In this document: positions 1-64,000 of the stretch, piece by piece
Layout of the letters: each line of letters starts with the position of its first letter
Position numbering within the stretch: the first letter of the stretch is position 1
Assembly: GCA_009869945.1 (NCBI GenBank)
Contig: WIXG01000303.1
Location: forward strand, 32,568-96,567
Origin: Mesaphorura yosii
Lineage: Eukaryota; Arthropoda; Collembola; Poduromorpha; Tullbergiidae
Reading direction: 5' to 3'
DNA length: 64,000 nt
The notes under the pieces: model-generated
The model's database searches: none
Told to the model about the DNA's origin: nothing
What the model saw: the letters and a program-made list of their open reading frames with translations, nothing else
Translations under genes and position numbers: made by a program

Positions 1-2305
1 TCGCGGGGAGAACGAAGAAAGGAAATTGGCATATTTCAAGTCTTTCTCTTGACTTGACTTTGATATTTTCACTTGACTTGATTCCTGTCCTCAATTCGTA
101 GTTCAGCCGCTGCTGCCATTACTTATCTGCGCGTTGCTTTCAGCTTTCTCCACAAAAGCATACAGGTCAGACAAGCAGGCAGTGTTTTCTTTAGTACTTA
201 AAACGGTAAATCTCTTAACGGTTCTCCCTTTTCGCCAGTTTTCGCCCTCTTCAAGCCTATAGCCTTTCCCTTTAATATGCCACGGTGCCTTCTGGATTCG
301 TCTGATAAGGAAATGATGGACGAATGGGCTTCAATCAGTCCGCAACGGCAGCGGCGTGCGTAAAATGGATTTCCAATAATTCATATGAATTTTGAGTCGA
401 GCCAAAACTTTCGCCGTGGACCAAAATATTTCATAAAAACGGGGAAATCCCAGTCTCGGAAACTTGTGTGGTACGACAGAAATTATTTTGTGAATTCAAA
501 GAGCTAAACGGGCAACGGCACGTACATCTCCCGATTTCAATAACGCGAAGACGAAAGCGAAACATACAAAGATGACACGACACAAAAGACAGGCAGACGC
601 TGACGCAGAATAAAATAGAATGGAATAGAAAAGATAAATATTTCAAATGTGAAAGAATTACAAAAGGAGAAAGAAAGGCAACGCAGCGCACATTTGTGCG
701 TTGCGGAGTATGAAAGCGAGAGCATCGGCAGGCAAAAAGGAAAAAGCAAGTCGAGATCAGAGAGGACACAAACGAAATGCTAAGGCTGACACAAAGCCAA
801 CAGCAAAAGAAAAAGTCAAAAGTAACGTGATATTGAAAAGTCATTTGGCAATAAATCTTGCAAGGTTGGACAAGTATGTTTTATAATGTGGCCCAAAGTG
901 GAATACAACGCAGACTTTATCCGTTGTTTACTGATGTCTTACCGGATTGTGTTGCTTCCTCCCACAATTTTTTGCTGATTGTAACTCATAAAGTCTGTAC
1001 GCTATTTATTTATTTCTCTCGCGCGTGCACGCGATGAAGGCGATCATAGTACAAATGAAGAAATTAAGAAATCGGCCAACCAAACAATACCTTCACGCGC
1101 ATTTCGTGCTCTCACCAGTTTTCTGCTTTCTCCGGCAGATCAAAACGCTCCAGCCGGAGTTAATCTTGCATTTAATCCCTCCAGGCAGACGCGATCTTTA
1201 CTTGCTTGCTAGCTACTCGCTTAATAAAGTCAGCCTGGCTGTCTGTCTGCAGAGTTTTCTTTTGCATTTGCGTCTCGAGATAAGCACGAAGCAAGAAACG
1301 AAATGAAAGTCGATGAGCGCGCGAGCGTGAGAGTTTAAAGAAGTCGGTCGGTAGCCAGTACAAGATCACGACTCCTTTGTGCATGGTCGCCGTCGCAGTG
1401 AGACGCAGAACAGAAATTGCTGGAGGGCATCGGCACCCTTATCCAAGAATGAATTTCTATACGCTCGGTCGAGCCACTCGACTCGAGTTTTTCTTTATCA
1501 GGTCCATTATTATTATGATTACTAATACACTGCACTGCACCCACGCCAGGCCACGCCAGTGTCACGGCCGCCCGAAGCCAGGCGAGGCGAAGTAAAAACG
1601 GTCCGCTCGCACTCAAGAAGCAGAAGGAAAAAAAGCTGAAGCAGGATGCAGTCAAGTGAGGAAGAAATATTGTGTTTGTGAGCCCACGTGTGTGTTTTTG
1701 TAATGTAAAATAAATTGTGAGCACCGCAGTGCGGGAGGCACTTCAGGTTTTGATCGCAAATCAATGAACGAACAAGGAACGGTAAAAATGGCATACGCGT
1801 CGTGGCATGCAGGCAGGGAAAGATGTCAGAAAAATTGAGTGCACAATGCCAGGCAGAGACCAAGACCGCCTAGGCCGACAAAGTGCTGCGGCTGCGGCAT
1901 TTCTTGTTCTTCTGTATACTTGGCGAATTCGAATTTGGATTCAGATTCCTTTGCTGCTGCTGCTCCGATCACAATGCAGCACAATGCAATGCTGCTTTTC
2001 ATCTTGCATTTCTCACAAGAATAAGAATGAGAATTCGTCTTCCGTCATTCTGCCCGCCTGCCTGCCCGAACTGAATGAGTGCGGGCTCGATCAATAAATG
2101 TGCATGCATCGCGTACGAAGAAAGGAGGAAGGTGAAGTCTTAATCGCGTTCTTGAGTTCATATTTCATTACCCAGCCAGGTCAATTCGATGGACGACACC
2201 GTTAATATTTGCGACTGACGATTTTTTGCGAAATTGATTTTTGTGAACTGGCAAAACGCGAACTTCAAACAAAATAGGAAACGTGTTTCTTCAGCTTTTG
2301 CTTAC
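1..2305. other. Intron of the dipeptidase gene; no coding exon seen
   Basis: This lies downstream (minus sense) of the donor AGAG/GTAAGC at 2306-2301. I searched both strands for the next M19 block (the Gly/His-rich zinc-ligand segment) and found none, so the next exon is off the left edge. The open frames here are short, compositionally biased and lack flanking splice logic. Two copies of the 8-mer CTTTCTCC occur at 144 and 1126. Confidence 0.5.
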
Positions 2306-5300
2306 CTCTGGGAGTTGTGACCCATTCTAAGGCAGTAGAATACTTTTCGGTGAGACGACGAATTACGTCTATTTGTTCAAGTGTGAGTTGAACAGCATCC
2401 AAATGTTGAGCACCACATGGGATGTACGCAGACCACAACTGCAAGACAGACAAACACAGGGGTAAGACAATGCAATGCATATCAAGTTGGCTGGCTGGAA
2501 TGGAAAGACTTAATATACGGGTGAACATGAAAGAGGATGAAAGCGGGAGCGGATGATGATGATAGATTCAAACTGGGATCAGAAAAGACGAAACCAAATC
2601 TACACGACGGCACGCACGGCAAGCAGTAGATTTGGGCAAAAACAAGTTTAAGGATGAAATGGAGAAAAGATCGGTTTTAGTTTAAGAAAGACTTTCTCCA
2701 CTTCTTCATAATAAATCAAAAGCGGAGTTCTCTGCTCTCCTTTGGCATCTGCTCCACCACTCGAGAAAGAGACCGACGACGACAATGAAACGAAAACAGA
2801 AAACCAGACAACAATTTCGAGTTGGGATTCTCATCCCGAAAATCTCTTTTGTGTTCTTATCCATATTTTATGTTTATTGTTCTACCGCGTCGTCACGACG
2901 AAGGAAGAGACGAGGACTTGGGAGATTGTGAGATTATTACGGAGAAATTAGAAATTATTAATTAAAAATCTGCAAAGTAATCAAAGGCAGGAACAGACTG
3001 CAGACAGGAGGAGGACAGACGAGGACAAGACACAAGACAAGAAAGAGGACGTGGACTTAATCCATGGACCAAAATTAAAAACGAAAGTTCTGTGATCTTC
3101 GTTCTTCGCAAATGAGCAGCGACAAAAACAAAGACATTCTGCGAGATGGGATGTAAATAAGTAATGAATTGGGCGGCCAGGCCTGCATTGCATTGAGGTT
3201 TGAGGTATTAAATATTTATAAGATCAAATAAATAAGGATGGGGATAAAGTTGGTGTGGTGGTCGTGGTTCCTGAAGAGGCAATGAATATAAACGAGAAGA
3301 GAAAGCAGGCTGCAACCGCCACACGCACCTGACATCCGACCATTCCTTGCTGGAGCCGCAGGAGATCCGTGTGTGACCACGTGGACCGTGACCAAGGCTC
3401 CACTTTACGCAGATCCGACGAGAAATTAAAGTCTTGAATTTGATTATGAACAAATTTGCGTATGTTCCATGGAAGATCATTGTGCCTGTAAAACAAAAGG
3501 TGAGTCGAATCGAGTTAGATAAATTGCGAGCCCGCGCCTTTCAACGGTAATCACATCACGACTCACGGAAACTGCGCTCACGGCCATTAAAATCGATCAA
3601 TTTGGAGGCAAGCAAGCGGGAATTGACGCTAAAAGCTTTCAAGATTTTAAGGCGAGTCATTATGAATTATTAACAACTCGAAACGTACAAGCGAACGCGA
3701 ATTATCTGCTTTCACCTGATGACAGACCCAAATCCTTCGCGTACGGACGACGTACGAAGTGTCGACGCTTGTTTTATTTTTGTTTTGGTGTGCCGTGTCT
3801 GAACACTTTTGAGTTTAAGTATTAGCGTAGAGAAAACATGACAGAAGCGCTACGCTTTAATTACTGTGGCTTACTTTCTCGTTTCTCCATTACGAGCTAC
3901 AGACAAATTTCATTAAATGAAATAATTTCAAACTTTATACACTCGACAGGATTCTCTCAGTCTATAAAGTTGGGGCAGTAACCAGCCAGTCATTTCGACC
4001 GCAAACAGACTCTAAAACAATACAGGGCCTGTGTAGTTGGAGAAAGTAAATTGAGAACAATTTGGGCAGTTGGCAGTTGGCATTTTATTGTGGGATGCAG
4101 TTTATAAGCAAATGAGCCGAAGCAATCCGCGTTTGCGTCCGCAGTTGTTTTGCAGAATCTACTTTCTTTTCCTTTGCTTGGCCAATGCAATACTCTGACA
4201 AGCGGTTGGTTTGAAAGAGAAGGCACCGTGTCTAGTAACCAAATACTTTTACCTCTTCGTTCGTCGTGGATTACGACCGAAAGTGTAATTGAAACTTTGT
4301 GTTGAGAAAGACCGTGGAACAGCACAGGAAAAGCGTGCGCAAGACCAGCGGAACGTGAAGGTTGTGAGTGAGTCCGTGAAAGTACGAAGGCAGAGAAAGT
4401 TTTTTGTATTTTCATCGTGTGCTGTTACGTGACTTAATAGTACATTAAACCCTTGCAAGTAGTACTTTCTCCGGGATACTTTCTACTTTCTCCAGTTTGT
4501 GCGCGGTGAAAGCATGCACAAAGTATTGGTACCCAAGAAGTATGAGAAACTGAAACTTTAGCTGAAACTGCTGATATTAAGAATACACTACAAAGTGGAG
4601 TGCAGTGCAGGTTTTGGTTTATTTTTCGGCGAGCAGCATTCCAGCAAGCAAGCAGAAGCAGATTTTGAGTAGATTTGCGCTGGCATACAATACATTTTTA
4701 CAGGAAGCAGTAATGGAGTAATGGATCCCAGGTGACTACTTCTAAAGGATACCTTCAGACAGCCGGCCCACGGTCGTGCAACAGAAAAGCAACAGACTTT
4801 ATGTGTACATAATATCTCCATCACGATACAACTCACGAGACAATACAAAGTGCATGAATGCAGTAATCGTAAAACACGAGCAGAGCGTGGAAAGGTTAAT
4901 AACGTACACAATATCACGAGTCACGAGAATCCATTACAAACATGCACATATGCACGGCAATTTCGATACAAATTGGTAATTGCAACGATTCACGATGTAA
5001 AGTGTTAATAGGCGGACAGGATGTCACCAAACCACAGACAAAAGGCCATAAATTTTCACGCACACAATGCACACTGCAAGAAATGAAGCAGTGAAGGCAG
5101 CGATAGAATGAATGAGGAAATTTGGACTTAATTCAACCAAGCGTATTCTCGTGAACTTGCAGTACAATTGCAATTAACGCGAGTCTTAGGAAAAATGTCT
5201 CTGCCCTTTAAAAGTGTGCTTGTGCTATTCATTTGTGTGATATTCTTCGCAATAATCGAATCTCTACCAATTAACCACGCCAATCCGTACACAAGTTATT

Positions 5301-8300
5301 TCAATTACCAGGTAAAGTCTTCTATAAATATCCATGCCAAGATTGTTATAAAGTGGACAAAGTTTTCAGATTTCATCAATTTTATGATTTTACAGACCCA
5401 CAATGACGAAAATCAATTCATTGTCCAAGAAGATTTGGAGCATCAGCATCCAAGATCAAAGCGAATCTTCTGCTTCTTCTTCTGGTTGATTACGAAGCGC
5501 TGCTGAAACGACGAGCTACTAGGAATTCGATCCCGGTCGGCCAGACTCCACGTTCCAGAATATAGCACGAAGCATGCTTTACTTTTTTATGTATCGTGTA
5601 TTCTGAGTGGGTGCAATAAATATCGCTTGCCTCTCCCACTTGGAACATTTAAATCGCCCAGGCAGGCGTAAATTACAATTGTACGAGTATTTCTTTCATT
5701 GTGAATTACGCGAGGACGCGTCGCGAAGCGAGTGCGAGTTGGACGGGCAAATTACAATTCTAAAATGGCGCTGCAACTGCCACTGCTTGAAAATTCTTAC
5801 AAAAATTCCAGCGCAGCACAACGCACGAGGGAGAAGAAATTCCGGCCGTGGCCGTAGCCATAAGTCAATGCTCATTACTCTTCGAATTCGCCAGCCGTGC
5901 CGCGCCGCGTGTCCGTGTCAATTCAGTTCCGTATTCCGTTCTTCAGACAACTCCGTTCAGGAGGTCGTGCTAGTTATCCGCATTTTCGAGCAGTTGACAA
6001 ATGTACATGCACGCACGGAATTTGCGGTTGTGTCGTCTTGATTTGGTCGTTTAGTATTTGACTCACGTACTCGGCCAGTCGGTCCAGTCGAAGCTGGCTT
6101 GGACATGGACTGAGTTCGACTTCGAGCTGCCCGAGCTCAGTTTGTCGCAAAAGCACAAGCAAAAGCATTGTAAATTACAACACGTGCAATTCGCAGCTCG
6201 CTCAAAGAGACAGCATTTTGTGTTCTAACTTTGTAGTAGTTTGTACACACGATGAGGACAAAGTTTACCAAAATGCGTACAACTTTCACTGCACCACAAA
6301 ACACACCATGGCGATGGCAATAAATGGACAAATGCGGATCGCAGGCCGTGCTTGCCCATGCATGCAGTCCAAATCCAGGCTACATGCACTAATTAGACTG
6401 AGACTGGAGCAGAGAAAGTTAAATAAATTGTCGTATCAATGAAACGCTCACCACACGCGCACTGCAATTTATACGTGCGTGCGTGTACACGTCGAGAGCC
6501 TTGCCTCCGCCTGCTAATGTTAAGCAGTGATTTGAGAGTTTCGAAATTTACGAGAGCACAAAGGAATCACTCATGCTGAACAAACCAACCAAAGTAACCA
6601 AAAACGGAATTCAGTGCAGCCGGATGCCGATTCGAGTGCGCATAATTCGCCTTCGACACACCACGCCATTCGCATGGCTGAAAAAGAGGAACCTCGGGCC
6701 CAACTTTCACCAGATTTCTTTCCCCGCATTAAATTAGTGAAGGCAGGAGGACCAGCAGCAGCGCAGCAGGTTTGAAGTGCGATCGATTCAGAGTCCAATA
6801 AATAAAGAATTTCTGAATTTCATGGTGTTTGCCATACGTACATAATATTTCATTCATTCACAATTCAAGTACGTTCAATTCGAGTCGAGTACGAGACGAG
6901 CCCGTTCAGTTTACAAAAGGCTTACGATCGTATTTCTGTTGGTGCAGATTTTCTGCAAATGATAAAGACATATTATATGCATTAGGTTTCAAAAGAAATC
7001 CACAAAGAAAGAAAACAGCGCGTTCAATCATGGAATTTAATAATAAAATATTGCTTTATAAATAATATCGTATCGAATTCGAATACCGACGGCGGATGCG
7101 AATTGCGAACGTGGAGAAATGCGTGTCGCATGCATTCGTGGCTGCTATGCTGCTTTCACCGAAAAGAAAGCATGTGGGATGTTCTTTTCTTTCTTCTTTT
7201 CACTGAAAGTGAGCCCGGTCCTGCCTTGTGCTTGTGATTTGTGACAACTTATTTTCGAGCAGTAAATAAAATTACGACAAACCAATTTTTACTTTTACCA
7301 CAAGAAACCCAACACGAGTCGCGAGTCGCGTACTTTGCAAGAAAAAGTCATAAAATGCGCCGCGTTGGCTGAGACGGCGGGTCGGCGCGTGCAAGTTGCA
7401 AGTATTTTAGGAGTAATAAAAAGAAAATTTGTTGTTGCTCTGCTTTCTCGGAGAAACCAAAAGGCAAAAGTCTCTGCTGCTTTTATGTGTAATAAGATTT
7501 CTTGTGCCCTTCTGTTTTCGGAGATAAGCAAGTCGTTTTTATCTCGTGGCCCGTTTCTATTTTTATGTGCGATGCCGTAGCCGTAATATTAAATTAATAT
7601 CTTAATAAGTCATCTCAAAAGCCAAGCCACAATTCCCATCTTTCTTGTTGCTGCTTTGGGTCTTGTTTCTTTTTCTGGGCCGCCAAAGGGCAGTGCCAGC
7701 GTAGAATAATGGCACAATAATTCTGGTCGCATTTGTAGTAATATGTTTTTAAAAGTTTGTGCGATTGCGGTGGTTTTAGTTTTATTACGTGGTCTTATCT
7801 CTGCTCTGCCCAATAACAAATTAAGAACTTGCATTGACAGCAATAATTTTACGAGGCACTCAAAAACTCGTGAAAATTGCCAATTAAAGGTCGGCTCTGG
7901 CCCCTTCGCTCTGCCTGAGGCCAACTTGCACCAGACGCAGACTGCGAATTTCGCGACATTGTTTTAATTAAAAGTTCCGGCTCTAATTTAGGACCGAACA
8001 TGAAATGGCTAAAGGGAACTCATAATTGTCAAGTCAAGTCAGATCCCGCTTCTAATTAATAAGAGCACAGAAGAATGCTCAATGATCAGCTCAGCTCATA
8101 TGTGCAACGTGCTTCAGCGTCATGTAATTTCTCGGCAGATTAGATCGGATGCTAGCCTACAAAACTTGCAACATTTTCATAAACAACGTGAACAAATCTG
8201 TAAACTTTTACACTCAGGGCGGCAAGAGTAAAGCACTGCGTGTGAGGGCGGCACGGCAGAAAATTCCATATAATGGAACACGCCACACGCCAAAAGAGTT

Positions 8301-11300
8301 TGGGACCAATTAACCAAAAACTTTGCGAAAGTATGCAAAAATTACGGCGAAATTCCCGAGTTTAATAAAACCGGCCTCCAGCGCTGCGACTTCTATTTCG
8401 ACTTGGACTCTTCAGCTCTTGATCTTTAATCTTCCTTGATCTCGGCCGGCCTCACTTTTAACAACGAAACCTTTGAACGTTGATTGAATTCATTCATCTT
8501 CTCGTGCACGACGAAACACGTAACGCGTGCGTGGTCATAAATTGTTCTTTCGTTTCAAGCACAGCACAACAAATTTCTTGATTAAAATGTGAACCTTTGG
8601 TCCGTTAGCGGCAAGCAGCTTAGAAGAGCATTCTTCTTGTTCTCGCGTACCCGGGATTAAATAATTATCAAGAATTATTGCCATTGTTTATGTTTGTCTT
8701 TGCCTTGCTTCCTTGCGAGCGTGCGTGCCTTGCTCATGCTTTGCTTTTGCCTATTGCCAAGCAATGGCAATAACTTAGCACGGCACTTTCATGTTACAGA
8801 TTAATTAAATTACTCGCAGAATAATAAAACAAGTTATAAATTAAAACGGCACGACACGGCGTAGCCTGGCTTGGCGATTTCTTGCACGGTAAGCATTTAC
8901 TTTGCATGCTTAATGCAATGCTTAACGCTTTCGCTTAACTCGTTAAGCGCTCGTACTTGTCGAGATGAAATTAAGACTCGCGACTCAACACCCGAAAACT
9001 TGACTCGAGCTTTTTCATGTATTGATTTACACTGTCAACAAATGGTGTAGCACAGCACTGCGAATCGTACGTGAATCTATGAATCCTGTCCGCCCACGAT
9101 GCAATGCTGTAATGCATCAAGTGTCCAAGACCAGCCGCGTCTCTTCCATGTGCAAAATCTCTTCTCACAATAACAACACGTCAGCTAGGAGTCGCGAGTT
9201 GTTGACTCAGGCTTCCGGGCCGTGCTGACAGCGAGCACTTGAAAATGATGCATTGTGAGCGAAACAGTATTTTGTCAAGTAAGCATTCGACATTCGACAT
9301 GTTTACATTCCCACATCATCATCGTCACTGCTCGTCAGACTGACTGATCTTCGCGGTTGCAGCACAGCGCAGAGCTTTTCTTGCCTTCCTTTCCTGGCGC
9401 TGAAGCTGATCGGCTTAGAATTACCATGCAAATAAGCTCAAACTCTCAATGCAAAGTGCAACTTGCTGGAAGGAAGCGAACGCAGGAATTTCCTAAAGAA
9501 TTTCTTCACACTACACAACACACTTAAATCAATACTTCCAGCATCCAGCTCGAAGTTCAGCTCTGCTCGGTTCTTAATTTTTTAATCTCTGGACCATGAA
9601 ATTAATGGCAGTGATCGTAATTCTGCACTGCATTCAGAAGGCCGACACAAGCGTATCATCGTCTCTCGAGAGACAGACGAGGGCCCGACACTCTGCATTT
9701 CTTCTGCGTTGCCAGTGCCAGTGTTTTGTGTGATTTTTATGGTTTCAGTGTAGTGCAGTGCCGTAAAATGGCGCAGTGATTAATGTATTGTGTCTACAAA
9801 ATTACAAACTTTTCCTACCCTGCCGTGCTCGTGTCTAATTCCCATTGCGGGCATTGCGTTTGCGGGAAAGCTTTAATGTTCTGAGCTTTGTACTTCAAAA
9901 ATCATTATTACGATTACGATTGTTACTCTCAATTCGAGTCCAGTCGCGAGTTGCGAGTCCCAAATCAAAGGAAATCCGCCCTACCTACACAGAATTAGCA
10001 AATGGCAAATAGTGAATAACAAAGCGTGTGTTTGCGTGTGTGCTGGCATTTCGCATTTAATTAAAAAGCAATTTAAACTCAGCTTGTGCCATCAGCATTG
10101 TCAGAAGAATTGAAAAGTTGACCTGAGACTTTCCATGTGTCTGCCATTTGGCATTTGCGATTTGCTCTTCCGCATTTCAATTTTACGCAGACGCAAATTG
10201 TTTTTAATTTCTTACGTGGGCGACCGCATTTACCATTTGCTTAACTGCTCGAAATGAGATAATCGTTATGGACAGTCATAACATAAAGGAGAGAGTAATG
10301 AAAATGAAACGAATCGCTGGTTAATTGAGTTCCCGCACGCGCAAAATCAAGCAAATTGACGTAAACAACGGCTTCAAGCTTAGTTTTGAACGACCCTCAT
10401 TGGCCTTTGCCCCGACCGACCAGAAAACCGCGACCGAACCGAGTCAAGCCTCGCCAATACCCAAAGCGCAGTAAAATTAAACCATTTAAAAGCCATTCTC
10501 TCGGTTAATATGCAAATTATGGTGGTAATAAAACCGGGACGGACGAATTACGACGAGAAAGTTTTCGCAAGTGAAGTCCCGCAACGGGAGTGCCAAGTTG
10601 AGCTGCTGCACGAGATTACAAAGTTTCAAGTTCAAAAAAGTTGAGCAAAGTGAAAGTAGCAACGAGCAACGGGAAGGAAGAGTAGCAACGACCAACGGGA
10701 AGTAAAAGCAAAAATGTGCTAGAGAAAGTTTTGCTTTTGCTTTTGCATTTCTCGAATGTGTTTATGCCGTGTGCGAGTGCCCAAGTGTTTTTCGCAAGCA
10801 ACGAGCATGGAGAAAGTTAAAAAATATACATAAAATGAGGGGAAGTGGGGAAAACACTGACACGGTGAAAGTATTTGAATTTTTTGCCACTGCGCGAGCC
10901 ATTTACGTATTACATACTACTTTTATTAGCGAAAGTCCGTCTCTGGCTGGGAAAGATGTCTATTTCGTTGCTTTTGCTTTGCAAAGGCAGCAGGCAGTTT
11001 GGTAATGGAGAAAGTCTTAAAAGTCACTTGGGCTTTGAAGATGAGTCGTCGAATTGAACGCATCTTCGCAAGCCTAGCCGAGCTGAGCTGAGTTTGTTGC
11101 TCGCTTTTTGATGGAGAATAAAAAGAATGTCATTCAACTTTCTCCGGTGCTTTCGCGGCGACGACTTCCACGACTACGACGGACGAACGGAATTCGTCGT
11201 CATCTCGCTACTCGCAGAGGACGACAAGAAAATTCGAGCTGTCAATCAATCTGCTTGTCAAGTTGAGGAACGCACGCAGCGCCCGGAAACTTGGACAGAC

Positions 11301-14300
11301 GGACATAAATTCGCTGTAACTCTCGCCTCGCGTTAGGCACCAACGCCAACGCATACAGAATCAATCTCTCGTAAAGTAAACACAATCTCGCAGCAGCCAC
11401 GTCGTGCGTCCTGTTGAACAGTTTAATAACTTACCCATCAATCAACGGCACTTCACGCAATATTTGCTGTACAGTTTGAAGCCTTTCGTGTGGCGACGGG
11501 AGAAAATCTTCGTAAATGGCGAGCGGGACTCCGACGCCCACGCCAATCGCCGCGGCGAAGAGGACCACGCAGCAGACGAGACACCAGTGCTTCATTTTTA
11601 AGTCGACACCTGCAACACAACAGAACAGAACAAAAATGACAAAAAATGCAAAACACTTAAAATGTCAAGCGTACACGCGCATCTACGTCATGGGCCCGGA
11701 CGGGCAGCAGCCATACAGCTTCAATTTGGCCAAGCAAGCTCTTAGCTTTGTGTGAAAAATATCGAATTTCTTGCCCGCATTGTTCCTGTCTTCAGTCTCC
11801 TGTCGTGACTGCCGCGCTTTGGCAAGATTCATATTCATAACCCATCAAATGCTGCCAGCCAGCCTGCTTTGTTTTTTTTTGAGTTGACTGGCAGGTGGTA
11901 AAAGTCATTCTCTTGTTTTTCGATTACAAGACTCAAGACGCGCTCCTTTGCCTTTGTTTCATTCTTCCGTGCACTTTAAATATTCTTGTCACTCACTCGG
12001 CGCCGTTTCTTGATCATCTCAGCCCTCGCATTTCGCGATCATCTCGACCGACGACGCTTTTCATCATCTTGTAATAATTCAGTCCCTGACAGCTCTGCTG
12101 CTGCTGCTGGGCTCTATTTGAGGAACGAAGAATTTATGAGCGAATCTATTTTTAGTTCTCGTCTTCTCCATCTGCCTGCCTGCTTGGCTGCATACGCACG
12201 GTTTTAGTTTTAGATTGTGCATTCTCCCCGATTGTTTACTTAAATAATTGCGATTTGTCCAAAATGATGATGATGAAGAGCTTTCGCTTCCCATTTGAAC
12301 AGCGAACTCTTTCGTGTCACTGTCACGCAACGATGACGATGACATGCCGACTGACAAATCACCGAGGCCGAACACAAGTGCAGCTGCAGCGCGACGCGAC
12401 GGAATAACAAATGATATCAATTTATCCTCATCAACATAATCGTGTCACTCGAGGCAGATTCCGAGAGATGAATGAATGGCATGGAATGGAGCCTAACTCG
12501 CCTTCGCTTTGTCATACGCGAAGGCAAAGGCTCTTACGGCATGGCCTCCGCATTGTCTGACGCTGACACTGACATTCACGCGACGCATTATTACAATGCA
12601 TGAATACGAAAAATGAAAAACGAAATGCGTGTCGCACTGCAGCATACGCTTGAGCTGGAAAGATGAATGATTCGTGCGTTATGCATGTTTGATTAATTAA
12701 CCACACTAACACTCACGCCGGCGCGTGCTTAACGTACCTTTGCCTTCGCCTCCACCCGGTCCCGTTCCACTTCCAGGCCCACCGGTCGCGAGATCCTCTT
12801 TGCTGCCTGAGCTGAGCGAATCCGCTTCGATGACAGTGGTTCCGTTGATGCGCACCGCAGACCCGTTCTGGCCTGTGTTCGGGAGACTGACGACCGTCGA
12901 GAAGCCGACGGGGGACACGCGACTCACGTCCGGGAGTTCGATCAAATTTGTACCCTGCAAATAGAATTATGGCAGGGATTGAATCGAGGCGGTGATTTTG
13001 GTAGCGGCTTGGCTTGGGTTTTCATTTGGTGGTAATTTGCATGGAGACTCAAAGCGCATTTGCTTTTGCCGGGAATTGCAGTGATGATTATGAACTTGAG
13101 AAACTTTATTATTACATGTTACGCCATTACCATGCAAGGCAAGGCACGAGAAAGGTAAGGAGAAAGTCCCGTCGACAGAATTTGGTTTGGATTCCGGCCA
13201 CGTGCGCGCAAAAATTTGCATTTGACTCGAAGTCATGATAATAGACAATGAAAGCTGAGCGCGGTGCGGCGTGCACTGCACTTGAAATCTTGAAAAGTTC
13301 ATTTCGGGCCAGCGAGCTGCGTGAGTGTACATAAAAAATTGCTTAAAAACTCAGTCCACGCGCGAGCTGTACACTTTCTACTTTCTCCAGACTTTCTTTC
13401 TCCTGCAAGCAGGTTCTGCCTCGCCTTGCAGGCTTTCACCGGTGAAGGCAAGAAAGTAAAGCTTGATAAAGTGAATGAATTTTTTAGCTTTTTAGCTCCT
13501 TTTTAAGGATTTTAGCTTCATATTAAATATATTTTCATTTTCATCATCGCCGTCGCCAGGCGAATGCTGCTTCTGCTGCTGCTGCTGGTTCAGCACCTCT
13601 TTGATCTTTAATTTTCTCATCTCGATTTATGTGAAAATGCGTAGACTTTTGCCTGCACTGCCCCGCAACTGCACTCGCACTTGAAACTTGACCTCTGTCC
13701 GTGTCCGCGATGTCTGCGGCGGCCGACGAGCATTGCCTAATACCCATTAAGAGTGTGCGAAAGCGATTTGGTCACTTTTATGGCTTGACAAATCGTTTTT
13801 CACTTTCTCCAGTCGCAATAATTGTCCCCTTAAAAACTACGGTGCTTTATGGGCTACCTTAATAGGATATGGGCCATGGCAGGCATTACATTTATTGCCG
13901 ATGCCGGGACGATTGTGTAACTCGTGGAATTTATGGATTATGACTTCCGGCGTCAGTTAACATTACATTACCGCTACTGCTACTCGAAACTTGAGCACTA
14001 CGCACTACGATGAAAGAGCAGAATGTGCTGCGTATTTTGCTGGTGGCTTTTACATGCAACTGCAGCAAGGCCCTTGTTTAATACTTTGCCCACATAAATT
14101 CATTGCCTGCCTTACTTTTCAGTGCAGCAGCCCAGCAGAGCAAGCAAGAAAGCACGCGACAGGCAGCAGGGCAAGTTTTGAGTTGACTGGAATTAATTCT
14201 GGCAGGAAGGAGGAATTTATAATTCTTTCAGCACACACAACTTGGACGACCGACCGGCCAACTTTCTCCACGCATTATGCATGTAATATCATAATCTCTC

Positions 14301-17300
14301 GTAATTTATAGAATAACATGGGAACATGGCAAGCAGGCAAAGTCGCGACGAGATTACGCGTGCAGACTGCAGACTTTGAGATTCTGGCTGAGAAAGTCTG
14401 CGAAGGGGAACGGACAAAGTAATTAAACAAACTAATTTATGATCTCATGAAAAAACAAAAAGAAACCAGCAACATAATAAAAAGCTTGACTTTCTCCGAC
14501 TCTGGCTTTCTGATTCTGGGTGGGCACAGGCTTTTGCGGTTTATTTGGTGCCTGTTTTAATTGAATGCAAAGGCAGTTCGCCCTCGCAATCTGAAACGAC
14601 TGAATTTTGAGATTCTGGCTGACTTCTTCGACCAACTTTTTAATTGAAATCTATTCAACCATCCAAAACGTAAATCTGTTCTCAATCTGTGCCGTGCTCT
14701 TCTTTCTTCAATTATTTGCTTGAGATGAAAGCAGTCGTCGTCACCGGCTTGCATTGCAAAAAATTTATGAAATTAAGGCACAAAAATTGAATGCTTCACC
14801 CACGCTTGATTGGTTTCGTCCTTTATGAAAGGCTGAATATTTAATTACGGCACGAGCGAAGAAGAGAGAGAAACTTGTCGTAAATGAAAGGTGAAAGCAC
14901 GAACGCATGAAACCGTGAACACAACTTTTCTGCTTTCACTCAATAATTTTTTAATTAAACCATTTCAAAGTTTTCCAGTTCCAAAAGCAGAACTGAGGAG
15001 GGCTAAACTGAATTAAGATTTGTCAATAAATACTTCAGTGTGCCGTGAAATAAGTCAGAAAATATTTATTTTGCCACGCCAGACCTACCGACCAACTTTC
15101 CTCGAATCAGAACGCTGGAAACACATGTCGCGATGCGCACTTTTAATTTAATTTCACCAAGTTTTGTCCGGGGTACCTGAGTGTCTGTTTTTGAAATGAA
15201 AAGCAAAAACATGCGTGGCATGGAGAAAGTTGGAATTGAACCGATGGGCCGACCGACCCACGAACTTTCACGTTTCTATTTCATGATCGAACCGAACGGC
15301 AGCCCAGATTTATAATTCTCAAATCTTCGATTCGATTGCCTCTTTCTTCGACTGCCTGCCTGTCTTCATTGAAATACATCTTCTTTAATCTGATTTGCAC
15401 TCGCTTACTCTTTTGTGTCGTGCAAATCAATTGATTGCACAATCTTTCAGGAAACGGATGCATTTCCTGACACGTGAACGTTAACCCTCCTCAAGCACTG
15501 AACAGTTCGCATTACATTTCAAGGATTTCGTTCCATAACTTTCACCGCCAGGATCTTCTTCTTGACATTGAAAAAGTTATTCGATTTGTTTGCTTGCTTT
15601 CCGTGCGCGCTACACTGCGCTGTTCTCTTTGCCTTCTACGTTTCCAACATTATTATTTTCTTTTTCTCCGTGCCGGCCCATAAACTTTCCCTTGTGCTTT
15701 CCCATTTTGTGTTTTGTATTTGTACAATTCTTGTGATGTGATTCTGCTTTCATTTAACCTGCTCGCCTTCGCCTTCGTTGGACTGGGCAGACAAGTCCAT
15801 CACTTTCTCTGGCTACTGCTGTTACTGTTTGTTGTTTGTTTGCGTTGATGTTTGAAACGTGCCGTGACCTCAAACGGCGAAGCACTGGCAGCCAGGCCAG
15901 GGAAAATGTGCACCATTAAAGTTCAAGGATTACTGCGTTTCGTACATGCACGATGCACAGCGGCTCGGGTGCTCCTCGGTCGCTACTCCATGAAATGAGA
16001 ATCATTCTGTCTATGTCCGTCTGTCTTTCAGTCAATCTTCTTCATCCCGTCGCTAGTTTACTCGCCACCGCTCTTCTCGCTGTTTTGCGGACTACGAACT
16101 GCGGTTTTGCCCAAGTTTGCTGCTGAGCGTTTACGGTTATTTTTGTGGTTGTGTCGTTCCTTTTTCCTCGTCCGTGTCCGTGTCTTCTCGGGGTTTATCC
16201 CATGCCCATTGTAAAAAATAAAATATTGTGTGTGGGCCGCTAAATCTTCCTCCGCTTGTTGTTCATCTCATCATCATCATCATTTTTCTTTGTCCCTCCA
16301 AATCTCTCTAAATCGCTTTCTTTCTTTCTTCCCTCTGCACTTTTTGTCTTGGATTGCCTTTGCCTTACCATGCCATGCCACAACATTGCATTGCTTCGTT
16401 TGCTTTTGTTTCGGTTCCCATTGTTTAAATTTAATGAAAATAAGAACAAAACACGGTACGGTAGTACGTGAGTTAATCTGCTTCTCCTCTTCACCGAGGC
16501 GTAGTGCACGTGTACGTGTGAATTATAAATCAAACTGTCCAATGCAATGTGGGAAGAGGCGGGGAGAGGCGCGAGAAAAATTAATCTAATCAAGACTGGA
16601 TGACTGGATCGGATCTTGGACGATCTGGACTTGTAAACAAGAACAGGGCTCATCATGATTCTCCATCGCAATGATTGTCAATGAATAATACACAAGAGTG
16701 ACGAATGAATCCGTCGAAAAGTACTGAAAGATAGTCGAAATTCGCAAGGGAGACGAAAAAGAGATAACGACAAGACAGCACATCGCTTCAAAGTGGGTGA
16801 AAAAGTGAAAATGCTGCTGCGTTGCGGTTTTTCAAAAGTCTAGGCGGCCACACGATGACCGGACAGTGAGGCGGAGATGGTCGAAATCGGCAACTCCACG
16901 AATCACGGTCAAAGACGCAGCTAGCCTTGCCATGGTCTGCCACGGCCTGGTTTGATGTGGGGTGACGTGGCATAACACTTTCTCCGGAAGTTTCAAGTGG
17001 TTCAATAGTACAACGCAGAGCGGCTCAGAAACATGATACGTCCCACTCGAGTAGGACCAAAAGTGGTCTTAGCCGCCTCACGTAGCGTAGTGTGGTCTAC
17101 GTGGCACAGTCGTGTAAAGTTTGAAGTCTAATTATACGTTGTCAAAACCCGTCCACCCGTTCTCGAGTCAATTGAGTGTAAACAGCTCAAGTCAAGGGCC
17201 TGTAATTACAAACTTCCATCCGTTCATTCTGGCGCACACACACGCCTACGTCTACGCAGCTACAAAAACAATGCCTGCTAAGCTGAAGCTGGTGCTTGAC

Positions 17301-20300
17301 GGCGGAAACGCGAAAGCATTTCGAAAACACGACTTTCCACTTTTGAGCTCATAATTTGCAAATGCGAAATGTGAAAGCATAAAGCGCGTTGCTTGAGTTC
17401 GTGTCAACGGCAGTTGACTAGTTCGTGTTAAAATGCTATCATATTTTTTTCTTAAGCAAGCGAGTTTCAGGACCGCGTTTCGTGTTTTCGATTATTTCGA
17501 TGAGGTCGCACATTGTCTAGGAATTGAAGGAGATGATTGAGGATTAAGCGTCATGTCTTGGAAGTCTTGGATACTTGCGAAGTGCGATGTGCGAATTCTA
17601 TAAATACAAATACGTAAAATGTAATGTGATAATGGGAAAGAGAAGTGAAAAGAGGAAATTATGTGCCAGGCAAGATGAGTCAATTGAACCAACCAGCCAG
17701 TCCAATGAAAAGAAAGATGCGGCGAAAACGAAACGAGGAAGGCCACGGAGATGGCGGCGATGATGAAGATTGAAGTCAAGTCATTCAAGATCATGTCGTG
17801 TCGAGCGGTTGCTGGGAACTTGGAAGAAGAAAGGAGAAAGGCGAAAGAAATTCAACGCGAATCGTGAAGCTCGTTGTTGGTCTAATCTTGTCCGTACACA
17901 GTAAACAGCAGCAGCAGAACACAAGAGCAGACAGGCAGTAAGCCAATGTAATGTGAGAAGGAAATGAAATGAGAGTTTACTCAGTGTACACAATGCAACA
18001 AGAGCCCGAGAGATGAGATGAGAGCGTTATGAAAAGGAAACACGAGCAATTATTATGAGAAGCGGCCTGCCTGCCTGCCTGCCAATGGCTTAATGGACAA
18101 CGGAATTTCACTTTGCTGAAGGAAAATCAATTTTCTCTGCCCGCGTCCGAGTTTCTGTTTCTGTTTTGTACTTCTTTCTCACAATTTACCAAATTACTCA
18201 TTACGGACGAATATTAGTATTGATTTTACAGCAAGGGCGGTGGAGGACGAAGATTCTTATTCTCAGTAAACGCTGTACGCTGGGGTTAACGCTAAGAAGT
18301 TACTAGAAGTGGACCAAAGTAACTGCTACTGCTACAGAATTGCACGTGAGACGTGATAGAAACTTGGCTCAGGCCTGGCCGGGCTCAAACAAGCCACAAA
18401 TTGTTGAATTGAAACAATAAAGTACGCGTGGAGCGTTAATCCTGCACGTGAGTTGTGAAGGAATGCTGGAGAAAGCCAGGAAAGCTGGAGAAAGTGGTGG
18501 GCGGTGTCCTTGCCTGCCTTTCTTACTGCCTTCTCCCGTAGTAAATATTTTTATCCATCTCAATATCTCGTATCTGGAGAATTCTCAGGAGAAAGTCAGT
18601 CGGTCGACAGTCGGCAATGGCCCAGACTACTTGCTAGACAATACAAAACGTTCAAGTGTACTGTGCTACAATGGAGAAAGTCAAGACAGCGGAATAAGGA
18701 AAGGCAGGCAGGGAAGTGAAAGTCCAACAAAGGCAACATTGTGCTGCCTGCCGTCATTGTGCTGCTGGCTTGCTGCTTGTTCATTGCTGAACCACTCACG
18801 CCATGGCCGCTCGTACAATGCGAGTCGTACAAAGCAGCATGTGAAGTGTACGTTTGAAGTAATCAAAAAGTCATCGTATTTCTTCACTTGGAAAATGAGG
18901 TAAGAAAGCTGGGCTTCAGCACAAATGTTCAATACGGAATAATATTCTGGGAATTTCTACCCTCATTTCTGCTTTGGCTTCTGCCTGTTGCAGTTACGAT
19001 CTGGCCGGCCAGCGCCTGCCCGTCAGTTATTGACTGCTCCAATTGCTCTTGCTGTTGCTTGGCTTCACTTGCAAGACACATTCATCAATTATTTTATTAT
19101 TATTACTTAATAACCGTAATGATAATGTGCGACCGACAAATGGCACAATTCGCAATTCTGTTAGTGAAAGCGCTTGCAAATTCCAGCACAAGAAAAAAAT
19201 CGCGAGAGCCCGCTCTCGTCGTGTATGGCTTTCTGCGGCTGGGTCTCGTCTCGTTGCATTTTTCTCCTTGTAGATAAGATTTATTCAATCTTAAAACTTT
19301 TCACATTTTCAAATTATATTTTCTATGGTTGAATGGAGCTTTCGGCGACTGCGACTTTGCCTCTGCCTCTGCTTCGTGCCGTGCTCCGGAATGGAATGGA
19401 ATGACATGTCGGCGTCGTCGAGGAGGAAGTTGGAGACTTGAGTCGACGAGCCGCGGAGACATGTGTCTGTCGAGACTTTCTCCTCGGCACAATACCCACA
19501 ATGCGAGTACCCTACAAGAAAGAATGGAGAAGCAGTCGAAGCCCAAGTTGAACGCAGTAGCAGCAGTCGCATTTCGTCGCATTGTGCTTTATTTTTTCTG
19601 GGCGCACTTGATGAAGCGGAGCAGGCACGGAGCCTTTCTCCAATATAATCCGAATGCTGCCGCCAGCATCGTGTTCTTCGATAATCTTTTTTATTAGCAT
19701 GCTTATTTGACAAGCAGCAGTTTGCACATGCAAACTTGCAATGATAATAATACGCATAGGGTGAGTGAACGAAGACGAAGAACAAGACACTGCATTCTTT
19801 CTGTCTTTGTTAAGTCATTATACTCTATGAAATCATACGCGAGAGAGAGATTCTGCATTCATTTCCTTTCCAGACAGCACTCGAGGCCACCCCACACAGG
19901 TGCTTTGTTTGAGAAAGGTTAAATCAACTTCTCTGAGCCCATATTTTTGATGAACTAAACTTTTTTATTTGTTATTTCTCCCATTCGCATTTCGCAGTTT
20001 AAGTTGGCGATTTGTATCCCGAATCAAGCCAAATTGCTATCCAGTTACGATCACAAGTCAAATCACATGCATGGACGACTTTCCGATTAAGTGTGCGGCT
20101 GCGCGGCGGGGTGAATTGCTTGCACAAGAAAAATGAAGGCAGTGATGCACAGAGGCAGATTATAAATGGAGAGATTTGGTCTGGCCAATTTATTTGCTTG
20201 GCCTGAAATTACATTTATTCTTGTGCCCACACCCGCGACCGCGCCTATGCCTTTCCTGGCTGACTGGCTTATGCAGATGGGTATAATAAATGCTGGGTAA

Positions 20301-23300
20301 TACGAACGAGGCGTGCGCGTCTCGCGTCGTAGTCGTATCTCGCGTCTCTCAGATGAATGAGTAATGGAAATTCATTCAAGATTACTGCAAGATAAAAACG
20401 GAGCCAGGCAAATGGAGAACGAGAAAGTGGGCTTCTTCTGCCCACGAAATGCGAAAGCAGCCTACTCAGAAGCCAAGCCAAGCCAGTTAGACCACAGAAT
20501 AGAAAAAGAGACAAATAACAATTTATTTCTCGTTTCTTCCAAATACAATCACTCCAGCAGACTCAAGTGTGCTCATCTCGTCTCCTGAACGCACAACAAA
20601 CTAAACTAGCTGACTGCGCTGCGAGTTGCAAGCAAATAAAAAGCAGAAAGCAGCCTAGCAAGGATTCGAATGCAAGCCGGGCCGATAACATCAAGATTAC
20701 GATCCTTCACCACAATCCACAATTGAAGTTTCGAATTCTCGGTTCCGTTGTCGAATCCTTTTAAAAATGACAATGATCGCTTGACATTGTAATATCATCA
20801 AACGTTTCAATGGTTGACTTTTAACATCAATCGTGGGCGCTGACGCCGGCGTCGGCGTCTAGGCCGCGTCTGCAAGTCGCAAAGGGAATCGCATCGCGCC
20901 CGCTTTGATAACCCGCATCATTTACTTTATGAACGACAACAGCACAAATCGATGCAATTTTTCCGGCGTGCCGTGCCGGGCCATCAGAGACCACGACGAT
21001 CATGGAAACCGAGAGCACGAGAGAAAGCACCACAAAAATTAAATTGGGTTCATACGAGTAGTCACGAGCAAATGCGCAGAACAGCAGATGACGAGAATCA
21101 TCAAACTCAAAACGAAAATTCAAAATTGGATTCCTTATTGTAATAATAATGGAAATGGACTTTGGTCACATCACTTGGCCGGCAAGCTTGCTATGTGCAC
21201 ATGCACACAGCAGGCAAGGCAGAGATGAGAAGACAGCAGAATAATAAAAGGATGATGACAAAAAAACCAAAACCCCATCGTCGCCATCTCATTCCCATAC
21301 ACTCACGCGAGACGCGGAACTGAAATATCATAATAAAATGTAATATGTATATCGATCAAGTATGCAGATAGCTCGAGACGGCGAGGACACTTTAACTCGC
21401 CATGGGCGAGTAAATATGCAGACGAGTAAGCACTGCCATTGCTGTCCACTGTCCAGTTTATCGATCCTGTCGCGGTCCTGCTCCGGCTCAAAAAATATGA
21501 TTACGATTCTGAGACCAAGTAATTTGAGACCGACCCGATCATCCCAGGCTTGTGTGCAGTCACAGTCGCAGTAAAACGAGAACGAGGACCAAGCCAAGCC
21601 AATAATGACAGAAATTCAATAAAAACCGACAGAAACGAGAACGAGCACGAAAGCGAATGCGAATTTATTGGTGATCAGCGAATCCTTAAATTACGATACG
21701 AGAACTGCGGTCTCCTATCGTAATTGCGATTGCGATTGGCTTTGGCGACGGCACGGCGAGGTCATCGGCCATGCGATGCGATTGCAATTGGGGCATATCA
21801 GAGAAAGGGAAAGAGGACACATGCGATAGGCGAAGGCGAAATAAGCATACAAAACAAATTGCCATTATAATGCAATATCATTTGAAATAAATGAACCCAA
21901 CGCAAACGACGACGATGACGATGAAGGCGACCGACAGGGCAATACAATGTTTTCGAATCTACTCCCTTCTCTGGCCTACGTCGCGCCAAGCTGCGAAGGA
22001 AATAAAGTCGGAAACTTTTTGTTTCGAGTTTCCATTTTTAAATTCCCAACAGACAGGAAGGGCCAAACTCGTGTGTATCGTTTTTCTTCATCAATTCGTA
22101 TCGCAGCGGTCGCAGTCGCAGCAGCGCACACGCAGTTTCAGAAAGTGCGCACTCGCATCGCGGTTTTCTGCCTTCGCTCGTTTCTTTTCTCATTTGGAGT
22201 CCTGAAATGCGCCTGTCACGCCCGTCTAATCTCGATAGAAATTAGATACGTTGAAAGCGAGAGTAAGCCTTTAGTTGTCCAGCTCTTCTCGCTTTCTTTC
22301 GTGAAATTGATTCATTATCGGATTGGTCGAGTCAATATTTGTCCTGAAGCAAATTCCGTTGCGCGGCGTGGCGTAGCATGGGTCATCAGGCTTCGTGGCA
22401 TTGTGGCCACTTTCTCAGAGTAGAAACTCCAGGTTTCTTTCGTCAGTTCATTAGTCCACTTCTTTCACTCAATTTCTTCCTTCCTCTGTCTGCTTGTAGC
22501 CAGAGCCACATACTTTTTAGGACACACGACACGTACGAAAACCGTGCCTTCTCCGTGCACGTGTCCGTGTCCGACATGTACTTAAAATGTTGGAGGAATT
22601 AGTCATTATTTGCAGATGCAGACTCGCGGCAGCAGCAGCGGGAGAGAGCAGGTATAAAAGTATCACCAAACTCGGTCGGTCTTCGTCCGTTCGTCTTGGC
22701 TTTCCTGGTCGAGACCGGAACGAATTAACAAGCAGTCCGTCTAAACCAAATGTTTGAGCACTCAAACTATCACGTACTTTGCTTGCTTGCGCATTAGAGA
22801 AAGCAAACTTTCTCCAGCGTCTCCAGTAATGAACTTCTTTTTGTGCGCTGCTCGTTGTCGTCGTCGTAGTCGCCGTCGTTTGTCGCAGCCTGTGATTGTC
22901 GTCTTGACCCAATTTCATTTTTTGTAATACATTTTCTTTTCTTTTTCAATCTGCGCGTGTGCGTACGCGTACTCATACGCCTATTTGTTTTTCCAATTGC
23001 CGAGCTCGAGCTCAAGCTTTTGCCGCTTAGCCCGAGCCTAAGCAGAGCACACCGAAATTTTTAAGTAACTGAGTACATAAAAAGCTTAAGTGTACGGCAC
23101 AAAGGGCTGAAGCAGCTTTCTCCATGATACTACTCGGCACAGTGAAAGCAGCACGGTACAATTATAATCGTGTACAATGTACAATGTGCTCGCTCACAAT
23201 GCAATACAAGACAGAATTCCAAGATTAAGTCGGAGAAAATCTCCTCCTCTGCCTGCTTGCTTACTTACTTGCTCCTTTCCATTTCTCCTTGGTTCTGGTC

Positions 23301-26300
23301 TTGGAGATAGTAGAGAAAGTGAGCGGTAATAGAAACTGTGAGCCGCTGCTGTACAGCGATTCGCTTTTCAGCATGCTCGTCGTCTCGTAAGCCCACAGTT
23401 TCGACAAAGTTCTTTTTCTTATTCATCTGTCGAAAAAGGATTTACAAAAGAGGATCTTCCGAACAGCAGCAACGAACAAAGGCAAAGATTTCATTGTACA
23501 GTGCAGAATAGCACGCAGAATGCGTCAATTTCCAGCTGTGTCGTCGTTGTGCATCCGTGCAAATGGTCGCGTATTGAATTATTGAATAAATTGTAGCTTA
23601 TCTGTCTTCCATATGAATGCAGTGTAGTACAAAGAATTCATCATCATCAACAACCTCGCATGCACTCTCGCAGAGAAATGCAATGCAATGTGGAAAAGTG
23701 CTCAAAAGAATTTGAAACGTTTCAAAAAAATTAAATTTACAAAACAAAGGAGCAGAATTTCGATTGCACACGAAGCGACGGCTGCCAAACTTTCATCATC
23801 AAAGTGAATCTCGAATTTAAATTCCAAAGTTTCAAGTTCTTCAACCACGAGCAAGGAAATTGAAGTGAGGCAATGCTTTAGCCGTCGCTTTCGCATTATT
23901 CAAAGCTTCACTTCACAATGGCCTTGGCTCCACATTTACGAGTTTAGTGTTTGGCAATTTAACTAATTAAATTCGCGCAAAGCGGATTTTTCTGTACAAC
24001 AGCAGCACCGAACCAAAAATGAGATATTGCTCATTCATTACATCACCATTGAAATTTACTCGGCCCAAGGGCAAAAGGATACGGAAGCTATTGCGAGATT
24101 CGGGGCTTAGCAACGGACATCACTCAACAAGAATCAAGACGAAAGATCATAAAGTTCAAGAAGACGTGTCTGCAAGCTAACAGACGGGCTACCGGTTGAA
24201 AAAATATTTGCACAGCTTCACTGATGAACGAGTGACCGATTTTCTGCCTCTATATGGATGAAAATGTTTTAATTTATGTGATTTTATGAGCAGATTCAAA
24301 GTATGAAAGATAGAATTATGCCCGAACCCTGAGCGTTGCGAGCGGCCTGGTATGTTCATTTTTGGTTATCTCTCTGTTGAGATGGTGAAATAAGTCCGCC
24401 TGGCTCCAGAATTGCATTACCAGCCTCACCTTCTTCCAGGTTTCCCCTCTTTTCATGCCTGCAGACTCCAGACAGGTGACATGAATAAATTATGACAAGG
24501 CAAATTGCTGCACCACGCTTTAAAACTAATTTCTATTTCTGTTCCTGGCAGAGCCGGCAAGCAGCCGTACGACGCAGTACAACCTTTTGAAGAATTTTAC
24601 TTTTACATTTCATTACAGCAAAAGTTTACAAAGTCAAATTTGATTTTTCTCGAGTGCAGCCACGGCCAAAGACACAAAAGTATAGTAATTGAAATTGTTG
24701 TCCTTCGGGGCAAAAGTATGGAATGATTTATCGTGGAAAGTGGAGAAAGTTGCTTTCTCTTCAGCTGTAAGTGCACTTTTGTCTGCTTTTTTCGAAGTAG
24801 AGCAGAGCAAAAAGCGTCTAACTGATGGGAAGATATTATTTTTAAATACACTTTGATTATTTTTCGAGGAATAAACAAATAAGCAAATAAGCTCAAACTC
24901 AGGGACTTCATATTTCTGGAGAAACCAGCGTGCACGCACGTGCACGTGGAGAAAGTAAATACGGATAGATTTTAATGAGATTCAAAATCGCAAATAATAA
25001 TGCAGGAACTGCCCCAAAACAAAATGTTTTCTTTCTCCTCATGCATTTGAAAGAAATTCACATTTTGCAGAAATTTCACATTAGAATCTTTGCATCGTAT
25101 TCCATTTTACTTCTGCTTCTTTCTCCTGCTTTCTCCGAGTATATTATTATGCGTACGCGTGCGCGTGTATTTGCTTTGTTTTCTTCGTGATCATCTTCCT
25201 TTCCTTTCTTCAGCAGGCGGGCGCTACGCGCCTATTCCATCCGCAGCAGCAATGGCAAGAGATAAAAGGAGCCAGCTCAGAATTCAAAACAAAACAAAAT
25301 AATAAGAAACGGAGGAATAAAAGGTTTCCATAATTTGATTCCCTACAAACGATGAGAATCGCAATCGCATGGGTGACTGTAAAGCAGGACAGAGCAGAGC
25401 GTTCTTACTTTCTCTTTTTTCCAGGCTAGAAGTTGTCTTTTTATGAACTCAATTCTCACTTTCAGCCAGCATCTTTTTTTGCATTCTCTTTCTTCAGGCT
25501 GGCTGACGTAATTCTTTTGTGCATGCGAACCGTGTGAATAAAATGTGTTGATATTTTATACGTTTTACATGCATGAATGTAATTTTATTCGCAGCGCTGC
25601 TCTCAAATTGCGTTCTCTGCTTCGTATTTACATTTTGCAGTCGGAGTGCTTGAGTTATTATTGTTGGCGTAGACAGAATGCTGGAAAATCTTTCAAAGCA
25701 TTCAAATTCACAGTCGCTGCTTCTGGCGTTTTCATTCATCGATCCAGCATCCAGGCGGCTGCAAGCGGTCCAGGCCAGGCCAGGTAATAAATCATCGGCG
25801 AGGAATGCCCAATGATAAAAGGAAATGTTTCACGAGCCACCAGCACAGTATAGAATTCAGCCAGCATTGGCGTGCTCCGCACGCTTTGCATGTCAAATGG
25901 AATCAGGAAGGAATTAAGCTGTCGTAATGTTCGCAGTACAATACTTTTATAGTTCCGGTCTACCTTTCAGCTCAGCAGCGAAGCGAAGCATTCAATTGCA
26001 CTCGCTGCTCAATGCATAAGCATTTCGGAATGATGACAGTAGGAGTCGGGATATAAAAAATTATTTATGAATACACTTCCAGGAATCCGAACGAGGGCAG
26101 AGCCGAAGCGTGAGCGTAAAATACGTACGCTGCAATACAAAAGCTTTCCATTTCCACATCCCGGCCAGGTCCACGAGGGATTCTCAATGGAGAAAGCAAA
26201 ACAATGCTTTCTGCTTTCACATTCACATTCCACTTTCACATTTTGGCTTCGCTTAGCCTGGTATGGCGTGGCCCAGCCTGGCTTCGCCGATTTCGGTTCG

Positions 26301-29300
26301 ATGATCAGAGTGTCTGCAATATTAATTCTAATGCTTTTTGTCCAGGTGAGTCACTGAAACTGGGTCGGCCGGCTTCGGCCACGACGCTGCGATGATTACA
26401 CGAGTGAGATAATAAAACTGACTTTTTATGGCACACTATTCCGTTCTTTACCACGGGCATAAAAAGAAAACTTTACCTATTCACAATTTTACGTACTCCT
26501 CAGCGCTCGGTGGTGAATTCCCGCTACGCACGGGACTTTTTTTTGTTTCATTTCGCTCTTTTGTCTCTGTGAATTGTGAATTCAATTTGCCAGTACTTTG
26601 CCTTTACCTTCGCCTGTACGACTACAATAATATACGGCTTAAATATACATGCAATTACCTTCCAGCCCGTAATTCTAATATTTCAGCTCGCAAATTGACT
26701 CTTTGCGCGCCGCGCCGCCTGTCAAGATCGTGCATAAAGTCGGTGCTTGAATGGAAATATATGATGATGGCCTTTCTACTCTGTTCTGCGCTATTTGTAC
26801 TATCAGGATCAGTGTTATCATTGAATTGGGACGGACGGACGGGACTGCTGCTGCTGCCTGCACATTATCGCCACCACGTATACGTATTCGTATTCGCCAT
26901 CGCATATGCACTCATGAATTGATGTGCTAATAAATTTCCTTGAATGGGGCGCCCATAAAATAATTTCATTGAATAGCAAATAGCAGAGCAGTACAATGAT
27001 AAAAAGAATAGCAGCAGCAAAGCAATGGAATTAATTCGGAATTCAATTGAGTGAAAGCGAAAGCCACGTCGCACGTCTCGCTCGTAATTTGTCACTATTT
27101 TTCTTCTGAATGAATAAATTTAACGCGAATTTATGATGTGAATGGCAGGCAGGCAGTAGGAGAAATTCAAAAGAATTCTGGACTGACTGGATTTTGTTTC
27201 GCGAGTTGGTCGCATCGCAGTCGCATCACTAAATTCAAAATTCACACGGTCAATCGTGGCGTGGCGTGTACTGCCGCCACCGCTGTGCTGAATTCGCACA
27301 ATAAATATTCAAACATCCTGCATGTTCGTGCAAGATTCTTTGGTTGGTCACCTCAGTCGACCGAATAGCGTGCATAATTGTAATACAAAATGGCTCGGCA
27401 TGTAAAATTCACGCGTACACGAGCACACGGCACACATGGCCAAGATGAATTGTTTCATTCATCGCAGATCGCGGTAGTGCAGCTGTCACCATTTAATATC
27501 TACAGCCCGTCTCGTCTAGTACGACGACGTACGTGCTCTTTCTTTGGTATCACGTACACGAGGGGTGGTATGGGAAAAATTCGTACTGCAAAAATTAAAG
27601 TGGAGCATCTTCGTGGCGGCTTGGCGTGGCCTGGCGCCCAGCGGGTCGTGAAGTTTAAGACGAGCATATGCAAATTCCGCCACGCTTTTGACGAACGACG
27701 ACCGCAAGGCATCGCATCAGTATCAGCCATCAACATCAAATGGGAGCTTGGGAGATGAATTAGTATTCTGGGTCCATTCTGAGCAGAGCAGCAGTGCAAG
27801 TGTGTTCCGTTCCCATGTCTGGCCTGGCTTGGTCTTTTTAATGAAGGAGCACAGTCAGATTGTGTACGTCTGTGCCTTTGGCTTTGGCGTGTGTCAGCGA
27901 AATGAGAATTTTAAGAAAAAAGCGGAAGAAATGAGGTTAACCAAATCAGGCATAGAAAATTGTAATTTAGTGCGATATGCGAGTTTTGCGGTGCGGTGGC
28001 AAAGACAGCTGCTTGCTGCTTGCTTCACTCATTCATTTGTCTTGCCGCATTATCATCCGTGACAGGCCTGCCGTTGTTCACAGATTCATAGGAAAGCACT
28101 TTGGTGATTAATTAAGGAAAAGCATGACGAGACGGAGATCACCAGCAGCATTATTATAATATTCATCGTCAACAAGCACGAACGCGAACACGAACACACA
28201 GCACTTTCTCCACGCTATGCCGCATATTTTTAATTTGTTGTTATTCAGAGAGCTCAGAGCCTCGAATGAATGGTGAGATGCTGAATGCCGCTGCTTTCAC
28301 TCACTTTCACCATCGCATAGCGATCCGCTTGTCTCGTCACTTTCACCAAAGCTCGCCGTCGCGCGTTCATTTCGCTTTTACTTTCGCTATTCGCATTCAG
28401 TTCATTTTCTAATTTGGAATTTGGAGCTGCTGGCAGCTGCCTGGCTCGTTCATTGCGAGCCTTTTCAAGAAAATGAACTGGTTCACTGTGTCTTTGATTT
28501 CTAAAGACAGCTTGCTTTCCCTGAGCCAGAGACACTGCGAGAGTGTAGCGTACGTACTCTTTCAATTAATGCCGCCCGTACAACGATAATAATGTCGAAT
28601 ATTCAACTCCACACTCTTTCGTTCTGCTTTTGCTCATTCTGTAAAAATAATTATGCCATTGCCAGTCTAGCAGGCAAGCAGACAGGCAAGAGTGCAGAAG
28701 GCAGAAGAAAGAAATTTACTTGTCAAAGCACAATCATTATGAGTGTGTAAGGCGGGCAGTGCAGTAATGATCAGAGAAAGTTCATAGTTCATTGGAAGTC
28801 TTTTCTCTTTCAAATTCCCGAACCAAATTTTTGCATTTTAATCAAAGTCGCGAAAAATTCTGGATTCAATCATTTGTTCCTTTCATTCATTCATTCTACT
28901 CTGCGAGCCATTCATCTGCCTGCGGAGCTAAGCTAAGCAATTGTGCGGGCATTTCAGCATTGTTTCGTACTTTCTCCATTTACGAGACTTGTCATAATTA
29001 TAGGAAATTGGGGTCGGTGCTCTGTGGGAACGGGATTTCTTTTGTTTTGAGGTAGGAAAAGGAAGAAGAAAAGTCGGTTAAAGTTGTGAACGTCTTAAGT
29101 ACGAAATAATGAGAAGCAACGAGGCAGCAGGCTTGCGTTCCCACAATGCGGCACATTCAAGAGAAAGTGCGAGCGCACTGCACTAGTTTATTAAGGAGCA
29201 TCGCACTTACTCCAGCTCACTGCACGCAATTTGAGAAAGCGACTGGAAAAGTAGCAATCGCAGCCGCTGTTGCATTTTATTGTACGGTGCGTTATGGTGC

Positions 29301-30095
29301 GGATTTTAACTGTAATTTGAATTTACTTTGAGCAGCGATTTATGATTATGAAGGTTGACTTGGTTTTCAGCTTTCGGCTGCTGCCAAGCTTACTCAAGAC
29401 AGGAGGGTTAAGTGAAAGCGTAGAGTAGCGTAGGAGAAAGTTGCGTAACCGCAGAGCAGAAGTAGAAATACGTAGTTTAAATAAAAGCGTGGCTTTTTTT
29501 AATAAGGAATAGCGGGCGATTATATTTCAAGTGCTCAAGTATATTTATTACGTTGAAAATTAGTCGCAGTCGCCGCATTTCCATTTTCCATTGTGCTTTC
29601 TCTCGTTCGGTGCTCTCTGCTCATTAACGGCAAGCTAACAGGCGGCTCTTGCCGGAGCCGTGCCGTGACTGCAGAATGAAATGAATCAAGGCGAATAGCG
29701 AAGGATCAATTCCCGCAAAGCAGACCAAGTCTACAGGGAATAATTTGCAAGTTTAAACACACCAGAATCACTTTCTACTCACTGTCTTTTAATTTACACT
29801 TTACGCACTGACAAATGCGGAAATGTGTATGCTTGTTAATGCCAAATGCGATTATCGCTTGCTAATTGCTAATTACCTGGTAGTCGAGGTAGTTTCCATA
29901 GCCCATATGATCACACGTGCACGTGCAGCGTTGAATGTGTTCATGGATATTTATCGGAGGCGGCCACTGGTCGGGGGAGAGTTGCAGACCGAGGCCTGTG
30001 ACAGCAGTGTTCGCGGCGCCTGTACACGAAGCTCCGAGAAGTGTTGTGCCTGAAGGAAATGGTGAACTGGATTGTCCCATTACCTCGTGTTCCAT
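2306..30095 (-). CDS. Membrane dipeptidase (peptidase M19, renal dipeptidase family), N-terminal part
   Basis: Five minus-strand exons join in frame: 29877-30095, 12738-12954, 11435-11609, 3329-3485 and 2306-2438; the rest lies left of the window. Start chosen: ATG at 30095, with an in-frame TGA just upstream. The first two exons give a Ser/Gly-rich segment of about 145 residues. Exon 3 holds a hydrophobic anchor (KHWCLVCCVVLF... to LAIY) and ends REVPLIDG. Exon 4 begins HNDLPW, the family's zinc-binding HxD, and ends GMVGCQ. Exon 5 reads LWSAYIPC...LTLEQIDVIRRL, the classic M19 block. Known family role: hydrolysis of dipeptides (and leukotriene D4 in vertebrates) at the cell surface. The layout suggests a type II membrane protein. 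Exon phases agree at all four junctions. The first-exon link over a 17-kb intron is the least certain. Confidence 0.85.
5195..5506 (+). CDS. Small secreted peptide precursor (neuropeptide candidate), nested in an intron
   Basis: Two exons, 5195-5311 and 5396-5506, phase 0, donor CAG/GTAAAG and acceptor TTTTACAG. The product is about 75 residues. The ATG at 5195 is chosen because it opens a clean signal peptide (MSLPFKSVLVLFICVIFFA). A short acidic spacer follows, then the furin/prohormone-convertase site RSKR, then a C-terminal 13-mer IFCFFFWLITKRC directly before the stop. Its two cysteines could close a disulfide ring with nine residues between them. A peptide at the very C-terminus after a basic cleavage site resembles allatostatin-C-type and somatostatin-type precursors, but the allatostatin-C ring consensus is absent, so I assign no family. 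The 84-nt intron is a multiple of three and stop-free, so an unspliced message would add 28 residues. Transcribed opposite to the host gene. Confidence 0.6.
   Translation: MSLPFKSVLVLFICVIFFAIIESLPINHANPYTSYFNYQVKSSINIHAKIVIKWTKFSDFINFMILQTHNDENQFIVQEDLEHQHPRSKRIFCFFFWLITKRC
5615..5620 (+). promoter_or_regulatory. Polyadenylation signal of the nested peptide gene
   Basis: AATAAA lies 109 nt after the stop codon at 5506. It supports the peptide ORF being a real short transcript with its own 3' end. Confidence 0.5.
16269..16283 (+). repeat. ATC trinucleotide microsatellite
   Basis: A short run of ATC units lies within the large dipeptidase intron. Confidence 0.7.
18065..18083 (+). repeat. CCTG tetranucleotide repeat
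   Basis: About four and a half CCTG units. Shorter versions of the same word (GCAGGCAG or CTGCCTGC) recur through the intron, for example near 2055, 12173, 15355, 18708 and 27147. Confidence 0.65.
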
Positions 30096-32109
30096 AGCAC
30101 GAGGCAACCATCAACCCATGGCGGACGCGGCAGCAAAGGTTGAAGTCAGCCGCTGAAGGGCACCGCCAAAAAATCAAGACCGGCGATTATCTCAGGACTT
30201 GGAAGCTGTTGCGGAAGCGGCATCGCCTTGGCCAGAGTTCACAGTCACACCAGTGAAAGTGCAGAAATTCGCACGAGTACATGGCAATGGCAAGAGTTCA
30301 CTTTCACCGCAGCACGACACAGCACGCGACACGAGTTCAGATTCGTCTACGATGAAGGATGTGTTAAAATTATATTCCGGGCACACTACACACGAGCGAG
30401 CGCGGCACGGAGGACACGTACACGTGAATCAGAGCAAAAGAGAAATGAGAGCGGGTCCAAGAAGAAAACCGAAACGAAGACCAAGACTCAAGAGTTGCGT
30501 GGTTTCAAGAATGCCAGGAACTAAAGCCAGGCAGACAAGAAGAGCGTAGCACTTTCCGGGTTCAGTGTGGATGAGTCCGCCGTAGAGCCCGCACCAGTGC
30601 TCTTGCCGTGCCGTGCTCGAGTAGCCGGAGATTTACTCCCAATCACGATTGCATCTGCGCAAGGCAAAGGAGAGATTCAGAATCGGCCTGCTTGTCGTGC
30701 TTGTACAGATACATTTGATAAATTGGGCCTTCTCCAGGAATAAAGTGAGGTTGCACAGGTGATGAGATGCAAACCGTTTCATCTTTCTCAGGTAATCTCT
30801 GTCATCATCACTCCGTATCCGCTCCGCATCTTTCATTTCAGTTTTCCGCAAGCTTTGCGGCGTAGCGCGAGAGCGCCGCATGCGCAGGATTTCTTGAGCG
30901 TTGTTGTGATGAATGAGACAGTGACAAATTAGAGCAAAGTGGAGGCGACAGTAACAGCGACAGCGACACAAGAATTTAATTCTGGGTCATGACCTGATCA
31001 CATTTCGTTCGCGTTTTGCATGGCATTTCGCATGAAGTCAGCAGCCTGGCCTGAACTAAAGAGTAATTAAATAAGACAGACAAGAGAGGACATGACATGA
31101 CGCACGACACGATCGACGGAGATAGCCGATAAGAATTGAGTTGAGTAATGAGGTGAGGTCAAGAAGGTCAACATACTTAACACGCAAAGAAGCGCAAGCG
31201 TCCTAATGCCCCTGTCGACATGCGCGAGCATTTCATCAACGTATGTTCGTTTAACGTGCAAAATATTCTTGCAATTTAGTTACCAGTTGCTTATAAAATT
31301 TGCAATTTCGGGCAGCCCGGTTTTAGCCGTCTGTTTTACACACCGAATCTGCGATTTTCACTGCGTAAGACGAAGTTCAAATTCTGGATGGCGACGGCTT
31401 CTCTCGGCAGAGAAGCACAAAAACTCGGGAGCCCAGAGCCAACAACCAATATCAGGAACAAAGGCGAGTAATTTTTCTAGGAGTCACTGTCAAGCGCTGT
31501 GTACGAGTTTTGGCCATTACTGTTGAGACAGAATTGCATTGCCGAGCAGGTGCAGCAACGAGCAAATTAACAGTGGCAAGTGTGACAGTGGCAGATGGTT
31601 TGGCAGCTGGAGAAATGCGAGATGTTAAATATAAATATTGACAGTTAAGAAGCATAGGCATTAAGCGACAACGAAGACAGACAGACCACACAAGTCGAAG
31701 TCGAGGAATGAGTTAACGATCTATTACGCAAGACGAGTCAGAACAAGATTGCATATTTTACGGTTCACTAAATTCATAAACTGAAACTTAAATTTCGTCG
31801 TCGTATCGTTGAATCGTGGACGTCAGCATTTCATCACTTTAATCCTGACGGAGATGTTTATTCGTTCAACCCCGATTGTCAAGTATCATAAAGTCAAAGG
31901 TCACGAGAGCAAGCTATAAGCAAGCTTGTTTGCAAGTGTCCTATTTGATGTAATTACTAAATTACTTTGACCTTTAACTCGACCCATTCGAATTCGAATT
32001 CTCATAATAATATTCGCAGTTAATAATTTCCAGTCGAACAACGAGGAATCCAAAAACCAAAATTTATTTCCCAAAAACTCGTCATAACTTAATTTTTTTA
32101 AGACTACGA
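30096..32109. other. 5' flank / 5' UTR region of the dipeptidase gene
   Basis: About 2 kb upstream (minus sense) of the presumed first coding exon. It should hold the untranslated leader and promoter of the dipeptidase, but I could not identify a convincing TATA box, initiator or non-coding exon. Overlapping open frames on both strands around 30.2-30.6 kb look like chance in GC-rich DNA. Confidence 0.4.
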
Positions 32110-32810
32110 TTAGAAGGTTAACAAGAAATTGATTGCCTGCAGAACCAAGAAAGAAAGGAATTCCAGGTTTGTGCTTTGCTTCACGTAAAGAAAAGGTCCG
32201 ACGTCAAATTTCTGGGGTCTCTGAGCTCGTACATGAGCTTTGTGCTCCATGCCCGTGGCGTTTGACAAATTCCAAAGCTGCTTCAGTAATTCTTCGCTAT
32301 ACCGATGCATCCTGCCAAGGTGGTCAAGGTCTGTCAGAATTACACACAGTATGGAAGCACTGACTGGAAAAATTGGGAATGCGACGAGGAAGGTCAGTCG
32401 GGGAGCGGCTGAAAAAATTGTGTTATTGTGCTGTACACAAGAAACCCGCCAAGTAGGCGTTGAGATTTGCAAAAAGTGCATTGAAGCACTTGCTGAGCAC
32501 ACGAAGCGTTGCGTAGAAGGCCAGCAAATGCGACTGTGGAGAGACCACCGCTTGCGCCTGCACCGAATTTGCCCAGTAATTTGTTGTCATCATATAGACA
32601 AAATGAACGTTGATCATTAAAAAGAGGAGGACAATGAAATAAATATGGAACATCGACTCTTGCATTGCGTAAACAACGATGCTTAGGACGCGGCGGGAAG
32701 GACATGGAACGTTGGGAACAGCAGAAACATCGCATAGTCTGGCATGGCTAGAAAAAGAAGGGCACGATCAACGAGGTCAGCATTGCCACCCATACGATAT
32801 GACCGAAACT
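32110..32810 (-). CDS. Gustatory-receptor-like seven-transmembrane protein, C-terminal part (frames broken)
   Basis: The last exon (32110-32363, acceptor TTTTCCAG) ends in a pattern typical of arthropod gustatory-receptor-like proteins: a basic amphipathic stretch (RPQKFDVGPF), then STNLEFLSFLVLQ and a short LLTF before the stop. The preceding exon (to about 32446) carries a hydrophobic helix (FHIYFIVLLFLM) and the cytoplasmic segment LRVLSKCFNALF. Further upstream another helix (FGHIVWVAMLTSLIV) and YAMFLLFPTF are readable, but the frame changes at about 32750 and about 32690. Each change fits one missing base, in a T-run and a C-run respectively. The 5' exons were not found. It is either a recent pseudogene or an intact gene in badly polished sequence; the neighbouring genes show the same defect. 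Expected role: a ligand-gated chemosensory channel in sensory neurons. Confidence 0.5.
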
Positions 32811-33059
32811 CAATTCACGGAGACGGTGACACTTTCCCTTTCAAACATTTCTGATGCCACAATCTGAAAGGATCAAGGGATAAAATCAGAAACGATTAAA
32901 CGAATCAATTACACACGTAGCACTAAACTTCCTACGGAGCTACGATTTAGCTCTCAAGTTACGCAACCCGTTGCGTAACTACTAAACAAGTCCCAAGTCT
33001 CAAATAAAGGAACATGAATGAGTTTGAGTTCGACATAATTCGATAATCAATCATGGTAT

Positions 33060-33065
33060 TTTATT
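33060..33065 (-). promoter_or_regulatory. Polyadenylation signal of the exonuclease gene
   Basis: AATAAA on the minus strand lies about 47 nt after the stop codon. It supports the frame ending RYDKI as the real C-terminus. Confidence 0.5.
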
Positions 33066-33111
33066 CAGCTTAACGGCACAATTAGGACAGTTAGGCTAAT
33101 ATGTACAATGA

Positions 33112-34141
33112 TTAAATCTTATCATATCGCGGAACCATTCCCTTTCGCGCTGCTCGAATTTTGGAGTTCAAATCAATCATTTTAGGCTCGTCATCAAAAT
33201 CAATGTATCTTTCTTTGTACACGCACATGTTATTTGTGTCATATTCGACGAAATTCTTTAACTCTGGTTTAACATGAGGAGTAAAATCTCTTGAAAGATT
33301 CTTGCGGTGTGTTTAGCGTCCGTTTTAGGATCGTGAACCCCAGATTGTATGTCAGTGTCAAAATACTTCAGAAAAAATCGACGTAAACTTATTGGCTCAA
33401 TTAAAAAGGCAGACTCATTATCACCTGCTGGAGAACGAATCGTTTTCTCGAAAGTAATCTTAAAGAAATGGAAATGCAAATTATAAAGAGCAATTTTGCT
33501 CGCATAGAGCTGCAAAGAAATTAAACCAATATATGATTATATGTGCTTCCCATTATCTCCCCCAATTAACGCAACCAAATTACCAGCGATTAATTCTTCC
33601 ATTTTGTCCGATATTTCATCCAGTTTGGGGTATTCAGAATCATACGAAGAATATTTTTGAAGCCATTACATTTAATGGTGAAAGAGTTCACCTTGAAAGA
33701 GTTAGGAGGGTGAAATACTTTAATTGTGTAAACTGTTTCCCTTTTATGATTCACGAAAGCAACCGATTCACACACTGGCTCACCCGAATTCTTCAACAAT
33801 GTCTCGCAGTCAATGATTACATAATTTCTGGGAAAGTATGCAGGAGCCTGATACGTAGTTGTTCATCGGAAATATCTTTCACTTTTCAGAAGGGACGGCT
33901 TGAGCCTCCGAGGATCCTGCTTGAGCCCCTGCTGAAGTGGTATTGGCCTTTAGCGTTGTCGATTGTGAACCTCGGGCTTTTGATGCTTCATAATTGCACC
34001 GAAGTTCTTCCGAGTGGCTTATTTCTTGGCATCTCATCGTTGGGAATCGGTGACGGTTTTTAACTTCCTCCTGAGAGTCTGAATCTTTTCCTTATCGTTG
34101 CCAATTGTCAGATGTCTGTCCCGTTTCTTCGCCGACTGGAC
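33112..34141 (-). CDS. DEDDh RNA exonuclease, REX4/ISG20-like (frames broken)
   Basis: A 55-nt intron (GTGAAAG...TTTCCCAG) joins ...PSEK to NYVIIDCET, which is exonuclease motif I (DxE). Downstream, SDKMEELIAG and LYNLHFHFFK occupy the motif II region, and HDPKTDA is motif III (His plus Asp) after SLRRFFLKYFDTDIQ. The tail ends RKGMVPRYDKI before the stop at 33112, with AATAAA on the minus strand at 33065-33060. Family role: trimming of RNA 3' ends, for example in rRNA maturation. Two frame changes (near 33655 and 33285) each resolve if one base is missing from a homopolymer (A-run, T-run). The canonical motif II Asp appears as His, a one-base codon difference. The N-terminus (ATG at 34037, or an upstream exon from 34141) is unsure. 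Pseudogene or sequencing error cannot be told apart here. Confidence 0.6.
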
Positions 34142-34318
34142 CTAACAAAGTAAAGTCGGTCAAGCAATCAATTGTGGTTCTTGATTGGTTGGTTAAATTC
34201 CTATAGCTAATCGAGAGGACTTACTGCTTCTCGCGTTGAGTGTTTCCATCTGGTAAAATAAGAATACGAAGTCCGCTGACCAGTTCCAATTAAAGCTGCA
34301 GAAGACTGCTGTTGTTAG

Positions 34319-34955
34319 CTGCACGAATATCAGGGAATTGTGGAAAATCAACTCGGCCAAGGGGACGTGTCGATCGTGGGCGAGTGTCAGGTAAAAATTT
34401 GGCGCCCCCAAAACTGCCTTGAAGGTGCTGGTGGTCAGTAGGGTGGCCCAGACAATCCATTTTCATTCACATTTCGTCTTGCTCAATTCAAACACAACCT
34501 TTTCTTCGTCATTGTCACATTTCTCTTTTTGCTGGAAATCAAAGGGAGCAGCATCAAGAACGTTCCAGCCAATGTGGAAAGTGTGGTCGAATATTTCGTG
34601 CTCCCGGGGCGAGAACATTTTTGTAGGTACCCGAAGGTGAGGTTAAATGAAGAACGAGTACTTGCGAGTTTCGGCAGAAGTTATGCGAGGAAAAGTACTT
34701 CAATTATTGAAGTTTGTCCAGGTCGACACAATTTGCAATTGACATTTTTTTTAAAAAAGTTTGAATACAAACATTTGTGACGTCAATAATGAAATTAAAT
34801 TATTAGGAACTTGTCAGGAACACTTGGAAAAAGTAAACACACCTGTCGGTTTGAAATTTTTGAATGTCACTGCTTTCATAGGATTGATTGGAATGTTCTA
34901 TTACACAATCAAGTGGAAAGCCAAGCCACATTGTAATTCTAATTCTTTAGAGTAA
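34319..34955 (+). CDS. Unidentified membrane protein, C-terminal part (frame broken once)
   Basis: Exon 34319-34390 (acceptor TTGTTAG, donor CAG/GTAAAA) joins in phase 0 across a 51-nt intron to an exon from 34442. The second exon has a hydrophobic helix (NLFFVIVTFLFLLEI), then a soluble region of about 90 residues. A second helix near the C-terminus (FLNVTAFIGLIGMFYYTI) is followed by a short basic tail and the stop at 34955. The frame shifts once at about 34750, inside a T8-A6 homopolymer tract, and resolves with one base added. Codon usage and the two well-formed introns argue for a real gene. I do not recognise the family and assign no function. Upstream exons were not found. Confidence 0.4.
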
Positions 34956-37561
34956 TTACAGTTAGATTACAGTTACGTTAACATGAAATTAATTGAATCT
35001 AGAACCAAGAATGATAGAAAGTCCAAACTCGTCCTTCGTTTTAAATACAGAAGGGGTTCGATTTCCAATTTCAGCGGGTGCTGAACTCCGATACGAAGGG
35101 CATTGTAGCTCCTGCCCCTGCGCCTTGTTTGATTCTCCAGGCGAACGGCGAAAATAAGCCGAAAGGCAAAATATTGCTCTTCGGCTTGTTTTCGCCATTG
35201 TCATCGGTCATGTGGGTCGTGAGTTCAATGAGACTCGATTTAAAATTCACTATTCGCATTTGCTAATTTCTAGCTGTCATCTGTCACGGGCATTTAAGAC
35301 CTGACCCTCACACACATTCAATCAAAGCCATCCATTAGTCTAATGAATTGTGAAGTTGTAACCGTGAATGCGAATTGTGTTTGTCTTGTTCTGTGCTGTC
35401 CATTGTGGTTTACGATTTACGATCTACAAAAGCAATAGCTTTAAATTAGTCGACCGAGATAGATTTTATTACTATCTATGAATTAGCATGGCCTAGTCCA
35501 TATTCGCATAATGCTAAAATCAGCCGAGCTCGTTGTCCATTGTCCATTGACTACGTTCGTACAGAAGCACGCATGCCATCGGCTGACCTTGTTCCTGGTC
35601 CTGTCTTGCATGTATTATCGTTGATTGTGGTTTCTGTCGGTTCGAGTCTAGTCGAGACGTCGCAACGCAACCCGCCTTGCATTGCGTTGGGCATACGAAC
35701 AACCAAATTATTGGCACTGGCTTCTAGGACTTCTGGCTCCACGTCCACGCTGCAGCTAATACGTAGAATGGAGAAGCACTAACCAACCAGACAAGTGCAC
35801 TTGTTGATTTCTACTACGCTGTGCTTCACGCTGTACTGTGTTTGGCATTATTTACTATGTCGCACGTCTTGAAGTCAAGATAATGAGATCCATGACGAAG
35901 CCAATCCTGGCCACACAAGACACCAGCAAGCAAGCAGAATGAATGCAGGAGCTACCGGCGACTCGAGACATGTGAAGAGCATTTAGAATCCTCAACGAGA
36001 CCTCAACATTCAATACTCATGTCTTGTCAAGAGTCGTGTGAGTGTGATATGATTGTAATTCGATCCATGTACAAGGCAAAACACAGACCTAGACTTAGCT
36101 TGTATTCTGAGTCATTACGCCTTGTCTCAAGTAGGCAGAAGCAGCAGCAGCAAGTAAAATTATCACTTGTTCAGGCCTTCGCTGTGCTGTTAAACTACTG
36201 ACGCGGTCAGAATACAGAAAGCTGGCTGCCTGGGCAAGATAATTGCAATGCTGTACACATCGAAGAGTCAAGTCGAGCCGTACGCCGAGCGTTGACAGAA
36301 CAGAACAGACATGAGACGACTTAATTTTCTATTCATTCTCGTATAGCGTCTGTCGTATTCCGGCGTGTTGGCTTGTGCCTCGGCCACAAGCTAGCCGGTA
36401 TAAACATAAATTACTATTAATTAACAGCAGAACCAGTGTAAGAAGCCAGGCCGCTCTGCAGTTGCCGCTCCAGGGGGCTCAAGGCTAAGTCAAAGCTGGT
36501 TCCAATGTTCCAGGAATAGGAATCTCAAAAACAACTGATAAGCCAAGGCAGCAGCCAGCCTTTTCTTTCGCCGTGCCATTTCTTTTTTTTATTTGATTTT
36601 CTCGTCGAGTGTCGTGTCGTCTTTTGTTATCAGAATCTGTGGCGTGGAGAGCCGATGAAATGAATTATCCATGGACATATGCACAATTTATGACTATGAC
36701 ATTATTTTGGCCTTACCGAGGATTTATTGTTTCTCGTGCATGGTGGTACACGTCACATGGCATGACATTGTACAGTGGTCTATTTTTAGTAATCCATCTG
36801 CGCGACAGAAAGACTGAAAGACGACTGAGAGGATGTCGATCTTTTTATTATCATCGTGGCATGAGATTACTTTTCTATTTACTTACCATTCCTGGTATGG
36901 CTGGAGGATTCGACGGAATGAAAACAACAAAATTAAAGATCAGTCACGAAACTTGGCTCAAAGAGACTAGGTTAGACTTCGACTGTAAATCAGCTCAGCT
37001 GCCCTTGAGAGCAGTAGGACAAGAATAAAATAAGTACACGGAGCACGAAACTCAACAGAGCACGACGACAACGGGAAATAAAATCAGATCAAATCACGAA
37101 AAACGGCACAAATCAAATCCGCGCCTTGCCATGCTACTTTTTCAAACTGGACAAATTAGACTATCACGGACTAGAGACGTTCGTGTCCATAAGCAATTTG
37201 TAGGGGACGTGTAAGTAGAACGCGTTAACACTCCGAAGCGGCGCGGCGTTCTCATGCGAGCTCGAACTAGAAATCTCAATCTCAATCGTGGTTAGTCCTC
37301 ATTGAGCTTTCAGCCTGTGAGAAGCCATCATCGACCAACCACAGCTGCAAGATGCGGTTTTGACGATTTTTTTTACGCTGTGCATTCTGTAATTGTATTT
37401 GTATAACATGTTCCTGGTTCCAGTTCCAGTGGTCTATTGACCAAGTTTCTTAGTGAATTTTTAACTTTTTAATCTGTGATTGACCAAATCTTCGTGCTTC
37501 GTCTTAATCGTCTTCGTCCTCCACAGTTTCCGGTGTCTACTTGTGCCGTGCCTGTCTCAAG
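34956..37561. other. Intergenic region and SLC22 5' leader; no supported gene
   Basis: Apart from the inverted repeat at 35147-35196, I see no exon with credible splice sites. A 139-codon open frame at 36609-37028 has no recognisable domain and is treated as chance. Near the right end a CTCCACAG acceptor (about 37525) suggests that the SLC22 leader is spliced, placing its promoter further upstream. Confidence 0.4.
35147..35196. repeat. Inverted repeat (17-bp arms, one mismatch)
   Basis: Arms at 35147-35163 (GGCGAAAATAAGCCGAA) and 35180-35196 are reverse complements except at one position, with a 16-nt spacer. It could form a hairpin in DNA or RNA. No transposon ends were recognised around it. 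Confidence 0.6.
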
Positions 37562-40326
37562 ATGCTGATGCGCGACCAACAGCTCGAAGAAGTGATGACC
37601 CAGCTGGGTAAGTGCTTTTGCTTTCCATCACCGCCTGTATGTTAAATTGGTTTGGGTAAGATTTATCTCAAGTGCAAGTGCGAATTTTCCGAATTCCGGC
37701 TCCGAGCCTCGTTTAACACCATTCTTCTTTGTCTTTGTGCCGTCGTTGAACCTATTGTCTTGTGTATTCATTGCCATTGCCATCTCAAAAAGCCTCAATC
37801 GATGAGGCTATAAATAACGACGGAATGAAACTTGAACTGATTAAAACTGGTTTACGATTTTAGGCGCAGTTGCATTGCATTTGCGACTTGCGCTGTGCTG
37901 CACGCTGTACTCTTTGTCCGCTGTTTCGACTAAAAATTCAGCTAACGTATGCTTAATTATCACCATCACATGCGTGAGTGTGGGATGGAGATGGAAATGA
38001 TGCGACTGTATTCGATGTTAATGATTCGATCAGAAAGCTCACAAAAGATGATAATCACTTTAATTATCGTTAATTGTAAGTTTTGTAAGCTCTGAGCTCG
38101 CTCCATGAATGGAGACAAACAGACAAAGACTCAGCCCAGATTTTGCATTGTGTTAATTCGTCGGTCTCATTTTTGTCAATTTACGGCTGGATTCGATACA
38201 GTTTGCATTTTAAATGAGGGCCTGATTTGATCTGATTTTCCCTGCGTTATTGACAAATCATTAGCAATGCCTTCTTAATTAGATTAGCGTGCAACAGCAT
38301 GCAATTCTTACGGACTGCGATTGATGCCGATTCTTAATTTGCATTGCAGGTGGGTTTGGCAAATACCAATTCCAGCAGCATGTCCTCCACCTGCTCGGTG
38401 CCTTCCTCGCTGGAATTCACATGTTTTCCCTGAACTTCATCGCTCCCACGCCCGCTCACAGATGTTTTATACCTGAACTCGACTCGTCAGCTGCGTTGGC
38501 GGGCGGATCCTATTTTCTACCCACATTTAATGAATCCATTCTCTCACACTACATTCCATACAAGAAAGACGGGGACCTGAACTCATGCGCACGGTACCTG
38601 CCACCGGTGCCGTCCGACCTAAACGGGACCGATTTCCTTTCGACAGCGACTGGCTCAAAACTCACTGAATCATGCGACGGGCACTTTGTGTATGACAAAA
38701 GCACGTACTTCGAGTCGCGGGTGTACGACTGGGATATGGTTTGTGAACACAAATGGATGCGTGCATTCATTCAGAGCATCTACGTATTTGGCGTGCTGAA
38801 TGGTGCCTTTTTCGGAGGAGCGCTCAGTGATAAGTAAGTTTCAAGCTTGCACTCTCAATTTTTTTCAATTTTTTTTATACCGCATTATTTCTAACTTCTG
38901 CGTATTGCTTATTGCGTATTTTGCAGGTACGGTCGGAAGTTAATATTTTATATCTCCGGAATACTGCAACTATTTTTTGCCCTGATCAATCCACATATCA
39001 CAAACTTTTGGCTCTACTCAGCGACCCTCTTCTTTTATGGCATGTTTGGTTCCGGCGGAGCGTACGTGACTGGTTTCGTGCTTTCAATGGAGCTCATCGA
39101 GAAATCAAAGCGCACAATTTGCGGGACGTTGTTCAGCGTAGCGTATGCGGTTGGCGTGATGGTGGTCGCTGGCTGGAGTTACTTTATCCGTGATATCGTC
39201 ATGCTCCAAACGATCCTCGCCCTGCACTGCTTGCTCCTGATTGGCCACTGGTGGCTGATTGACGAGTCTATCGTCTGGCTTTGGGGTCAAGGCCGGTATC
39301 AAGAAGCGATGACGATCGTCCGAAAAGCAGTCAAGCGAAATGGCGGAACGTTCGTCAACAAGTACGATCGCAAGTTGTCAGCGAGTAAACTCGAAGTGGA
39401 AGCGACGCAAGCATCGTACGGGCTTGGGGACCTTTTCAGCACGCCAAACCTCCGTTTCCGGTCGATCATCACGTCCTTCCACTGGTTCGCCATCGCACTG
39501 TGCTTCTACGGGCTCGCATTTAATTCAGGAGTTCTGCCTGGCAATCCGTACCTGGTTTTCTTCCTCACTGGAGCTTCTGATTTGCCTGGACACTTGCTCG
39601 TCATTCTCCTCGTCGACCGCACCGGACGAAGGTCGCTCAATTCAATATTTTTGTTTATTGGTGGGTCAGCGTGCATCGCCACTGTTTTTATTCCGCGAGG
39701 TGAGTGAAATACAAACTAACGTTACAGATTTTTAGAAATCTTACGTGCTCGTTTCTCACTTGAAGGTTTGATTGTAACCACGATCGCAATGTTCGCCAAG
39801 ATCGCAATGGCTGGTTGTTTCGCTGTGATTTACAATTACACTGCGGAATTGTTCCCGACCGTCGTCCGAAACTCTGCTGTCGGACTCTGCTCGCTGGCGG
39901 CTCGATTTGGAGGAATGCTTACTCCACAGATCACGCTTTTGGTAAGAATCTGCACACACTTAAGCTGAAATCCCTTTAATTTAATATTTAAACATTCTCT
40001 TTACTGCACTTATGCAGGATTCGTTAGACAAATCGATCCCGACCATCGTTTTTGGGAGCATCGCCCTTGTCGCAGCGTTCGTTGGCCTCTTCCTGCCTGA
40101 AACATTGGGGAGGGACATGCCACAGACACTGGAGGATGGAGAAAACTTTGGGAGGGGCGACACAGCCTTCACGAGCTGCTTCAAGTCCAAATCCGCGACG
40201 GCGGCAGCGAACGGTGACGGCCACGGCCATGGCATAGGAAACGCAAGCAAACGATACGCGCATGACGTCGATGTGGAAGCAGACAAAGCAGCCATCAAGC
40301 CATTGACTTACAACGGCGCGGCGTGA
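37562..40326 (+). CDS. SLC22-family organic cation/anion transporter (major facilitator superfamily)
   Basis: Five exons, 37562-37607, 38350-38833, 38927-39699, 39766-39941 and 40018-40326, give about 595 residues, normal for SLC22. The start MLMRDQQLEEVM leads into the family N-terminus GGFGKYQ and helix 1. A large extracellular loop with several cysteines (APTPAHRCF, SCARYL, YDWDMVCEHKW) follows, then the conserved helix 2 region and the FGSGGAYVTG segment, and the loop-linked helices. The C-terminus carries the SLC22 signature LFLPETLGRDMPQTLEDGE. The tail is His/Gly-rich and cytosolic. Known role: polyspecific plasma-membrane transport of small organic ions; the substrate cannot be read from sequence. 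All splice sites are GT-AG, phases agree, and there are no defects. Confidence 0.9.
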
Positions 40327-40794
40327 GCGAAGGCACCGAGAAACCTGCAGCCGTGGAGTGCCTTCGCAGGTGGAGCATAGAAATCAATTTTATGGTAGCT
40401 TTAATTTTTATGCTAACAACCAAACCAATTTCTAATGTATGAAATGAATAATAATTGCTAAATTGCTTCTAGCGTTAAGCAAATAAAGACGGTACTTTCT
40501 TCAGACACGTACATGCGCCTGTGTACTTTCCTCTCCGGCGGCACCTGATTGGAGTGTTGTGAGAGAAGTTGCCAGGTAACTCGACACGGGCTCCAGCAAC
40601 ACAATCTCGTAATTTGGAGGCATGAGTTGATTTCTTCTTCTGTTTCTGACTGGAGTTGAGTTCCTACTGCAGCGTATCGAGTTTTCGTGTTCCTATTCGC
40701 AATTCAGACTTTCATTCGCTTGACTGAGCACGGTACGAAGTACGACGGGACGGCGAGTAATTAATTTAGTTCACTGTAATTAATTTCTAACCCA
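40327..40794. other. SLC22 3' UTR and upstream region of DYNC2I2
   Basis: Same-strand intergenic interval of about 470 bp. It contains the SLC22 polyadenylation signal, and the remainder should include the promoter of the next gene. No TATA box is evident. Confidence 0.5.
40482..40487 (+). promoter_or_regulatory. Polyadenylation signal of the SLC22 gene
   Basis: AATAAA lies 155 nt after the stop codon at 40326. Confidence 0.6.
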
Positions 40795-42688
40795 ATGGAC
40801 GCTTGGAGCACGTACAACTCCGGTCCTTACGGGTTCAAGTCTACGTGGCGAGACAAGAGAAACCCTGTCGACGCTGGAATTCAGACAGATCGGCTTAGTT
40901 ACGTGGAAACAGGCTGCCAAGTAAAGGTCACGTCGGGAATCCAGGTTTGTGTGTTCAGTGCTGATGCTGATACTCTGAATCAGCTGATCTTGCCTACTGT
41001 TTTAATGTCTGTATTTGATTTGTAGACACAAACCAACCCCGACCCTTTACTAGATTTCAAGGAGCAGAAGGAGCCGTATCCCCCATCGTTATACGCATTC
41101 TTCGCTAAAGTAACAGGCCCGATGTGCGAGGCGCTGGCGGAGAATCTTAATCCAATTTACGGGCTGTCGGCCGCCATGTCCGCACTGATGGCAGACGGCG
41201 ACAGTGGTCAAGATCAGGCTGATGCGGACGCAGAAGGAAAGGACGTAGCCACCAAATTGTACGACCTCCGAAGTCCTACCGCTTCAGAAGACTGCTGTGG
41301 ATCCTGTGTGGCTTGGAACTGTCAGGGAACTCAAGTGGCTATCGGCTACGGAGAATCGTGGCATGACGGCTGGTGCACGCATCAAGCGCCGCTTTCTGTA
41401 TGGAGCATCGGTAGATTGCGGAATTTACAGCAGCAGCAGGACGGGTCCGCCAGTGCCGCAGTTTCGCCCCCGCCTCACAAGGAGTTAATCCTGCCCGCCT
41501 GCATGACCGCTCTGGATTTCCATCCGACCAACCCGAGCCTGCTCGCCGTTGGGCTCCACTCTGGCGAAGTTGTGTTGATCGACCTGCATGCAAGCAACGC
41601 TGCCAGCACCGACAGCCATGTCGATGGTCCCAAGAAAAGGGCAACCAGCGGAATTCTCCGACGCTCAGCCTCCGACGGCAAGACTCCAGACGAAGGCGTT
41701 GTGAATGCTGACGGGATTTTCCACGTCTTGAATCGGTCGCTGCACTCTGCAGAGGTTGTGTCGGTCAAGTGGGTCTCATTTCCAGAAAGCAGTCCGTCCC
41801 TCGCTCGCAAGAACCCGAGCCCAGCCCAGCACATGATCCTAACCGCAGGCAAAGACGGACTCATCGGGCTCTGGTCCGTGAACAAAACATACAATCGACT
41901 CTACCTAGAAAAGAGGATTGTCATCTTGCCAAGGAATTTACCGGAAGAAATCGACCACAAGACCCAACTCATCGTGTCCATGAAGGAGATCGGAGTCACG
42001 GCCCTCGCTCCTTGCAGGCAGGATCCGACCACATTCGCAGTGGGAACATTCGGCTGCTACCTTTTCCAGTGTGACGTGTCGAGTCAAGACGAGCTGGACC
42101 CTTCGCTCGAATTGGATGTCATTCTTCCTTCGAGGATGGTGGCAGAGTTGGTGAACGGGAACCCGAGGTATTTGAGGCAGGGACGAGGATACGTCAATGG
42201 GCTGGATTACTCACCGTTCCACCAGAATCTGGTGCTGGCGAGCACGATTCATGGGCACGTGGAGCTGATTAATACACTGAAGGTTACTAGCGTACAATTC
42301 CAGCATTAAGCTTAAAGGCTTCCGGGAAATCTCGTAATTAAAGCCATGTCTCGTCGTCTTTTAGCCCGACAAACCCGTGCTGGAGCTCGCCATGGCCCAG
42401 GACGAAGGGCTGGACGTCAAATGGGCTGGTAGGCCAATGGTGCTTGGCGTGGGATGGGCCAACACTTTGTCAGTGTACGATTTGATGCAGAGTGACGCCA
42501 CGCCCGCAGTGAACGTGGAGCACAAGGAGCCTTTGTCCTCATTCGCATTCAACAAGAAGGAATTCGATCTCCTGGCCACTGCGGACGAAAATGGCCGCCT
42601 TAACATTTGGCAGCTGCCGTCGTCATTCAAGGCGGTCACGGACAAGCAGGTTGAAATGAACGCACTGATTAAACTGGGCAATATTTAA
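40795..42688 (+). CDS. DYNC2I2: Cytoplasmic dynein-2 intermediate chain 2 (WDR34-like WD-repeat protein)
   Basis: Three exons, 40795-40944, 41026-42282 and 42365-42688, all phase 0, encode about 576 residues. The N-terminal part holds DAGIQTDR and GCQVK, like the short light-chain-binding region of dynein intermediate chains. A WD-repeat propeller follows: SCVAWNCQGTQVAIGYG, MTALDFHPTNPSLLAVG with HSGEVVLIDL, MILTAGKDGLIGLWSV, VTALAPCRQDPTTFAVGT, VNGLDYSPFHQNLVLAST with HGHVELI, and FDLLATADENGRLNIWQL. The phrases matching WDR34 best are the SGEV..DL and YSPFH.NL blades. Known role: retrograde intraflagellar transport in cilia, which in arthropods means mainly sensory neurons and sperm. Intact. 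Its stop is 54 bp from the stop of the convergent coiled-coil gene. Confidence 0.8.
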
Positions 42689-42716
42689 GCAATAGCAATG
42701 GCAAAGGCAATACACG

Positions 42717-42722
42717 TTTATT
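42717..42722 (-). promoter_or_regulatory. Polyadenylation signal of the coiled-coil gene, inside the convergent overlap
   Basis: AATAAA on the minus strand lies about 21 nt past the stop at 42743. An ATTAAA on the plus strand (42746-42751) could serve DYNC2I2, which would make the two 3' ends overlap. Confidence 0.5.
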
Positions 42723-42742
42723 CGATTGTCGACGTCGAAACG

Positions 42743-44748
42743 TTAATTAAAACGCCGGTTTGTTCGAGGAATCACAGATTCGTCCTTTTTGTAATGGTAA
42801 TCAGCGTTTTTGGCGAATCGCTGCCTGTCCAGCCACGTGGGTTTGTTGTGGGACTCGCTTGCTTGGCGATAGAGCTCGAGTCCGTAGTTGTAAAAGGCTG
42901 AGGCAAGAAGCTGTTCTTCCATTTCGTAGGCGGCTCTGATTTTGTTAAGCTCTGCATTGTAGTTACTGTCGTCAGAGTCAAAAGCAGGTGACAGTTTTTG
43001 AATGAGAACAGCCGGAACCGGAACTGGAGTCATTGCCGGTGGAGGAGGCGCCGGCGGAGCGCTCGCAAGGACAGGCGTTGAGCAGGACGAAGATGAAGGC
43101 TCAGGCGAATCAGGCACAAGAATCGGTTTAACGTCCACGTTGTCGTCAGTCTTCGATTTTTCAATTTCCTCGCCCAATGGCTGAGACTGCTTCTCATCCT
43201 CGTCCTCGTTATCAGTTGTGCAGTTTCCTGACGCGAATTCGCCTGGGTGAAGCTCCGGATCCAAATCCAAGATTGGGGTGTCCGGCCAAGCAAATTCTGC
43301 ACCGTGCTCGCTTCCTGGCGCCGGCTCGACGACTTGCACCTGCACCTGAATTGCATCGCTGAGCCTTCTGAACACTGTCGCGTACGACGTGCCAAATATT
43401 TCCACCGACTCCTTCAACTTTTCCAGCTCCTTCTCGTGCTGCTCCTTCATTCGCTCGATTTCCTGGTCTTTCTCGTAGAGTTGAGTGACGAGCTCCGTCT
43501 CGCGCCCGCGCAACTGCTGGACGAGAACAGCATTTCCTTCTTCCAGCACGGAAGCAAGAGCGTGTGCGTCCACTTGAGCTTGGAGGCTGGCGTTCTCGGT
43601 CCGGAGTCGAGTTAGTTCATCACCGCTGTCCAAGACGCCAAAGTCGTGTCCGAGTCCAAGTCTGTACTCGAGTGGAGAGTCGTCATCTTCGAATTCTGTA
43701 TCTGCGTTTGTGCCCTGTCCTTCACTCACACGAAGACGACACTGGAGCTCCTCTTGAAGAGAACTGTTTTCACCCTGCAGGCTCGTGCATGTTTGTTGGG
43801 CTGCCTCAAGTTGAGCCTGGAGTGCGTCGTACTGTGACTCGAGCCTGGAAACCTGCTCCAAATTCCGTGCCTGCTTCCGTTCAGAGTCAGCCAGACGCAG
43901 TTTCAGCTCGTCGATTTCTTCGCGGGACGAACGAAGCTCTTGCTCCAAGTCGCTCTTCGTCTGATCGGAAATTCGTAAAACCAGTCAGATTCAGATTTAT
44001 GGGAAGAAAACCAATTACGTCAGAATTCAATTAATTACCCGATCAGCACGAATTTGCTCCTTCTGATTAGCACCAGCACGCTCATTCGCCGTCTTCAATT
44101 CAGCCTCCAGGCTCTGAATTTTGCGTTCAAGTTCGGCATGCGCATTTTTCTGGGATTCTTGGGCCGCGAAATAGTCACTGCGCTCCAGCGCAGCGTTGGC
44201 CTTAAGGGTAGCCGACACCGCCTCCGATTTCCGCAGGTTGGCCGTTAACTCCCTATTCTTAGCCTCGTACTCATTGAGATACGTTTGCAGGTCGGAATTC
44301 TCTTCACGGAGCCGATTCACTCGATCGGCGTGCTCCTGGTCCTTTTCTTTTATCAACTGCTCTGCACTGACCTCATGACGAGTCTTCTCTGCATGCAGGT
44401 GTTCGTACTCGTGGTTGATTTGTGCAAGTTGTAGAGTAAGCTGCTGATTTGCCTGGATTTAGCAAGGCAAAATTCAAGGTAGCAGTTGTAGATTCAACCG
44501 CCTTAGATTAAATTCAGTGCGATGTGATTGCAGTTTACTGAATTTACCTGAAATAGTTTTTCTAGGAGCGCCGATTCCGATTCCGTTTTCGATTTCGATG
44601 CGTCCAAGTCCAAATCAGTTGTTCGACTCGTGGGAGTCGTCGTCCCACCCGTCTCGGGTGGTCCGTGTCCATTTGTGACTGTGACTGGCTTCGTCGTGCC
44701 CGTGTCTCTGGACCTGCCAGAAGCTGGAGACAAATCCTGCAGCTCCAT
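42743..44748 (-). CDS. Coiled-coil protein with a Hook-like C-terminal tail (possible dynein adaptor)
   Basis: Three phase-0 exons, 44548-44748, 44039-44452 and 42743-43960, encode about 610 residues. The start is the ATG at 44748 (MELQDLSP), with a stop upstream in frame. Residues 1-60 are Thr/Ser/Gly-rich. Residues from about 65 to 390 are heptad-rich coiled coil with breaks, for example IKEKDQEHADRVNRL and EELRSS-type Glu/Gln/Leu stretches. An acidic, Pro-rich linker follows (SSSSCSTPV, APPAPPPPA). The last 67 residues (NKIRAAYEMEEQLLASAFYNYG, then TWLDRQR) resemble the Hook C-terminal block (SAxYNxGxxLHR ... SFLARQR). The N-terminal Hook domain that binds dynein light intermediate chain is absent, so it is either a divergent Hook relative or another adaptor. 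The dynein link is inference. Confidence 0.6.
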
Positions 44749-45724
44749 TTTAGACACAGATTTGCAGGCAAGTCATGCAGCGTTTGATCTGCAGTGTATC
44801 AGAGTTATTAAGTCAATTCCTGTAATGATTTAAACAGCAAGTAAGTCAATTCTAACAGAGTTTGGTAACAGAGTTCTGCATGTGTCAAGTGCGAATATGC
44901 GTACGAGCGCAGCAGGATTTTAGATAAGATAAGAACGTGTGATTGTAATTGTGTCGTTCGCTAAATCAAAATTCTTATCTCCAGCCACCGCAGCAGCCGT
45001 GAAATTCATTCCATTCAAACGTGAAATGCTTGAGCTCGGGCGGAGCATAGCCAAGTCATCGAATTTAGTTCGAGTAATCCAGTAATTCGCAATGTATTGA
45101 AGCAGTAAGAACAGTAGACAATCGCAAAAAGTACCCAACGCCCAAGCAATGCGCAAAGATTGAGACGGAGCCACGAGTAAATTCGAATTGGCGAATTACG
45201 TAATTAGAAATGTTATGTTTTACGTAATTACAAGATTTTATGTGCACATTTTTATAATTTCCGGGTTGAGCTGCTGAGTTTTGAGTGATTTATGCCTTGC
45301 CTGATGTAAATGCACAATGAATACGCGCAGGAATCATGTCATGAGTAATCGTAAGTAATCATCGTTGTTGTTATTACAGATTCGTGACCAGTTCAGCCTC
45401 AACCTTGACTGACAAACTGCCGAAGTTCGCAACTCACTTTCCATGATGTGCATCATTGCAAAACAGCAACCAGCGCAGGGCAACGATAAATCATCAAATT
45501 CATCACGTTTCGTGGAATTTATGCACATTGCGAGCTCAAAACAGTCCAAAGTCTCGTCGACTAGCAAGCGTGGCCTGGCCTTCAGAACCCCGAAAAATAC
45601 CAAAACAACATAACACATAAAAGAGGTACCCAACAATTAAATCCAGCTCAGACTCATCCTGTGACTCGTCCAGTAGACAAGAACGCGAAAAAGAAGCTTA
45701 GCCAAGAACTGATCAGCAATCAGC
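44749..45724. other. Divergent intergenic region; no supported gene
   Basis: It separates the coiled-coil gene (-) from the beta-helix gene (+). A minus-strand open frame at 44920-45174 has a hydrophobic stretch but no splice context or recognisable domain. Both promoters must lie here; no clear TATA box was found. Confidence 0.4.
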
Positions 45725-46763
45725 ATGAAGTGGCAGCCGTTAATCGTGGCGATGGTGGCAGCTTTTGCTTTGCTGTGCCAAACGGAGGCTCGAGTGATCA
45801 AACCTGCGTCTACCGCCGAGCTGCAGTCCGCTCTTGCCTCAGCCGGGAAGGGAGACACGATCCAAATGCTGCCAATGCACTACAAAGGCGACTTTGTGAT
45901 CCCCGCCAGCTCTGGGCCCGCCACGCTCGTGGGCGACTACAATTCGACGATCGAATCCGAGGAGGGAGGCGGCAACATCGGACTTCACGTGCAGGGAAAC
46001 GGCTGGAAGATCAAGAGCTTCTGGATCAAGGGACCAGTGCAGGGACTGCTGATTGAGGGGACGGGCAACTCCATCGAAGGGGTCGTCCTCCAGAAGACGA
46101 CGCACGCGATGGTGGTGAAGGGAGAAGAGAACACGATCAAGAGCTGCGTCATCTCCGAGGCGGAGTTGGGCATCATTGTCGAAGCGTCCAAGAATTCTTT
46201 GTACTACAACTCTGTTAATATCCAAACACCAGCGATCATCATCAAAGAGGGCACGTGCTGCGGGTTGCTCGATGGCAACGTGGCGAACGGGGAGTTCAAT
46301 CTTGATGGATCGGAGTGGAAACTGAATGGAAACGTCGCGAATCACGGGCTGTATATCAAAGGATGCAAGAACGAACTCATGGGCAACGTGGCTAACGGTA
46401 TGCCAATTAATTTGTACTAAATTACTAAATGCAATCAACTTAACTTTAACTTACGAACTTACGCACCCGTCGTTCGTTGGCCTTTTCCTTGGCGGCGCAG
46501 GTGCAAGATTCCCTCCGGAGTGCGAGCAGGTGGATTTGGGCGGAAATGTGTATCGTGGACTTGGGCCAGGAGACACGGACCTTCCAAATCCAAATCAACC
46601 ACAGTATCAGCAGGATCAACAGTATCAGCAGCAGAATCAGAATTTGGCCTACAATGCAAATTCTTTTGCTCGTGGAGGCGGTGGAGGACAAGGCCAAAAT
46701 GTTCCAGTCCAGGTTCAAGGAAATGGCCCTCAGCCGAAATGCTCGTGCTCTTGCGCGTATTGA
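45725..46763 (+). CDS. Secreted right-handed parallel beta-helix protein (pectin-lyase fold) with Q/N-rich tail
   Basis: Two exons, 45725-46397 and 46501-46763 (donor AACG/GTATGC, acceptor GCGGCGCAG, phase 1), give about 311 residues. The signal peptide is MKWQPLIVAMVAAFALLCQTEA. Residues of about 25-225 show the short Gly/Asn/Ile-rich periodicity of beta-helices (GLHVQGNGWKIKSF, GLLIEGTGNSIEGV, AMVVKGEENTIKSC, GIIVEASKNSLYYN). The motif GNVAN then recurs three times and GNVY once. The second exon adds a Gln/Asn-rich stretch (QPQYQQDQQYQQQNQN), a Gly run and a C-terminal CSCSCAY. The fold is shared by polysaccharide lyases and by non-enzymatic proteins; I cannot place catalytic residues, so enzyme activity is not claimed. 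The tail may mediate cross-linking or matrix association (inference). Confidence 0.65.
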
Positions 46764-46873
46764 GAAAGTCGCCATTTAGATTTTGCAGTTTTTGTTAATG
46801 AATACAACGGCATTAGAAAGTTATGCCTTTGCGATCACGGAACATATTCTAAGTTCTTTGTTATCATTCGATT

Positions 46874-46879
46874 AATAAA
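46874..46879 (+). promoter_or_regulatory. Polyadenylation signal of the beta-helix gene
   Basis: AATAAA lies 111 nt after the stop codon at 46763. Confidence 0.6.
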
Positions 46880-47098
46880 ACGCTGCTCAGCGCAGAAGGC
46901 AGAACAGGTTTGACTAATCATTTTATCATCATGCGAAATGCAGAAGTAATTATTTATTGCCTTCAGGCTTGATTTATTCTTCGTGCGAAATTACAAATCT
47001 GCGAATTTCAAGTGACTTTGGCTTCAAATTCTCAAGTCAGCGCAGTGATTTGCAAATTGCAATTTTGCAAAGATTGTAAACGAGTAGTGTGTTTTCAG

Positions 47099-47640
47099 AA
47101 ATACTAATCCACCTGCGCCAGCGCCCACTCCTTATTTTCCTGCCCTTGTCGTGCCGGTCGTGCTGAGGTTCTTCACGACTGAAGCTGGTGCGAACGAGAA
47201 AAAGAATCCCGAAACTCCAGATTCAATTTTTCACAGATTCCAGATCTCATAGGCGAGATTTCTGGGCTCAGGCGCAGGCGACGATGCTGACGAATCTGGT
47301 GTTCACGTTGTGGGCTTGCTTTTGTGGCTAGACGACGGATTGGGCTCAACCTGCATCTTTGATGACGTCGACTTGGATTTCAGTGCCTGTAAGTCTTTAT
47401 TCGCCTGACTTTAATCAATATCAACAAATCCTACTATGATTGACTGAATTGCCTGTATTTCAGATCCTGAATGCTTAACGCCCGACGCCTGCGTTTGTCA
47501 ATCAATCAGCAGCCTTCCAGTCAAGTATTGGTCTTCACCTCGTCGTGGTCGGTTCGATTAAGTCGTGCTGTGAAGGGCGTGGACGCAGGAAGAAGAAGCG
47601 ATTCTTGAATATCGGTGATAAGGTCAAGACGGAGCTTTAA
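47099..47640 (+). pseudogene. Broken or unresolved multi-exon gene, unidentified
   Basis: An acceptor (GTGTTTTCAG, ending at about 47098) opens a coding-like frame with FFTTEAGANEKKNPETPDSI. It meets one in-frame TAG and continues in the same frame as ARFLGSGAGDDADESG and CIFDDVDLDFSA to a donor (GTAAGTC, about 47390). After an intron the next exon (from about 47464, acceptor TATTTCAG) starts YPECLTPDACVCQ. A different frame then carries VVVGSIKSCCEGRGRRKKK and ends NIGDKVKTEL at the stop 47638-47640. Splice sites and composition look genic, but a stop and a frame change interrupt it. I do not recognise the product. A pseudogene, missed micro-introns or base errors would all explain it. Confidence 0.3.
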
Positions 47641-47986
47641 TTTTGTGATACTTCCTTGCAACTGCAAGTAGAATTTTTAATTCGTCAAACTGAAAACTAC
47701 AATTAAATATTTGCACAAACTTCGATTCGCAAATCGTAATAAATACACAAAACAAATGCGAAATGGATGAAACCGCAAATTCGCTGAATCCACAGGCTTT
47801 AAATTAAATACTTTATAAATTACTCAACGAGGCCGGCCAAAGCCAGAGCCTTCTTGCCATTCTGTACAAAATGCTGGGCTGAAATGTTTTGCTGATTGCA
47901 GTTAAATATTAAATACATTACAAAATACAAAAATTAAGTAGAAGTCAAGTCAGAGATTCGTTGATCAGATCCTTCGTCTTCGCTGC
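47641..47986. other. 3' flank between the broken gene and TfAP-2
   Basis: AT-rich sequence of about 350 bp, presumably the 3' UTR of TfAP-2 on the minus strand. I did not find an unambiguous minus-strand AATAAA close to the stop. Confidence 0.4.
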
Positions 47987-50669
<2,683 letters not shown>

Positions 50670-53520
50670 CTTGTCACTGACCGCCACTGGTGGTTGGGTT
50701 AACCGATAACTTATCACTACACTAAACTAGACTAACTGTGCTTCACCTTTTCTAGAATAAATTAAGAGGGGAGAGAGATTGTCAGCTAGTAATTAACTAG
50801 AGTTCAAGTTTAAGTTCATGGTTTTTTAAAAAATCTTGACCCGTCGATCCAGGATACCTGTCAATTGCTGGAGCCAAGCCGCCACCGTTCCCGAATCGAA
50901 TCGGTGATTTAAACTTGTCTGAATCCTGGAGCTCCTTCAGCCAGGGTTCTTTGTCTTGTTCTTGTCTTGACTTCACTGCTGTTGCCTGCTGTCTTGTCCA
51001 GTCTGCCAAGAAGAGCAAGTGCAATGCCTACCTGAGTCAGACTCACAGCCACTGCAATCACGGCAATAGCAATGCCATTGCCATTGCCAAAGCCATTGTC
51101 AGCTTAGCACCAGCGTAGTACAATGAAGCAGTGCAGGGCAGTGTTGAAGATAAATCAAGAATCAAGATACGATACAGCAACAGCAACAGGTTGGTCTTGG
51201 TCTTTGTATCATTGCGTGCTGCGTGCGGGTACGCTGACGGACAGGTACTTGGGGTCCGTTTTATGTAAAAGAGCAGCGCAGTCTGTGCAGTGCAGTAAAA
51301 GAGATAATTATCTCCATTCGCTTCTCTCGCTTGAGTCAACGCAACGCGACGGCGAGTCGAATGAATTCCTTTAGGGTACAAAACCAAAACAATATTTTTG
51401 ATGGTTGGGTTGTGGCGTGGCGTGGCTTCATCGTGCATCCTCTCCTCGCTGCTTTATCATCATCATCATAGCTGGACAACAATGCGAGCGAGGTGCAGGT
51501 ACGAGCGAGTTTGGTTGCTGGTTGGATGGATGAATGATGAAGCTTTTTCCTATTCCCACGTATTCGCATTCGTTACTCTGAGCGTGGCAGGCTGTAAAAG
51601 AATTCTCTCAGCAGCACAAAAAACCTGCCCATGATTTTTTGCTCTTGAACTTGAAAATAATGCTGCACAGGGTGACAATTCATGCTTTCTGTCCATGTTT
51701 ACGTACGAATTGGCGAATTTCTGCCTAATTCCCGCCAGGCGCTAAGCAAAATTAATATTAATTTAGAGCTCAGCTCTAATTTTTGTAAAACTGCCCGAGA
51801 TAGGCCATAAAACACAACGAATATGGCCGGTGCCGGATTTTCCAGGCCGTCCGAGTCTCCTGTGCTCTGCTTTTGTCCATTAGCACACCTGTTTTGTATT
51901 ATTAACGAAAAAGGAATGTGAATGCGAATGTCGCCTCGGGACCTTTCTTTCAGCCTTTGAATCGGCTTGGAAGACAAGACAATAATCATTTTCTTGCTTT
52001 GCATTGTATCGCCTTGCGTTTTCAAGACGAATTACCATTTCTTAGCACTAAACTGCGATGTACCAGTGTACCAGTATCAGTGCAGAGTGTATTTACGTTC
52101 TGTATATTGTATTATTAATTCTACCCTTCAGGGTTCAATCGCCTCAAACTTAGCCTGCCTGGCCAATACTACAAACTGGCTGGGTATTATAATTAACATG
52201 GCGATGGTAATGGCAATGTACCTGCTGCCTGTCCATTCTCGTAAGTACGATGTACTATTCCTAATTTCCATTGCTTGCCAGCCAAGAAGACAACAAAAGA
52301 AGTTATAGAAGGCAGGCGGTTGAGTCAGTAAAAAGAAGGAATGGGTTGGAAGACGAAAAGGCTTTTGATCCCTTGAGGTATTCGTCCTGCAGCGTCGCCC
52401 GTCGCCGACTCCGGAGTTGATCGACTAGTTGGGCCCACAAACAACAATGCAATGCAATGGCTCGACTGAGGATGAAATGCCCAGAAGAATTTTACGATTT
52501 AAGGAAGAATCGTCGCCTCGCCTCGCCAGCCGGACGGTGCACGTAAATACTTAAATACAATGCAAGAGCAATGCATGCGAATGGATTGGGAATCCGATTC
52601 GCTTGGGGTTCAAGCGATCAACGTTCAAGCCACGTTGGTCGGTCACAGATGTTTGTTTTCTTGCTCCTGGCGTAGGCTTAAGGCTCATGCGCCTCGCTGC
52701 TCCTGTGCCCGTGCTGTCTGGTTCGAGTTAAATGCAGTCAATGTCAAGTATACAAGTAGCAAACAACTAAAAACACCAGCGGCTGAATGCGGAACATGTG
52801 CTCAGGAGATTGAAATCGACAGAATTAAAACCCAAACTACTACCGACTCGCAAAAGCAAACAGAATCGATTATACTGTGAGCTCTAGCTCAAGCGCAAGC
52901 GCAGATATGAAAGGCAGCCAGATATCCTTCAAATTCGTTAATTTGCAGACACAGACGCATTTTACAGCCGACACAGTCACGCATTGGAAGAAAAATCGAC
53001 TTGGAGGACAAGAAAAAGCAACTCATGAATTCTGTAATCCAAGTAATTCTGTGATTGAAACACCCAAATGCGATGTGGAATGAAGTTTGAGTTTCTGAAT
53101 ACCGAATCTTAACGTGCGACAAGACAAAAGGTAATTGCCTCGCCTCAGCTCAATTCAACTCCCAACGCACGCTCGCAAAGAAGAGGTAAAAAAAATGAAG
53201 TGAAACCTGAGAGCACTCTACAATCACGGAGCGAAGGTAACACACGCGCAGCGGCTCCTCGCTTATTGTTACATAAGTGTGGTCTGTAGGAAGAGTACTT
53301 TCCTGCAATTTTAATGTACCAAGCCGGTAGCAGACCCCGGAATTCCATTTCATAGCAGCACATCATGATGAAGTGATAACATTATTAGTACGGTATTCAC
53401 GGGCAGGTGAGTTCTGACGTCTGAGCGGCGGGGACGCAAATATTGAATAATTTAAAAACTGGAAGCACAGCAGAAGCCAGAAGATAACGTATCCTCACAT
53501 CGTTGATTATTCAGCACACT
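50670..53520. other. Upstream region of TfAP-2; no supported gene
   Basis: About 2.9 kb that probably contains the TfAP-2 promoter and untranslated exons. A minus-strand frame at 50797-51024 may be leader sequence. A plus-strand exon-like segment near 52130-52240, with acceptor and donor, encodes a hydrophobic stretch, but I found no partner exon. Nothing else is supportable. Confidence 0.4.
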
Positions 53521-54501
53521 TGAAGTGGTTTTACCCTCTGGAGAATATTCCGCCCACATTTCGATTTCGAACTTGGTCATATTCCCAGAGTGATCCGACT
53601 CGGTTCTTCTAACCAATTGCGCAAGGGCCGTTTGTCCCGTGCTAAATGCTCAAATGATTTCCGAGGAATCCTTCAGGCTCTTCTCGTAGTGATCCGATTT
53701 GGCCGCGTGACCAACTCGTTTCCGTACTGATGGAACGCCTCCAACTACTCCGTGTCAGTGGTGCTCCGCCTGAATCGATGGCGGGTGACTGGGCTGTTCT
53801 GCATTTTGGAAGCCTGGACTTTGGTCGGGTTTCTCCTGGCCAGGCTTATTGCGTCGGTGCTCTTCATCTTCATCGTCATCAGTCACCTTCGGGACGGTCC
53901 TGCAAGGATTCAACCTGCGTCATGCTGCTGAGATCGCCTCACTTCTTTCAAAGATACACTCATTTGCGAGGCGGATGACCGCGTTCTATCGATCGGACAT
54001 GCGGCAGAAGGACGGGATGGAGATGTTGGTGAAGGTGATTGTCTATCCAGTACCGAGCTTTCCAAGTTCTGCACAGGCAGGCCAGCGAACTCGGCCCCGA
54101 TTATCGCCGCATTCTTGGCTATAAGTTGCCTGATTCAAATCCTCTCCGCCTACTGTCTCATCCGGGCGATTGACTCAATGCCTGCGGCCACCAGAATATT
54201 CCTGCAGGTTTTCACGCTTCTTACCTGCGGCATCACCAAAATCTGCCTTGACTTTGTGGTCTACACGAACGCGTCGACGGAGTACGCGGCTTCGTTTCGC
54301 AGATGGAGCTCGCGACTTGGCCAGAATGCGACAAGTAGCGGGAGCGGCAATGATTTGAAACTGTACTGGAACGAGTCTCGGCATTTTAGAACAAATCGGC
54401 TGCTCAGGTTCATGGTTGGCTCCTTATATATTACGCAGACCATATTCATTGTGCTGACGTCAGACGTTGTCCTTGTGCCACTGCTGACAGTGAAGTCCTA
54501 A
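53521..54501 (+). pseudogene. Gustatory-receptor-like chemoreceptor pseudogene
   Basis: Pieces of a seven-transmembrane chemoreceptor of the arthropod gustatory-receptor type can be read in order but in changing frames. First comes HLKWFYPLENIPPTF near 53520. An in-frame TGA then falls within PY*WNASNYSVSVV (about 53727). It is followed by the helix LVGFLLARLIASVLFIFIV, a frame change to NLRHAAEIASLLSKI and KDGMEMLVKVIVYPVPSF, and another frame change to IIAAFLAISCLIQILSAYC. The tail is LRFMVGSLYITQTIFIVL, with its stop at 54501 and AATAAA at 54516. At least one stop and two frame changes not located in homopolymers favour a genuine pseudogene, unlike the 32-35 kb genes. It is convergent with the lipocalin-like cluster. 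Confidence 0.5.
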
Positions 54502-54515
54502 TTTAAAGATATGTA

Positions 54516-54521
54516 AATAAA
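54516..54521 (+). promoter_or_regulatory. Polyadenylation signal after the chemoreceptor pseudogene
   Basis: AATAAA begins 15 nt after the stop at 54501. It is a residual 3' end signal. Confidence 0.4.
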
Positions 54522-54555
54522 TTAATTCCTATCAATTCACTCTTCTCGGCAACGA

Positions 54556-54561
54556 TTTATT
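54556..54561 (-). promoter_or_regulatory. Polyadenylation signal of lipocalin-like gene A
   Basis: Minus-strand AATAAA about 47 nt past the stop codon. Confidence 0.45.
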
Positions 54562-54607
54562 GATAAGGGACAATTTTTTATACAACGAGTGCAATGCATA
54601 ATCTAAG

Positions 54608-54814
54608 TTACAATTCGTCCTTGTGCTCATCGTCCTCATAAACGATCTCGACCTCACGTTCCTCCTCCTGCTCAGGAGGTTTACAATTATCGAATCGAAT
54701 GTACGTGAAGTGACGTTCCTTAAACCCGATGAACTTGGCGTACTCGTGAATCTCCTTCACTACGTTGTCTTCGAGCACTGGCTTGGTGCTGATCAGAGCA
54801 GTTGGAACCACACT
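54608..54814 (-). CDS. Lipocalin-like protein A, terminal exon with C-terminal KDEL
   Basis: The final exon begins after an AATTGAAG acceptor at 54814 and is phase 0. PTALISTKPVLEDNVVKEIH...FIGFKERHFTYIRFDNCK aligns with the last exons of the two paralogues downstream (helix plus Cys near the end). After that Cys it adds an acidic tail (PEQEEEREVEIVYEDDEH) and ends KDEL at the stop. KDEL is the classic retrieval signal for lumenal endoplasmic reticulum proteins. A minus-strand AATAAA at 54561-54556 follows. An upstream coding-like stretch (about 54947-55090, FVVFSKVRARAEEQHVQSF) may be an earlier exon ending at a GTATAC donor. I found no signal-peptide exon, so the gene may be truncated or have diverged exons. 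Confidence 0.45.
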   Translation of the reverse strand, partial: SVVPTALISTKPVLEDNVVKEIHEYAKFIGFKERHFTYIRFDNCKPPEQEEEREVEIVYEDDEHKDEL

Positions 54815-55430
54815 CTTCAATTATTACGCTACACTTACATTAAACCTAATTAATTCACCAATTCGATCATTAATTATTACAGAATTTCTAGTTTTATTCA
54901 ATCAAGCAATCAATTATTACTTGTATTAGCTGTTACACAATCAATCTATTAGCTGTTGTATACCAGTTGGACTGAAATCCTTGTTTGGTGTACCGAAAGG
55001 ACTGCACGTGCTGCTCCTCGGCTCGAGCCCGAACCTTCGAGAACACCACAAAGGCAGGCTGCAGAAGTGGTGCACTTGCACATCGACCTCCTTTAATATT
55101 TCCAGCATGATTCATTTCCTGAAGCCTTTCACAGTTTCATCTACTTGGGGACTTTTCCGTTTTTTAAAGGGCGAACCAATCTCACAGTGTCGTTCATTTC
55201 ACAGTTTTTAGTAGGAAGAATTGAAAGCACGAGAAGAGAGAGCAGTAAGCAGTTTGTATTTTATGCCGGCCGGTCGAAAGAACTTGGTCAAAGGCACGAT
55301 GATTGAATGAGGCTGACAACTCGCATTAATATAATATTCGAATTTTCAGACCGGGGTGAATTTCAATCTCTTTAATGTTCTGATTTATTTGATGCATTCG
55401 CCCAACTTCCTTTTTCATCTACTTTAGTGC

Positions 55431-56230
55431 CTAATCGAGTTTACAATAATGGTAGCGAACATTGACGAGGTTTTCCTTGTTGAAACCAAGGGACTCTCCG
55501 TACTCGGTAAACTTCTTCACGTCTGCCTCGTCCAGATCGGGCGTAGTTCCCATCATGGCCCAGCTCGCAGTCCCGTCGTCGTAGCACGTGATGACCACGG
55601 CGTACGTCTTGTTGTCCGTCATCGGGATGGTCTTGGTGGCCTTCAGCTCTGTTGAAGGGAGTAATTAATTTAATTACAGGCGTGGCGGGCAGAATTCTAT
55701 TTTTTACGCAAGCCAGCGGAATCGAGAATTTCTTACTTAAATGCTGCAGCTCGAACGTCTTGCCGTTGAGTGGAGGCCCGGTTGGCGTTGCGATGACCCG
55801 GCCAACCTTCCCCATCGACTTGTACGAAGGCGGACCCTCCTCAGGCGTGTTCACGACAATGCAGGCGTCAAAGTACACGTCGACTTCCCAAAGTTCTTCT
55901 ATCGTCTTGTTCTGGACCTCGGCAGCCGTTCTGAACAGCTGCAGTTTGCTGACAGGGTTGAAGTACCAAGTCCGGACGGATTTAAACTGTAAAGTATCAA
56001 ACTACAAGTAACGAAGAAACGCATGTGGAAGGACATAGACGCTTAATTGTGTTACCAACCAATCTCCAACTTACCCATTTCATGTCCAAAGTCGGCGTGG
56101 TCGGCGGCTGATTTTCAGGACATTTTTCCTTAAAGAATTGGTCCTCGGCACCATGTACGGCTTGGAGCAGGCCTAAAATCAGTAAGCAGGCCAACGAGGC
56201 GAATGCTGGTCTTAAATTGCAGCGGAACAT
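55431..56230 (-). CDS. Secreted lipocalin-like protein B
   Basis: Three exons, 56075-56230, 55737-55986 and 55431-55648, give about 207 residues, a normal lipocalin length. The signal peptide begins MFRCNLRPAFASLACLLILG; the ATG at 56230 is preferred over an in-frame ATG-like codon seven residues upstream. The mature part starts with a Cys-containing segment (EKCPENQPPTTP). FKSVRTWYFNPVSKLQLF corresponds to the lipocalin GxW region. TYAVVITCYDDGTASWAMMG corresponds to the TDY and Cys strand, and a C-terminal helix ends in YHYCKLD. Intron phases (0, 1) are identical to gene C, so the two are tandem duplicates. Expected role: an extracellular carrier of small hydrophobic ligands; the ligand is unknown. 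Intact. Confidence 0.65.
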
Positions 56231-56323
56231 TTTGGAATTGGGTGAAGACACCAGGATTAGGATGTGGAGACGTACTCTTCTGCCAAACTGCTGATTTGAA
56301 AGCGAACGAGTGCAGTTCAGCTT

Positions 56324-56335
56324 GCGTTTTATATC
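56324..56335 (-). promoter_or_regulatory. TATA box of lipocalin-like gene B
   Basis: GATATAAAACGC on the minus strand, about 95 nt upstream of the ATG, is followed by GCACTCGTTCGCTTT. The same arrangement stands upstream of gene C, so the core promoter was duplicated with the gene. Confidence 0.6.
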
Positions 56336-56869
56336 AAGGCTGTCAAAAGAACTAGAACAATCTGACTAGTCTGAATTAGGTCATGTATTTAGAAATAGAA
56401 AGGTGCGAATTTAAACTGCCGCCTTCTGTTGTTGCCCTCAAAGTGTTTGGTGCGACGCGCCGCACGATAGCGCGACTTCACGAGCCAACAGCCAATCGCT
56501 TCGACAGCACATGGAAAACTTTGAGAGTGTCAAAGGAAAGTGAAGTGACTTTGCCGATGATCGAATGATTAAATGATGGAATCAGGCCAGGTTAAGTCAC
56601 ACCATTGTGACATTTGCCGGTGATTCGCGGCGATGGACCTGCAGCGCGTGAAGGTTTGCTCATTGCAACTCCCAAACACAGCCATGCCGCCGCCACGACC
56701 CACAAGGGGACGGAGGTAGTCGCTCAATCAGAGATCATGTGCAACGACGATGGTGCATTAAGTGATCACGATGTGTAAATGACAGTTCAGTGGCCGCGAG
56801 TCATTCACGTTTCGTATGTGATGTTCGGTTGACTATAAAACATCTATCATTTCTCTCACAGCGGCAGAC

Positions 56870-57096
56870 ATGGCTGAAGCAAAGTTAATCCAGCATGAAT
56901 TTTATTCGGAAATAGTTTTAAACGAGAAAACCGCAGTCGAATTTTTAAAAAAAATGGAATTCTATGTACCGACAATCAAGTGTACATGAAAGTGAAAGAC
57001 GGCGTGCCGTGCAATTCCAAGTTTAAGGAGGTTTTTAAGAAAAGGAAAACCACCTATAAGATGCAGCAACTGGAGATGCGGCACGTTCCAGTCTAA
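56870..57096 (+). pseudogene. Short degenerate ORF with a TATA box, unidentified
   Basis: TATAAA at 56834-56839 precedes an ATG at 56870 reading MAEAKLIQHEFYSEIV and TAVEFLKK. In an A8 run the frame changes. One added base restores NGILCTDNQVYMKVKDG and KRKTTYKMQQLEMRHVPV to the stop at 57094-57096. The pattern of a short N-terminus, FLxKxGIL, a Cys and then a Lys/Arg-rich stretch loosely recalls the zinc-ribbon start of ISXO2/Merlin-type transposases, but the Cys spacing is incomplete. It may be a transposon remnant or a small gene. Confidence 0.3.
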
Positions 57097-57371
57097 GTTA
57101 ACTGTGGCATAAAGTCTGAAATGAGCTGACGCACAAAAAACATAAGCAGAGAACGTGACTTTGTCATTGCGACTTTTGTGGCGGAACGAAATCCAAAACT
57201 GCAAAGATTTTGGGAAAGCTTCGCACGCATGGAATTTTACTCTCTTCTGACGTGCAGGAAATGGAAAGCAGGACCACCTATAAATTGCCAATTCAAACGT
57301 TTTTAATTCCTGGTTGGATTTATTTCTGCTTGTTAACTTTTTCTAAGCTTTCCTGTCCTAGCAGGGTTGCA

Positions 57372-58153
57372 TTAGCATTTATTAACTTCGCAATCCACCA
57401 ATTTGCAATGGCTGTAGTTAATAAGGACTAAATTTTTTCGATCAAGCCCGTGGGCCTCCCCGAACGCGATAAACTTCTTCAGAACTTCGGGATCAGGTTC
57501 TGGGCTGATATTCATCATAGCCCAGGAACCCGAGCCGTCCTCGTAACAGGAGAAGAAGGTCATGTAGGTCTTGTTGTCGGTCAGCGGCATTGTCGTATTG
57601 CCTTTGGCATCTGTTGAATGTTAAATATAGTGCCTGCAGCAGCATGAAGGTTTCCTACAGCAGGCATAAATCTTTCTTTAATTCCTTACCGTAGTTTTGG
57701 AATTCAAAGTGCATGCCATTCAGTGGAGGTCCGGTCGGTTTGACGAAGAAGTGGACCTTCTTTCCCATTGAAGTGTACGTCGGGTCGTTCTTTGGGTCTG
57801 CAGGCCATTGGACGATAACGCAGCCATCGTAGTACACGTTTTCCTCGCGCAAGGAGCCCAGAGTAACGTTCTGGACATCGGCCGCCGACCGGAACAACTC
57901 CAGTTTGCTGATTGGCGTGTAATACCAAGTACGGACGGACATGAACTGCGGAAACAAATCACTTGTAGCAAAATGGATAGTTAAGACCCTTTAATAAGGC
58001 CTCCAAATTTTAACCTACCCATTTCATGTCGAAATCCGGCGTGGTAACCGGCATGGGATTCGGACACTTTTCGTAGAAAAAGCTCTCATCTAAGCTGCTC
58101 ACACTTTGAAACAAGCCCAAAACTAATACAAAGGCAAGCTTGGTGAATACCAT
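57372..58153 (-). CDS. Secreted lipocalin-like protein C
   Basis: Three exons, 58019-58153, 57690-57945 and 57372-57610, give about 209 residues. The signal peptide is MVFTKLAFVLVLGLFQSVSS; an in-frame ATG nine codons upstream is possible. Each block of gene B is matched: EKCPNPMPVTTPDFDMKW, FMSVRTWYYTPISKLELF, YDGCVIVQW, KPTGPPLNGMHFEFQNYG, TYMTFFSCYEDGSGSWAMM and a C-terminal helix with SHCKL. The protein then extends by VDCEVNKC, adding two cysteines not present in B. Intron phases are the same as in B, and a minus-strand AATAAA lies at 57324-57319. Expected role: secreted small-ligand binding. Intact. Confidence 0.65.
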
Positions 58154-58263
58154 TTTGGAGTTGGAGCTGGAACTCAACATTTTGTCACTCAGATGAACTT
58201 TAGCTTATTGGAGTTGTTTTTAACTACTGAATAGATTTAAAAGCGTATGAGTGCGATGCAGCT

Positions 58264-58275
58264 GCGTTATATATC
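58264..58275 (-). promoter_or_regulatory. TATA box of lipocalin-like gene C
   Basis: GATATATAACGC on the minus strand is followed by GCACTCATACGCTTTTAAATC, close to the promoter of gene B. A candidate arthropod initiator (TCAGT) lies near 58228. Confidence 0.6.
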
Positions 58276-59312
58276 AAGTTCGTCGAAGACGTCGATCGAC
58301 CAAAGAAAATGGGGTCACGAAAACGAAGTTAGGACTAGAAAGTAGAAATAATAAAAAGGATGTCAATTCAAACGGTCGGGGAATGGCAGATTGCCGCAGT
58401 ATAAAATGCTTGGCGGCAGCTGCTGAGCGGCCAAAGAAAATAGGTTACTGTTTCTTGACCATTCCTGAACGAGTGATAATAAAGCACCCGGCATTGCTTT
58501 GCCCTGAACACGAATTCATGCAGCCACGCAGCCTGCGCCTGCAGTCCATTCATTTCGGCTTGGGTCTCTAATTTTCCAAAATTAGTCAGGTTAACGTGAG
58601 TCACACCACTCAGTTATGCTAACATTTGTGATACCCATCCGCCGATCGACGTGCTCCACGTGCGTGCGTCATTTGTTATTGCAAACTTCCAAACCCAGAA
58701 TCATGTGGGCAATAGATTTCGCAAGGAGGCTGGCTTCCTGTGGGGCGAGAAGTTGTCCCCGAGCATTTCAAGATTCCAGAGCAAGCTAGACAACAAAAAG
58801 GAGCAAGAGCTGGAATCTGCACTTAATCTAATTTAATTAAGGAGTAGAACATGTACAAAATTTGCTCCAACTTGGTTCCTTCCATTCCTTGTACATTATC
58901 GGTAATATGTAGTGCGGAGGACGACGGGAAGTTCCTGGGAAAGTTTGTGTACGCAACCCATCTGTTCCGGGAAATTGAAAGAGAACTCCAGGTTTTCGAA
59001 AAGGGAAAGAAATTATCAGATGACGACACAGAAATTCTGACTATCGTTTTATTGGGCAAAGTCTGGTTTAAAGAAGTTAATGGAAGGCGGGAAATGTGAT
59101 TACATTACTAGCAGCGACAATGACCGTTTTATTCCCCTTATTTTATTACTAAGTTTAATGTACAGGCTGACAGCCAGGATCCTGAAGAATAAAGAGTAAA
59201 GTTAAAATTGCATACGAACAGCGCGTGCACAATATGCACGCGCACATCTCAAGTTAGGAAGGAAGCGAATCAGTGTTTTGCATGAAATATGAATTTAATA
59301 AATTTCATATTT
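58276..59312. other. Interval between lipocalin C and the kinase gene; two doubtful ORFs
   Basis: Around 58590-58640 the sequence resembles that at 56585-56640 (CAGGTTAA...GTCACACCA...ACATTTG), showing that the tandem duplication extends several hundred bases upstream. Two plus-strand frames, 58651-58836 (FRKEAGFLWGEKLS) and 58851-59099 (HLFREIERELQVFEKGKK), have coding-like composition but no recognised domain or splice sites. They may be relics. Minus-strand AATAAA signals at 59133-59128 and 59147-59142 serve the kinase gene. Confidence 0.4.
59128..59133 (-). promoter_or_regulatory. Polyadenylation signal of the receptor kinase gene
   Basis: Minus-strand AATAAA lies about 180 nt past the stop at 59313; a second one is at 59147-59142. 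Confidence 0.45.
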
Positions 59313-62300
59313 TTACAAATTATCCTGTGGCATAAACTTTATGGCAAAGTCAAAACTTGCATTGATGTCATCATCGCCATCTAGTCTAAGAGCGACCCCA
59401 AATCCGTCCTTCAGTTCCCCGAATCGTACTCGAGCATCCGGATCCTCCGCCCAGCAACGACGCGTGAGTTCGTAGATGTCGGTGGTCATGTACTGCGGTT
59501 TAGCGAGTTCTGTGGCGCTAAGCACACAATCTGGTTCGCGGCCGAGCGTGAACATTTCCCACAGCAACACGCCGAAGGTCCACACGTCCATCTGGGGTCT
59601 CAGGCTCTTGCGATCCCTGACCTCCGGCGGAAGGAGTCGGGCTTCAGGCAGGCATTGCTGGAAGGCGTAGCAAAAATACGAATTTTAATCGCATCAGGAA
59701 TATATACACAAGTATTTCAGTATTCTCACTGCGTTATAGTAAGGCTCTCCCGGCTTGTATTGCCTAGAAAGCCCAAAATCCGTGATTTTCGCAATTCCAT
59801 CGACGGTCATTACAATATTTTTCAGGAGCAGATCCCCATGAATGACATGTTTCTCTCCGGACAGGTACTCCATCCCGTTCGCGATCTGGAGGGACCACCG
59901 TACCAGGTTGGTCGTGAAGTAATTGATGGGTCTGTCGTATTGCGTGACTCGAATCGACCTTGAGGAAACGAACGATTCACATAATTATTTGCAAACATAT
60001 TTGAAAGACTGCAACTCACGATCCGAAATAGACCACATCCACGCGATCGTCCACGATTTGATCTAGAAACGTGGAGCGGTTCCCCTTCAGGAATTTAAGC
60101 AGACTACCCCGGTCGCAGTACTCCAGCATCATTTCAGGTCGCTCAAACTCCTTCGTGTAGGCGCAAATCAGCTCAACCACGTTCTCATGCTTGCCGACGT
60201 AGGAGAGAATCTTGATTTCCGTGTGGATGCAGTTGGCTTGGTTCAGGTTGTTGGCGTCCTTGCATTTCTTGATGGCGACCACCCGTTCTTGGCCGTTTAT
60301 TCGTATGGTTCCTTTCTGGACAATTCCGAAGCAGCCGGCGATACCCTTATCCTCACCTGTACACCAGATAAACCTCTATTAACTACTAGGGTATATAATA
60401 TATTCCTATATTATATGGCATATAATATACTAACCATAATGTATATACCCCTTTGGAATCTCGTACTTCTCGTGGTCATATGCCAGCCCCTGCGCGACCA
60501 CCGCGCCGTCCTCGATCACCCCGTCCCTTAACTCTGGGTTACCCTTCCGGAAGTTGTACTCCATTTTCGCAATTCTGTTTCGCGACGCGCGTAGTCTCCG
60601 CTGATACCAAATCGCGACTCCCGTCGCCACGAGCAGCAGTACAACCAGCGGTACGGCGCCGAATATGACGAGTTTCTGACTCAGTCCGGTGAGTTTGACC
60701 TTAAGATCGTGCCCACACCTGCAGTAGTCGCCCGGATTAACGAATTCCTCAGTCTTGAACTTGGGGTTCAGGAAGGGGAAGATTTTGTCCTTGAAGGAAA
60801 CCCGGATTCCGGATGTATTATTACGGGGGCACAGGGCGCCGGTCTTCCGATCGATACAGGGCAAATCGTGCTCGCAGGGCGGGGGCTCCGCATCCTCTTC
60901 GTATGGGTCCACGTAACTCTCGAACCGTCCCCTCCAGTAGGCTGGGTCACACACTGAATTTCTACGGAGTACGCACGTGCTCGACCCCGCGTCCCATACC
61001 AGTTCGACGTTTGGCGCCGGATTCGGGTGACAATCACACAACTCGAATGCGTTACAGTACAGATTCTTGTATGTCGTGCAGAATGTCGCGTTTTTGTATA
61101 GCAGCCACTTCAGCCCGTCAGCCAAGAGCGATCGAAGTGTGCGCTCATTACTGAGTTTGTCGTACACGTCCGCCCTGTGCAGAGTCGGGTCGAGTGGGCC
61201 ATCGAGTTTCGACAGTTTGCCCAAATTCGACGACTTGAGTTCCTCGGCGCTTGTATTGCACACCGACCCTCGCTGGAGGTGGTTTCGCTTGGAAAATATG
61301 GACAGTCGTGTGAATAGTACTTGGGCGAGGGAGGAGAAGGACTTTAATACCAAAGGGTCCATGCAGACACAGTCCAAGCTGTCTCCTTCGCTTGATTTCA
61401 CTTCCAGACGCAGCATGTACTCTCGCAATGCAGTTGCGTCCTTCCCATCGGGGTCAAGGGTCATCAGCATCCTTTTCGTGGTCTTGTTGTACACTGGTTC
61501 GCATCTAGCTCCGTCCGTCGTCAGAGAGCACAGGTCGTACATCCAGCATTCGCTACTCACTATCGTTCGAACCAGTCCAAGTCTCTGATAGCTGACAGTT
61601 GGAAAATCGAGAATGCATGCCCGGTTCAGTTTAGTTATGTCGTTTATGCATCCGAGTATGTCGCGTGGGTCGGAGGGCAAGTCGACCGACCTACAGTTGC
61701 ACTTCGAGTCGTTTCCGCACACCAGATTCTGGTACACACTGCAGAACTGTCCGGGAATGCTGTTCGTGCGCATCAGACGCTGCGTTATCTCTGTGAATTC
61801 CTGTAGCACTAGGTCTGAGGTTTCAGATAGACTGTAATTGGACAGGTGAACATTCAACCGCTCCATCTCGGCGGTAGCATTGCAGCTTTCATGCAGTCGC
61901 AGAGTGTTTTTGCTCGCAGATGTGCGCAACTCTTTCCGCAGTTGGTCGTACACCGCTTCTCGTACGTATGTGGGTGTGTACGCAACACTCGCGATCCAGG
62001 CGTCACTCACACTCACTAATGGGTTGCTCGGCTCCTCAAACTTAGCGTATGCACTGGGCGAGATGTAAATGGTGTTGTTTGTACACGTGTCACAAAATCC
62101 AACGATCCTGGCCTGAACCAGCTGACCACTCTTGGCACTGGCAAGGGTTATTATGGAAAGACAGACAATCTGGGAGTCGGACGCATCAGAGCCAAGGAGA
62201 GTATGCACGATCGCTGGTGAGACGATGGCGATGTCTTCATTGGGGTCAATCTCTGATCGTGATCCGGGCGGGGTGCAGGAGAAGGGACCGCTCATTTCAC

Positions 62301-62406
62301 GCCGATAAACTTGGATTCCACTATGAGCGTGCCCGAGCGAGGGTAAAAATTGCGCGACTAGGACTAGGACCCCGAATCGGGGAAATATATTTATGGGCAC
62401 AAACAT
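59313..62406 (-). CDS. Receptor tyrosine kinase with an N-terminal double-psi beta-barrel (barwin/expansin-like) domain
   Basis: Four exons, 60435-62406, 60020-60356, 59730-59958 and 59313-59657, encode 960 residues, intact. A signal peptide (1-28) is followed by residues 29-142, which read as a double-psi beta-barrel: SGIQVYRREMSGPFSC, NEDIAIVSPAIV, IVC (Cys82), VQARIVGFCDTC, TIYISPSAYAKF and DAW. This parallels the RlpA/expansin order GxxTxY..GaC, VAVS, C, VxVxDxCPxC, DLSPxAF, W. Residues 170-305 and 380-530 are two related Cys-rich repeats (FCxxYxNLxC...CxC). The transmembrane helix is 579-601 and the juxtamembrane has YDHEKYEIP. Kinase: Gly-loop region GCFGIV, VAIKK (Lys687), Glu704, HGD 810-812, Asn817, DFG 830-832, DVWTFGVLLWEM and RCW. 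Tyrosine (not serine) kinase type is inferred from the RTK-like motifs. The ligand is unknown. Confidence 0.85.
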
Positions 62407-62886
62407 TTCGTGTCTTCCTGAACACTAAACCATGAACATGATCTCTAGTTTGACATGGTGCGATCCAAATACGAAAATATCAACGAGGGTGAAGTAAAGG
62501 CGTGATAGGTCAGAGTGAAGTGTGAAAGGTCAATTCCTCAAAAATTGTCACTGGGTTCGATCGAGCATCGTTTCAGAAGCGTGACGACGTGAGAGAATTT
62601 TGCATTCAATATCCCAGTATGCTAAACAACCTCGACTTTGTTGATCTTTCTGTTATCTGTATGTTTTCCTTATTGAAGTTAATCAATTCGCTCTCCAATT
62701 CAGCATCAAGGCTTCGCTTGATAAAGTGTAATTATGCAGAATTCGGACGGCCTGATCCTGCCATAGTTCTCTTTCCCCATTGATCGATTCAAAACGTTGT
62801 GGTGTCACTTGTACTCTACCCATCTTAAATTGTGGTTCGACACTAAAAATTATCCGAAAAATTTCATAGGTTTGTTTCGTCCAGAA
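62407..62886. promoter_or_regulatory. Shared head-to-head promoter region of the receptor kinase and STAT genes
   Basis: Only 480 bp separate the kinase ATG (62406, -) from the STAT ATG (62887, +). Both promoters and both 5' UTRs must fit here unless leader exons lie elsewhere. I see no clear TATA box or paired STAT-type palindrome (TTCNNNGAA), so regulation cannot be read directly. Confidence 0.5.
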
Positions 62887-64000
62887 ATGAGCTTTTGGGA
62901 TTTTCTGCACATGAGCCCAAGGGCCACTCCCGCTTTGTTGCAGCAACTGCACTCTAAGTACGAGCCGCCATTCTCCGTTCATGTACGCGAGCAGCTAGGC
63001 GGTTGGATTGAGAAAAATCTGACAAATTCGTAAGTTCAGTCGGCGACCAGTCACCTATTTGCCCACCTACTAATTAATTCGTGATTCATTTCCAGGAACT
63101 TGAACGCTCAAAATCCCGCGGATTACGCCGGAATCTGTCAGCTTCTCAATTATCTCCGTGCTCGGATTGATGCGGAGGTTGAGAGGCTCATTCGAGAGAT
63201 GCCAGGTGCTCACGTCGTCAGATGCGACCTCCAACATGCTTCGAGCCTCCTCCAGGTATGACGGCGTCCACTCTAGTTTCTAATGCCCCGTTTGGATGTA
63301 TCATTTTCCCATAATTCCAACTTTATGTCAACAGAACGTACTTCTCAGTCCCGAAGCTGTGAGAGTATTCTACGCTCAAATTCGATTCGTGTTGAATATC
63401 GAGTCTGGACTCTTCCAGCAATTTCAAGTGCAGGGTTCTGATCTTGAAATGTATATCACATCAATCCAGCAAAACCTTGCGGGTGCCAGCATTCCGCAGC
63501 AAAGTATCCAGAATTTGGCCCACGGCCAGGATCACGCCGATTCGTCGGGCGCGCACAAGCACGTATTCCCTGACATTCGAGCAGCCATGCAGGAACTGCG
63601 CCACAACGTGAACGGATCCCTTCAACTCTTTCAGCGAATGCAGGGCCAACTTCAGGACATGAACGTCGAGAACGGCCGGTTGAACGAGTTCATGACATTT
63701 GTTCGCGTAATTCTCACTCTGTCTCGTTCCCTGTTCAGCGACAACATTCAAAAGAAGCTTCTGGCTCTGAGACGAGGTACTGATCTCACGTGGACGCCAG
63801 CAATGCTGGACACTTTTCAGAACCACTGCTCAGAGTTTGCTGAGGTCCTTCATGACTGTCGGGTGCTCCTAAGCGAGCTGCAGAGGCTCTTTCCGGACGC
63901 GTTGACGCAACTGTCGGATCTTCAAGATCAATTTGCGGAATTAGTCCGGACGTTCGAATCTCTCTCCTTCATTGTCGAGACTCAACCGTGCGAAGTCAGC
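62887..64000 (+). CDS. STAT: STAT transcription factor, N-terminal domain and coiled coil (partial)
   Basis: Exons 62887-63029, 63096-63255 and 63335 to the window end give 323 residues without a stop; the DNA-binding, SH2 and activation parts lie beyond the right edge. The start MSFWDFLHMSP is followed by ALLQQLHSKYEPPFSVHVRE and LGGWIEKN, matching the STAT interaction domain (W..xxLP...L.QL...Y...FP.EVR..L..WIE). From about residue 130 a long helical region runs (IRAAMQELRHNVNGSL, LFQRMQGQLQDMN), and the segment ends TFESLSFIVETQPCEVS. That matches the junction of the STAT coiled coil with the DNA-binding domain (TSTFIIEKQP). Known role: a latent cytoplasmic factor activated by tyrosine phosphorylation. 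Splice phases agree. Confidence 0.85.

Follow-up and report, generated by a model that had tools for sequence, protein, structure and literature searches.

Receptor tyrosine kinases (RTKs) draw on a limited set of ectodomain folds, and we know of no animal RTK that carries a barrel of the expansin/RlpA/barwin type. Elsewhere, double-psi beta-barrels (DPBB) of this type are familiar from proteins of plants, fungi and bacteria whose ligands are cell-wall sugars or proteases. The locus studied here lies in a stretch of 64,000 nucleotides, referred to as the window, and raises the question whether a gene for a receptor kinase indeed begins with such a barrel and, if so, what this barrel may do on the receptor. 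A preliminary description of the DNA had stated that no animal receptor kinase with the barrel is known. Among the papers listed in our literature search, which was confined to openly accessible journal papers and judged by titles and abstract openings, none likewise described an animal RTK with a DPBB. In the main text of a springtail genome paper (PMC5490193), the words tyrosine, kinase, expansin, barwin and RlpA are absent.

The receptor gene and its product

The receptor gene, rebuilt from the sequence, occupies positions 62406 to 59313 on the minus strand of the window, consists of four exons and encodes a protein of 960 amino acids (Table 1). Exon 1 is a single open frame of 657 codons running from the first in-frame ATG past the transmembrane (TM) helix, and exons 2 to 4 are spliced in frame at GT/AG borders. 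The gene model of the preliminary description was confirmed, and its observation that barrel and TM helix share one uninterrupted exon also held. From the N- to the C-terminus, the protein comprises a signal peptide, the barrel, two cysteine-rich units, the TM helix and a tyrosine kinase domain, with the signal peptide and the TM helix called by hydrophobicity. The gene product thus has the layout of an RTK, as predicted from its sequence: a signal peptide, a single TM helix and a tyrosine kinase domain. While the barrel had been recognized before, the two cysteine-rich units between barrel and membrane had been overlooked. Compared as a whole with the PDB and with Pfam, exon 1 yielded one chance-level match each. 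An immunoglobulin domain was not found in this exon, and the sole Pfam match at E≤10 (E 0.16) is a chance-level match to a non-immunoglobulin entry. Rfam gave no match in the window at gathering thresholds.

Table 1 Positions of the receptor gene, its encoded domains and neighbouring genes in the window
Feature	Position	Strand	Basis or remark
Signal peptide, residues 1-28	62323..62406	-	Inferred: hydrophobic window from residue 3; first in-frame ATG
Double-psi beta-barrel-like domain, residues ~30-144	61975..62319	-	Family profile and alignments; alone without Pfam match
Cysteine-rich unit 1, residues ~165-350	61357..61914	-	Family alignment; distant repeat of unit 2
Cysteine-rich unit 2, residues ~352-566	60709..61353	-	Family alignment
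Transmembrane helix, residues 579-597	60616..60672	-	Mean Kyte-Doolittle 2.74
Exon 1: signal peptide, barrel, cysteine-rich units, TM helix, juxtamembrane segment	60435..62406	-	
Exon 2: kinase N-lobe	60020..60356	-	PF07714 E 1.4e-13
Exon 3: catalytic loop HGDLLLKN and DFG	59730..59958	-	PF07714 E 1.1e-14
Exon 4: kinase C-lobe and stop	59313..59657	-	PF07714 E 2e-15
5' part of STAT-like gene	62887..64000	+	Exons 62887-63029, 63096-63255, 63335-64000; cut by contig end
ORFs of tandem small genes	55441-56001 with 55997-56365; 57655-57990 with 58010-58204	-	

A family of related receptors

The preliminary description dealt with a single receptor gene. This gene exists, but it is accompanied by relatives: when the genome (93 Mb, 1127 contigs) was searched with the window ectodomain as query, at least eight receptor members, the window's own included, and additional decayed copies were found. 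The seven paralogs are C610 (L007), C508 (L008), C482 (L009), C886 (L010), C806 (L011), C355 (L013) and C1062 (L019). Barrel and TM helix lie in one open frame in seven of the eight members, the exception being L013, where the frame stops before any helix, due to an intron or a disruption. In L008, L009, L011 and L019, barrel, helix and kinase N-lobe even share one intron-free open frame, and splice prediction is therefore unnecessary for these four. Among five frames scanned, four (not that of L007) matched PF07714, and two of them, L009 and L011, also matched PF03330, in both cases below the curated cut-off. L019 stands apart in that it lacks both cysteine-rich units; its barrel leads to the membrane, and barrel and kinase occupy one open frame. 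Decayed or incomplete copies of the ectodomain were seen at L062, L063, L065, L069, L073 (C666), L071 (C971), L067 (C387) and L070 (C442), several of which are interrupted by stops or shifts of frame, a sign that the family may turn over by birth and death of its genes. Sixty-six matches to PF00379, a cuticle family characteristic of arthropods, suggest an arthropod source of the genome, and the receptors are probably a lineage-expanded RTK family of this animal.

The two cysteine-rich units of about 200 residues each have a common cysteine layout and are distant repeats of each other over 88 columns (E 3.2e-6). At E≤1, Pfam gave no match for unit 1 in any of seven members and none for unit 2 in any of six, and the best PDB matches (E 0.37 and E 0.17, respectively) are at chance level. 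Mean pairwise identity amounts to 0.47 for unit 2 (alignment of six members), 0.36 for the barrel (eight members) and 0.28 for unit 1 (seven members), which makes unit 2 the most conserved part of the ectodomain. Cysteine-rich units were also seen at three places at which a barrel was looked for and not found. On C505 (L012/L015/L018), a long open frame contains several of them; on C690 (L072), a related unit is encoded in an open frame close to a CUB domain (PF00431, E 8.7e-14); and on C698 (L068), a piece of unit 2 precedes a hydrophobic stretch.

The kinase domain of the window receptor retains the beta3 lysine (VAIK), the aspartate of the HxD motif and DFG. Across the family, HGD is present in all eight members, the beta3 lysine in seven (it was not seen in L013) and DFG in seven (it was not found in L019 by motif scans). 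The canonical catalytic-loop motif of tyrosine kinases is HRDLAARN. In the receptors, the arginine of HRD is replaced by glycine in 8/8 cases, and the usual AAR is replaced as well, so that kinase activity of the window receptor, as judged from these residues, is likely rather than proven. When the window kinase was compared with the PDB, an EGFR chain came first, followed by chains of VEGFR, KIT, PDGFR, CSF1R and FGFR3 (best 60 of 331 matches). Judged by search rank within these best 60 of 331, the kinase domain is nearest to those of established RTKs, among them KIT, PDGFR and VEGFR. With KIT, PDGFR, CSF1R and VEGFR, which are among the best solved kinase matches listed, behind the EGFR chain, the window receptor also shares the single-pass design. 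It differs from them in having a barrel and cysteine-rich units and HGDLLLKN instead of HRDLAARN, and the immunoglobulin ectodomain by which class III/V RTKs (PDGFR/VEGFR) are recognized was not found.

A neighbour of the receptor gene had escaped the preliminary description. Transcribed divergently and starting 481 bases from the receptor ATG, a STAT-like gene, whose 5' part is contained in the window, matches STAT_int (PF02865) with 26.4 bits at a curated cut-off of 26. A second STAT-like gene (L077/L022) precedes receptor L019 in tandem on C1062; its SH2 domain scores 29 bits (cut-off 21), and the remainder was assigned by reading. Among the best candidates scored, none of the contigs carrying the remaining six members gave an SH2 match, and the idea that every member resides beside a STAT was rejected for this reason. 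Present at two of eight loci, the linkage is a hint, and no proof, that receptor and STAT act in one pathway; it may equally reflect a common duplicated block. We do not favour C1062 as the continuation of contig C303 through the cut STAT gene; C1062 seems to have upstream STAT parts of its own, and the ends of the two contigs showed no exact overlap of 20-60 bases. Elsewhere in the window, two similar small genes in tandem (55441-58204, minus strand) look secreted and perhaps lipocalin-like by eye, with no Pfam match at E≤10 for their two main ORFs, and an ORF at 45713-46417 (plus strand) weakly matches NosD-type repeats (E 0.002, below the cut-off).

Kinship of the barrel

Besides the receptors, the genome encodes three non-receptor barrels (C97, C420 and C64), which exceed the Pfam cut-off for DPBB_1 and are putatively secreted. 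A profile built from them finds the papain inhibitor 5ntb at E 1.1e-19. They differ from the receptor barrels in residing in short, kinase-free frames of 107-128 amino acids and in having DKC and DIDLSPAAF intact, and resemble them in direct sequence matches, which single-sequence searches of the whole genome gave in both directions: the L013 receptor barrel finds C97 (E 9.4e-4), and L002 finds the receptor on C355 (E 3.8e-4). Further barrel sequences were noted in passing. A fourth piece of the non-receptor type lies at C664:18633-18767, and L001 (C349:44800-45045) is a different DPBB protein with 59 bits to PF03330, RlpA-like by eye. A short fragment of a non-receptor-type barrel at C886:7217-7321 (in L078) is located about 1.4 kb past the end of the L010 kinase. 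It carries stops and is all that is present there of a barrel donor gene beside L010, a candidate that was accordingly dismissed.

The preliminary description had the window barrel matching its family pattern from end to end. The named motifs are indeed present (Cys44, Cys82, Cys105-x2-Cys108, ISPSAY and the Trp), but the confident profile alignment is confined to the C-terminal 59 columns. Alignment of the N-terminal part is unreliable, with the correspondence of Cys44 set by eye, and the N-terminal half aligns with the non-receptor barrels only in permissive or global mode. Taken alone, the window barrel has no Pfam match at E≤10, and single-sequence hhalign against the non-receptor barrels gives a probability of 26% (E 7e-4). 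Prediction by AlphaFold from the single sequence without an alignment returned a mean pLDDT of 41.5, too low to decide on the fold. Against the non-receptor-barrel profile, the window barrel scores only 15.3 bits, where the best of 2000 shuffles reaches 8.9. Its kinship with the other receptor barrels is clear, with 52.8 bits against the profile of these seven (leave-one-out; best of 2000 shuffles 8.6). Since the window barrel is weak by itself, its DPBB membership rests on its paralogs.

PF03330 (DPBB_1) is matched at E≤10 by six of the eight receptor barrels, with 25.4 bits and E 1.7e-5 in the best case; none reaches the curated cut-off of 28.8. Nor does a ninth barrel, a decayed one with 27.3 bits. 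Like that of the window, the L007 barrel, which lacks the CxxC pair and the Phe, has no DPBB match in Pfam. When the family profile was compared with all PDB sequences, all nine matches at E≤10 were DPBB-type by name: papain inhibitor (5ntb, the best, E 0.0035), expansins, an RlpA-like protein, barwins, sugarwin and two entries named 'cellulose binding protein', both of which were also found by the non-receptor-barrel profile. Direct comparison of receptor and non-receptor barrel profiles with hhalign resulted in E 7.4e-10 and a score of 57, a value to be compared with 200 column-shuffled profiles, none of which exceeded 20.5; as a decoy, cysteine unit 2 obtained a probability of 0.5% against the non-receptor-barrel profile. 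With the latter profile, seven of the eight receptor barrels beat all 2000 shuffles, L007 being absent among the matches listed. Cys82 and the last Trp are conserved in 11/11 barrels (eight receptor, three non-receptor), and CxxC in 7/8 receptor barrels.

We thus state with great confidence that the receptor has the described architecture and that its outer domain is akin to DPBB. The central claim of the preliminary description, a barwin/expansin/RlpA-like barrel joined to an RTK in one gene, is borne out by the gene model, the family profile and the intron-free paralogs. With RlpA, expansin and barwin proteins (PF03330; 5ntb, EXLX1 7wvr, barwin 1bw3, papaya barwin-like 4jp6), the receptor barrel shares the C-terminal half by profile along with Cys82, CxxC, a motif of the (I/L)SPxAF type and the final Trp. 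Known proteins of this group are secreted or cell-wall proteins, whereas here the domain is the outer part of a transmembrane kinase and conserved Asp residues are absent. This absence concerns three positions, the one preceding KC and both D positions of the DID in DIDLSP, which are occupied by Asp in 3/3 non-receptor but 0/8 receptor barrels (one cell of this comparison being a gap in a receptor barrel). Gly103 and Tyr114, previously proposed as replacements of Asp in the window barrel, do stand where the non-receptor barrels have Asp, and the loss is family-wide. Such Asp residues are important in bacterial expansin, and their loss throughout the family suggests that the receptor barrel may bind rather than catalyse.

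Function and origin of the barrel

As the best explanation overall, and a fairly probable one, we propose an RTK family with the DPBB as a membrane-distal, non-catalytic recognition head. A DPBB of the secreted-protein kind would have become the membrane-distal domain, in most members atop the two cysteine-rich units, and would recognize an extracellular ligand typical of DPBB proteins, i.e., a cell-wall polysaccharide or a cysteine-protease-type protein. Ligand binding would cluster the receptors, the clustered kinases would phosphorylate in trans and the signal would be relayed, with the product of the neighbouring STAT-like gene as a possible recipient. For the barrel as the ligand-binding head taken by itself, we hold the chances to be about even. 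A microbial, fungal or plant origin of the ligand is a tentative and rather doubtful proposal, and it is clearly unlikely that the barrel family serves RTK-based pattern recognition, in which microbial, fungal or plant wall material would be sensed and signalled to the STATs encoded beside some of the receptors. Plant receptor-like kinases combine wall-binding ectodomains of different folds with serine/threonine kinases; they would thus resemble the receptors in joining a head for wall-type ligands to a kinase and differ from them in kinase specificity, folds and kingdom. RsRlpA, a DPBB effector of Rhizoctonia solani, is reported to block papain and to associate with a plant cathepsin B-like protease (PMC7662947). 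Its DPBB fold, predicted for the receptors as well, serves RsRlpA in protein binding, and it differs from them as a fungal effector without receptor function. Together with the papain inhibitor as best PDB match, protease binding by RsRlpA leaves a protease-type ligand as open as a polysaccharide.

Several other explanations have to be weighed against this proposal. As the gene model of the window comes from sequence, it might be argued that a separate barrel gene was fused to the kinase in silico, but barrel and TM helix share an open frame in seven of eight members, and the four intron-free frames that unite barrel and kinase N-lobe leave so little room for separate genes that the probability of such an artefact is close to nil. 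Only slightly less improbable is a chance likeness, i.e., a divergent cysteine-rich domain in which a CxxC...SPSAF motif arose fortuitously. It would agree with the missing Pfam match and the low pLDDT of the isolated window barrel and is at odds with the uniform naming of the nine PDB matches, the shuffle controls, the low decoy probability and the invariant Cys82 and last Trp. We also consider a catalytic or wall-loosening role of the barrel, as a stalked expansin or lytic transglycosylase, to be most unlikely. It might be read from the Pfam description of PF03330 as 'Lytic transglycolase', but all eight receptor barrels lack the three Asp of the non-receptor barrels.

A stronger competitor is the view that the barrel is a mere spacer or a cap stabilizing the fold, and that a peptide growth factor binds to the cysteine-rich units as in ordinary RTKs. 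The conservation of unit 2, which exceeds that of barrel and unit 1, speaks for it; L019, however, has dispensed with both units and keeps barrel and kinase in one open frame, which we count as support for the barrel as the recognition part, and a membrane-distal domain is often the site of recognition. On balance we take the spacer view to be possible but doubtful. Concerning origin, the barrel may have reached this lineage horizontally, with a fungus or bacterium as donor and fusion to a kinase as a later step. Its solved relatives are microbial and plant proteins, judging by their names, and one springtail is reported to possess many genes gained by horizontal transfer (PMC5490193). On the other hand, the non-receptor barrels of this very genome match the receptor barrels directly, so that fusion with a resident animal gene is at least as plausible as transfer, even though these barrels could be transferred genes themselves. 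Limited scans, in which bacterial/archaeal and viral contigs were compared with patterns of the non-receptor barrels, yielded 68, 53 and 65 matching stretches and no confirmed relative; the patterns being few, this is weak evidence of absence. Altogether, horizontal acquisition appears rather unlikely.

As far as can be read from their sequences, the receptors described here form an RTK family whose ectodomain combination is new. An expansin/RlpA/barwin-type barrel would add an ectodomain fold to those of animal RTKs. The proposed recognition head provides the testable hypothesis of an animal kinase that may directly sense cell-wall polysaccharide or a foreign protease, and the eight members, the decayed copies and the member reduced to barrel plus kinase are natural variants with which this hypothesis may be tested.
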